Shown: positions 1 through 37,232 of the stretch, in pieces
Numbering within the stretch: the first letter of the stretch is position 1
Layout of the letters: every line of letters begins with the position of its first letter
Source: Rhodoglobus sp.
GTDB taxonomy: Bacteria; Actinomycetota; Actinomycetes; Actinomycetales; Microbacteriaceae
Direction of reading: 5' to 3'
Assembly (NCBI GenBank): GCA_025463515.1
Contig: JAODAQ010000075.1
Span: forward strand, 1 to 37,232
DNA: 37,232 nt
The notes under the pieces: generated by a model
Databases searched by the model: none
Told to the model about the DNA's origin: nothing
The model's input: only the letters and a program-made list of their open reading frames with translations
Program-made: the position numbers and the translations under genes

Positions 1-950
1 TAGTGCAGTTCGTCAAGCAGGGCCTCGCCGACCTCTCGATCTCGCGGTCGAGCTTCGACTGGGGCCTCAAGGTGCCCTGGGATGACTCGCACGTCGTCTA
101 CGTCTGGTTCGACGCGCTGCTCAACTACGTCACCGCGGTCGGCTACGGCGTGGATGACGCGCAGTTCCAGCGCCGCTGGCCGGCCGTGCACATCGTCGGC
201 AAAGACATCGCGCGCTTCCACGCGGTCATCTGGCCGGCGATGCTCATGGCCGCGGGGCTAAAGGTGCCGCGCGCGGTGTTCGGGCAAGGCTGGCTGCTGG
301 TGGGCGGCGAGAAGATGTCCAAGTCGAAGCTCACCGGCATCGCGCCCAACGAGATCACCGACACGTTCGGCTCCGACGCGTTCCGCTACTACTTCCTCTC
401 CGCGATCACGTTCGGCCAGGACGGCTCGTTCTCATGGGAGGACCTGAGCGCCCGCTACCAGGCCGAGCTCGCCAACGGCTTCGGAAACCTCGCCTCGCGC
501 GTGATCGCCATGGTCACGAAGTACTTCGACGGTCACGTCCCTTCGGCGGCCCTCGACGATGCGATCACCGGCATCGAGAAGCGGGTGACGGATGCCGCGG
601 GCCAGCACATCGACGCCTTCGAGATCGACAAGGCGCTCGCCACCATCTGGGAGCTCGTCGACGCGCTCAACCTCTACATCACCGAGCAGCAGCCGTGGGT
701 GCTCGCCAAGGACGAGGCCGACCGCGATCGGCTCGCCCAGGTGCTCGCGACCGCGATCCACGGCGTCGGCACCCTCGCGGTGCTGCTCGCACCGGTGCTG
801 CCGAAGGCGACCGCGAAACTGTGGGAGGCCCTCGGCGGCGAGGGCAGGGTCGACGCGCAGCGCATCGACCGCGCGTGGGAGTGGAAGGGCGGCAGCTCGG
901 TCACCCCGCTCGAGAGCCCGCTGTTCCCGAGGATCGAAACGGGTGAGTGA
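1..950 (+). CDS. metG: Methionyl-tRNA synthetase, C-terminal part (partial at window start)
   Basis: This cytoplasmic class I aminoacyl-tRNA synthetase charges tRNA-Met with methionine for translation. The window opens inside the gene; the reading frame begins at base 3 and the first GTG there is internal, not a start. About 315 residues are visible. The KMSKS signature (residues 104-108 of the visible part, preceded by GGE) marks the end of the catalytic domain, with the upstream motif HIVGKDIARFH typical of MetRS. After it comes the alpha-helical anticodon-binding domain with the usual AELANGFGNLASR and EQQPWVLAKD segments. There is no C-terminal EMAP/tRNA-binding extension. The stop overlaps the GTG of tatD by 8 bases, the usual actinobacterial coupling. 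Identity is secure; only the 5' part is missing. Confidence 0.97.
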   Translation, partial: VQFVKQGLADLSISRSSFDWGLKVPWDDSHVVYVWFDALLNYVTAVGYGVDDAQFQRRWPAVHIVGKDIARFHAVIWPAMLMAAGLKVPRAVFGQGWLLVGGEKMSKSKLTGIAPNEITDTFGSDAFRYYFLSAITFGQDGSFSWEDLSARYQAELANGFGNLASRVIAMVTKYFDGHVPSAALDDAITGIEKRVTDAAGQHIDAFEIDKALATIWELVDALNLYITEQQPWVLAKDEADRDRLAQVLATAIHGVGTLAVLLAPVLPKATAKLWEALGGEGRVDAQRIDRAWEWKGGSSVTPLESPLFPRIETGE

Positions 951-1806
951 ATACCCGCCTCTTCCCGAGGCGCTCACAGTAGGGGTGTACGACAACCACA
1001 CCCACCTCGAGCACTCGGCCGAGTACGACGGGCCGCAGCTCGACTACCGCGAGCACCTCGACCGGGCGTCGAGCGTGGGCGTGCGCGGAGTCGTGCAGGT
1101 GGGCGGGGACCTGGCGTCGTCGCGCTGGTCCGCGGAGATCGCCGCACGTGAGCCCCGGGTGCTCGCGGCAGTGGCACTGCACCCGAACGAGGCGCCGCGG
1201 TACGCGGCATCCGGCCAGCTCTCCGAGGCGCTCGCCGAGATCGACGAGCTCGCCTCGCGACCGCGGGTGCGCGCCGTGGGCGAGACCGGGCTCGACTTCT
1301 TCCGCACCGAGGGCGACGCCGAGCTGCGCGCGCAGTACGAGTCGTTCGAGGCGCACATCGAGATCGCGAAGAAGCACGGGCTCGCGCTGCAGATCCACGA
1401 CCGCGACGCCCACGCCGAGGTCATCGCGACCCTGCGGCGGGTGGGCGCCCCGGAGCACACGGTGTTCCACTGCTTCTCGGGCGACGCCGACATGGCGCGG
1501 CTCTGCGCGGACAACGGCTGGTACCTGTCGTTCGCCGGCACGGTCACGTTCAAGAACGCGGCGAACCTGCGCGAGGCCCTCGAGGTCATCCCGCGCAGCC
1601 GCATCCTGATCGAGACGGATGCCCCGTACCTCACGCCGCACCCGCTGCGCGGCCGGCCGAACGCGCCGTACCTGCTCCCGATCACGCTGCGGGCGATGGC
1701 GGCGCACCTCGAGACCGACGTGACCATGCTCGCGGCGCAGATCACCTCGACCACCGAAGAGGTCTACGGCACCTGGGACTCCGAGCCGGTCGTCATCGAT
1801 GACTAG
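943..1806 (+). CDS. tatD: TatD-family metal-dependent deoxyribonuclease/hydrolase
   Basis: This is a TIM-barrel hydrolase of the TatD (YcfH/YjjV) family, whose members are Mg2+/metal-dependent 3'-5' DNases or DNA-repair/quality-control nucleases. The N-terminal metal motif DNHTHLEH, the GETGLDFF strand, QIHDRDAH and the C-terminal ETDAPYLTPHPLRG motif are all present, so the metal site looks complete. With GTG at 943 the product is 287 residues, normal for the family. This start overlaps the metG stop; an alternative GTG at 985 would trim 14 residues and still keep the first His motif. The 3' end overlaps the rsmA start by 8 bases. The metG-tatD-rsmA-ispE order is common in actinobacteria and suggests co-transcription. 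The true substrate in this organism cannot be read from sequence. Confidence 0.94.
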   Translation: MSEYPPLPEALTVGVYDNHTHLEHSAEYDGPQLDYREHLDRASSVGVRGVVQVGGDLASSRWSAEIAAREPRVLAAVALHPNEAPRYAASGQLSEALAEIDELASRPRVRAVGETGLDFFRTEGDAELRAQYESFEAHIEIAKKHGLALQIHDRDAHAEVIATLRRVGAPEHTVFHCFSGDADMARLCADNGWYLSFAGTVTFKNAANLREALEVIPRSRILIETDAPYLTPHPLRGRPNAPYLLPITLRAMAAHLETDVTMLAAQITSTTEEVYGTWDSEPVVIDD

Positions 1807-2659
1807 CGTGCAGCTGCTTGGACCGGCACAGGTCCGCGATCTCGCCGACCTGCTCGACCTGCAGCCGACCAAGAAGCTCGGTCAGAACTTCGTGATTGAC
1901 GCCAATACGGTCCGGCGCATCGTGAAGTCGGCGGGGGTCACCGCGAGCGAGACCGTCGTGGAGGTCGGCCCCGGACTGGGATCGCTCACCCTCGGGCTGC
2001 TCGAGACCGGGGCGTCCGTGGTCGCCGTGGAGATCGACCGCCGCCTCGCCGGGCAGCTGCCGATCACGGTGGCCGAGATGGCGCCGGATGCCTCGCTCAC
2101 CGTCATCACGGAGGACGCGCTCAAGGTGCGCGACCTGCCCGGCAGCCCGACGGTGCTCGTCGCGAACCTGCCCTACAACGTGTCGGTGCCGGTGCTGCTG
2201 CACTTCCTCGAGCACTTCCCGTCGATCGACCGCGGGCTCGTGATGGTGCAGGCCGAGGTGGGGGAGCGCGTCGCCGCCGGCCCCGGCTCGAAGGTCTACG
2301 GGGCGCCCTCGGTGAAGTCGGCGTGGTACGGCACGTTCTCCACGGCGGGCAAGGTCAGCCGCCAGGTGTTCTGGCCGGTGCCGAACGTCGACTCGATCCT
2401 CGTGCGCTTCGAGCGCCACGAGCAGCCGGGCACCGAGGCCGAGCGGCTCGCGACCTTCCAGCTCGTGGATGCCGCGTTCCAGCAGCGCCGCAAGATGCTG
2501 CGCCAGGCGCTCGCCCCGGTGCTGGGCGACTCCGCCGCGGCAACCGCGCGACTCGAGGCGGCGGGTGTCGCGCCCACCGCCCGGGGCGAGGAGCTGACGG
2601 TGGAGCAGTACCTGGCGGTAGCCCGGGTCTCGACAGGCTCGACCACCGGCCCACGATAG
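1799..2659 (+). CDS. rsmA: 16S rRNA dimethyladenosine transferase (KsgA/RsmA)
   Basis: RsmA uses SAM to dimethylate two adjacent adenosines near the 3' end of 16S rRNA during small-subunit maturation; loss of it gives kasugamycin resistance. The 286-residue protein has LGQNF (27-31), the SAM-binding GPGLGSLT (57-64), the acidic EID after strand 2 and the catalytic NLPYN (123-127), so it should be active. The start ATG at 1799 lies inside the end of tatD. The last dozen residues (VSTGSTTGPR) are encoded by a copy of the short repeat GTCTCGACAGGCTCGACC (about 2627-2645), so the extreme C-terminus is probably repeat-derived rather than conserved. ispE follows after 9 bases. Confidence 0.97.
   Translation: MTSVQLLGPAQVRDLADLLDLQPTKKLGQNFVIDANTVRRIVKSAGVTASETVVEVGPGLGSLTLGLLETGASVVAVEIDRRLAGQLPITVAEMAPDASLTVITEDALKVRDLPGSPTVLVANLPYNVSVPVLLHFLEHFPSIDRGLVMVQAEVGERVAAGPGSKVYGAPSVKSAWYGTFSTAGKVSRQVFWPVPNVDSILVRFERHEQPGTEAERLATFQLVDAAFQQRRKMLRQALAPVLGDSAAATARLEAAGVAPTARGEELTVEQYLAVARVSTGSTTGPR
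2625..2647. repeat. Short palindromic repeat at the rsmA 3' end
   Basis: A 23-base element with core TCTCGACAGGCTCGA forms the last codons of rsmA. The same 15-base core recurs at the start of the glycosyltransferase gene (about 14459-14473). The core is partly self-complementary (TCGA at both sides, GGTC/GACC at the ends). It resembles dispersed extragenic repeats that I associate with Microbacteriaceae genomes; this is from memory and was not checked. Confidence 0.6.
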
Positions 2660-2662
2660 GTT
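2657..2662 (+). promoter_or_regulatory. Probable -10 box (TAGGTT) for leaderless ispE
   Basis: TAGGTT ends 6 bases before the ATG of ispE, the spacing expected when transcription starts at the start codon. It overlaps the rsmA stop codon. No Shine-Dalgarno is visible before ispE. No convincing -35 box was found, so this is a pattern-based call. Confidence 0.45.
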
Positions 2663-2668
2663 GGTTCC

Positions 2669-3604
2669 ATGACACCGGAGCCGGGAACGACCATGGTGCA
2701 CGCGAGAGCGCCGGGCAAGATCAACGTCTTCCTGAAGGTCGGGTCGCTTCTTGACGACGGCTATCACGATGTGGCGATCGCGTACCAGGCGGTGTCGCTC
2801 TACGAGGACGTGCGCGCCTACCCGGCCGACGACTTCTCCGTCGAGGTCAACGGAACCGTCGAGCTCTCGCGCGTTCCCACCGACGGCTCGAACATCGCGA
2901 TCAAGGCCGCCCGCCTGCTCGCGCGGCGCACCGGCTACCGCGGCGGGGTGCGCCTCCAGATCGACAAGCACGTGCCGGTCACGGGCGGCATGGGGGGCGG
3001 CTCCGCGGATGCCGCGGCAACCCTTCTGGCGTGCGACGCGCTGTGGGGCACCGGCCTCCCGCGGGAGGACATGCTCGACCTCGCCGCCCAGCTCGGCGCC
3101 GACGTGCCGTTCGCCTTCACGGGCGGGACCGCCATCGGCACCGGCCGCGGCGACCAGCTGAGCCCGGCCCTCGCGAAGGGCACCTTCCAGTGGGTGCTCG
3201 CGCTCGCCGACTTCGGCCTCTCCACGCCTGCGGTGTACAGCGAGCTCGACAGCCACCGCGAGCGACACTCGCAGGACATCTTCCCGGCCCAGAGCGCGCC
3301 CTCCGTCGACGCCAACGTGCTGCAGGCACTCCGCGCCGGCGACCCGGACATGCTCGCCGAGTGCCTCTACAACGACCTGCAGGCACCGGCACTCCACCTC
3401 GAGCCCTCCCTCGCCGACGTCCTCGAGCTCGGTGAGCAGAACGGCGCCCTCGCGGGGATCGTCTCCGGCTCCGGCCCGACCGTCGCGTTCCTCGCCGCCG
3501 ACCTCGACTCGGCTCTCGAGCTGCAGATCGCGCTGAGCGCGGCCCGCCTGACTGTGGTCCGCGCGACGGGACCGGTACACGGCGCCCGCATCGTCGGCGA
3601 CTAA
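2669..3604 (+). CDS. ispE: 4-diphosphocytidyl-2-C-methyl-D-erythritol kinase
   Basis: IspE is the GHMP kinase that phosphorylates the 2-hydroxyl of CDP-methylerythritol in the MEP isoprenoid pathway, feeding undecaprenyl phosphate, menaquinone and carotenoids. The [12 protein letters not shown] start, the ATP-binding GGMGGGSAD (106-114), GADVPFAF and the C-terminal GSGPTVAFL motif are present. The 311-residue length is normal. ATG at 2669 is chosen because of the -10-like TAGGTT just upstream; a second in-frame ATG at 2693 would start directly at MVHARAPGK, and the 8 extra N-terminal residues are not conserved in the family. The gene completes the tatD-rsmA-ispE run; in many actinobacteria the ABC-F gene follows directly, but here 6.3 kb of other genes intervene. 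Confidence 0.96.
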
Positions 3605-3615
3605 TCTAGGTAACC

Positions 3616-4827
3616 GTGCCCATCCCCTTCTCGCTGCCGCTCATCGATGCGGATGTCATCGCGGAAGTGAACGACGCACTCACCAACACGGGCTGGCTCA
3701 CCACTGGCCCGAAGGTGCGTCAGCTCGAGGCCGAGATCTCGACGATCACGGGCACCCCGGTGCTGTGCGTCAACTCCTGGACCTCCGGCGCGATGCTCAT
3801 GCTGCGCTGGCTGGGCATCGGCCCCGGTGACGAGGTGATCATCCCGGCGTACACCTACAGCGCGACCGCCCTGTGCGCGATGAACCTCGGCGCGACGGTC
3901 GTCATGGTCGACGTGCTCGACGACTTCACGATCGACCCCGAGAAGGTCAGGGCGGCCATCACGCCGCGCACCAAGGCGGTCATCCCCGTCGACATGGGCG
4001 GCTGGCCGGCCGACTACGACGCGCTCCACGCGGTCCTCGAAGCGCCGGATGTCACGTCCCTCTTCGCCCCGTCGACCCCCCGCCAGGCCAAGCTCGGCCG
4101 CATCCTCGTCGTGACGGATGCCGCGCACTCCATCGGCGCCGTCTACAAGGGGCGGCCCAACGGCCAGTTCACCGACGCGACCGTGTTCTCGCTGCACTCG
4201 GTGAAGAACGTCACGACGGGCGAGGGCGGCGCGATCGCGATCAACCTCCCCGCGCCGTTCGACAACGAAGAGGAGTACGTCTTCCTCAAGGCGCTCGCGC
4301 TCAACGGACAGAACAAGAGCGCCTTCGAGAAGAACGTGCCGGGGGCCTGGCGCTACGACATCATCGACCAGGGCCTCAAGGTCAACATGCCCGACATCAA
4401 CGCCGCGATCGGGCTGGCGCAGATCCGGAAGTACGCCAGCCAGCTGCTGCCCGACCGCAAGCACAAGTTCGAGCTCTACCAGGCGGGCTTCGCGCCGTAC
4501 GACTGGGCGATTCTGCCGCCGTATCGGGACGCGGAGCGCGAGTCCTCCGCCCACCTCTTCCTGCTGCGCATCAAGGGCGCCGACGAGCAGCGCCGCGACC
4601 GGATCATCACGGCGATCTCCGAGGCCGGGGTCGGAGTCAACGTGCACTACATCCCCATGGCGATGCTCACCCTGTTCCGCGAGCGCGGCTACGACATCGC
4701 CGACTACCCGAAGACCTACGAGCTCTACGCCAACGAGATCACCCTGCCGTTGTACAACACCCTCACCGAGGAACAGGTTGCCGAGGTCGTGGACGTGGTC
4801 GCGCGAGCGGTGGAGAGCACCGCATGA
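3616..4827 (+). CDS. DegT/DnrJ/EryC1-type PLP-dependent sugar aminotransferase
   Basis: This family transaminates nucleotide-linked 4- or 3-keto sugars, usually from glutamate, to make amino sugars for glycans or antibiotics. The 403-residue protein has the fold-type I signatures: PAYTYSATALCAMNLGA (77-93), the PLP-pyridine Asp in VTDAAHSIGA (Asp168) and the Schiff-base Lys in SLHSVKNVTTGEGG (Lys197). GTG at 3616 is the first start after ispE. The gene shares ATGA with the following UDP-sugar dehydratase, so the two are translationally coupled. The likely substrate is the 4-keto-6-deoxy sugar made by that dehydratase, as PglE acts after PglF in bacillosamine synthesis. That pairing is inference from the neighbours; regiochemistry and sugar identity are not visible. 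Confidence 0.9.
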   Translation: MPIPFSLPLIDADVIAEVNDALTNTGWLTTGPKVRQLEAEISTITGTPVLCVNSWTSGAMLMLRWLGIGPGDEVIIPAYTYSATALCAMNLGATVVMVDVLDDFTIDPEKVRAAITPRTKAVIPVDMGGWPADYDALHAVLEAPDVTSLFAPSTPRQAKLGRILVVTDAAHSIGAVYKGRPNGQFTDATVFSLHSVKNVTTGEGGAIAINLPAPFDNEEEYVFLKALALNGQNKSAFEKNVPGAWRYDIIDQGLKVNMPDINAAIGLAQIRKYASQLLPDRKHKFELYQAGFAPYDWAILPPYRDAERESSAHLFLLRIKGADEQRRDRIITAISEAGVGVNVHYIPMAMLTLFRERGYDIADYPKTYELYANEITLPLYNTLTEEQVAEVVDVVARAVESTA

Positions 4828-6029
4828 ACCTCGAGGCATTCATCGCCGACCACGTGGTGGGGCGCCGCGAGAGCCTGTTCGCCGCCGACCTCGCCGCGCA
4901 CGACGCGGAGCTGCGCGCGGCGATCGAGGGGGCATCCGTGCTCGTCATCGGGGGAGCCGGCACCATCGGCTCGTCGTTCATCCGCGCGCTGCTGCCGTAC
5001 CGGCCCGCTCGCCTGGTGGTCGTCGACCTCAATGAGAACGGCCTGACCGAGCTCACTCGCGACCTGCGCAGCACCGACCACCAGTTCGTGCCCGACGACT
5101 ACAAGACGTACCCGATCAGCTTCGGCGGGCCGGTCTTCGAGCGGATGCTCCGCGCGGAGGGCCCCTTCGACATCGTCGCGCACTTCGCCGCCCACAAGCA
5201 CGTGCGCAGCGAGAAAGACCGCTACTCGATCGAGGCGATGCTCGAGAACAACGTCATGAGCACGGTCGCCCTGCTCGACCTCATGCGCGAACTGCCCCCG
5301 AAGCACTTCTTCTGCGTCTCGACGGACAAGGCCGCCAACCCCGCCAACGTCATGGGCGCGTCCAAGAAGCTCATGGAGGAGGCGGTGCTCGCCTACGCCG
5401 CCGAGCTGCCGGCGGTCACCGCGCGCTTCGCGAACGTCGCGTTCTCGAACGGCAGCCTGCCCGCAGGGTTCCTCGAGCGCATCGCCAAGAACCAGCCCCT
5501 CTCCGCCCCGCACGACGTGCGCCGCTACTTCGTGTCGCCGCTCGAGAGCGGGCAGCTGTGCCTGCTCGCGTGCGTGCTGGGCGCGCCGGCCGACATCTTC
5601 TTCCCGCAGCTGGACGAGCCCCGGATGCTCACCTTCGCCACGATCGCCGACGCGCTGCTGCGCGAGCTCGGGTACGAGCCCGACCCGTGCGCGACCGAGG
5701 ACGAGGCGCGGGCCAAGGCCGCGGCCCGGAAGCCCGACGACACCACCTGGCCCGTGTACTACTTCGCGTCGGAGACCTCCGGGGAGAAGCCGTTCGAGGA
5801 GTTCTACACCGTCGAGGAGGATGTCGACCTGGACTCGTTCGCCGCGCTGGGGATCGTGCGCGGACGCGCGAGCAACGATGTGGCGGGCATCCGGGCCACG
5901 CTTGACGACCTGCGCGCCCTGTTCGCGCGACCCGACCTGCCCAAGGAGGCCATCGTCGATGTCCTCGCGACTCTCGTCCCGACCTTCCACCATGTGGAGA
6001 CGGGCAAGAGCCTCGACCAGAAGATGTGA
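4824..6029 (+). CDS. UDP-HexNAc 4,6-dehydratase-like SDR (PglF/CapD type, soluble form)
   Basis: This extended short-chain dehydrogenase probably converts UDP-GlcNAc to a 4-keto-6-deoxy sugar (established for PglF, WbpM and FlaA1 relatives). Of 401 residues, 43-52 form the NAD-binding GGAGTIGSSF loop, FAAHKHV (121-127) is the family's substrate-loop motif, and STDKAANPANVMGASK (166-181) carries the catalytic Thr-Asp-Lys and the Met-x3-Lys that replaces the usual Tyr-x3-Lys in the WbpM/PglF branch. There are no transmembrane helices, unlike full-length PglF. A C-terminal extension follows the catalytic fold. The ATGA overlap with the aminotransferase and the overlap of its stop with the sugar transferase start make a tight three-gene unit. 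Exact product stereochemistry is not predictable. Confidence 0.88.
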   Translation: MNLEAFIADHVVGRRESLFAADLAAHDAELRAAIEGASVLVIGGAGTIGSSFIRALLPYRPARLVVVDLNENGLTELTRDLRSTDHQFVPDDYKTYPISFGGPVFERMLRAEGPFDIVAHFAAHKHVRSEKDRYSIEAMLENNVMSTVALLDLMRELPPKHFFCVSTDKAANPANVMGASKKLMEEAVLAYAAELPAVTARFANVAFSNGSLPAGFLERIAKNQPLSAPHDVRRYFVSPLESGQLCLLACVLGAPADIFFPQLDEPRMLTFATIADALLRELGYEPDPCATEDEARAKAAARKPDDTTWPVYYFASETSGEKPFEEFYTVEEDVDLDSFAALGIVRGRASNDVAGIRATLDDLRALFARPDLPKEAIVDVLATLVPTFHHVETGKSLDQKM

Positions 6030-6709
6030 CGGCCGTGTACTCCTTTTTCAAGCGATTCTTCGACGTGCTCATCTCGGGCGTGGCCGTCGTCATCCTCACG
6101 CCGCTGCTGTCTCCCGTCATGCTCGCACTGCGCCTCACCGGCGAGGGCGAGGTCTTCTACAAGCAGCGGCGCATCGGGTACCGCAACGAGACCTTCGGCA
6201 TCTGGAAGTTCGCGACGATGCTCAAGGACAGTCCCAACCTCGGCACCGGCTCGCTCACCGTGCGCGGCGACCCGCGCGTGACCCGCGTCGGCCGGTCGCT
6301 GCGCGCCACCAAGGTCAACGAGCTGCCGCAGCTGCTCAACGTGCTCACGGGCGACATGAGCTTCGTGGGACCGCGGCCGCAGGTGCAGGTGGACTTCGAC
6401 GGCTACCCGCCGCACGTGCGCGAGCACATCTACGACGTGCGGCCCGGGGTCACGGGAATCGGCTCGATCGTGTTCCGCGACGAGGAGCGGCTGCTCTCGA
6501 AGCCCGGCATCGACCCGCGCGCGTTCTACCGCGACGAGATCGCCCCCTTCAAGGGCGAGCTCGAGATGTGGTACCTCGAGCACAAATCGCTGTGGCTGGA
6601 TGCCCGGCTCATGCTCCTCACGGTGTGGGTGGTGCTGCGCCCGGAGTCGGACATCGTGTACCGCACGTTCAGCGATCTCCCGGCAAGACCGAGTTGGCTC
6701 ACCGAGTGA
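6026..6709 (+). CDS. Bacterial sugar transferase (undecaprenyl-phosphate phosphoglycosyl transferase, PglC-like)
   Basis: Monotopic phosphoglycosyl transferases of this family move a sugar-1-phosphate from UDP-sugar to undecaprenyl phosphate, the first membrane step of a glycan. The 227-residue protein has the re-entrant helix [25 protein letters not shown] (8-32), [10 protein letters not shown] (43-52), and [11 protein letters not shown] (113-123). At the catalytic dyad, normally Asp-Glu in SLDELPQ, the sequence reads KVNELPQ (Asn98-Glu99), so the residue that acts as nucleophile in PglC is Asn here; see findings. GTG at 6026 overlaps the stop of the dehydratase. The cassette therefore makes and loads an amino sugar, but no acetyltransferase (PglD), flippase or later glycosyltransferase is adjacent. 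Confidence 0.88.
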
Positions 6710-6731
6710 CCCTCCGCTCCGAACCACTTCC

Positions 6732-8279
6732 ATGAGCCCCCGCCGCGTCCTCCTCTGGTCGGCGCTCGTCGGCGTGCTGACCGGCATCGTCACCCTGGCC
6801 ATCGCCGAGGCGGTCGCCGCGATCATGGTGCTGCCGTCCGGCAGCCCGCTGTTCGGGGTGGGCTCGCTCGTGATCGACCTCGTCCCGGGCTGGTTCAAGA
6901 CCGTCGTGATCGGGCTGTTCGGCACGGGCGACAAAGTCGCGCTGTTCGTTGCGCTGGGGATACTCGTGCTCCTGCTCGCGGTGGGGATCGGCATCCTGCA
7001 GTACCGCCGCCCGCCGTGGGGCATCCTCGCGCTCGTGGCCCTCGGAATCGTCGCGCTGCTCGCCGTCGTCACGCGGGCCGAGTCCAATGCGCTCTCGTCG
7101 GTGCCGACGCTGGTCGGGGTGCTGGCGGGGGTCATCGTCCTGCGGCTCGGGATCGACCGGCTGCACCGCTGGACGGACGCCGCAGCATCCCGGCCCGCAC
7201 GTGCCGCCGTCACGCGGCGCGGGTTCCTCGTCATGCTCGGTGCGACCACCGCGGGCGCTCTCGTGATCGGCTTGGGGGCTCGGGCGATCAACGCCGGGAC
7301 CGCGGCCGTGAACGCCGTGCGCGAGGCGATCAAGCTCCCGCGGCCCGCGACCCCGGAGGGCGCCTTCCCCGCCGGGGCGTCGCTCGACGTCCCCGGCATC
7401 TCGCCGCTGCTCTCGGCGAACGACACCTTCTACCGCATCGACACGGCGCTGCAGGTGCCTGTCGTCGACGCGTCCACCTGGAAGCTGCGCGTGACCGGGA
7501 TGGTCGAGCGCGAGGTGGAGATCACGTTCGACGAGCTGCTCGCGCTGCCGCTCGTCGAGCACACCGTCACCCTCATGTGCGTCTCGAACGAGGTCGGCGG
7601 CAACCTCGTGGGCAACGCGACCTGGCTCGGCTACCCGATCCGCGACCTGCTGGCCCAGGCCGGTCCGCTGCCCGGCGCCGACATGGTGCTCTCCACGAGC
7701 GTCGACGGGTTCACCGCGGGCTCGCCGCTCTCGGTGCTGCTCGAGGAGGACCGGCAGTCGCTGCTGGCGGTCGGGATGAACGGGGAGCCGCTGCCCCTCG
7801 AGCACGGTTTCCCCGCGCGGCTGGTCGTGCCGGGGCTGTACGGCTACGTGTCCGCCACCAAGTGGGTGACCGAGCTCAAGGTCACGACCTTCGCGAAGGA
7901 CATGGGCTACTGGACCCCGCGCGGCTGGGACGCGCTCGGGCCCGTCAAGACGGCGTCCCGCATCGACGTGCCGCAGAGCGGCGCAGGGGTCTCCGCCGGC
8001 CGCATTGCCGTCGCGGGCGTCGCGTGGGCGCAGCACCGCGGCATCGAGGCCGTGGAAGTCCGGGTGGATGACGGGACGTGGATGCCGGCCGTCCTGGCCG
8101 ACGCGATCTCGATCGACACTTGGCGCCAGTGGGTCTACGAGTGGGACGCGACATCCGGCAACCACACCGTCGCCGTGCGCGCGACCGGTGCCGTGGGCGA
8201 CACCCAGCGCGACGTGCGCCTCCCGCCCGCGCCGAACGGCTCGGAGGGGTACCACACGGTCACGGTGACCGTGGGCTAA
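6732..8279 (+). CDS. Membrane-anchored molybdopterin-dependent oxidoreductase (sulfite oxidase/MsrP fold)
   Basis: This is a Mo-cofactor enzyme of the sulfite oxidase superfamily; many actinobacterial members have an N-terminal multi-spanning membrane part and an unknown substrate. Of 515 residues, about 1-140 contain four hydrophobic helices. A Tat-like TRRGFLVMLG (161-170) precedes a fifth helix. The catalytic domain starts near 225, with the Mo-ligating Cys283 in LMCVSNEVGGN, followed by WLGYPIRDLL and a C-terminal Ig-like Mo-Co dimerisation domain (from about 430) ending in YEWDATSGNHTVAVRATG. The catalytic domain should face outside. ATG at 6732 lies 22 bases after the sugar transferase. 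The MOSC-domain gene 1.1 kb away also belongs to the molybdenum-handling world, but a link is not shown. Confidence 0.87.
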   Translation: MSPRRVLLWSALVGVLTGIVTLAIAEAVAAIMVLPSGSPLFGVGSLVIDLVPGWFKTVVIGLFGTGDKVALFVALGILVLLLAVGIGILQYRRPPWGILALVALGIVALLAVVTRAESNALSSVPTLVGVLAGVIVLRLGIDRLHRWTDAAASRPARAAVTRRGFLVMLGATTAGALVIGLGARAINAGTAAVNAVREAIKLPRPATPEGAFPAGASLDVPGISPLLSANDTFYRIDTALQVPVVDASTWKLRVTGMVEREVEITFDELLALPLVEHTVTLMCVSNEVGGNLVGNATWLGYPIRDLLAQAGPLPGADMVLSTSVDGFTAGSPLSVLLEEDRQSLLAVGMNGEPLPLEHGFPARLVVPGLYGYVSATKWVTELKVTTFAKDMGYWTPRGWDALGPVKTASRIDVPQSGAGVSAGRIAVAGVAWAQHRGIEAVEVRVDDGTWMPAVLADAISIDTWRQWVYEWDATSGNHTVAVRATGAVGDTQRDVRLPPAPNGSEGYHTVTVTVG

Positions 8280-8280
8280 C

Positions 8281-8306
8281 GCCCCCCGCCCCCGCCCCCA
8301 CCCCCC
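8281..8306 (-). other. G-quadruplex-forming run on the minus strand
   Basis: Four C-runs of 6, 5, 5 and 6 bases separated by single bases lie just after the oxidoreductase stop. On the minus strand this is four G-tracts with 1-base loops, the most stable class of predicted G-quadruplex. It sits 5 bases before the 5' hairpin of the DUF559 gene. It could act in termination or as a fragile site; no function is shown. Confidence 0.6.
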
Positions 8307-8311
8307 TTCGT

Positions 8312-8369
8312 CGAGAGTGCAAAATCTCACGGTGCAGGAGTGCTCGCACTGTACGTTCGTGCACTCTCG
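8312..8369. repeat. Hairpin repeat 5' of the DUF559 pseudogene
   Basis: CGAGAGTGCA (8312-8321) pairs perfectly with TGCACTCTCG (8360-8369) and imperfect pairing continues inward. The left arm CGAGAGTGCAAAATCTC is nearly identical to the left arm of a second hairpin at 9344-9400, on the other side of the DUF559 gene. The two hairpins are in direct orientation. Confidence 0.75.
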
Positions 8370-8421
8370 GGACGGTGGAAAGTCCACGCGCCCACTCGCG
8401 CGGTACGGCATTCTCGGGATC

Positions 8422-9368
8422 GTGACGCGCCGCAGACCTCTCGACCCGCGGCTTCCCCCATCGTTCCGCGTCGCCGAGGCGCGGGCCATGGGTGTACCGG
8501 TCGGTCGACTCAGAGCCTCGGACCTCGAGAGGCCGTTCCACGGCGTGAGGGCTGCGCCAGGGGTCGCACGCACTCCCGTGCTGACGCGCACGCGCGCGTA
8601 TCTCGCGGCCTCCCCCGCTCAGTTCGCCTTCAGCTATGAGACCGCCGCACTGCTGTACGGGATCCCGCTACCGCGTCGGCTCGAGGAAGGACCACTGCAC
8701 GTCTCTGTTCCCGCTGACCACGCGCACGTCCGGCGCGCTGGTGTAGTCGGGCATCGCGGACTGACGGCGTCGAGAATGCGCGCCGGGATGCCCGTGGTGC
8801 CACCCGAGACAGCCTGGCTGCACTTGGCAACGAGACTGAACCTCGATGAACTGATCATCGCGGGGGATTACCTTCTTCAGGGCCGGCGCCCCCTGTCGAC
8901 CTTCAGGGCCGGCGCCCCCTGTCGACGCTAGATCGACTTCTCAAGGAAGTCGACTCGTCCGCCGGACAGCGCGGAGTGGCACTTGCCCGGCGTGCGCTGC
9001 TCGAGGTCCGTGTCGGCGCGCGGTCGCCCCGCGAGACCATGTTGCGCCTCGTCATCGTCAGGGTGGGCCTTCCGGAACCGATGGTCGGGTTCGCCGTTCA
9101 TCACCACGGGGCATTCGTGGGAACGCCCGACCTTGCCTACCCTGAGTTGCGAATCGCCATCGAGTACGAGGGCCAGCATCACCGAACGGACAAGGACAGG
9201 TATGAGGACGACATCGTTCGCCGCGAACTGTTCCGGCGCGCGGGCTGGCTCGTCTTCCTGGTGACGGACCGGACCCTGTCCCGACCGCAGGTCCTGCTGG
9301 GCGAGCTCGAGGCACTCCTCGTCGAGCGGGCAGAAGGCAGCGGCGAGAGTGCAAAATCTGACGGTTGA
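8422..9368 (+). pseudogene. DUF559 (Vsr/PD-(D/E)XK-like) endonuclease-domain gene, frameshifted by a 26-bp tandem duplication
   Basis: The first part (from GTG 8422) begins MTRRRPLDPRLPP and has the wHTH/AbiEi-like N-terminus (RVAEARAMGVPVGRLRASDL, ERPFHGVRA) seen in actinobacterial DUF559 proteins. The frame runs into a stop at 8931. The missing C-terminal nuclease-like domain continues in another frame, from about 8930 to the stop at 9368, with DLAYPELRIAIEYEGQHHR, DRYEDDIVRRELFRRAGW and VTDRTL. A perfect 26-base tandem duplication at 8875-8900/8901-8926 causes the shift: deleting one copy joins both halves into one frame of about 306 residues (LSTLDRLLKEV at the joint). Everything else is intact, so the lesion is recent, or an assembly error. 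Codon bias looks weaker than in neighbours, which fits transfer. Function of the family is uncertain. Confidence 0.88.
8875..8926. repeat. Perfect 26-bp tandem duplication
   Basis: Bases 8875-8900 (starting CTTCAGGGCCGGCGCC and ending GTCGAC) are repeated exactly at 8901-8926. The unit length is not a multiple of three and puts the second half of the DUF559 gene out of frame. Identity of the two copies points to a very recent slippage event. Confidence 0.97.
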
Positions 9369-9400
9369 TCGGGGGCGCACCGTGCGAATTTGCACTCTCG
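9344..9400. repeat. Hairpin repeat 3' of the DUF559 pseudogene
   Basis: A near-perfect 22-base inverted repeat: left arm from 9344 (CGAGAGTGCAAAATCTGACG), right arm 9379-9400. The original stop codon of the DUF559 gene (9366-9368) lies just inside it. The left arm matches that of the hairpin at 8312. It also lies 12 bases from the convergent MOSC gene end and may serve as a terminator for both. Confidence 0.78.
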
Positions 9401-9412
9401 GCGGGCGGGGGA

Positions 9413-9919
9413 CTAGAACAGCGGCACGGCGGCCGGGGCGCGCACCGTGCGCGCCACGGCGGGGCCGAGGTGGAGGGTGCCGGAGGTGAGCGGCTCGCAG
9501 CGCATGCCGCCGCGGCCGCGCAGGGCCCGGAACGCGCCGGGGGCGAGCGCGACGTCCATCCAGGCGCACGGGTTCGCGGGCCGGTGCGCGCGGAACAGGA
9601 TGCCGCCGAGCTCGAAGTCCTCGCCGCGCATCGCGTCGATGTCGAGGCCGCGCACGATGATGTTGCGGCGGGTCTCCGCGGGGTCGAGCCCGATGCCGAT
9701 GCGCTCGACGGATTCCACGGCCATGACCGTCACGGACGCGGTGCGGTGCGCCCGCTGCCCGAAGTACCTGTCGCCCACGATGCCGAGCCCCGCGCGCACC
9801 TCGATCGAGTCGTGGAGCTCGGGCCCCGTGGCATCCGTCGGTCCGTCGGCGGGCCTGCCGTAGTAGCGGTGCAGGGGCGACGCCAGCAGCAGCTCGATGG
9901 TGACGGCGCGGGCGTACAT
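9413..9919 (-). CDS. MOSC-domain-containing protein
   Basis: MOSC domains (from Mo-cofactor sulfurases) bind sulfur carried on a conserved Cys and occur in molybdenum-related or detoxification enzymes such as YiiM/YcbX. The 168-residue protein has DSIEVRAGLGIVGDRYFG, the NIIVRGLDI strand and PCAWMDVALAPGAFRALRGRGGMRCEPLTSG; the Cys in NPCAWMD is the expected sulfur carrier. The start is placed at ATG 9919 (MYARAVTIELL) because a TAGCTT box ends 7 bases upstream; an upstream in-frame start at 9949 would overlap the ABC-F start. It is convergent with the DUF559 gene and divergent from the ABC-F gene across only 23 bases. The substrate is unknown. Confidence 0.87.
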   Translation of the reverse strand: MYARAVTIELLLASPLHRYYGRPADGPTDATGPELHDSIEVRAGLGIVGDRYFGQRAHRTASVTVMAVESVERIGIGLDPAETRRNIIVRGLDIDAMRGEDFELGGILFRAHRPANPCAWMDVALAPGAFRALRGRGGMRCEPLTSGTLHLGPAVARTVRAPAAVPLF

Positions 9920-9926
9920 GCAAACC

Positions 9927-9936
9927 AAGCTACCTT
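9927..9936. promoter_or_regulatory. Back-to-back -10 boxes for the MOSC gene and the ABC-F gene
   Basis: The minus-strand box TAGCTT (9932-9927) and plus-strand box TACCTT (9931-9936) share their first two base pairs in AAGCTACCTT. Each ends 6-7 bases from the start codon it serves (9919 minus, 9943 plus), so both mRNAs are predicted to be leaderless. Confidence 0.55.
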
Positions 9937-9942
9937 TAGGCA

Positions 9943-11715
<1,773 letters not shown>

Positions 11716-11727
<12 letters not shown>

Positions 11728-12063
11728 CTCCTCGCGCCAGTCGGACGGCACGCGCTGCGCCGGGCCCGGCACAGCCTGGTCGTCGGGGTGGCAGTCGGGC
11801 TGCGCGAGCTCCGGGCCGTCGAACGACTGGCTGGTCTCGTAGTTCCAGAACCAGGCCTCGCCCGGCTCGAACGACTGCATGACCGGATGCCCGGTCTCCT
11901 GCCAGTGCGCGGTCGCGTGCTTGTTCAGCGAGTCGTCGCAGCAGCCCACGTGCCCGCACTCCGCGCATCGTCGCAGGTGGATCCACCAGGAGCCGGTCGC
12001 GTCGCACTCGACGCAGCCGGTGCTGCTCGGGGGAACCGTCGTATTGATCCCGTGATCCATCAT
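11716..12063 (-). CDS. UBP-type zinc-finger domain protein
   Basis: This small protein (about 115 residues) consists almost only of a ZnF-UBP domain: GCVECDATGSWWIHLRRCAECGHVGCCDDSLNKHATAHWQETGHPVMQ supplies the Cys/His ligands, followed by the EPGEAWFWNYE signature. In eukaryotes the domain binds the ubiquitin C-terminus; free-standing actinobacterial versions are common but uncharacterised. Two adjacent ATGs (12063, 12060) are possible; a G-run directly upstream and a CATACT box six bases before 12063 favour the first. It is divergent from padR (70 bp between) and overlaps the end of the ABC-F gene. Bacteria of this group can have a Pup system, but a role for this protein in it is speculation. 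Confidence 0.88.
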
Positions 12064-12096
12064 CCCCCCAGTATGCCTCAACTCATTATTGGGATG

Positions 12097-12126
12097 TTGA
12101 CAATAGTGTGTGACGCACAGTAACGT
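12097..12126 (+). promoter_or_regulatory. Promoter of the padR-HAAS unit (TTGACA-N18-TAACGT)
   Basis: A perfect -35 TTGACA (12097-12102) and a TAACGT -10 (12121-12126) are 18 bases apart, and the ATG at 12134 begins 7 bases after the -10, where +1 would be. This is the clearest leaderless promoter in the window. TGTGTGACGCACA inside the spacer is a small palindrome that could be the PadR operator (autoregulation; inference). Confidence 0.75.
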
Positions 12127-12133
12127 GTGGATC

Positions 12134-12475
12134 ATGGTTGAACAGGAGATCGTCAGCGGGCACATCCAGGAGCTCCGGCGCGGCACCGTCGTGCTCGCGT
12201 GCCTCATCGTGCTGCGCGAGCCGGAATACGGCTACGCGCTGCTGGAGACTCTCGAGCGCCTGGGCTTCCCCGTTGACGCGAACACCCTCTACCCGCTGCT
12301 GCGCCGCCTCGAGAAGCAGGGGCTGCTCACCAGCGACTGGAACACCGACCAGGCGCGCCCGCGCAAGTTCTACGCCACAAGCGCCGAGGGCCGCGAGCTC
12401 TCCGACGTGCTGAGCGCCGACTGGGCGAGCCTGCAGAACTCGATCCGCACCCTCGAAGAAGGAGACAACTCATGA
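12134..12475 (+). CDS. PadR-family transcriptional regulator
   Basis: PadR proteins are dimeric winged-helix repressors, usually autoregulated and often paired with a membrane protein gene. The 113-residue product has the domain from about residue 12: GTVVLACLIVLREPEYGYALLETLERLGF, then VDANTLYPLLRRLEKQGLLTSDW (recognition helix) and RKFYATSAEGRELSDVL (wing). ATG 12134 (MVEQEIVSG) is chosen because it lies at the predicted transcription start; an in-frame ATG at 12110 would lie upstream of the -10 box. The stop overlaps the next gene by ATGA, so it is almost certainly co-translated with the HAAS-type membrane protein, the classical PadR-s1/HAAS arrangement. The effector is unknown. Confidence 0.93.
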   Translation: MVEQEIVSGHIQELRRGTVVLACLIVLREPEYGYALLETLERLGFPVDANTLYPLLRRLEKQGLLTSDWNTDQARPRKFYATSAEGRELSDVLSADWASLQNSIRTLEEGDNS

Positions 12476-13425
12476 GCACCCTGACCGATCGCTACGTATG
12501 GGCGGTCATCCGCTCCCTGCCCGAGAAGCAGCGGAATGACATCGAGCGCGAGCTCCGGGCATCCATCGACGACGCCATGGAGGCGCGGGTCGCGGCCGGC
12601 GAGCCGATCCGCACTGCCGAGCACGACACGCTGCTCGAGCTGGGAGACCCCGACCGGCTGTCGGCGAGCTACGCGGAGCGGCCCTCCTTCCTGATCGGCC
12701 CCGCCTACTACTTCGACTACATCCGTCTGCTCAAGCTGCTGTACGTGCTCGTGCTGCCGATCACAGCGGCCACGGTGTTCCTTGTGCAGCTGCTCACCGG
12801 CGCGGGCATCGGGGCGATCGTCGGGAGCGTCATCGGCACCGCGATCGAGGTCGCCGTGCACCTCGGGTTCTGGACGACGCTCGTCTTCGCGATCATCACC
12901 AGGTCGGAGAAGGCGCGGAAGCCCGTCGCCTCCTGGTCCCTCGAATCACTGCCCGAGCGCACCTCGCCCCGTGTCGGGATCCCCGAGCTCGTCGCCTCGG
13001 TGGTGTTCCTGCTGTTCTTCGCGGGCGCCATCGTCTGGCAGCAGTACAACTCGGTGTTCACGGATGCCTCGGGCAGCCCGATCCCGGTGCTGCAGCCCGA
13101 CCTCTGGACCCTGTGGATCCCGTACGTCTTCGGGCTGATCGCCCTGGAGCTGGTCTTCGCGATCGTGCTGTACCGCACGGGGTGGAACTGGCCCCTCGCG
13201 CTCGTGAACGTGGTGCTCAACGTCGCGTTCCTCGTCCCCGCGATCTGGCTCGTGGTGAACGACCGCGTGCTCAATCACGCATTCCTCTCGAAGCTGGGCT
13301 GGCCGGACGACCTGGGCATGTCGGTGATCGCCCCGATCCTCGTCCTCGTCTTCGTGGGTGTCGCCGCCGGCGACGTCATCGACGGCATGGTGAAGGCGCG
13401 ACGGGGGGCGGTCGCGCGGCGCTAG
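12472..13425 (+). CDS. Membrane protein with N-terminal HAAS/permease-prefix-like domain
   Basis: Residues 1-75 (TDRYVWAVIRSLPEKQRNDIERELRASIDDAME, then HDTLLELGDPDRLSASYAERPSFLIGP) form the helical HAAS-type domain that commonly accompanies PadR regulators. The rest of the 317 residues has about seven hydrophobic helices, from KLLYVLVLPITAATVFLV to VIAPILVLVFVGVAAGDVI, ending with a basic tail. No catalytic motif is visible. It is co-transcribed with padR, and its stop codon is part of the TAGGCT box in front of the ketoacyl synthase gene, 10 bases downstream, so it may be transcribed together with the lipid-type cluster. A membrane-stress or signalling role is the usual guess for the family; not shown here. 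Confidence 0.8.
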   Translation: MSTLTDRYVWAVIRSLPEKQRNDIERELRASIDDAMEARVAAGEPIRTAEHDTLLELGDPDRLSASYAERPSFLIGPAYYFDYIRLLKLLYVLVLPITAATVFLVQLLTGAGIGAIVGSVIGTAIEVAVHLGFWTTLVFAIITRSEKARKPVASWSLESLPERTSPRVGIPELVASVVFLLFFAGAIVWQQYNSVFTDASGSPIPVLQPDLWTLWIPYVFGLIALELVFAIVLYRTGWNWPLALVNVVLNVAFLVPAIWLVVNDRVLNHAFLSKLGWPDDLGMSVIAPILVLVFVGVAAGDVIDGMVKARRGAVARR

Positions 13426-13428
13426 GCT
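13423..13428 (+). promoter_or_regulatory. Probable -10 box (TAGGCT) for the five-gene lipid-type operon
   Basis: TAGGCT overlaps the stop codon of the HAAS membrane gene and ends 7 bases before GTG 13436, fitting leaderless transcription of the ketoacyl synthase gene. No clear -35 box is visible. Confidence 0.45.
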
Positions 13429-13435
13429 CGCCCTC

Positions 13436-14458
13436 GTGCACAGCGCCTCAGCCCGGATCGCAGGAATCGGGATCTACCTCCCGGACGAGACCCGCACCAC
13501 GAAGCAGACGGAGCGCGACCTCCGCGACCGGAATCCGAAGCTCAAGCTCGCGACCGGGCTGATCGGCAGGCTCACCGGCGTGGAGTCCGTGCACCTGCGG
13601 CCCGAGGGCTGGCAGACCTCCGACCTGGCCGTGGCGGCCGCGGAGAAGGCGCTCGAGGAGAGCCCCGGAGACATCGATCTGGTGATCTTCGCGAGCGCGA
13701 GCCAAGACCTCATCGAGCCGGCCACGAGCCACATCGTGGCCGCCAAACTGGGCCTCGACTGCCCGGTCATGGACGTGAAGAACGCCTGCAACAGCGTTAT
13801 CAACGCGATGCAGGTCGCCGAGGCGCTCATCGCCGCGGGCCAGTACCGCCGGGTGCTGATCGCGAGCGGCGAGCAGCCCTCGCACGGCGTGCGGTGGGCG
13901 CTCAAAGACCACGAGCAGTTCATCCGCTCGTTCCCGGGCTACACGATGAGCGACGGCGGGGCCGCGGTGATCCTCGAGGCGACGGATACGGCGACATTCG
14001 AGAACGGCGCCGCGGGCATCCTCGATTCGAGCTTCGTCGCGGTGAGCCGGCACTGGGAGATCGGCACCTTGCCGACGGGCGGATCGATGAACCCGCGGGA
14101 CATGGACCGCGCCTACTTCGACATGGACGGCTCCGGGCTGCAGCAGGCGTTCCTCGAGCTCGGGCCGCAGCCGGTGCTCGACCTGCTCGAGCGCAACGGG
14201 CTGAACTGGGACGACTTCGACCTCGTCGCGATCCACCAGGTCGCGCTGCCGTACCTGCCGCCGATCTTCGAGCGGCTCGGCGTCGCGCCCGGCAAGTCGG
14301 TGATCACGATCGCCGACCACGGCAACCTCGCCTCCGTCACCCTGCCGCTGCAGTTGCAGCTCGCGCGGGAGCGGGGCCTTGTCGCGCCGGGAAGTCTGGT
14401 GCTGCTCATCGGGTTGGCGGGCGGCATCAGCCTGGGGCTCATGGTGGTGCGGCTGTGA
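13436..14458 (+). CDS. Ketoacyl-ACP synthase III / OleA-like thiolase-fold condensing enzyme
   Basis: Enzymes of this fold join acyl-CoA/ACP units by Claisen condensation; OleA joins two fatty acyl-CoAs head to head to give a beta-keto acid. The 340-residue protein keeps the full triad: Cys118 (VKNACNSVINAM), His267 (VAIHQVALPYL) and Asn297 (DHGNLASVT), with GLAGGISLGLMV near the end. The region around Cys lacks the usual FabH AGF context, and the enzyme heads an operon with an AMP-ligase and an OleD-like reductase, so an OleA-type or secondary-metabolite role fits better than housekeeping FabH. The stop overlaps the GTG of the glycosyltransferase (4 bases). Substrates are unknown; distinguishing OleA from a malonyl-using KASIII needs a phylogeny. 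Confidence 0.85.
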   Translation: MHSASARIAGIGIYLPDETRTTKQTERDLRDRNPKLKLATGLIGRLTGVESVHLRPEGWQTSDLAVAAAEKALEESPGDIDLVIFASASQDLIEPATSHIVAAKLGLDCPVMDVKNACNSVINAMQVAEALIAAGQYRRVLIASGEQPSHGVRWALKDHEQFIRSFPGYTMSDGGAAVILEATDTATFENGAAGILDSSFVAVSRHWEIGTLPTGGSMNPRDMDRAYFDMDGSGLQQAFLELGPQPVLDLLERNGLNWDDFDLVAIHQVALPYLPPIFERLGVAPGKSVITIADHGNLASVTLPLQLQLARERGLVAPGSLVLLIGLAGGISLGLMVVRL

Positions 14459-15210
14459 GTCTCGACAGGCTCGATCAGCGATTGGCCGTCGTCGTCCCCG
14501 TGTACAACGAGGCGGCGGGGATCGCGGCGACGCTCGACGCGCTGGAGGCCCAGGTCGACTCCGACTTCGATGTGTGGTTCGTCGACAACGCGAGCACGGA
14601 TGCCTCGGCCGCCGTGATCGCGGCACGGGGGCATGCGCGCTGGCACATCGTGCAGGAGCCGCAGAAGGGCACTGGCGCCGCCGCGGACACCGGGATGCGC
14701 GCCGCCATCGCCGCGGGCGCGACCCTGCTCGCCCGCACCGACGCGGACTGCCTGCCGCGCGCGGACTGGACGGCGGCCGTCCGCCGATCGCTCGGCACCC
14801 TCGGCCTCGTGGGCGGGGAGCTCGTGCCGCGCCACGACGAGGGCCTCTCACTCGCGCGGCGGGTGCTGCTGCGCGCCGCGGTGGAGCTCGCGGAGGCGTT
14901 CGGGCGGATCCGGCCGGGCAACCGCTCGGCCGAGTACCGGGGGCCGTACCTCATGGCCGCGGGCTGCAATGTGGGGATCCGCGCCGACCTGTACGTCGAG
15001 GCGGGCGGCTTCCCGCGCACCGCCATCGAGGACCTGCACGAGGACCGCGCGCTCGTGAACGCCGTGCGCCGGCTGACCGGCAACTACGCTCGCCGCCGCG
15101 ACGTCGTCGTGTTCGGCAGCTCGCGCCGCGTGAGCGCGTGGGGGCTCAAGAACACGCTGCTCTGGTACAAGGACCACGCGTACAAGCCCGAGCACGTGGA
15201 CATCCGATGA
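14455..15210 (+). CDS. Glycosyltransferase family 2 protein
   Basis: GT2 enzymes transfer sugars from nucleotide sugars with inversion. The 251-residue protein has the GT-A start VVVPVYNEAAGIAATLDAL (residues 13-31), VDNASTDAS, the metal-binding ARTDADCLPRADW and an acidic EDLHEDRAL motif near residue 190, followed by SSRRVSAWG. There is no transmembrane segment, so it acts in the cytoplasm on a soluble or membrane-surface acceptor. The first residues (SLDRLDQ) are encoded by a copy of the dispersed repeat CTCGACAGGCTCGA, so the N-terminus may be repeat-derived. It is embedded between a condensing enzyme and a P450 with 4-base overlaps, so the pathway product is plausibly glycosylated. Donor and acceptor cannot be inferred. 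Confidence 0.88.
   Translation: MSLDRLDQRLAVVVPVYNEAAGIAATLDALEAQVDSDFDVWFVDNASTDASAAVIAARGHARWHIVQEPQKGTGAAADTGMRAAIAAGATLLARTDADCLPRADWTAAVRRSLGTLGLVGGELVPRHDEGLSLARRVLLRAAVELAEAFGRIRPGNRSAEYRGPYLMAAGCNVGIRADLYVEAGGFPRTAIEDLHEDRALVNAVRRLTGNYARRRDVVVFGSSRRVSAWGLKNTLLWYKDHAYKPEHVDIR
14457..14474. repeat. Copy of the short palindromic repeat at the glycosyltransferase start
   Basis: GAGTCTCGACAGGCTCGA follows the GTG start codon and matches the repeat at the rsmA 3' end over the 15-base core. It sits exactly at the joint between the ketoacyl synthase stop and the glycosyltransferase N-terminus. Confidence 0.6.
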
Positions 15211-16352
15211 CGATCGCGCAGGCGGTCAAGTGGGAGGAGCGGGTGATGCGCGCGGCGCACCCCGTCGTCTACCCGCTGCTGCAGACCGCCCGGAGGCCCG
15301 TGCTGCGCGTTCCGGGCCTCGGCGTCCTCGTGCGCGACGCGGGCCTGCTGCGCTCGACGCTCATGGACACCGCGACGTTCACGAAGACGGGCCCGGGCAG
15401 CCCGAGCGACCTGTGGACGCCCGTGCTCGGCCCGGCGGTCCTGCTGAACATGGAGGGCGCCGACCACCTCGCGCTGCGGCGCAAGCTCGGGAGCCTGTTC
15501 GCCCCCGCCTACGTCGAGCCGCTGGCCGCGGCATCCCTGCCGGTGTCGCAGCTCACTCAGCGCCTCATGGCGGGGGAGACGGTCGACATCGTCGCGGAGG
15601 TCAAGCGCTACGCGAGCGCGATGATCGCCCAGCTCGTCGGGCTCCCGCTGGAGAGCATCGATGAGGAGCTGTTCGACCGCGTCTCATCGATCACCCGGTT
15701 CGTGCGCCTCGCCCGGCCCCGCCTCACCCCGGCTCAGGTAGGGGTCGCGCGCGGCATCCTCGACGAGCTCACCGCGCACGCGCGCACCGCCTATCGCAGC
15801 GGCGACGAGCAGACAGTGCCGGGCCGGATGCGCGCGCTCGGGCTCACGGAGGACGAGGCCATGGGTGCCGTCGGCGCGTTCGTGCTGACCGGCACCGAGA
15901 CCCTGGTCTCGTACATCCCGCGCCTCGTCGCCGTCCTGGTGGACTCCGGCTGGCTGCCGCTCATCGCCGCGGACCGCTCCCTCGCCGAGCCCGCGATCGC
16001 CGAGGGGCTACGGGTGACCACCCCGTCGCCCGTGATGCTGCGCAGCGTCGTCGCGCGCGGCTCGATCGGGCCGGTGGCGGTGCGGCCCGGCGACCGCGTG
16101 ATCCTCGCGACGTACGCGGCGAACCGCGCGCTCGGGCCGTTCGACCCCGGGACCAACGTCGCCGCGCAGCTGAAGCAGCTGTGGTTCGGGGCCGGCACGC
16201 ACTTCTGCCTGGGGGCGCCGCTCGCGATGGCGCAGATCCGGCTGACGCTCGACGCGCTACTGGACGCGGGCGATCTGCGGATCGTGTCGCGGTCGGCGGC
16301 CCGCGGGGTGCTGATCCCGTCGTACGCGTCGCTGAGGGTCGCGCGTGCCTGA
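15207..16352 (+). CDS. Cytochrome P450 (first of two related copies)
   Basis: Bacterial class I P450s oxidise lipids and secondary metabolites using ferredoxin-delivered electrons. The 381-residue soluble protein has the I-helix oxygen-binding TGTET (228-232), the ExxR motif EGLR (266-269) and the heme loop WFGAGTHFCLG with thiolate Cys334. The N-terminal PVLRVPGLGVLVRD and C-terminal RGVLIPSYASLRVARA stretches match the P450 at 22296-23537 (PLLKVPGLGWITAD, KRVLIPAYESLVVQKA), so the two are paralogues. ATG 15207 overlaps the glycosyltransferase stop; the 3' end overlaps the ligase GTG. No ferredoxin or reductase gene is adjacent. Its place between a condensing enzyme and an acyl-activating ligase suggests hydroxylation of a fatty or beta-keto/hydroxy acid intermediate (inference). 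Confidence 0.93.
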   Translation: MTIAQAVKWEERVMRAAHPVVYPLLQTARRPVLRVPGLGVLVRDAGLLRSTLMDTATFTKTGPGSPSDLWTPVLGPAVLLNMEGADHLALRRKLGSLFAPAYVEPLAAASLPVSQLTQRLMAGETVDIVAEVKRYASAMIAQLVGLPLESIDEELFDRVSSITRFVRLARPRLTPAQVGVARGILDELTAHARTAYRSGDEQTVPGRMRALGLTEDEAMGAVGAFVLTGTETLVSYIPRLVAVLVDSGWLPLIAADRSLAEPAIAEGLRVTTPSPVMLRSVVARGSIGPVAVRPGDRVILATYAANRALGPFDPGTNVAAQLKQLWFGAGTHFCLGAPLAMAQIRLTLDALLDAGDLRIVSRSAARGVLIPSYASLRVARA

Positions 16353-17811
16353 CATCCTCGCGGCGTTGCTGGAGGCGTGCGAGCGCGCGCCCACGGAGCC
16401 GGCCATGACGCTCGGGCGGCGCACGCTCCGCTACGGGGAGCTGCGCGGGCGCATCCTCGGCATCGCGGGCGCGCTCGCCGAGCACGGGCTGGTGCCCGGC
16501 GACCGCGTGCTGTTCTCCGTGCGGCCCGGCCTCGACGGCATCTGCCTCGCGCTCGGCGTGATCGCGGCCGGCGGCACTATCGTGTTCGCCGATCCGGGGG
16601 CGGGGGAGGCGATGTTCCGCGCCCGCGCCGGGCTCGCGGTGCCGAAGTGGGTGGCCGCCGAGTCGCTGCTGTACGCGGCGTCGTCCGGCCCGCTCAGGGG
16701 CATCGCGCGGTCACGCGGGCTCGAACTGCCCGACTACGGCAGCGTCGTGCCGGACGCGCGGCACATCTACGCGGGCCCGTGGCTGCCGGGGGTGCCCCGC
16801 GGGGCGACCGCGCTCCGCCGGTTGAGTAGGCCCCCTAGGGCCGTATCGAAACCCGCGCCGCCCACGGCCGAGGCCCTCATCATCTTCACCAGCGGCACCA
16901 CCTCTCACCCGAAGGCGGTAGTGCACTCGCGGGCGTCCCTCGGCACCGGGCTCGACGACTTCGCCCGCTACATCGGCTTCGTGCCGGGCGAGCGCGTGCT
17001 GACCGACCAGCTCATGGTGGGCATCCCGGCGCTCATCTCCGGGGCGCACTGGGTGCTGCCGCCCGCAGGGGCAGACCCCGGTGCGAAGCCCGCGAAGTAC
17101 CTGCCGCTCATCCAGGATGCCGACGTGCTGTTCGCCGTGCCGGCCGCGCTCGACGCGCTGCTGCGCGCCGGGATCCGCCCGCCTCACCTGCGGATGCTGC
17201 TCGTGGGCGGTGCTCCCGTCCTGCGGCCGCTGCTCGAGCGGGTGCGCGCGCAACTGCCCGGGACGGGCATCCGGGCCATCTACGGGATGACGGAGATCCT
17301 CCCCGTAGCGATCGCGGACGGCGACGAGAAGCTCGCCTTCGACGGCCCCGGCGACTACGTGGGCGAGCTCATGGGCGCGATCGCCGCCCGCATCGACGGC
17401 GGCGAGCTCGTGGTCTCGGGCGAGGGCCTCGGCAGCTACCTCGGGGAGCCGCCGCTGGAGGAGCTGCGCACCGGCGACCTCGCGCGGCTCGAGGACGGCC
17501 GTGTGATTCTCGGCGGCCGCAACAAGGACATGTTCATCCGCGGCACCACCAACGTCTACCCGGGGCTGTACGAGCCGGTGATCGCGGGAATCCCTGGAGT
17601 GCAGGAGGCCGCGCTCGTGGGCGTGCCCGACGAGATCGGCGACGACCAGCTCGTGCTCGTGATCGTGGGCGACGCGAGCCGGGTCGGGGCCGCCCTGCCC
17701 GGACTCATCGATGCGGCGGTGATGCCCGACCGGATCGTCGTGCTCGACGCGCTGCCGAAGAAGGGGCGGAGCCAGAAGCTCGACCGCGCGGCGCTCCGCG
17801 AGCTGCTGTGA
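16345..17811 (+). CDS. AMP-dependent acyl synthetase/ligase, OleC-like (beta-lactone synthetase candidate)
   Basis: ANL-superfamily adenylating enzyme. In olefin clusters OleC turns a beta-hydroxy acid into a beta-lactone with ATP. Of 488 residues, the phosphate loop is FTSGTTSHPKA (181-191), the A5 motif YGMTEILPVA (313-322), TGD 377-379, the hinge LGGRNKDMFIRG (389-400) and the C-terminal Lys478 in KKGRSQKLDR. Residues 159-170 (RLSRPPRAVSKP) are encoded by an intact copy of a 35-base palindromic repeat inserted in frame just before the ATP loop; the reading frame stays open. The gene overlaps the P450 by 8 bases and the reductase by 4. OleC assignment rests on context (synthase plus OleD-like reductase); an ordinary acyl-CoA ligase is the alternative. 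Confidence 0.82.
   Translation: MPDILAALLEACERAPTEPAMTLGRRTLRYGELRGRILGIAGALAEHGLVPGDRVLFSVRPGLDGICLALGVIAAGGTIVFADPGAGEAMFRARAGLAVPKWVAAESLLYAASSGPLRGIARSRGLELPDYGSVVPDARHIYAGPWLPGVPRGATALRRLSRPPRAVSKPAPPTAEALIIFTSGTTSHPKAVVHSRASLGTGLDDFARYIGFVPGERVLTDQLMVGIPALISGAHWVLPPAGADPGAKPAKYLPLIQDADVLFAVPAALDALLRAGIRPPHLRMLLVGGAPVLRPLLERVRAQLPGTGIRAIYGMTEILPVAIADGDEKLAFDGPGDYVGELMGAIAARIDGGELVVSGEGLGSYLGEPPLEELRTGDLARLEDGRVILGGRNKDMFIRGTTNVYPGLYEPVIAGIPGVQEAALVGVPDEIGDDQLVLVIVGDASRVGAALPGLIDAAVMPDRIVVLDALPKKGRSQKLDRAALRELL
16819..16853. repeat. Palindromic REP-like repeat inside the ligase coding sequence
   Basis: This is a 35-base copy of the element GGTTGAGTAGGCC-N7-GGCCGTATCGAAACCC, also found at 34501-34535 and inverted at 34536-34574. 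It differs from the copy at 34501 only in the 7-base centre. Here it is translated as a Pro/Arg-rich linker. Confidence 0.85.
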
Positions 17812-18659
17812 GGGTCGCCGTCACCGGTGCCGCCGGGTTCGTCGGCGGTGCGATCGCGCGAGCTCTCGGCGCCCGCCACGAGGTCGTCCCGCTCACCCGC
17901 CGCGAGTGGGACATCACGTCGGGCCCCATCGACGGCCGCGCCGACGCCGTGGTCCACTGCGCGGCGCTCGCCGACGACTCCGCGCCGCTGGGCAGGGCGA
18001 TGCTCGTGAACCGCATCGGCACGCGCAACGTCGTGGACAGCTTCCCGGGCGCGCGCATCGTGCATATCAGCACCTCGAGCGTGTACGACGCGTTCACCCC
18101 GTCGGTCCGCGTCACGGAGGACACCCCGCTGCCGAGCAGGTTCCTGAGCAGCTACTCGGAGTCGAAGGCCGCGGCCGAGGCCGAGCTCCCGCCCGGCGCT
18201 GTCGTACTGCGGCCGCACGCCGTCTACGGCCCGGGCGACCGCACCCTCCTGCCGAGGGTGCTGGCGGGCATCCGGGGCCACCGCCTCGTCCTGCCCGAGG
18301 GCGCCGAAGTGCGCCACACGCTCACCCACATCGACAACCTGGCAGCGGCGGTCGAGCTCGCACTCACCGGGCCGCCCGGCGTGTACAACGTGGGCGACGA
18401 CACCGACGTGCTGCTCTCGGCGGTGCTGAAGGAGTTCCTGGTCAGGCGGGGGCGGCCGGATGTCGCGATCCGCAGCATCCCCTACGCCGCCGCCTTCGCC
18501 GCGGCGGGCGCGCTCGAGAGGCTGTCCCGCAGGCCACGGCTCACCCGGTACGCGGTCAGCCAACTCGGCGCAGAGCGGACCCTCGATCTCACGCGCGCCC
18601 GCGAGCACCTCGGCTACGCCCCCGGCCCGACGACCCTAGCCGGCGCCGAGGGCTGGTAA
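17808..18659 (+). CDS. NAD(P)-dependent epimerase/dehydratase-type SDR, OleD-like reductase candidate
   Basis: This extended SDR of 283 residues has the Rossmann motif TGAAGFVG (6-13), HISTSSVYD (87-94) and the active-site YSESK (Tyr116/Lys120), so it is catalytically complete. In olefin and beta-lactone pathways, OleD reduces the beta-keto acid from OleA to the beta-hydroxy acid used by OleC. The position as last gene of the five-gene operon, overlapping the ligase by 4 bases, supports that role (inference). The protein is shorter than typical OleD and could also be a nucleotide-sugar epimerase working with the glycosyltransferase. The stop is at the edge of the CmtR-type operator palindrome. 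Confidence 0.82.
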   Translation: MRVAVTGAAGFVGGAIARALGARHEVVPLTRREWDITSGPIDGRADAVVHCAALADDSAPLGRAMLVNRIGTRNVVDSFPGARIVHISTSSVYDAFTPSVRVTEDTPLPSRFLSSYSESKAAAEAELPPGAVVLRPHAVYGPGDRTLLPRVLAGIRGHRLVLPEGAEVRHTLTHIDNLAAAVELALTGPPGVYNVGDDTDVLLSAVLKEFLVRRGRPDVAIRSIPYAAAFAAAGALERLSRRPRLTRYAVSQLGAERTLDLTRAREHLGYAPGPTTLAGAEGW

Positions 18660-18682
18660 CAGTACAGCCAGCGCTGTACTGT
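18659..18682. promoter_or_regulatory. Operator/promoter of the CmtR-like metal operon
   Basis: A perfect 10-4-10 inverted repeat, ACAGTACAGC-N4-GCTGTACTGT, lies between the reductase stop and the repressor start. Its right arm contains TACTGT (18677-18682), a -10-like box ending 7 bases before ATG 18690. A repressor bound here would block RNA polymerase directly. The 24-base symmetric site suits a dimeric ArsR/SmtB-family protein. Confidence 0.78.
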
Positions 18683-18689
18683 GGAGGGC

Positions 18690-19037
18690 ATGATCACGCT
18701 CGCCTCCCGCCTGGACGTCATGACCCGCCTCGGGCGCGCGATGGCAGACCCGACGCGCTCGCGCATCCTCATGACGCTGCTGGAGCGCCCGGCCTATCCG
18801 GCGGCGCTCGCCGAGGAGCTGGGGCTGTCCCGGCAGAACGTGTCCAACCACCTCGCGTGCCTGCGCGACTGCGGTCTCGTGGTCGCGGAGCCCGAGGGCC
18901 GGCAGTCGCGGTACGAGATCTCCGACCCGCTGCTCGCCCACGCGCTCTCCGACCTCATGCGGGTCGTGCTCGCGATCGACGAGGGCGCGGCGACCCACCA
19001 GGCGGCGCCGCTCACCACGAGCGAGGACTGCTGCTGA
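18690..19037 (+). CDS. CmtR-like ArsR/SmtB-family metal-sensing repressor
   Basis: These winged-helix repressors release DNA when they bind metal. With ATG 18690 the protein has 115 residues and matches, as I recall it, the mycobacterial Cd/Pb sensor CmtR closely: RALADPTR-like MADPTRSRI, ELGLSRQNVSNHLACLRDCGLVV and EGRQSRY. Cys57 and Cys61 fall at exactly the CmtR metal-ligand positions; the third ligand (Cys102 in CmtR) may be supplied by the terminal Cys114-Cys115. A GTG at 18681 would start inside the operator and is less likely. Its TGA overlaps the ATG of the first transporter by one base. I infer Cd, Pb or Zn de-repression of the two downstream cation exporters. Confidence 0.88.
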   Translation: MITLASRLDVMTRLGRAMADPTRSRILMTLLERPAYPAALAEELGLSRQNVSNHLACLRDCGLVVAEPEGRQSRYEISDPLLAHALSDLMRVVLAIDEGAATHQAAPLTTSEDCC

Positions 19038-19696
19038 TGACGGCAACCCTCGAACGGCACGCGCGCGCTGTCATTCTGCGCCGCCGCATCCGCTGGATCG
19101 TGGGCGCGACCATCGCGTACAACGTCGTCGAGGCGATAGTCGCGATCTCCTCGGGAGTCGCGTCGTCGTCGGTCGCACTGCTCGGCTTCGGGCTGGACTC
19201 CGTGGTCGAGGTGCTGAGCGCGGCCGCCGTCGCGTGGCAGTTCACCCGGAAGGACCCGGAGCGCTGGGAGAAGCCGGCCCTCCGCGTCATCGCGCTCTCG
19301 TTCTTCCTCCTCGCCGCCTATGTCGGGATCAGCGCGGTGCTGTCCCTTCTCGGCGCGGTCGAGCCGCGCCACAGCACCGTGGGGCTCATCCTCACGGCCC
19401 TGAGCGTGGTCATCATGCCCCTGCTCTCCCTCGCGGAGTACCGCACCGGCCGCGAGCTCGGATCGGCAACGGCGATGGCCGACTCGCGCCAGACCCTCAT
19501 CTGCAGCCTGCTCTCCGCGGCGGTGCTCCTCGGGCTCGCCCTCAACTCGCTCTTCGGGTGGTGGTGGGCCGACTCCGTCGCGGCGCTCGTGATCGTGGGC
19601 CTCGCCGTGCGCGAGGGCGTCGAGGCGTGGCGGGGCGACACCTGCGCCACTCCGATCGGGATGCTGCTCGACGAGGGCGACGAGGAGGAGCGCTGA
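19037..19696 (+). CDS. Cation diffusion facilitator-type transporter, short form without C-terminal domain
   Basis: Membrane protein of 219 residues with about five or six helices. The TM2 motif reads LLGFGLDSVVEV, the LDS form of the CDF metal site, and TM5 has MADSRQTLICSLLSA, where CDFs have HxxxD-type ligands. The usual cytoplasmic metal-binding C-terminal domain is missing: the protein ends about 15 residues after the last helix with DTCATPIGMLLDEGDEEER. Such short family members are common in actinobacteria next to ArsR-type sensors. It overlaps the repressor and the following CDF gene by one base each, making a three-gene operon. Export of Cd, Zn or related metals is inferred from family and context. 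Confidence 0.86.
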   Translation: MTATLERHARAVILRRRIRWIVGATIAYNVVEAIVAISSGVASSSVALLGFGLDSVVEVLSAAAVAWQFTRKDPERWEKPALRVIALSFFLLAAYVGISAVLSLLGAVEPRHSTVGLILTALSVVIMPLLSLAEYRTGRELGSATAMADSRQTLICSLLSAAVLLGLALNSLFGWWWADSVAALVIVGLAVREGVEAWRGDTCATPIGMLLDEGDEEER

Positions 19697-20607
19697 TGGT
19701 GGAGCACGACCACGAGCACGCAGACTCGGGCCGGGGGCGCCTCGCGATAGCCCTCGGGATCACCGCCGCCGTACTCGTCGCCGAGGTCGTCGGTGCCGTC
19801 ATCACGGGCAGCCTCGCGCTCCTCGTCGACGCCGCGCACATGCTCACCGATGCGGGCGGGCTCGCGATCGCGCTGCTCGCCGCAACCCTGGTCAAGCGGC
19901 CCGCGAACTCGAAGCGCACCTGGGGGATGGCCCGGGCGGAGGTGCTCGGCGCCACCGCGCAGGCCGCGATCCTCCTGGCCGTCGGGATCTTCGTCCTCGT
20001 CGAGGCCGTGCAGCGGCTGTTCAACCCGCCGGAGATCACGGGCAGCCAGCTGGTGGTGTTCGGCATCATCGGGCTGCTCGGGAACGTGGCATCCATCGCC
20101 GTGCTCGCCTCCAGCCGGGGGAAGAACCTCAACCTTCGGGCGGCCTTCCTCGAAGTGCTGAACGACGCGCTCGGCTCACTCGCCGTCATCGCGGCGGCGA
20201 TCGTCATCGCGACCACGGGCTTCCAGCTCGCGGATGCGATCGCCGCGATCCTCATCGGCGCGCTCATCCTGCCGCGCGCCGTGCTCCTGCTGCGCGACAC
20301 CACGAGCGTGCTGCTCGAGTCCACGCCCAAGGGCCTCGACCTCGACTCGGTGCGCGACCACCTGCTCGAGCTGCCCCACGTGAAGAGCGTGCACGACCTG
20401 CACGTCAGCCAGATCGCGACCGGCCTGCCGGTGCTCACGGCCCACGTCGTCGTCGACGACTCGTGCTTCTACGACGGCCACAACGCCCGGATGCTCGACG
20501 ACCTGCAGCACTGCGTCGCCGAGCACTTCGCGGTGCAGATCGAGCACTCGACGTTCCAGCTCGAGCCCGCCGGCCACGGCGCGCACGAGCACCCCACGCA
20601 CGACTAG
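19696..20607 (+). CDS. CzcD/ZitB-type cation diffusion facilitator
   Basis: CDF antiporters export Zn, Cd or Co in exchange for protons. The 303-residue protein has six predicted helices with the metal-site motifs LLVDAAHMLTDAGGLAIAL (TM2 HxxxD) and EVLNDALGSLAVIAAA (TM5), the CzcD-typical LFNPPEI loop, and a cytoplasmic C-terminal domain with HDLHVSQIATGLPVLTAHVV. It is His-rich at the N-terminus (EHDHEHADS) and the C-terminus (HGAHEHPTHD), as usual for Zn/Cd carriers. The ATG overlaps the stop of the shorter CDF. With the CmtR-like repressor it forms a complete metal-resistance operon ending at a repeat that also covers its stop codon. Confidence 0.93.
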   Translation: MVEHDHEHADSGRGRLAIALGITAAVLVAEVVGAVITGSLALLVDAAHMLTDAGGLAIALLAATLVKRPANSKRTWGMARAEVLGATAQAAILLAVGIFVLVEAVQRLFNPPEITGSQLVVFGIIGLLGNVASIAVLASSRGKNLNLRAAFLEVLNDALGSLAVIAAAIVIATTGFQLADAIAAILIGALILPRAVLLLRDTTSVLLESTPKGLDLDSVRDHLLELPHVKSVHDLHVSQIATGLPVLTAHVVVDDSCFYDGHNARMLDDLQHCVAEHFAVQIEHSTFQLEPAGHGAHEHPTHD

Positions 20608-20686
20608 CGCGCCGTCCGCACCAGTCGTCAAAAGTTGCTCCTTCGAGCGCGCTAAGGAGCACTTTGTGACGAATCGAGCGCGCTAG
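20604..20686. repeat. Nested palindromic repeat joining the stop codons of two convergent genes
   Basis: Inner hairpin: CGTCAAAAGTTGCTCCTT (20626-20643) pairs with AAGGAGCACTTTGTGACG (20654-20671) with two mismatches. Outer arms CTAGCGCG (20604-20611) and CGCGCTAG (20679-20686) include the stop codons of the czcD-like gene and of the MBG gene. CGAGCGCGCTA occurs twice (20644, 20675). It probably works as a bidirectional terminator and looks like a dispersed repeat. Confidence 0.7.
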
Positions 20687-22293
20687 ACCCTCCGCCTCCA
20701 CGCGATGACGGCGATGGCGGCGGCGATGAACACGACTGCTGCCGCGCCGATCACCCAGGGCAGCCAGGCGAGGTCGCCGGTGCCGCTGTTCGGCATCGGG
20801 TCGGGCGTGGGGGTCGGCGACGACGTGCGCGTCGGCGTCGGAGTGGGTGTCGGTGTCGGAGTGTGGGTCGGGGTCACGGTGGGAGTAGGAGTGGGCGTCG
20901 GTGTGGGGTTGACCGCCGTGACCGTGACGACTCCCGGCAGGAAGGTGATGGCGTAGTCGGTCGAGCTGACTCCTGAGGGCTGCACGGGGTAGCTGCCCGG
21001 CCCGCTCGTGACGCCCGCTGCGGTCGTGAAGGCGAGCGTGCCGGAGAGGTTCGCCAGCGTCTGCCCGTTGACGAACCCGGTCGCAGTGGCGGTGAAGTCG
21101 CCGTTGGCCTGCCCCTGGAGCCGCGACTTGCCGAGCGCCGTGATCGCGAGCGGCGCCGGGGTGATCGTGGTGGTGCCGCTCGCGCCGTAGGTGATGACGT
21201 AGTTGGTGGCGACCGCGCCGGCGCAGCTCGTCGTGGCGGGGTAGCCGCCGACGTGGGCGGTCGCGCCCGCTGAGGTCGTGCACGTGGGCTGGGTGGTCAG
21301 GACGGTTTTCGTGTCGGGGCTGATGAAGCCCGAGTAGGCAGCGGTCACGGGGGCGGCCCCGCCGTAGGTCGACTGCGCGTTCGAGGGCGTGATCACGAGG
21401 GGCGCGGGGCTGATCGTCATGGTGCCGTCGACGAACGTGGGCGCGTAGTTCGCCGCAGTGCCCGCGCACCTCGTCGGGGCGCTCGGCACCACCGGCGCCA
21501 CGGTCGTGCACGTGATTCCGGGCACTGACGTCTCGTTATTGGGGAGGGGCAGGAAGAGAGGTACGACCGCGGGCAGGGCGCCGTAGACGCCGCTGTCGCT
21601 GCTTGCCGTGATCGTGATCAGCGCCTTCCCGATCACGACCGCGCCCGCGTCGTAGATGAAGTTGTAGTTGAAGCCGGGCTGCGCCACTGCTCCGGAGCAG
21701 AGGCCGGCGGTGGCGTATGTGGCGACCGGGTCGGTAAGGGCGGTCGATGAGACGCACAGCACGCCGGAGGTGTCGACCCCGGCCATGCCCGCGGGATACA
21801 CGGGGCTCACAGTCGCGGCCGAGCCGTAGGCCGCCGTGCCCGAGGCGCCGATGTGCAGGTCGGATGTGAGCGCGGAGACGGTCACCGACACGACGCTGGT
21901 GACCGCGGGATTGGTGCCGTCGGTGACGGTAGTGGTGAGCGGCGACGTAGCGGTCAGGCCGATGGTGGGCGTGAACGTGAGTAGCCCCAGCTGGGTTGTG
22001 AGGTAGCTGCCGATTCCGGTGAGCGTGGCGCTTCCGGAGCCGATCACGAAGTCGCCGCCGGTGAGCGTGCCGTTCGCCACGGGCCAGGTGATGGTCAGGT
22101 CCAGGCTGTCGCCATCGGGATCCGAGATCGACCCGCCGGCGAACGGCATCGTCGCCGTGTGGTCGTCGCTCAGGACCACGGCATTCAGGGAGACCACCGG
22201 CGGATCCCCGGTGGCAGACGCCGCGAGCGGAGCCGTGAGCACCAGCGCCCCGATGAACAGGGCAGCTGCACCGAATACCAGGGGACGCTTCAT
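20683..22293 (-). CDS. Secreted MBG-domain surface protein with Pro/Thr stalk and C-terminal anchor
   Basis: The 536-residue protein begins with a signal peptide (MKRPLVFGAAALFIGALVLTA, likely cut after ASA). An Ig/cadherin-like region (about 28-150) contains SDPDGDSLDLTITWP. Then come MBG-type repeats with VYGALPAV and STYGGAAPV motifs, KALITITA, APLVITPSNA and APLAITAL beta-strands, and paired cysteines spaced about 15-20 residues apart. A TPTPTPT stalk precedes PMPNSGTGD, a hydrophobic helix and WRRRV. MPNSG resembles a degenerate LPXTG sorting signal, so sortase anchoring is possible; simple membrane anchoring is the alternative. It lies 2 bases after the P450 stop and must share its transcript. 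Adhesin-like role inferred. Confidence 0.85.
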   Translation of the reverse strand: MKRPLVFGAAALFIGALVLTAPLAASATGDPPVVSLNAVVLSDDHTATMPFAGGSISDPDGDSLDLTITWPVANGTLTGGDFVIGSGSATLTGIGSYLTTQLGLLTFTPTIGLTATSPLTTTVTDGTNPAVTSVVSVTVSALTSDLHIGASGTAAYGSAATVSPVYPAGMAGVDTSGVLCVSSTALTDPVATYATAGLCSGAVAQPGFNYNFIYDAGAVVIGKALITITASSDSGVYGALPAVVPLFLPLPNNETSVPGITCTTVAPVVPSAPTRCAGTAANYAPTFVDGTMTISPAPLVITPSNAQSTYGGAAPVTAAYSGFISPDTKTVLTTQPTCTTSAGATAHVGGYPATTSCAGAVATNYVITYGASGTTTITPAPLAITALGKSRLQGQANGDFTATATGFVNGQTLANLSGTLAFTTAAGVTSGPGSYPVQPSGVSSTDYAITFLPGVVTVTAVNPTPTPTPTPTVTPTHTPTPTPTPTPTRTSSPTPTPDPMPNSGTGDLAWLPWVIGAAAVVFIAAAIAVIAWRRRV

Positions 22294-22295
22294 CC

Positions 22296-23537
22296 TCACA
22301 CCGCTTTCTGTACTACGAGGCTCTCGTACGCCGGAATGAGCACCCGCTTGCCGTACCGGCGCGACACCACGCGGAACGGCCGCCCGTCGCCCACGAGCAG
22401 CTCGATGATCTTGGTCAGCTCCGCCCGCGCGAGCGGACCGCCGAGGCACAGGTGGCGCCCCGCGCCGAACCAGAGCTGGCGGTTCTGCGGGATGTAGTCG
22501 CGGTCGACCCGGTATTCGCCCGCGAGGTTGTTCGCGGTCCAGGTGAGCACGACGATGCGCTCGCCGGCCGTGAGGGTGTGCTTGCCGATGGTGAGGTCAG
22601 CGAGCACCGAGCGCCCGATGATCGGCGCCGGGGAGGTGACGCGCAGGGCCTCGCGCACGGCGTTCTCCATCAGCTTCGGATCCGCGATGAGCGCGTGCTG
22701 CTGGCCGGTGTCGTAGAGCAGGGCCGCGGTGCGGGCCATGGCGGATGCCGCGGTCTCGGTGCCCGCGACCATGAGCAGGGTCGACAGCCCCTTCGTCTCC
22801 TGCAGGCTGAGACCGAGGTCGCGGCAGCGGCCGATGATCGTCGTGCCCGGCGCGGTCTCGAAGGCCGCGTCGATGTGGCCGGTGAGCTTCTCGACGATCT
22901 CCCTGGCCTTGGCGATCTTCTCGGGCGGCAGCACGGTGTCGGCGGTGGTGCCGAGCGCCGTCGCGGCGAGCTCCTCGCCGGTGCGGAAGATCTCGCGGTA
23001 GGCGTCGTCGGTGTCTTCTGCGGGCATCCCCAGCAGAGTCACCACCATCTGGCCGACCAGGATGCGGCTCAGGTCGGCGAGGTCGATGGGCTCACCGGCG
23101 TCGAACGCGCGCCGGGCATCCTCGATGCGACTGCCCCAGGCCCGCTCGACGAACTCGAAGCTGGACTTCTCGGTGAACAGCTCGCGGCTCTTGGTGCGCA
23201 GTTCGTAGTGGCCGGGGCCGTCGAAGAGGTCGTAGACCCAGTCGCCCAGGATCTGCGCCCACAGGTGGCCCACGCCGCCCTCGCTCAGGAGGGTGAAGTG
23301 CTCGGGGTCGTTGAGCACGGAGCGCGCGGTGAGCGGGTCGGCAGTGATCCAGCCGAGGCCCGGCACCTTGAGCAGAGGCTTGGCGAACATGCCGATCCAG
23401 TTGAGGAACGGCAGAGCGGGGCGTGCGGCGCTCAGGAGCCGGTGCTCGTGCGCGCGGGCGCTCGGGCCGATGCCGTCGGTCAGCGGGTTGAGTGTGCGCT
23501 CGCGCACGGGGGCGGTGAGATCCTCAGCTACGGGCAC
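22296..23537 (-). CDS. Cytochrome P450 (second of two related copies)
   Basis: This 413-residue soluble P450 has VAGTET (257-262) in the I-helix, the ExxR motif EALR (296-299) and the heme loop WFGAGRHLCLGGPLA with Cys364. It resembles the P450 in the five-gene operon at both ends, which is unusual enough to suggest a shared family and perhaps related substrates. The start is GTG 23537 (VPVAEDLTAPV): a TAGATT box on the minus strand ends 6 bases upstream. It is divergent from the TMEM175/SDR unit across 27 bases containing a perfect palindrome, and is followed by the surface-protein gene. No redox partner is adjacent. Substrate unknown. Confidence 0.93.
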   Translation of the reverse strand: MPVAEDLTAPVRERTLNPLTDGIGPSARAHEHRLLSAARPALPFLNWIGMFAKPLLKVPGLGWITADPLTARSVLNDPEHFTLLSEGGVGHLWAQILGDWVYDLFDGPGHYELRTKSRELFTEKSSFEFVERAWGSRIEDARRAFDAGEPIDLADLSRILVGQMVVTLLGMPAEDTDDAYREIFRTGEELAATALGTTADTVLPPEKIAKAREIVEKLTGHIDAAFETAPGTTIIGRCRDLGLSLQETKGLSTLLMVAGTETAASAMARTAALLYDTGQQHALIADPKLMENAVREALRVTSPAPIIGRSVLADLTIGKHTLTAGERIVVLTWTANNLAGEYRVDRDYIPQNRQLWFGAGRHLCLGGPLARAELTKIIELLVGDGRPFRVVSRRYGKRVLIPAYESLVVQKAV

Positions 23538-23542
23538 ACGCC

Positions 23543-23558
23543 CAATCTAGCTAGATTG
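23543..23558. promoter_or_regulatory. Perfect 16-bp palindrome forming a symmetric divergent promoter
   Basis: CAATCTAGCTAGATTG contains TAGATT on each strand (23552-23557 plus; 23549-23544 minus). Each ends 6-7 bases from its start codon (ATG 23565; GTG 23537). The same palindrome could be an operator co-regulating the P450/MBG and TMEM175/SDR transcripts. Confidence 0.75.
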
Positions 23559-23564
23559 AGGGGC

Positions 23565-24203
23565 ATGTCATCCCTCAGGGAACGGTATTCCTCGATCTTC
23601 GGTCAGGGCCGGATGACCGAGCGCGTGGTCTTCTTCAGCGACGCCGTGTTCGCGATCGCCATGACGCTGCTGGTCGTCGACCTTCGCGTGCCCGAAGTCG
23701 ACAACGGCGAGACCTCCGGCGAGGTACTGACGAGCCTCCTGCCCGGCTTCCTCGCGTTCGTCATCTCGTTCGCCGTGATCGCGCTCAACTGGAACGGGCA
23801 CCACCGCAAGTTCCGCGTCATCAACGGGTTCGACAGCCGGCTCATCCAGCTCAACTTCCTGCTGCTGTTCCTCGTGGCGTTCACGCCCTTCCCGACGAGC
23901 CTCATGAGCGAGTACCCGGGCGAGGTTCCGTCGGTCGTGCTGTACGCGGCGGTCGTGGCATCCCTGAGCCTCGTGCAGCTGTGGATGTGGGTGTACGCGT
24001 GGCGGCACGACCTCATCGACGCGATCGTCGAGCCGGACATGTACCGCTACGTCGCGCGCAACCTCCTGGTCGTGCCGATCGTGTTCGGCATCTCGATCCT
24101 CATCGCGTTCTTCTGGGACGCGAACATCGCCATGTACTCGTGGCTCGTGCTCATCCCGGCGACGATCATCGTCGCGCGGGTGGGCGGAAGGAGGAAGAAG
24201 TGA
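23565..24203 (+). CDS. TMEM175-family potassium channel
   Basis: Prokaryotic TMEM175 proteins are tetrameric K+-selective channels with one six-helix repeat per subunit. The 212-residue protein carries the family signature RMTERVVFFSDAVFAIAMTLLVVDL (16-40), containing the FSDAVFAIA pore helix, followed by five more hydrophobic segments; HHRKF, LNFLLLFLVAFTPFPTSLM are family-like too. Length is normal. ATG 23565 is at the predicted transcription start. Its TGA overlaps the ATG of the SDR gene by one base, so the two are coupled. A connection between a K+ channel, an SDR and the divergent P450 is not known to me. Confidence 0.93.
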   Translation: MSSLRERYSSIFGQGRMTERVVFFSDAVFAIAMTLLVVDLRVPEVDNGETSGEVLTSLLPGFLAFVISFAVIALNWNGHHRKFRVINGFDSRLIQLNFLLLFLVAFTPFPTSLMSEYPGEVPSVVLYAAVVASLSLVQLWMWVYAWRHDLIDAIVEPDMYRYVARNLLVVPIVFGISILIAFFWDANIAMYSWLVLIPATIIVARVGGRRKK

Positions 24204-24955
24204 TGTTCAGCCCGAAGCGCTCGCTCGTGACCGGGGCCTCGGCCGGCCTCGGCGTCGAGTTCGCCCGAGTGCTCGCCGCCCGCGGCTCGGAGCTGGTGCT
24301 CGCAGCCCGCCGCACCGACCGGCTCGAGGAGCTCGCGGCGTCGCTCGACGTGAAGGTGCAGGTCGTGACGATCGACCTCTCGCTGCCGGAGGCGGGGCGC
24401 CGCCTGTTCGACGCGGCCGGCCCGGTCGACCTGCTGGTGAACAACGCGGGCTTCGGGACGCACGGCGCCCTCGTCGACGAGGCGCCGGAGCGTCTGGCGC
24501 AGGAGGTGGCGCTCAACGTTGCCGCGGTGGTGGACGCGACGCGCGCGTTCCTGCCGTCGATGATCGCGAACGGGTTCGGCGGCATCGTGAATCTCGCGAG
24601 CACGGCCGCGTTCCAGCCGATCCCGGGCATGGCGGTCTACGGAGCCTCGAAGGCCTTCGTGCTGAGCTTCACCGAGGCGATGTGGGCGGAGGCTCGCAAG
24701 CACGGCGTGAAGGTCACCGCCCTGGCGCCGGGTGCGACCGCGACGGAGTTCTTCGACATCGCGGGCAACCCTCCCGGCCGGCAGCAGACCCCGGAGCAGG
24801 TGATCGCCGTCGCGATGCGCGCCCTCGACCGGCGCTCGACCCCGCCGCACGTGGTCTCGGGCGCGGGCAACGCCTTCGCGGCGTGGGGCACCCGGCTCGT
24901 GCCGAAGCGGCTGCTCGCGCCGATGGCGGGGCGCATCGTCGGGTTCAGGGGCTGA
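24203..24955 (+). CDS. Short-chain dehydrogenase/reductase
   Basis: Classical SDR of 250 residues: TGASAGLG (10-17) for cofactor binding, with AARRTDRL after strand 2 suggesting NADP preference, NNAGFGTHG, the catalytic Ser in LASTAAFQPIPGM, YGASK (Tyr-x3-Lys) and APGATATEFF. It resembles the DltE/YbbO-like group of broad-substrate oxidoreductases. It is translationally coupled to the TMEM175 gene. The last 11 bases overlap the tail of the convergent arsR. A role with the nearby P450 in lipid or alcohol/ketone metabolism is possible but only positional. Confidence 0.9.
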   Translation: MFSPKRSLVTGASAGLGVEFARVLAARGSELVLAARRTDRLEELAASLDVKVQVVTIDLSLPEAGRRLFDAAGPVDLLVNNAGFGTHGALVDEAPERLAQEVALNVAAVVDATRAFLPSMIANGFGGIVNLASTAAFQPIPGMAVYGASKAFVLSFTEAMWAEARKHGVKVTALAPGATATEFFDIAGNPPGRQQTPEQVIAVAMRALDRRSTPPHVVSGAGNAFAAWGTRLVPKRLLAPMAGRIVGFRG

Positions 24956-25295
24956 CGAGGAACGCCGAGAGGCTCTCAAGCGCGCCGGGGACGAGCGCGT
25001 AGTACGCCCACGTCGCGCGCTTCGACCGCGTGAGGAAGCCCGCCTCGACGAGCACCTTGAGGTGGTGCGACACGGTCGGCTGGCTCAGGCCGAGGGGCTC
25101 GGTGAGGTCGCACACGCACGCCTCGGCGTTCTCGTGGGCGGCGACCATCGAGAGGATCCGCAGCCGTGCGGGGTCGGCGATCGCCTTGAGGGAGCGGGAC
25201 AGGTCGTCGGCCTGCTGCCCGCCGAGCACCTCGCGCGTGAGCGGCGCGCAGCACGCGGTGGCCTGGATGACGGGGAGCAGCTCGAGAACTGGCAT
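24945..25295 (-). CDS. arsR: ArsR-family arsenic-responsive repressor
   Basis: This 116-residue winged-helix repressor has ADPARLRILSMVA, EACVCDLTEPLGLSQPTVSHHLKVLVEAGF (recognition helix) and SKRATWAYYALVP. It carries Cys15-Cys16 near the N-terminus (ATACCAPL), plus Cys60 and Cys62. As I recall, the Corynebacterium glutamicum ArsR binds As(III) through Cys15, Cys16 and Cys55, so this looks like the same sensing geometry rather than the E. coli CVC-only site. ATG 25295 lies 6 bases after a TAGTGT box on the minus strand. It is divergent from arsC across 55 bases that contain an inverted repeat. The stop lies inside the end of the SDR gene. Confidence 0.93.
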   Translation of the reverse strand: MPVLELLPVIQATACCAPLTREVLGGQQADDLSRSLKAIADPARLRILSMVAAHENAEACVCDLTEPLGLSQPTVSHHLKVLVEAGFLTRSKRATWAYYALVPGALESLSAFLVSP

Positions 25296-25301
25296 GCATC
25301 G

Positions 25302-25333
25302 ACACTAGCAAATATTGACAGCCATCGATATTT
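25302..25333. promoter_or_regulatory. arsR-arsC intergenic operator and promoters
   Basis: AAATATTGA (25310-25318) and TCGATATTT (25325-25333) form a 9-6-9 inverted repeat with one mismatch, the AT-rich type bound by ArsR. TTGACA (25315-25320) inside it is a good -35 for arsC, though the -10 at about 25339 (CACACT) is poor. On the minus strand TAGTGT (25307-25302) is the -10 for arsR. Confidence 0.7.
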
Positions 25334-25350
25334 AAAGTCACACTGAGCGC

Positions 25351-25740
25351 ATGACTTCAGTTCTCTTCGTCTGCGTCCACAACGCCGGGCGCTCCCAGAT
25401 GGCCGCCGGATTCCTCCAGGCCCTCGGCGGCGACCGCGTCGAGGTGCTCTCCGCGGGCTCCGAGCCGGGCGACAGCATCAACCCCACCGCCGTGGCGGTC
25501 ATGGCCGAGGAGGGCATCGATATCGCGGGCAACGCCCCGAAGCTCCTCACCGTCGACGCCGTGCGCGAGTCCGACGTCGTCATCACGATGGGCTGCGGCG
25601 ACGCGTGCCCCGTGTTCCCCGGCAAGCGGTACGAGGACTGGGAGCTCGACGACCCGGCGGGTCAGGACATCGACGTCGTGCGCGGCATCCGCGACGACAT
25701 CAAGGGCCGGATCGAGGCGCTCCTCGCATCGATCGACTGA
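25351..25740 (+). CDS. arsC: Arsenate reductase, low-molecular-weight phosphatase type
   Basis: ArsC reduces arsenate to arsenite. The 129-residue protein has the P-loop CVHNAGRSQM with catalytic Cys8 and Arg14, then NPTAVAVMAEEGIDI, VVITMGCGDACPVFPGKRYEDWELDDPAG, which holds the two extra cysteines and the catalytic Asp. It matches actinobacterial single-domain ArsC proteins; whether it uses thioredoxin or mycothiol cannot be decided by eye. ATG 25351 lies 18 bases after the ArsR operator. No arsenite pump (ArsB/Acr3) is in the window, so export must be encoded elsewhere or handled differently. It is followed by a Cys-rich micro-ORF. Confidence 0.95.
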   Translation: MTSVLFVCVHNAGRSQMAAGFLQALGGDRVEVLSAGSEPGDSINPTAVAVMAEEGIDIAGNAPKLLTVDAVRESDVVITMGCGDACPVFPGKRYEDWELDDPAGQDIDVVRGIRDDIKGRIEALLASID

Positions 25741-25757
25741 GAGGGAAGGAGGGCGAC

Positions 25758-25793
25758 ATGAACGACGGATGCTGCGGCGGACCCTGCTGCTAA
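25758..25793 (+). CDS. 11-residue Cys-rich micro-ORF downstream of arsC
   Basis: ATG 25758 opens the peptide MNDGCCGGPCC and a TAA stop. Four of eleven residues are Cys, in two CC pairs. A near-perfect Shine-Dalgarno AAGGAGGG (25746-25753) lies at proper distance, stronger than that of almost any other gene here. It starts 17 bases after arsC and is followed at once by a strong terminator, so it should be on the arsC transcript. It cannot be a leader peptide for a downstream gene because the next gene is convergent. A soft-metal (arsenite) ligand is a natural guess; this is inference and no homologue is known to me. Confidence 0.6.
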   Translation: MNDGCCGGPCC

Positions 25794-25802
25794 TCGCAGA
25801 CT

Positions 25803-25836
25803 GAGCGATCCGCGGGAGCGCTACCGCGGGTCGCTC
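25803..25836. terminator. Bidirectional hairpin terminator after the ars operon
   Basis: GAGCGATCCGCGG (25803-25815) pairs over 13 bp, with one G-T wobble, with CCGCGGGTCGCTC (25824-25836) around an 8-base loop. There is no T-run. It ends at the stop codon of the convergent yeiH-like gene, so it can end both transcripts. Confidence 0.8.
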
Positions 25837-26834
25837 TAGCCCAGGGCGGGCACGCCGGCCGCTGTCGCGAGGTACACGGCCCCCAGCGACATCCCCGCGA
25901 TCGCCACCCACGACAGGCCCGCGACCGCGAGCGGGCGGGCGCCCGTGCGCACGAGAGTCCCGATCCGGATGGCCGCGCCCAGGCCGAACAGCGCCAGGCC
26001 GAGCAGGAGGAACTGCACGTCCTCGAACGCGCCGGTCCACCCGGCTGGGACGGCCAAGAAGCTGTTGGCGAGCACCGCCGCGACGAACCCGGCGAGGAAC
26101 AGCGGCACGATCGCCGGCCGCTTCCCCTCCCGCCGCAGGACGGCGCCGGTCACCGCGATGATCGGCGCGAGCAGGGCAACCCGTGTGAGCTTGACCACCA
26201 CGGCGATCGCGAGCGCGGATGCCCCCGCCACCTGCGCCGTCGCAACCACCTGCCCCACGTCGTGGACGCTCGCGCCAGTCCACATCCCGAACTGCTCCGC
26301 GTCCAGGCCGAGCACGGGCTGCAGCGCGGGCAGCACGGCGATCGCGAGCGTCCCGCACAGGGTCACCAGCGCGACCGGGGTCGCCGTCTCTGAGTCCTTC
26401 GACTTCGTCACGCCCGCCATCGCGCCGATCGCCGAGGCGCCGCAGATCGAGAACCCGGCGGCGATCAGCAGCGGCTGGTCGCCCGGCAGGCGCAGGGCTC
26501 TGCCGAGGCCGAGGGTGAGGAAGAAGGTGATGAGCACGATCGCGACGATGAGCCCGAGCACGAGCCAGCCGAGGCCCGCGATGTCGAGCAGGCTCAGCCG
26601 GAAGCCGAGCAGCACGATGCCGATGCGCAGCAGGCGCCGCGCGGCGACCGCGAGCCCGGGCTGCACGACCTCGCGGACGCGAGAGCGCCACGGCAGCGCG
26701 CTGAAGAGGATGCCCAGCACGACGCACGCCGTCAGTGTCGGAACCACCGGCAGCGCCCAGTGCACGAGGCTCGCGAGCAGGAAGCCGAGCAGCGCGAGGC
26801 CGAGGCCCGGCAGCAGCGACCTAGTCGAAGTCAA
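25836..26834 (-). CDS. YeiH family putative sulfate exporter
   Basis: Integral membrane protein of 332 residues with about ten helices and the family's repeated motifs: CVVLGILFSALPW, RIGIVLLGFRLSLLDI, FSICGASAIGAMAGVTKSKD and MWTGASVHDVGQVVATAQVAG. The family (COG2855) is annotated as putative sulfate or organic-anion exporters; transport has not been well established. The only start consistent with the full N-terminus is TTG 26834, inside the end of marR, so it is translationally coupled to the regulator. MarR-type control, as a two-gene operon, is likely. Convergent to the ars operon. Confidence 0.87.
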   Translation of the reverse strand: MTSTRSLLPGLGLALLGFLLASLVHWALPVVPTLTACVVLGILFSALPWRSRVREVVQPGLAVAARRLLRIGIVLLGFRLSLLDIAGLGWLVLGLIVAIVLITFFLTLGLGRALRLPGDQPLLIAAGFSICGASAIGAMAGVTKSKDSETATPVALVTLCGTLAIAVLPALQPVLGLDAEQFGMWTGASVHDVGQVVATAQVAGASALAIAVVVKLTRVALLAPIIAVTGAVLRREGKRPAIVPLFLAGFVAAVLANSFLAVPAGWTGAFEDVQFLLLGLALFGLGAAIRIGTLVRTGARPLAVAGLSWVAIAGMSLGAVYLATAAGVPALG

Positions 26835-27327
26835 GGCTCAGCTTGCGCAGCAGGGCGCTCAAGCGCTCCTGGTCGGCCTTCGGCAGCCGGTCGAGCAGCT
26901 CGGACTCCGCGTCGAGCAGCGTGCTGATCGCGGCATCCACCCTGGCCTTGCCCTCCTCGGTCATGACCACGAGGATGCCCCGTCCGTCGTTCGGGTCGGT
27001 GCGGCGTTCGACGAGCGCGCGGGCGACGAGCCGGTCGATCCGGTTAGTCATGGTCCCGCTCGAGACGAGGGTCTGCAGCAGGAGCGCCTTGGGGCTCAGC
27101 TGGTACGGCGCGCCGGCCCGCCGCAGCGCCGAGAGCACGTCGAACTCCCACAGCTCGAGGTCGGAGGCGGCGAAGGCCGTGCGGCGCGCGCGCTCCAGGT
27201 GGCGGGCTAGCCGGGCGACGCGGCTGAGCACCTGGAGCGGGGAGAAATCGAGGTCTTCGCGCTCGCGCGACCACGCATCGACGATACGGTCGACTTCGTC
27301 GGGTTGATCGCGAACGGTGGCGGGCAT
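26821..27327 (-). CDS. MarR-family transcriptional regulator
   Basis: This dimeric winged-helix regulator of 168 residues has helix LELWEFDVLSALRRAG, recognition helix LVSSGTMTNRIDRLVARALVERRTDPNDGRGILVVMTEEGK, which holds the conserved DxRxxxV-type wing, and a C-terminal dimerisation helix. ATG 27327 is preceded by GATAAT (27339-27334, minus strand), six bases away, again fitting a leaderless mRNA. It overlaps the YeiH-type transporter gene by 14 bases and probably controls it. tRNA-Gln starts 50 bases away in the other direction. The ligand is unknown. Confidence 0.92.
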   Translation of the reverse strand: MPATVRDQPDEVDRIVDAWSREREDLDFSPLQVLSRVARLARHLERARRTAFAASDLELWEFDVLSALRRAGAPYQLSPKALLLQTLVSSGTMTNRIDRLVARALVERRTDPNDGRGILVVMTEEGKARVDAAISTLLDAESELLDRLPKADQERLSALLRKLSLDFD

Positions 27328-27376
27328 CCGTCAATTATCACCGTCTGGCAGACTTGGTGGGTGCCGAACGGCGCGA

Positions 27377-27448
27377 TCCGCCTTGGTGTAATGGCAGCAC
27401 GACAGCCTTTGGAGCTGTTAGGTCTAGGTTCGAGTCCTGGAGGCGGAG
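27377..27448 (+). tRNA. tRNA-Gln (anticodon UUG)
   Basis: A full cloverleaf: acceptor TCCGCCT/AGGCGGA (27377-27383, 27441-27447), D-stem GTGT/GCAC, anticodon stem ACAGC/GCTGT with loop CTTTGGA (anticodon TTG), T-arm CTAGG-TTCGAGT-CCTGG and discriminator G at 27448. CCA is not encoded (next bases are CA then TG). The ATG of the DUF1622 gene begins two bases after the discriminator, so the tRNA and mRNA are almost fused. Confidence 0.97.
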
Positions 27449-27452
27449 CATG
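27439..27452 (+). promoter_or_regulatory. Ribosome binding site of the DUF1622 gene inside the tRNA
   Basis: GGAGG (27439-27443) is formed by the end of the tRNA T-stem and the start of its 3' acceptor strand, six bases before ATG 27450. It would only be accessible in unprocessed or misfolded precursor. Confidence 0.6.
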
Positions 27453-27845
27453 GACACCGAGATCTTCGACACCGTCGCGCGCGTCTTCGAGTTCGTCGGA
27501 GTGGGCGCGATGGCCGTCGGCATCCTCGTCGCGGTGTTTCTGGCGATCCGCAGCTGGGTGGCGACCCGCGATGGCGGCCGCGCGTTCAAGACGCTGCGCG
27601 ACTCGATCGGCATGGTGATCCTGCTGGGCCTCGAGATCCTCGTGGCCGCCGACCTCGTGCGCACGGTGACGAGCACGCCCTCCCTCACCGACGCGCTCGT
27701 GCTCGCGATCATCGTCCTCATCCGCACGGTGCTGAGCTTCTCGCTGCAGGTGGAGATCGAGGGCGTCGCACCGTGGAAGCGCGCGCTGCTGACTAGTCCA
27801 CAATTGATGGCGAAGGCTGTCCGCTCAGCGAAAGAGACCTCATGA
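27450..27845 (+). CDS. DUF1622 family small membrane protein
   Basis: Predicted inner-membrane protein of 131 residues with three hydrophobic segments (FVGVGAMAVGILVAVFLAI; IGMVILLGLEILVAADLVRTV; ALVLAIIVLIRTVLSFSLQVEIEG). The LGLEILVAADLVRTV and IVLIRTVLSFSLQVEIEG stretches are the DUF1622 signatures. The function of the family is unknown. ATG 27450, two bases after tRNA-Gln, is the only start that gives the complete first helix. Its stop overlaps glmU (ATGA), so the tRNA, this gene and glmU may be one primary transcript. Confidence 0.88.
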   Translation: MDTEIFDTVARVFEFVGVGAMAVGILVAVFLAIRSWVATRDGGRAFKTLRDSIGMVILLGLEILVAADLVRTVTSTPSLTDALVLAIIVLIRTVLSFSLQVEIEGVAPWKRALLTSPQLMAKAVRSAKETS

Positions 27846-29263
27846 CCGACCAGAACCTCGCCGTGATCGTGCTCGCCGCCGGGCAGGGCACGCGCATGAA
27901 GTCCTCCAGGCCCAAGGTGCTGCACTCGATCGCGGGCCGCACCCTCGTCGGCCACGTGCTCTCGACCGCCCGCGACCTCGCCCCGGCGCGCGTGATCGCG
28001 GTGGTGCGGCACGAGCGCGAGGTCGTGGTCTCCACGATCTCCGAGCTCATGCCCGACATCGTGTTCGTCGACCAGGACGAGATCCCCGGCACGGGCCGCG
28101 CGGTCGAGATCGGTATCAGCGCCCTCCCCGACGGCTTCGACGGCGACGTCGTGGTCGTGAGCGGCGATGTCCCGCTGCTGGATGCCCCCACCCTCGCGAG
28201 CCTCATCGCCGAGCACCGCGCGGCGCACGCCTCCGCGACCCTGCTCTCCGCGATCCTCGACGACGCCACCGGCTACGGCCGCATCGTGCGCGACGGGGCC
28301 GGAGTGCTCGACCGCATCGTGGAGCAGAAGGATGCCACGGCCGCCGAGCTCGCCATCACCGAGATCAACTCCGGCACCTACGTCTTCAGCGCCGCCGCCC
28401 TGCGCGAGCAGCTGCCGCTCGTCGGCACGGGCAACGCCCAGGGCGAGAAGTACCTCACCGACGTGGTGGGGCTGCTGCGCGCCGCCGGGTCCACGGTGTC
28501 CGCACTGCCCGTGCGCGACGGCTGGATGGTCGCGGGCGTCAACGACCGCGTGCAGCTCGCCGAGGCATCCCGCCGCATGAACGAGCTGATCGTGCGCCGC
28601 TGGCAGCTGGAGGGCGTCACGATCACCGACCCCGCGACGACCTGGATCGACTCGGACGTCGTCCTCGCCGAGGACGTCGAGATCCTCCCCGGCACGCAGC
28701 TCAAGGGCGCGACCCTCGTGCAGCGCGGTGCCACGGTGGGCCCCGACACCACCCTCGTCGACTGCGAGATCGGCGAGAACGCGACGGTCAAGCGCACGGA
28801 TGCCACGCTCGCGGTGATCGGCGCCGGTGCGAGTGTCGGCCCCTTCGCCTACCTCCGCCCGGGCACGTACCTCGGTGCGGACGGCAAGATCGGCACCTTC
28901 GTCGAGACCAAGAACTCGACGATCGGTGTCGGCAGCAAGGTGCCGCACCTCTCGTACATCGGCGACACCACGGTGGGGGAGCAGTCGAACGTCGGTGCGG
29001 GCACCATCACCGCCAACTACGACGGCGTGACCAAGAGCGCGACGGTGGTCGGCTCGCACGTGCGCACGGGCTCGCACAACGTGTTCGTCGCGCCGGTCAC
29101 GATCGGGGACGGCGCCTACACCGGCGCGGGAACCGTCGTGCGCAAGGATGTCCCGGCCGGCGCCCTCGCGATCAACGTCGCGCCGCAGCGCAACATGGAG
29201 GGCTGGGTCGCGGCGAACCGCGCGGGGACTGCGGCGGCGAAGGCCGCGGAGGACGCCCAGTAG
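27842..29263 (+). CDS. glmU: Bifunctional UDP-GlcNAc pyrophosphorylase / glucosamine-1-phosphate N-acetyltransferase
   Basis: GlmU acetylates GlcN-1-P and couples it to UTP, giving UDP-GlcNAc for peptidoglycan and, here, probably also for the 4,6-dehydratase cassette at 3.6-6.7 kb. In 473 residues the uridylyltransferase domain begins with VLAAGQGTRMKSSRPKVLH (10-28), and the C-terminal left-handed beta-helix has hexapeptide repeats (IGENATVKRTDATLAVIGAGASVGPFAYLRPGT) and the acetyltransferase motifs ETKNS, PHLSYIGDT and GAGTITANYDG. Complete and of normal length. The ATG overlaps the DUF1622 stop; prs follows. Confidence 0.98.
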   Translation: MTDQNLAVIVLAAGQGTRMKSSRPKVLHSIAGRTLVGHVLSTARDLAPARVIAVVRHEREVVVSTISELMPDIVFVDQDEIPGTGRAVEIGISALPDGFDGDVVVVSGDVPLLDAPTLASLIAEHRAAHASATLLSAILDDATGYGRIVRDGAGVLDRIVEQKDATAAELAITEINSGTYVFSAAALREQLPLVGTGNAQGEKYLTDVVGLLRAAGSTVSALPVRDGWMVAGVNDRVQLAEASRRMNELIVRRWQLEGVTITDPATTWIDSDVVLAEDVEILPGTQLKGATLVQRGATVGPDTTLVDCEIGENATVKRTDATLAVIGAGASVGPFAYLRPGTYLGADGKIGTFVETKNSTIGVGSKVPHLSYIGDTTVGEQSNVGAGTITANYDGVTKSATVVGSHVRTGSHNVFVAPVTIGDGAYTGAGTVVRKDVPAGALAINVAPQRNMEGWVAANRAGTAAAKAAEDAQ

Positions 29264-29300
29264 AATCGCAGTACGTCGTCAGCTGACAGAGAGCGGGAAA
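29261..29300 (+). promoter_or_regulatory. Possible prs promoter and leader
   Basis: TAGAAT (29261-29266), overlapping the glmU stop codon, is a good -10 and would give a leader of about 28 bases before ATG 29301. Unlike many genes here, prs is therefore not predicted to be leaderless. The ribosome site is a weak GAGAGCGGGAAA. Confidence 0.4.
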
Positions 29301-30278
29301 ATGTCCGAGATCAAGATCACCGGACAGAAACGGCTAGTCATCGTCACCGGCCGGGCGCACCCCCAGCTGGCGATCGACGTGGCCGACGAACTCGGTGCGG
29401 ATCTCGTGCATACGGATGCCCGTACCTTCGCCAATGGCGAGATCTACGCCCGCTACGACGAGAGCGTCCGCGGCTGTGACGCCTTCGTCATCCAGTCGCA
29501 CACCAACCCGATCAACGAGTGGCTCATGGAGCAGCTCATCATGGTCGACGCCCTCAAACGCGCATCGGCGAAGCGCATCACGGTCGTCTCACCGTTCTAT
29601 CCCTACGCCAGGCAGGACAAGAAGGGCCGCGGTCGCGAGCCCATCTCCGCCCGCCTCGTCGCCGACCTCTACAAGGCCGCGGGCGCCGACCGCATCATGA
29701 GCGTCGACCTCCATGCCGCGCAGATCCAGGGCTTCTTCGACGGCCCCGTCGACCACCTCTTCGCGATGCCCGTGCTGCTCGAGCACTTCCAGTCGATCCT
29801 CGACCCCGCGACGCTGACCGTCGTGAGCCCCGACATGGGCCGCGTGCGCGTCGCCGACATCTGGAGCGACAAGCTCGGCGCCCCGCTCGCGATCATCCAC
29901 AAGCGCCGCGACCCGCTCGTGCCGAACAAGGTCACCGTGCACGAGATCATCGGCCCGGTCGACGGCCGCGTCTGCCTCATCGTCGACGACATGATCGACA
30001 CCGGCGGCACGATCGTCAAGGCTGCTGAGGCGCTCAAGGCGGCGGGCGCGACCAAGGTGGTCGTGGCGGCGACGCACGCGATCTTCTCGCACCCGGCTTC
30101 CGAACTGCTGCAGAGCGCGGCCATCGACTCGGTGGTGGTCACCGACACCCTGCCGATCCCCGAGGAGAAGCGATTCCCGACGCTCACGATCCTCCCGATC
30201 GCCCCCCTTCTCGCCCGAGCTATCCACGAGGTCTTCGATGACGGCTCCGTGACGAGCATGTTCGACGGAGCCGCGTAG
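29301..30278 (+). CDS. prs: Ribose-phosphate pyrophosphokinase
   Basis: Prs makes PRPP from ribose-5-phosphate and ATP for nucleotide, His and Trp synthesis. The 325-residue protein has TFANGEIYARYDESVRG, the ATP loop PFYPYARQDKK with the family's RQD, catalytic-loop KRR (IIHKRRDP), and the PRPP-binding signature VCLIVDDMIDTGGTIVKAA. ATG 29301 gives the usual length (an upstream in-frame extension has no coding character). glmU-prs adjacency is conserved in actinobacteria and beyond. The fadD-like gene starts 2 bases after its stop. Confidence 0.97.
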   Translation: MSEIKITGQKRLVIVTGRAHPQLAIDVADELGADLVHTDARTFANGEIYARYDESVRGCDAFVIQSHTNPINEWLMEQLIMVDALKRASAKRITVVSPFYPYARQDKKGRGREPISARLVADLYKAAGADRIMSVDLHAAQIQGFFDGPVDHLFAMPVLLEHFQSILDPATLTVVSPDMGRVRVADIWSDKLGAPLAIIHKRRDPLVPNKVTVHEIIGPVDGRVCLIVDDMIDTGGTIVKAAEALKAAGATKVVVAATHAIFSHPASELLQSAAIDSVVVTDTLPIPEEKRFPTLTILPIAPLLARAIHEVFDDGSVTSMFDGAA

Positions 30279-30280
30279 GC

Positions 30281-32005
30281 ATGACCGAGATCACCACCCC
30301 CCGCCCCTGGCTCGCGTCGTACGCCGAGGGCGTGCCCGACGAGATCGACCTGCCGACCGGCTCGCTCTACGACCTGGTCTCGGGTGCGATCGCCGAGTTC
30401 CCCAGGAGCGTCGCGCTCGAGTTCTTCGGCGAGACCACCACCTACGCCGAGATGGGGGAGCAGATCGACCGCGCCGCCGAGGGCCTCCGGCTGCTCGGTG
30501 TGCAGAAGGGCGACACCGTCGCGCTCGTGCTGCCGAACTGCCCGCAGCACATCGTCGCGTTCTACGCCGTGCTGCGACTCGGCGCGATCGTCGTCGAGCA
30601 CAACCCGCTCTACACGCCGCGCGAGCTGCGCCACCAGTTCGAGGACCACGGCGCCAAGACCGTCATCGCGTGGAACAACGTGGTCGCGACGATCCAGGCG
30701 TTCCCCGAGGACGTCGCGGTCGAGAACCTGATCTCCGTGGATGTCACGCGCGCCATGCCCTTCGGAACGCGCGCGCTGCTCCGCCTCCCGATCGCCAAGG
30801 CCCGCGAGTCCCGCAAGGCGCTCACGACGAGCGTGCACAACACGATCTCGTGGGAGGAGCTGCAGAAGTCCGCCCCGATCAAGCCCGAGATCTTCAAGCC
30901 CGAGGCCGGCGATGTCGCCCTCATCCAGTACACGAGCGGCACGACCGGCCTGCCCAAGGGCGCGACCCTCACCCACGTGAACCTCACCACGAACGCCGCC
31001 CAGGCGCGCGCGTGGGTGCCGACGGTCACGCGCGGCGAGGGCTGCGTCGTGTACGCGGTGCTGCCGATGTTCCACGCCTACGGCCTGACCCTCTGCCTCA
31101 CCTTCGCGATGAGCATGGGCGCGCGGCTCGTGCTGTTCCCGAAGTTCGACCCGGACCTCGTTCTCAAGGTCGTCAAGAAGCGCCCCGCGACGTTCCTGCC
31201 GGCGGTGCCGCCGATCTACGAGCGGCTCACCGCGGCGGCGAAGGAGCAGGGCGTCTCGCTCAAGGGCATCCAGATCGCGATCTCGGGAGCCATGCCGCTC
31301 TCGGCAGCGGTAGTCGAGCCGTGGGAGGCCCTCACCGGCGGCACGCTCGTCGAGGGGTACGGACTCAGCGAGACGAGCCCGGTGCTCATGGCGAACCCGG
31401 TCGGCCCGACGCGCGTGGCCGGCACGGTCGGCCTTCCCCTCCCCAACACGGAGATCCGCGTCGTGGACCCCGAGAACCCGACCACCGACCGCAAGCCGGG
31501 TGAGGAGGGCGAGCTCATCGTCCGCGGCCCCCAGGTGTTCTCGGGCTACTGGAAGAAGCCCGACGAGACCTCGGCCGTGTTCGTCCCGACGTCGGACGAC
31601 GGTGCCGACTGGTTCCGCACCGGCGACATCGTCACGGTCGACGAGCAGGGCTTCGTGCGCGTCGTCGACCGCATCAAAGAGCTCATCATCACCGGCGGCT
31701 TCAACGTCGCACCGAGTGAGGTCGAGGACACGCTGCGCCAGCATCCCGACATCACGGACGTCGCCGTCGTCGGCCTGCCGAGCGCGCACAGCGGCGAGGA
31801 TGTCGTCGCCGCCGTCGTGCTCGCGCCGGGCAAGACCCTCGACGAGGAGTCGATCCGGGCGTACGGCCGCGACAACCTCACGGCGTACAAGGTGCCGCGC
31901 CACGTGTACCAGGTCGACGAGCTGCCCCGGTCGCTCATCGGCAAGGTCCTGCGCAAGCAGGTCAAGGAGAGCCTGGTCGAGCGCCTAGCTAAGAGTCCTC
32001 AGTAG
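30281..32005 (+). CDS. Long-chain fatty-acid-CoA ligase-like AMP-binding enzyme
   Basis: ANL-superfamily acyl-CoA synthetase of 574 residues. Visible motifs are the phosphate loop YTSGTTGLPKG (217-227), EGYGLSETSP, the FRTGDIVTVDEQGFVRVVDRIKELIITGGFNVAPSEVE block (TGD Asp, hinge Arg) and the C-terminal catalytic Lys in PRSLIGKVLRKQ. This is the FadD15/FadD-like arrangement for long-chain fatty acids. The start is 2 bases after prs, so it is probably co-transcribed. The product could supply acyl-CoA to the OleA-like synthase 17 kb away, but that is only a thought. The 3' end overlaps the convergent small membrane-protein gene by 17 bases. Confidence 0.92.
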   Translation: MTEITTPRPWLASYAEGVPDEIDLPTGSLYDLVSGAIAEFPRSVALEFFGETTTYAEMGEQIDRAAEGLRLLGVQKGDTVALVLPNCPQHIVAFYAVLRLGAIVVEHNPLYTPRELRHQFEDHGAKTVIAWNNVVATIQAFPEDVAVENLISVDVTRAMPFGTRALLRLPIAKARESRKALTTSVHNTISWEELQKSAPIKPEIFKPEAGDVALIQYTSGTTGLPKGATLTHVNLTTNAAQARAWVPTVTRGEGCVVYAVLPMFHAYGLTLCLTFAMSMGARLVLFPKFDPDLVLKVVKKRPATFLPAVPPIYERLTAAAKEQGVSLKGIQIAISGAMPLSAAVVEPWEALTGGTLVEGYGLSETSPVLMANPVGPTRVAGTVGLPLPNTEIRVVDPENPTTDRKPGEEGELIVRGPQVFSGYWKKPDETSAVFVPTSDDGADWFRTGDIVTVDEQGFVRVVDRIKELIITGGFNVAPSEVEDTLRQHPDITDVAVVGLPSAHSGEDVVAAVVLAPGKTLDEESIRAYGRDNLTAYKVPRHVYQVDELPRSLIGKVLRKQVKESLVERLAKSPQ

Positions 32006-32369
32006 GCGCCGTCGGCACCCGCACGCCGCCCGGGATTATCCCCATGGCCCGCACGAGCACCTCGTTGCCGCCGTACTCGACGGCGTAGCAGTTCCACCCG
32101 ATGCCAGCCGGGCTCACGAGCTCGAAGCGGGCTGAGTAGCTCACGGCCTCGGGCGCGTAGTACGCGGTGTAGACCGAGCAGGTGATCGTCGCGGTGCGAC
32201 TGGCAGTGCCCAGCGTGACGAGGATGCCCGGCAGCAGCAGCCCGACGAGCCCGACAACGACGACAACCCGCATCACGGTCTTGAGATGCGGGCTGCGCAG
32301 CGGGCGGTCCCCGTGGGGCTGGTAGCCCGCGAGTTCCGGCTCGTCGTCATACTCGTCGTAGGCTGCCAT
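31989..32369 (-). CDS. Hypothetical single-span membrane protein
   Basis: I do not recognise this 126-residue protein. It has an acidic, disordered N-terminus (AAYDEYDDEPELAGYQ), one strong transmembrane helix (VMRVVVVVGLVGLLLPGILVTLG, about 32-54) and an outward domain of about 70 residues with two Cys (TCSVYTAYY and WNCYAVEYGG) that could form a disulfide. It ends with GGVRVPTAPTEDS. It follows the MFS gene on the same strand after 20 bases, so the two may share a transcript. Similar small anchored proteins are common in Microbacteriaceae as unnamed families (from memory). Confidence 0.75.
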   Translation of the reverse strand: MAAYDEYDDEPELAGYQPHGDRPLRSPHLKTVMRVVVVVGLVGLLLPGILVTLGTASRTATITCSVYTAYYAPEAVSYSARFELVSPAGIGWNCYAVEYGGNEVLVRAMGIIPGGVRVPTAPTEDS

Positions 32370-32389
32370 CGCCTACACATTGTCGCACT

Positions 32390-33829
32390 CTAGGCGTCGA
32401 CAGCCTCCAGCAGGGGCGACTCCACGACCGGCACCGAGGAGGTCGTCGGCCGCACCTCGCGCGAGCGGTTCAGCAGCGGCGGGATCGCAGCGCCCACCGC
32501 GAGGGCGGCGCCGATCACGAAGGCCGAGACGTACCCGGACTCGGTGGGTGCTCCGCCCGCCGTCACGCTCGCCCCGACCGCGGCCGCGTAGACGGTGGTG
32601 CCGAGGGCGCCGCCGATGGTGCGGATGTTGGCGTTCATCCCGGTCGCGATCCCGACCTGGTCGGCGCGCACGGCGCGCACGATCACGTTCGGCGTGGACG
32701 CGGTCACGAGTCCGGTGCCGAGGCCGAGAAGGCCAGCAGCGATACCGAGCTGCACGGCGCTGTCGTGGAACAGCGCGACGCCCAGCACCCCGGAGGCAGA
32801 GATGAGCGAGCCGATCACGAGCTGCGCGCGGAACGGCAGCACCCGGGCGAGCGGCCCGGCGACGAAGCCCACGGAGGCCATCGTCACGAGCATCGGGAGC
32901 ATGATGAGCCCTGCCAGGGAGGCAGTGCCCTCGAGCCCGAAGCCGCCGACCGCGGGAGCCTCGACGATGCGCGGCAGGAACGCCCACGCGCCGAACATCG
33001 CGGCGCCCGTGAGGATGGCCGTGAGGTTCGTCGTCCAGATCGCGGGCAGGCGCATCATGCGCATATCGACGAGCGGCGAGTCGGAGCGCAGCTCGACCAT
33101 GATCCACGTCGCGGCGAGCACGGCGGCGACCACGAACAGGCCGATCGTGAGCGGCGAGCCCCAGCCCCACAGGTTGCCCGCGCTGAGCGGGAGCAGCAGG
33201 GCGACGAGCCAGCCCGAGAGCAGAACGGCGGGCAGCACGCTGATGCGGCCGGCGGTACGGATGCCCGACTCGACCATCCCGCGGGCGCCGAGCACGAGCC
33301 CCGTGATCGCGAGGACGAGGGGCAGCAGGAACAGGCCGCGCCAGCCGATGGCTGCCGCAATGGGACCGGCGATCACCGTGCCGAGGCCGCTGCCCACGGC
33401 CATGATCGCGGAGAGGGCGCCGATCGCGGAGGGGAGCCGCTTGGCCGGGAACACATCCCGCACGAGCCCGAAGCCGAGCGGGAAGACCGCTCCGCCGAGG
33501 CCCTGCAGCACCCGGGCAACGAGCATGACGGTCAGGTTCGGTGCGAAGGCGGCGAGGATGCTGCCGAGGGCCACTCCGGTGAGGGCGAGCAGGTACATCC
33601 GGCGACGGCCGATGAGGTCGCCCGCGCGGCCGAGGAGGGGCGTGGCGACCGCGGCGGCGATGAGCCACGCGGTCAGGGTCCAGGTGATGCCGACGGCGTC
33701 GGCGTGCAGGTCGGTGCCGACGATCGACAGTACGGGGATGAGCAGCGACTGCATGCTCGCGACGGCGGCGAAGCTCGTCGCGACCGCCGCGAAGGTGATG
33801 CGGGTGCGGATGGGAGGAGTAGTAGACAT
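32390..33829 (-). CDS. MFS drug exporter, DHA2 (14-helix) type
   Basis: This is a proton-coupled multidrug efflux permease of 479 residues with about 14 helices. Motif A reads GRAGDLIGRRRMYLLAL (67-83), ARVLQGLGGAVFPLGFGLVRD is motif B (conserved Arg), and GSGLGTVIAGPIAAAIGWRGLFLLPL is motif C of antiporters. ATG 33829 is 96 bases from the divergent tetR, and the interval contains two palindromes sharing GGAGG/CCTCC, so repression by the TetR protein is likely. The substrate range is unknown; the family includes EmrB, LfrA and QacA. Confidence 0.93.
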   Translation of the reverse strand: MSTTPPIRTRITFAAVATSFAAVASMQSLLIPVLSIVGTDLHADAVGITWTLTAWLIAAAVATPLLGRAGDLIGRRRMYLLALTGVALGSILAAFAPNLTVMLVARVLQGLGGAVFPLGFGLVRDVFPAKRLPSAIGALSAIMAVGSGLGTVIAGPIAAAIGWRGLFLLPLVLAITGLVLGARGMVESGIRTAGRISVLPAVLLSGWLVALLLPLSAGNLWGWGSPLTIGLFVVAAVLAATWIMVELRSDSPLVDMRMMRLPAIWTTNLTAILTGAAMFGAWAFLPRIVEAPAVGGFGLEGTASLAGLIMLPMLVTMASVGFVAGPLARVLPFRAQLVIGSLISASGVLGVALFHDSAVQLGIAAGLLGLGTGLVTASTPNVIVRAVRADQVGIATGMNANIRTIGGALGTTVYAAAVGASVTAGGAPTESGYVSAFVIGAALAVGAAIPPLLNRSREVRPTTSSVPVVESPLLEAVDA

Positions 33830-33843
33830 AACGGCTTTCGTGA

Positions 33844-33900
33844 AGCGTAAGATGGAGGCAGCCTCCGGTTAGAAGACCACTATACGGAGGGTGCCTCCGT
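33844..33900. promoter_or_regulatory. tetR-MFS operators and promoters
   Basis: Palindrome 1 is GGAGGC-A-GCCTCC (33854-33866), palindrome 2 is ACGGAGG-GTG-CCTCCGT (33884-33900). They share half-sites and are 30 bases apart, three helical turns. A -10 box for the MFS gene is TACGCT on the minus strand (33849-33844), with palindrome 1 just upstream of it. TATACG/TATAGT at 33879-33886 could serve either strand. Confidence 0.7.
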
Positions 33901-33925
33901 TTTTCAAGTCCAGACCGAGAGAACC

Positions 33926-34495
33926 ATGTCGAACCCCGAACTCGCCGCCCTCATCGAGGAGCGCCGGCCCAAGCGGGCCGACGCAGCGCGCAACTTCGAC
34001 GCGCTCCTCGCAGCGGCTCGCGACGCCTTCGCGGACGACGGCGTCGACGCCTCCCTCGAGGACATCGCCCGCCGCGCGGGCGTGGGCATCGGCACCCTGT
34101 ACCGCAACTTCGCGACGCGCGACGCGCTCGTGGAGGCGGTCTACCTCGAGGAGGTCGCGGGAGTGGCGGCGTACGCCGAGGGCCTCGAATCCCGCGAGCC
34201 GTTCGAGGCGGTATCAGCGTGGTTGCGGCGGTTCGCCGAGTACGCGGCCACGAAGAAGGTGCTCCTCGCCGGGTTCAACAGCGAGTCGTCCATCCTTCAG
34301 TCCTGTCGCACTGTCGTCTACGCCTCGGGGGAGCCGCTGCTCGAGCGCGCACAGGCCGCCGGGGCGGTGCGTCCCGACGTGGAGATCGGCGACGTGGTTC
34401 GCCTGGTCTCCGGCGTCGCGGGGGTCGCATTCACCGACGCCGCCCAGCGCGACCGGGTGATCGACGTGGCGATCGACGGGCTGCGCCTGCGCTAG
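33926..34495 (+). CDS. TetR-family transcriptional regulator
   Basis: This 189-residue repressor has the TetR HTH at about 22-68: NFDALLAAARDAFADDGVDASLEDIARRAGVGIGTLYRNFATRDALVEAVY. The C-terminal half is an all-helical ligand domain of the kind often labelled SbtR-like. It is divergent from the MFS exporter, with paired palindromic operators between them, so it most likely represses the pump and itself until a drug or toxin binds. ATG 33926 follows a leader of about 25-35 bases. Convergent with gnd, with a palindromic repeat pair between their stops. Confidence 0.93.
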   Translation: MSNPELAALIEERRPKRADAARNFDALLAAARDAFADDGVDASLEDIARRAGVGIGTLYRNFATRDALVEAVYLEEVAGVAAYAEGLESREPFEAVSAWLRRFAEYAATKKVLLAGFNSESSILQSCRTVVYASGEPLLERAQAAGAVRPDVEIGDVVRLVSGVAGVAFTDAAQRDRVIDVAIDGLRLR

Positions 34496-34500
34496 CGGCG

Positions 34501-34574
34501 GGTTGAGTAGGCCGCCCGCGGCCGTATCGAAACCCAGTTTCGATACGCGCCCCAGAGGGCACTACTCAACCGGC
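34501..34574. repeat. Inverted pair of REP-like repeats between tetR and gnd
   Basis: GGTTGAGTAGGCC-N7-GGCCGTATCGAAACCC (34501-34535) is followed at once by an inverted, more diverged copy (34536-34574, AGTTTCGATACG...CTACTCAACCGG). The whole unit folds as a long palindrome between two convergent stop codons and likely ends both transcripts. The first copy matches the one in the ligase gene at 16819. Confidence 0.88.
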
Positions 34575-36023
34575 CTAGTGGCTGGAGCCCTCCGACTCGA
34601 TCTCCGAGCGGTCGCCGCTCCACAGCGTGTGGAACGTCCCCTCCTTGTCGACGCGCTTGTAGGTGTGCGCACCGAAGAAGTCGCGCTGGCCCTGCACGAG
34701 GGCGGCGGGCAGGCGGTCGGCGCGCAGGCCGTCGTAGTAGGCGAGCGAGCTGGAGAACGCCGGCGTCGGGATGCCCGCGTGCGCGGCATCCGCCACGACG
34801 TTGCGCCAGGCGGTCTGCGCGCGGTCCATGACGTCCACGAAGAACGGCGCCGTCACGAGCGCGACCAGGCCGGGGTTCTCGGCGTAGGCCTCGGTGATCC
34901 GGTTGAGGAAGCGGGCACGGATGATGCAGCCGCCGCGCCAGATCTTCGCGATGTTGCCCTTCTTGATGTCCCAGCCGTACTGCTCGGCGCCGGCGACGAT
35001 CGCGTCGAAGCCCTGAGAGTAGGCGATGACCTTGGAGGCGTAGAGCGCGAGCCGAACGCCCTCGATGAACGCGTCGGCGTCGCCGGGCTTCCAGGAGTCC
35101 TCCGACGGGCCCGGCAGGTTCGAGGCCGCAGCGCGCTGGGCGGGCTTCGACGAGAGCGAGCGGGCGAACACTGCCTCGGCGATGCCGGAGACGGGCACGC
35201 CCAGGTCGAGCGCGGTCTGCACAGTCCACACGCCGGTGCCCTTGCTGCCGGCCTGGTCGAGGATGAGGTCCACGAGCGGCGTGCCCGTCGAGGCGTCGAC
35301 CTGCTTGAGCACCTCGGCGGTGATCTCGATGAGGTACGACTCGAGCTCGCCCTTGTTCCACTCGGAGAAGATGTCCGCGATCTCGGCGGGCGTCTTGCCC
35401 GTGCCGCGGCGGATGAGGTCGTACGCCTCGGCGATGAGCTGCATGTCGGCGTACTCGATGCCGTTGTGGATCATCTTGACGAAGTGGCCCGCCCCGTCGT
35501 GCCCCACGTGCGTGACACAGGGCTCGCCCTCGGCGATGGCGGCGATCGACTCGAGGATCGGCCCGAGCGTGACCCACGCCTCGTCCGACCCGCCGGGCAT
35601 GATCGAGGGGCCGTTGAGCGCGCCCTCCTCGCCGCCGGAGATGCCCGCGCCGACGAAGTTGATCCCGGTCTCGCGCACCGCCTTCTCGCGGCGGATCGTG
35701 TCGGTGAACAGCGCGTTGCCGCCGTCGATGATGATGTCGCCCGGCTCGAACACCGAGACCAGCTCGTCGATGACGGCGTCGGTGCCCTTGCCCGCCTGCA
35801 CCATGATGAGCGCGGTGCGGGGCTTGGAGAGCGAGTCCGCGAACTCCTGGATCGTCGTCGACCCGATGAAGCCGGCCTCGGGGTGCTCGCCGAGCAGCGT
35901 CTCCGTGCGCGCGTAGGTGCGGTTGTACACGGCAACCGTGTTGCCCTCCCGCGAAGCGAGGTTGCGGGCGAGGTTGCTGCCCATCACCGCGAGTCCGACA
36001 ACGCCAATATTCGCCTGAGTCAT
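34575..36023 (-). CDS. gnd: 6-phosphogluconate dehydrogenase (NADP, decarboxylating)
   Basis: Gnd oxidatively decarboxylates 6-phosphogluconate to ribulose-5-phosphate in the pentose phosphate pathway, making NADPH. The 482-residue protein has the cofactor fold GVVGLAVMGSNLARNLA (7-23), substrate-binding FVGAGISGGEEGALNGPSIMPGG, the catalytic Lys in GHFVKMIHNGIEYADMQLI, and the C-terminal ALVQGQRDFFGAHTYKRVDKEGTFHTLWSG, so it is the long dimeric type. ATG 36023 has a TAGCCT box 7 bases upstream on the minus strand. It is divergent from gluconokinase across 26 bases, which makes pathway sense: GntK makes the substrate of Gnd. Confidence 0.97.
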   Translation of the reverse strand: MTQANIGVVGLAVMGSNLARNLASREGNTVAVYNRTYARTETLLGEHPEAGFIGSTTIQEFADSLSKPRTALIMVQAGKGTDAVIDELVSVFEPGDIIIDGGNALFTDTIRREKAVRETGINFVGAGISGGEEGALNGPSIMPGGSDEAWVTLGPILESIAAIAEGEPCVTHVGHDGAGHFVKMIHNGIEYADMQLIAEAYDLIRRGTGKTPAEIADIFSEWNKGELESYLIEITAEVLKQVDASTGTPLVDLILDQAGSKGTGVWTVQTALDLGVPVSGIAEAVFARSLSSKPAQRAAASNLPGPSEDSWKPGDADAFIEGVRLALYASKVIAYSQGFDAIVAGAEQYGWDIKKGNIAKIWRGGCIIRARFLNRITEAYAENPGLVALVTAPFFVDVMDRAQTAWRNVVADAAHAGIPTPAFSSSLAYYDGLRADRLPAALVQGQRDFFGAHTYKRVDKEGTFHTLWSGDRSEIESEGSSH

Positions 36024-36030
36024 GACTCAC

Positions 36031-36043
36031 AGGCTAGTACGGT
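36031..36043. promoter_or_regulatory. Abutting divergent -10 boxes for gnd and gntK
   Basis: TAGCCT on the minus strand (36036-36031) and TACGGT on the plus strand (36038-36043) are separated by one base. They end 7 and 6 bases from the gnd and gntK start codons, so both transcripts are predicted leaderless and the two genes must share or compete for one promoter site. Confidence 0.55.
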
Positions 36044-36049
36044 TGACGG

Positions 36050-36547
36050 ATGCCCCAGCTCCTGCAGATCGTCGTGATGGGCGTGAGCGGCTCCGGAAAA
36101 TCGACCATCGGCGAGCTGCTCGCGGCCGGGATGCACGTGCCGTTCGTCGACGCGGACGACCTTCACCCCCTCACCAACGTAGACAAGATGACGGCGGGAA
36201 TCCCGCTCACCGACGACGACCGGTGGCCCTGGCTGAAGAAGGTCGGAGAGGCGATGGCCGCGGCATCCGGCACCGGCATCGTCGTTGCGTGCTCGGCGCT
36301 CAAGCGCTCCTACCGCGATGCGATCCGCGCGGCGGCCCCCGAGGCGCTGTTCGTGTACCTCGACGGATCGCGCGAGCTGCTCGCCAGCAGGCTCGGCCAC
36401 CGCGAGGGCCACTTCATGCCCGCGACCCTGCTCGACTCGCAGCTCGAGGCGCTCGAGCCCCTCGGCGACGGTGAGCGCGGCATCGTCATCAGCATCGACC
36501 ACAGCCCAGAGGCGATCGTCAAAACTCTCCTGCGCGAACTCGTGTAA
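36050..36547 (+). CDS. gntK: Gluconokinase
   Basis: GntK phosphorylates gluconate to 6-phosphogluconate, feeding gnd, its divergent neighbour. The 165-residue P-loop kinase has GVSGSGKST (11-19), DADDLHPLTNVDKMTAGIPLTDDDRWPWL with the family's gluconate-binding DxHP motif, VACSALKRSYRD (helical lid region) and GHFMPATLLDSQLEALEP. Complete and of normal length for the soluble GntK family. ATG 36050 is at a predicted transcription start. The stop codon TAA is part of a TAAACT box that may be the -10 of rplY. Confidence 0.96.
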   Translation: MPQLLQIVVMGVSGSGKSTIGELLAAGMHVPFVDADDLHPLTNVDKMTAGIPLTDDDRWPWLKKVGEAMAAASGTGIVVACSALKRSYRDAIRAAAPEALFVYLDGSRELLASRLGHREGHFMPATLLDSQLEALEPLGDGERGIVISIDHSPEAIVKTLLRELV

Positions 36548-36646
36548 ACTCGGCCACTGAACTTCGGCGAGGGAACCATTCTCGGTTCCGTTATCGACGC
36601 GGTGGGTGGACTGCCCAGCGCTTTCACACCACCAGGAGAAGCAATC
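36545..36646 (+). promoter_or_regulatory. rplY promoter and structured 5' leader
   Basis: TAAACT (36545-36550) is a plausible -10, giving a leader of about 90 bases. It can form GGAACC-N6-GGTTCC (36573-36590) and a second, imperfect hairpin between GGTGGGTG (about 36600) and CACACCACC (about 36625-36633), which ends just before the Shine-Dalgarno AGGAGA (36634-36639). Ribosomal-protein autoregulation through such leaders is well known in other genes; here it is a guess. Confidence 0.4.
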
Positions 36647-37232
36647 ATGGCCGACAGCGCCAGCAAGAACAACGACAGCAACCACCTCGTCACCGAGGTC
36701 CGCGACACCTTCGGCAAGGGCGTCGCCCGCAAGATCCGCGCCAAGGGCAAGATCCCGGCCGTCATCTACGGCCACGGCACCGAGCCGCAGCACGTCACCC
36801 TGCCGGGCCACGAGACCGCGCTCATCCTGCGCAAGTCGAACCAGGTCCTCGAGCTCGACATCCAGGGCGCCATCCAGCTCGCGCTCGTCAAAGACGTGCA
36901 GAAGGACCCGGTGCGCCAGATTATCGAGCACATCGACCTCATCGTCGTCCGCAAGGGCGAGAAGGTCACCGTCGACATCCCCGTGCACCTCGAGGGCGAG
37001 TCGGCCTCCGGCACGAGCGTCAACCAGGACTCCAACACGATCTCGCTCGAGGTCGAGGCCACGCACATCCCCGAGAGCATCGTCGTGTCGATCGAGGGCC
37101 TCGAGCAGGGCGCCCAGATCCTCGCGAAGGACCTCACGCTGCCGACCGGCTCGTCCCTCATCTCCGACCCCGACATGCTCATCGTCGGTATCACCGGCGA
37201 GTCCGAGCAGGACCTGGGCGACGACGCAGAGA
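36647..37232 (+). CDS. rplY: 50S ribosomal protein L25/general stress protein Ctc (partial at window end)
   Basis: L25 binds 5S rRNA in the large subunit. The first 195 codons are visible. The N-terminal L25 domain has TFGKGVARKIRAKGKIPAVIYGHG and DPVRQIIEHIDLIVVRKGEKV, followed by the longer C-terminal beta-domain (VDIPVHLEGES, VEATHIPESIVVSIEGLEQG) of the TL5/Ctc type. The frame is open to the last base; an acidic tail has begun (ESEQDLGDDAE), so only the end is missing. ATG 36647 has a good AGGAGA ribosome site 7 bases upstream. The glmU-prs-rplY order is typical of actinobacteria, but fadD, MFS/tetR, gnd and gntK intervene here. Confidence 0.95.
   Translation, partial: MADSASKNNDSNHLVTEVRDTFGKGVARKIRAKGKIPAVIYGHGTEPQHVTLPGHETALILRKSNQVLELDIQGAIQLALVKDVQKDPVRQIIEHIDLIVVRKGEKVTVDIPVHLEGESASGTSVNQDSNTISLEVEATHIPESIVVSIEGLEQGAQILAKDLTLPTGSSLISDPDMLIVGITGESEQDLGDDAE

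Follow-up and report, generated by a model that had tools for sequence, protein, structure and literature searches.

A five-gene operon in the 37,232-nucleotide stretch analysed here (the window) encodes an OleA-type ketosynthase, a GT2 glycosyltransferase, a cytochrome P450, an AMP-forming ligase and an OleD-like reductase, and a second P450 gene is linked to it. We put at about one half the probability that these genes constitute a dedicated lipid pathway as a whole, with the ligase most likely closing a beta-lactone. The likeliest product, as judged from the sequence, would be an oxidised, glycosylated alpha-branched beta-hydroxy acid that ends either as a beta-lactone or as a mycolate-like glycolipid. 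Consistent with the initial annotation, all five open reading frames are intact on the plus strand, overlap consecutively by 4, 4, 8 and 4 bases and received fitting Pfam assignments (ACP_syn_III with its C-terminal domain, Glycos_transf_2, p450, AMP-binding with AMP-binding_C, and Epimerase). These assignments revealed no acyltransferase or carrier protein gene inside the operon, and neither a promoter and terminator scan nor the repeats at 20500-22300 gave anything informative.

The five-gene order is more than chance and is conserved in relatives. Among 398 Microbacteriaceae genomes searched, 25 carry a cluster of this OleA-GT2 type (type I), and 20 of them keep the order OleA-GT2-P450-ligase-SDR; two others are cut by contig ends and three lack the SDR. 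Of 20 loci from outside this family that were studied closely, 12 have all five genes. The glycosyltransferase (14455..15210, plus strand; 251 amino acids, with DAD at 96-98 and an EDLHEDRAL motif) follows the synthase closely, as 23 of the 27 strong matches to its model among 394 class genomes adjoin an OleA match when positions are compared by eye. Other arrangements were also found. In two genomes (G627 and G736) the cluster is split over two loci, with GT2 and ligase fused in one chain and a second locus holding a GT2-P450-SDR set with the second P450 adjoining. In G743, the ligase, GT2 and second P450 adjoin two neighbouring KAS III genes, the second of which scores below the Pfam cut-offs, and a PapA-type acyltransferase adjoins the cluster. 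A distinct architecture (type II) keeps OleA and the P450 with a different ligase and SDR; its ligase is a TIGR02304 adenylate-forming enzyme, so the activation step may not be lactone closure. One type II locus, from Agromyces (L049), has GT21-type and GT1-type glycosyltransferases alongside the TIGR02304 enzyme, and type II loci of the Herbiconiux kind retain the first P450, with no relative of the window GT2 in the fetched stretch.

The first gene (13436..14458, plus strand) encodes a ketosynthase III (KAS III) of 340 amino acids. Its Cys118, His267 and Asn297, described as intact in the initial annotation, are indeed present and are invariant in 16 of 16 aligned family members; the same triad occurs in all 52 rows of an alignment that includes FabH. 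What distinguishes the enzyme is E94-P95, the Glu117-Pro motif in X. campestris numbering; F or T takes its place in the FabH rows. Of the 52 rows, 47 have glutamate at this key position, the exceptions being three FabH rows, L153 and L156. According to PMC7064751, condensation by Xanthomonas OleA requires this glutamate, and the motif is found in all but two of the OleA proteins treated there. In a tree of OleA and FabH sequences, a 37-row clade (support 100/97) excludes FabH, and a long branch separates the window's group from OleA of the OleABCD type. By tree position and Glu94, the enzyme is thus of the OleA type and not FabH, as the initial annotation had supposed, and it is predicted to condense two acyl-CoAs.

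The last gene (17808..18659, plus strand; 283 amino acids) encodes an extended SDR whose best curated NCBIfam match is the OleD model NF042422, so its description as OleD-like holds to that extent; its score of 91 bits lies far under the cut-off of 580. The glycine motif for nucleotide binding (G7, G10 and G13) and the Tyr-x3-Lys pair (Y116 and K120) are at least 95% conserved across 62 rows. The absence of OleB, which the initial annotation had noted in the cluster, extends to what we found in the genome (95% complete, 78 contigs): the best match reached 29 bits, and none was obtained at 1e-15. Set beside OleA-OleC-OleD clusters, the window has the OleA and no OleB that we could find, yet its ligase is a sister of OleC and its SDR falls below the OleD cut-off.

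The ligase (16345..17811, plus strand; 488 amino acids) is a relative of OleC in a separate sister clade and not OleC itself; of the OleC-like label in the initial annotation, the kinship stands and the identity does not. It scored 112 bits against PRK09274 (cut-off 478) and 69 bits against NF045786 (cut-off 900). PRK09274 is the telling model; no genome passed the NF045786 cut-off, OleBC fusions included (0 of 149). By contrast, the ligases of three OleA-OleC-SDR loci (L141, L142 and L134) reached 357-554 bits against NF045786 and 407-531 against PRK09274 (531, 528 and 407, respectively); L141, L142 and L145 pass the PRK09274 cut-off and L134 misses it. In the ligase tree, the window's group is sister to the sampled OleC proteins, with support of 100/97 relative to 27 other ANL enzymes. 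OleC (100/100) and the type I ligases (100/100) each form a single, separate clade, a second tree agrees, and the three comparison ligases fall within the OleC clade whereas the window ligase lies outside. These low model scores and this placement rule out OleC identity. An A5 motif, TE-x-[L/F]P, is present in 18 of 18 type I ligases and 8 of 9 OleC proteins and in none of 29 other ANL enzymes. The A8 loop of CoA ligases is kept in all 18 type I ligases, the window's included, and lost in OleC (0 of 9); both motif patterns were picked after inspection of an alignment, and an A10 pattern picked likewise is given no weight. The trees and alignments leave out eight type I or OleC rows (first tree), a further three type I rows together with six distant ANL rows (before alignment) and L207 and L204 (final tree), while L160 and L162, ANL matches from the window's own genome, escaped the motif pattern and are absent from the later trees; L155 is labelled OleA-OleC-SDR by those three genes, whether or not an OleB lies beside them. 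A dispersed 34-base palindromic element (16820..16853, plus strand) forms an in-frame part of the ligase's variable linker. On this sequence evidence, beta-lactone closure by the ligase is plausible.

The operon's own P450 (P450a; 15207..16352, plus strand; 381 amino acids) has the heme cysteine C334 and the ExxR and GTET I-helix motifs. A second P450 (P450b; 22305..23537, minus strand), about 35% identical to it, lies downstream in convergent orientation; the region delimited in the initial annotation does not include this gene. Both exceed the Pfam PF00067 cut-off of 22.8 bits (25.3 for P450a and 39.3 for P450b). A search of the 398 family genomes with P450b returned 15 genomes, one of which, G111, matches through its operon P450 (35%). 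All 14 remaining genomes carry the operon, and 13 have an OleA match, the other (G312) having a contig that starts inside the operon GT2. In 13 of these 14 genomes P450b and the operon share a contig; in G113 they are on different contigs, and that of the operon ends. Fisher's test of the association gave 3.7e-14 (computed with 13 of 14 and ignoring relatedness), and the association may be owed partly to shared regional synteny. Two other families likewise have P450b in the vicinity of clusters of this kind. A general role is made less likely by the type I genomes in which a search at 1e-60 did not find it (12 of 25, some of them incomplete), and by the fetched stretches of L125 and L128-L133 and the fetched OleA-GT2-ligase-P450 loci of f26 and f34, where it was likewise not seen. 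In the g117 and f34 clusters, the P450s form a distant branch (28-34% identity) without the I-helix acid, so the oxidation step may differ there.

Several other explanations have to be weighed against a dedicated lipid pathway. That the synthase is an ordinary FabH or a polyketide-starter enzyme with unrelated neighbours is hardly credible: two FabH-type chains slightly outrank OleA chains in phmmer (109 and 106 versus 96 bits), but the tree separation, the Glu-Pro motif, the conserved operon and a separate FabH-like gene in the same genome all argue against it, and tree position together with Glu94 rules this identity out. An ole cluster with OleB encoded elsewhere, giving a long-chain olefin, would account for the OleA, the OleD-like SDR and the OleC-related ligase, and of the 23 Microbacteriaceae genomes with a type I cluster that were tested (all but G113 and G342), 4 do have OleBC. 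However, 18 of the 23 have no match at 1e-15, G316 has a weak one (34%, 80 bits), and all four OleBC loci (in G119, G223, G049 and G346) are away from the operon and equipped with their own oleA and oleD. Three of these genomes (G119, G223 and G049) are the type I genomes without an operon SDR, where the missing reductase might be supplied in trans, compared with 1 of 20 others tested having OleBC; because all three belong to one genus, SDR loss together with OleBC counts as about one event. With no OleB found in the window's genome, the olefin pathway is nearly refuted and very improbable.

The two P450s might instead be helper proteins of the glycosyltransferase, like P450-derived activators, and not oxidases. 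Among NCBIfam models, the activator family TIGR04515 ranks first for P450b (82 bits) and third for P450a (47 bits), but both scores are far under the cut-off of 343. P450-derived activators serve another type of glycosyltransferase. The heme cysteine and ExxR are kept in P450b and in all 58 P450a rows that cover these positions (two truncated rows aside), and the Herbiconiux-kind loci have P450a without a GT2 relative in the fetched stretch, making a helper role improbable. The most serious competitor to lactone closure is a mycolate-like glycolipid, in which the ligase would make an acyl-AMP of the alpha-branched beta-hydroxy acid (or of a fatty acid) and transfer the acyl group to CoA, to a carrier or to the hydroxyl of a sugar, with no beta-lactone. 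The retained A8 loop, the GT2-ligase fusion in two genomes and the glycosyltransferases and TIGR02304 enzyme of L049 are all consistent with this outcome, and in G743 the PapA-type acyltransferase adjoining the cluster suggests a glycolipid that is acylated. The sister relationship to OleC with its common A5 motif, and an operon that itself has neither acyltransferase nor carrier protein gene, point the other way; we consider the glycolipid possible, at odds well short of even.

In the pathway that we favour, OleA would join two fatty acyl-CoAs by Claisen condensation into an alpha-branched beta-keto acid, which the SDR would reduce to a 2-alkyl-3-hydroxy acid. The two P450s would hydroxylate the alkyl chains, GT2 would place a sugar on one hydroxyl, and the ligase would adenylate the carboxylate, most likely for the 3-hydroxyl to close a beta-lactone. 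Substrates, step order and ring closure are all predictions here: the scheme of condensation, reduction, oxidation and glycosylation is probably right, and a beta-lactone as the end product is somewhat below even odds. More tentatively, the ligase clade may be an undescribed adenylate-forming class neighbouring the beta-lactone synthetases, and the pathway of six genes (OleA, GT2, two P450s, ligase and SDR) may make alpha-branched lipids, glycosylated and doubly oxidised, of a hitherto unknown family that spans several actinobacterial families, with ligase and reductase swapped as cassettes and OleA and P450 kept. The linkage of P450b to the operon, the split clusters with a GT2-ligase fusion, the type II architecture and the separate branch of the ligase are new here. 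Should the cluster yield either a glycosylated beta-lactone or a glycolipid resembling mycolates, this would represent a lipid class common to several actinobacterial families, and the OleC-sister ligase would shed light on the gain or loss of beta-lactone closure within the adenylate-forming enzymes. The order of the steps can be tested by means of P450b and the cassette exchanges that occur naturally.

OleABCD olefin clusters (Xanthomonas; OleBC fusions) have the Glu-Pro OleA and an OleD-like SDR in common with the window, which differs in having no OleB that was found and a ligase that is not OleC; a canonical cluster of this type coexists with the type I cluster in the four OleBC genomes described above. 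In lipstatin biosynthesis the synthase is the heterodimer LstAB (PMC12141560); the two adjacent KAS III genes of G743 resemble it by gene arrangement, whereas the window has one OleA only. The OleA-OleC-OleD clusters of the nocardiolactone and lipstatin type resemble the window in OleA-type condensation (predicted here), an SDR, an AMP-forming enzyme and the lack of OleB. The ligases of three such loci (L141, L142 and L134) are within the OleC clade, unlike the window's, and GT2 and the two P450s are additions in the window. The initial annotation could name no known pathway that combines these genes in this order, but a similar set has been reported in Actinoplanes atraurantiacus, where OleA, a glycosyltransferase, OleC, a P450 and OleD occur with no OleB in the genome (PMC7064751, section 11). 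Compared by description, the two regions have the same five kinds of gene and both lack OleB; the listed gene order differs from the window's, although the listing may not be literal, the ligase there is called OleC, and section 11 mentions no second P450, whereas the window has P450b. The A. atraurantiacus OleA is active, and a hydroxylated, glycosylated beta-lactone has been proposed for that cluster (PMC7064751, section 11).

The five genes form an operon that is real and conserved. In the window, one contig (C53) of a 3.3-Mb genome in 78 contigs that is 95% complete, plus-strand open reading frames with Pfam matches encode a ketoacyl synthase III (KAS III) of the OleA type (13436–14458), a GT2 glycosyltransferase (14455–15210), a P450 (P450a; 15207–16352), an AMP-forming ligase (16345–17811) and an SDR (17808–18659). 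Their successive overlaps of 4, 4, 8 and 4 bases and their Pfam matches agree with the initial annotation, which had named five overlapping genes of these kinds. By Pfam, the operon is preceded by a PadR gene and by one resembling HAAS (the latter below the cut-off), and it is followed by a gene for an ArsR-type regulator and two for cation efflux; an MBG-domain protein (PF18676; 20683–22197, minus strand) lies between the cation-efflux genes and a second P450, P450b. A palindromic element, GGTTGAGTAGGCC-N6-GGCCGTATCGAAACC, is found at 16820–16853 and 34501–34534 and at no fewer than 60 other matching places in the genome. The copy at 16820–16853 lies in the ligase gene and is read in frame, as part of the linker ahead of the ligase P-loop; at this linker site a related palindrome copy is present in locus L040 and other repeat-like stretches in L041 and L044.

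Using an OleA match threshold of 1e-40 or better, we found matches in 36 of 398 Microbacteriaceae genomes, representing 15 of 85 genera and 4 of the 10 genomes of the window's genus. All 36 loci, the window's and 35 others, were compared: 25 have an OleA–GT2–P450–ligase cluster like that of the window (type I), and 11 keep OleA and the P450 with another ligase and SDR (type II). A search for the five-gene order, proposed in the initial annotation, recovered all five genes in the same order in 20 of the 25 type I loci; two of the remainder are cut by contig ends (G113 and G342) and three have no SDR (G119, G223 and G049). Genome G312 is absent from this count because its contig starts inside GT2. 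In Salinibacterium soli (L045, same record as L051), a gene at 9127–10038 for a 303-aa protein with no Pfam match sits between OleA and GT2, and L052 has an insertion of similar length.

The cluster extends beyond the family. OleA matches occurred in 36 of 394 class genomes, 32 of them non-Microbacteriaceae. The best locus, inspected for 20 of these 32 (L124–L143), held the five genes completely in 12 cases, in part in 4 (L125, L126, L127 and L137), as OleA–OleC–SDR in 3 (L134, L141 and L142) and as OleA alone in 1 (L143). Five weaker loci (L152–L156) had no such five-gene set, with the partial exceptions of L153, which has type II-like neighbours, and L155, which has an OleC-type ligase and an SDR. 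In genus g117 the order is OleA–GT2–ligase–P450–SDR. The GT2 model gave 27 matches in 24 of the 394 class genomes, 23 of which adjoin an OleA match when positions are compared by eye; a weaker match in G681 is without such pathway neighbours. GT2 and ligase form a single chain at the OleA locus of G627 (784 aa; L126 10004–12358) and G736 (801 aa; L127 6586–8991), and second loci in these genomes (L233 and L232) carry another GT2, P450a and SDR, with P450b alongside. In G743 (L231 6232–13219), the neighbours of the ligase and GT2 genes include a pair of adjacent KAS III genes, a gene for a PapA-type acyltransferase and a P450b relative.

To judge from its sequence, the window's synthase is OleA-type. 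By phmmer score, two FabH-type chains came slightly ahead of OleA chains, so similarity alone would mislead as to its identity. The OleA-versus-FabH tree suggested initially, built from 52 KAS III proteins, places the synthase outside FabH, in a 37-row actinobacterial clade (support 100/97) with no FabH inside; the three FabH rows and the unclear rows L153 and L156 form one group (100/99). Its E94–P95 falls at the position of the catalytic-base Glu of Xanthomonas OleA, which precedes a Pro in every OleA protein of PMC7064751 except two. Glu occupies this column in 47 of the 52 rows, the exceptions being the three FabH rows, L156 and the synthase of the type II-like locus L153. The nearest named relatives of the window OleA are records labelled Salinibacterium and Leifsonia.

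The ligase reads as an adenylate-forming enzyme, and had been called OleC-like. Its scores were 69 bits against NF045786, the OleC model, and 112 bits against PRK09274 (cut-off 478). On these two models the ligases of L141, L142 and L134 reached 357–554 and 407–531 bits, respectively, and L141 and L142, but not L134, passed the PRK09274 cut-off. Failing NF045786 says little, since no protein in the 149 phylum genomes searched passed its cut-off of 900, and that holds for OleBC fusions too. A tree was built from 18 type I ligases, 9 OleC proteins and 27 further ANL enzymes drawn from four genomes, low scorers among them to serve as hard controls. One branch (100/97; 100/99 in another sampling with 21 other ANL enzymes) separated the type I ligases and OleC from the rest, and each of the two formed one clade (100/100). 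Thus, the kinship with OleC stood, but the low scores and the separate sister clade led us to reject identity with OleC. The A5 motif TE-x-[L/F]P occurs in 18/18 type I ligases, 8/9 OleC and 0/29 other ANL enzymes, and an N-x-Y-type A8 loop in 18/18, 0/9 and 15/29, both patterns having been chosen after the alignment had been seen. The A8 loop is kept by type I ligases and lost in OleC. The descent of the ligase speaks for beta-lactone closure, whereas its A8 loop leaves room for acyl transfer.

The operon had also been described as lacking OleB, and none was found in the genome either: the 310-aa OleB domain of a G399 OleBC fusion gave weak matches only (best 29 bits), none at 1e-15. We surveyed 32 genomes with this probe, and all four OleBC controls, which include G399 itself, were positive. 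Among 23 type I Microbacteriaceae, 18, including the window's genome, had no OleB at 1e-15, four (G346, G119, G223 and G049) had a strong match (324–353 bits) and one, G316, matched only weakly (80 bits). Of five operon-bearing genomes from other families, four gave weak matches (60–69 bits) and one gave none. At all four strong loci, oleA and oleD adjoin oleBC. Type I and OleBC pathways can thus coexist in a single cell, and this speaks against the type I ligase being a stand-in for OleC. The canonical oleA of G346 is in two pieces (L238 ~7963–8942), perhaps through a frameshift or assembly error. The three SDR-less type I genomes, from one genus and representing about one event, all carry oleBC loci with oleD, so OleD may act in trans for the missing SDR.

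P450b (22305–23537, minus strand), downstream of the operon, shares ~35% identity with the operon P450 and carries the heme Cys, ExxR and I-helix motifs. It had matches in 15 of 398 family genomes; one (G111) is that genome's operon P450, and the other 14 all have the operon. It is present in 13 of 25 type I genomes, absent from 12 at 1e-60, and missing from all 11 type II genomes. Its clade (100/100) includes P450b genes that adjoin the clusters in G757, G627, G736 and G743; none was seen within the fetched stretches of L125 and L128–L133. From this distribution we conclude that P450b is part of the pathway in the lineages carrying it and is not essential everywhere. In G386 it is split in two pieces (L063 ~1587–2827), perhaps by a frameshift or assembly error.

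Type II loci combine OleA and the P450 with an adenylate-forming enzyme of another family and a distant SDR (32–38%); no SDR was found in the truncated locus L081. TIGR02304 exceeded its cut-off for the ligase in all three tested loci (L047, L049 and L153, the last from another family). Additional GT21-type, unknown and GT1-type genes occur in one of the 11 loci, L080 of G315, and in L049, a locus from Agromyces. Besides the TIGR02304-type enzyme, the clusters of L049 (2466–10189), L080 and L153 have an HpnI-like GT21, a GT1 and an unknown protein, which in L049 is 190 aa long and has no Pfam match. Type II OleA and P450 share one Microbacteriaceae clade with type I, and the outgroups are again type I. 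Given this nesting, type II probably arose by cassette exchange, in which ligase and reductase were replaced and the glycosyltransferase lost or exchanged around a retained OleA–P450 pair.

The catalytic residues, the gene linkage and the failure to find OleB can be read from the DNA, and the operon is very probably biosynthetic. Going by enzyme family, OleA would perform a Claisen condensation, the SDR a reduction, the P450s hydroxylation and GT2 glycosylation, and the ligase would adenylate a carboxylate, leading to beta-lactone closure or onward passage of the acyl group. The operon is a variant of known OleA-initiated pathways, and its new points are the distinct ligase and a sixth gene, P450b; in the open-access literature, largely in abstracts, we found no report of P450b, the separate ligase clade or type II clusters. 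The initial view that no pathway with this gene set had been described was wrong, since section 11 of PMC7064751 describes OleA, glycosyltransferase, OleC, P450 and OleD domains in Actinoplanes atraurantiacus, whose genome is without oleB and whose OleA is active. That case is a single prediction; it has the gene kinds of the window operon, and the scheme proposed for it matches the one given here and ends in a beta-lactone. The KAS III gene pair of G743 recalls, by arrangement, LstA/LstB of lipstatin synthesis as presented in PMC12141560.
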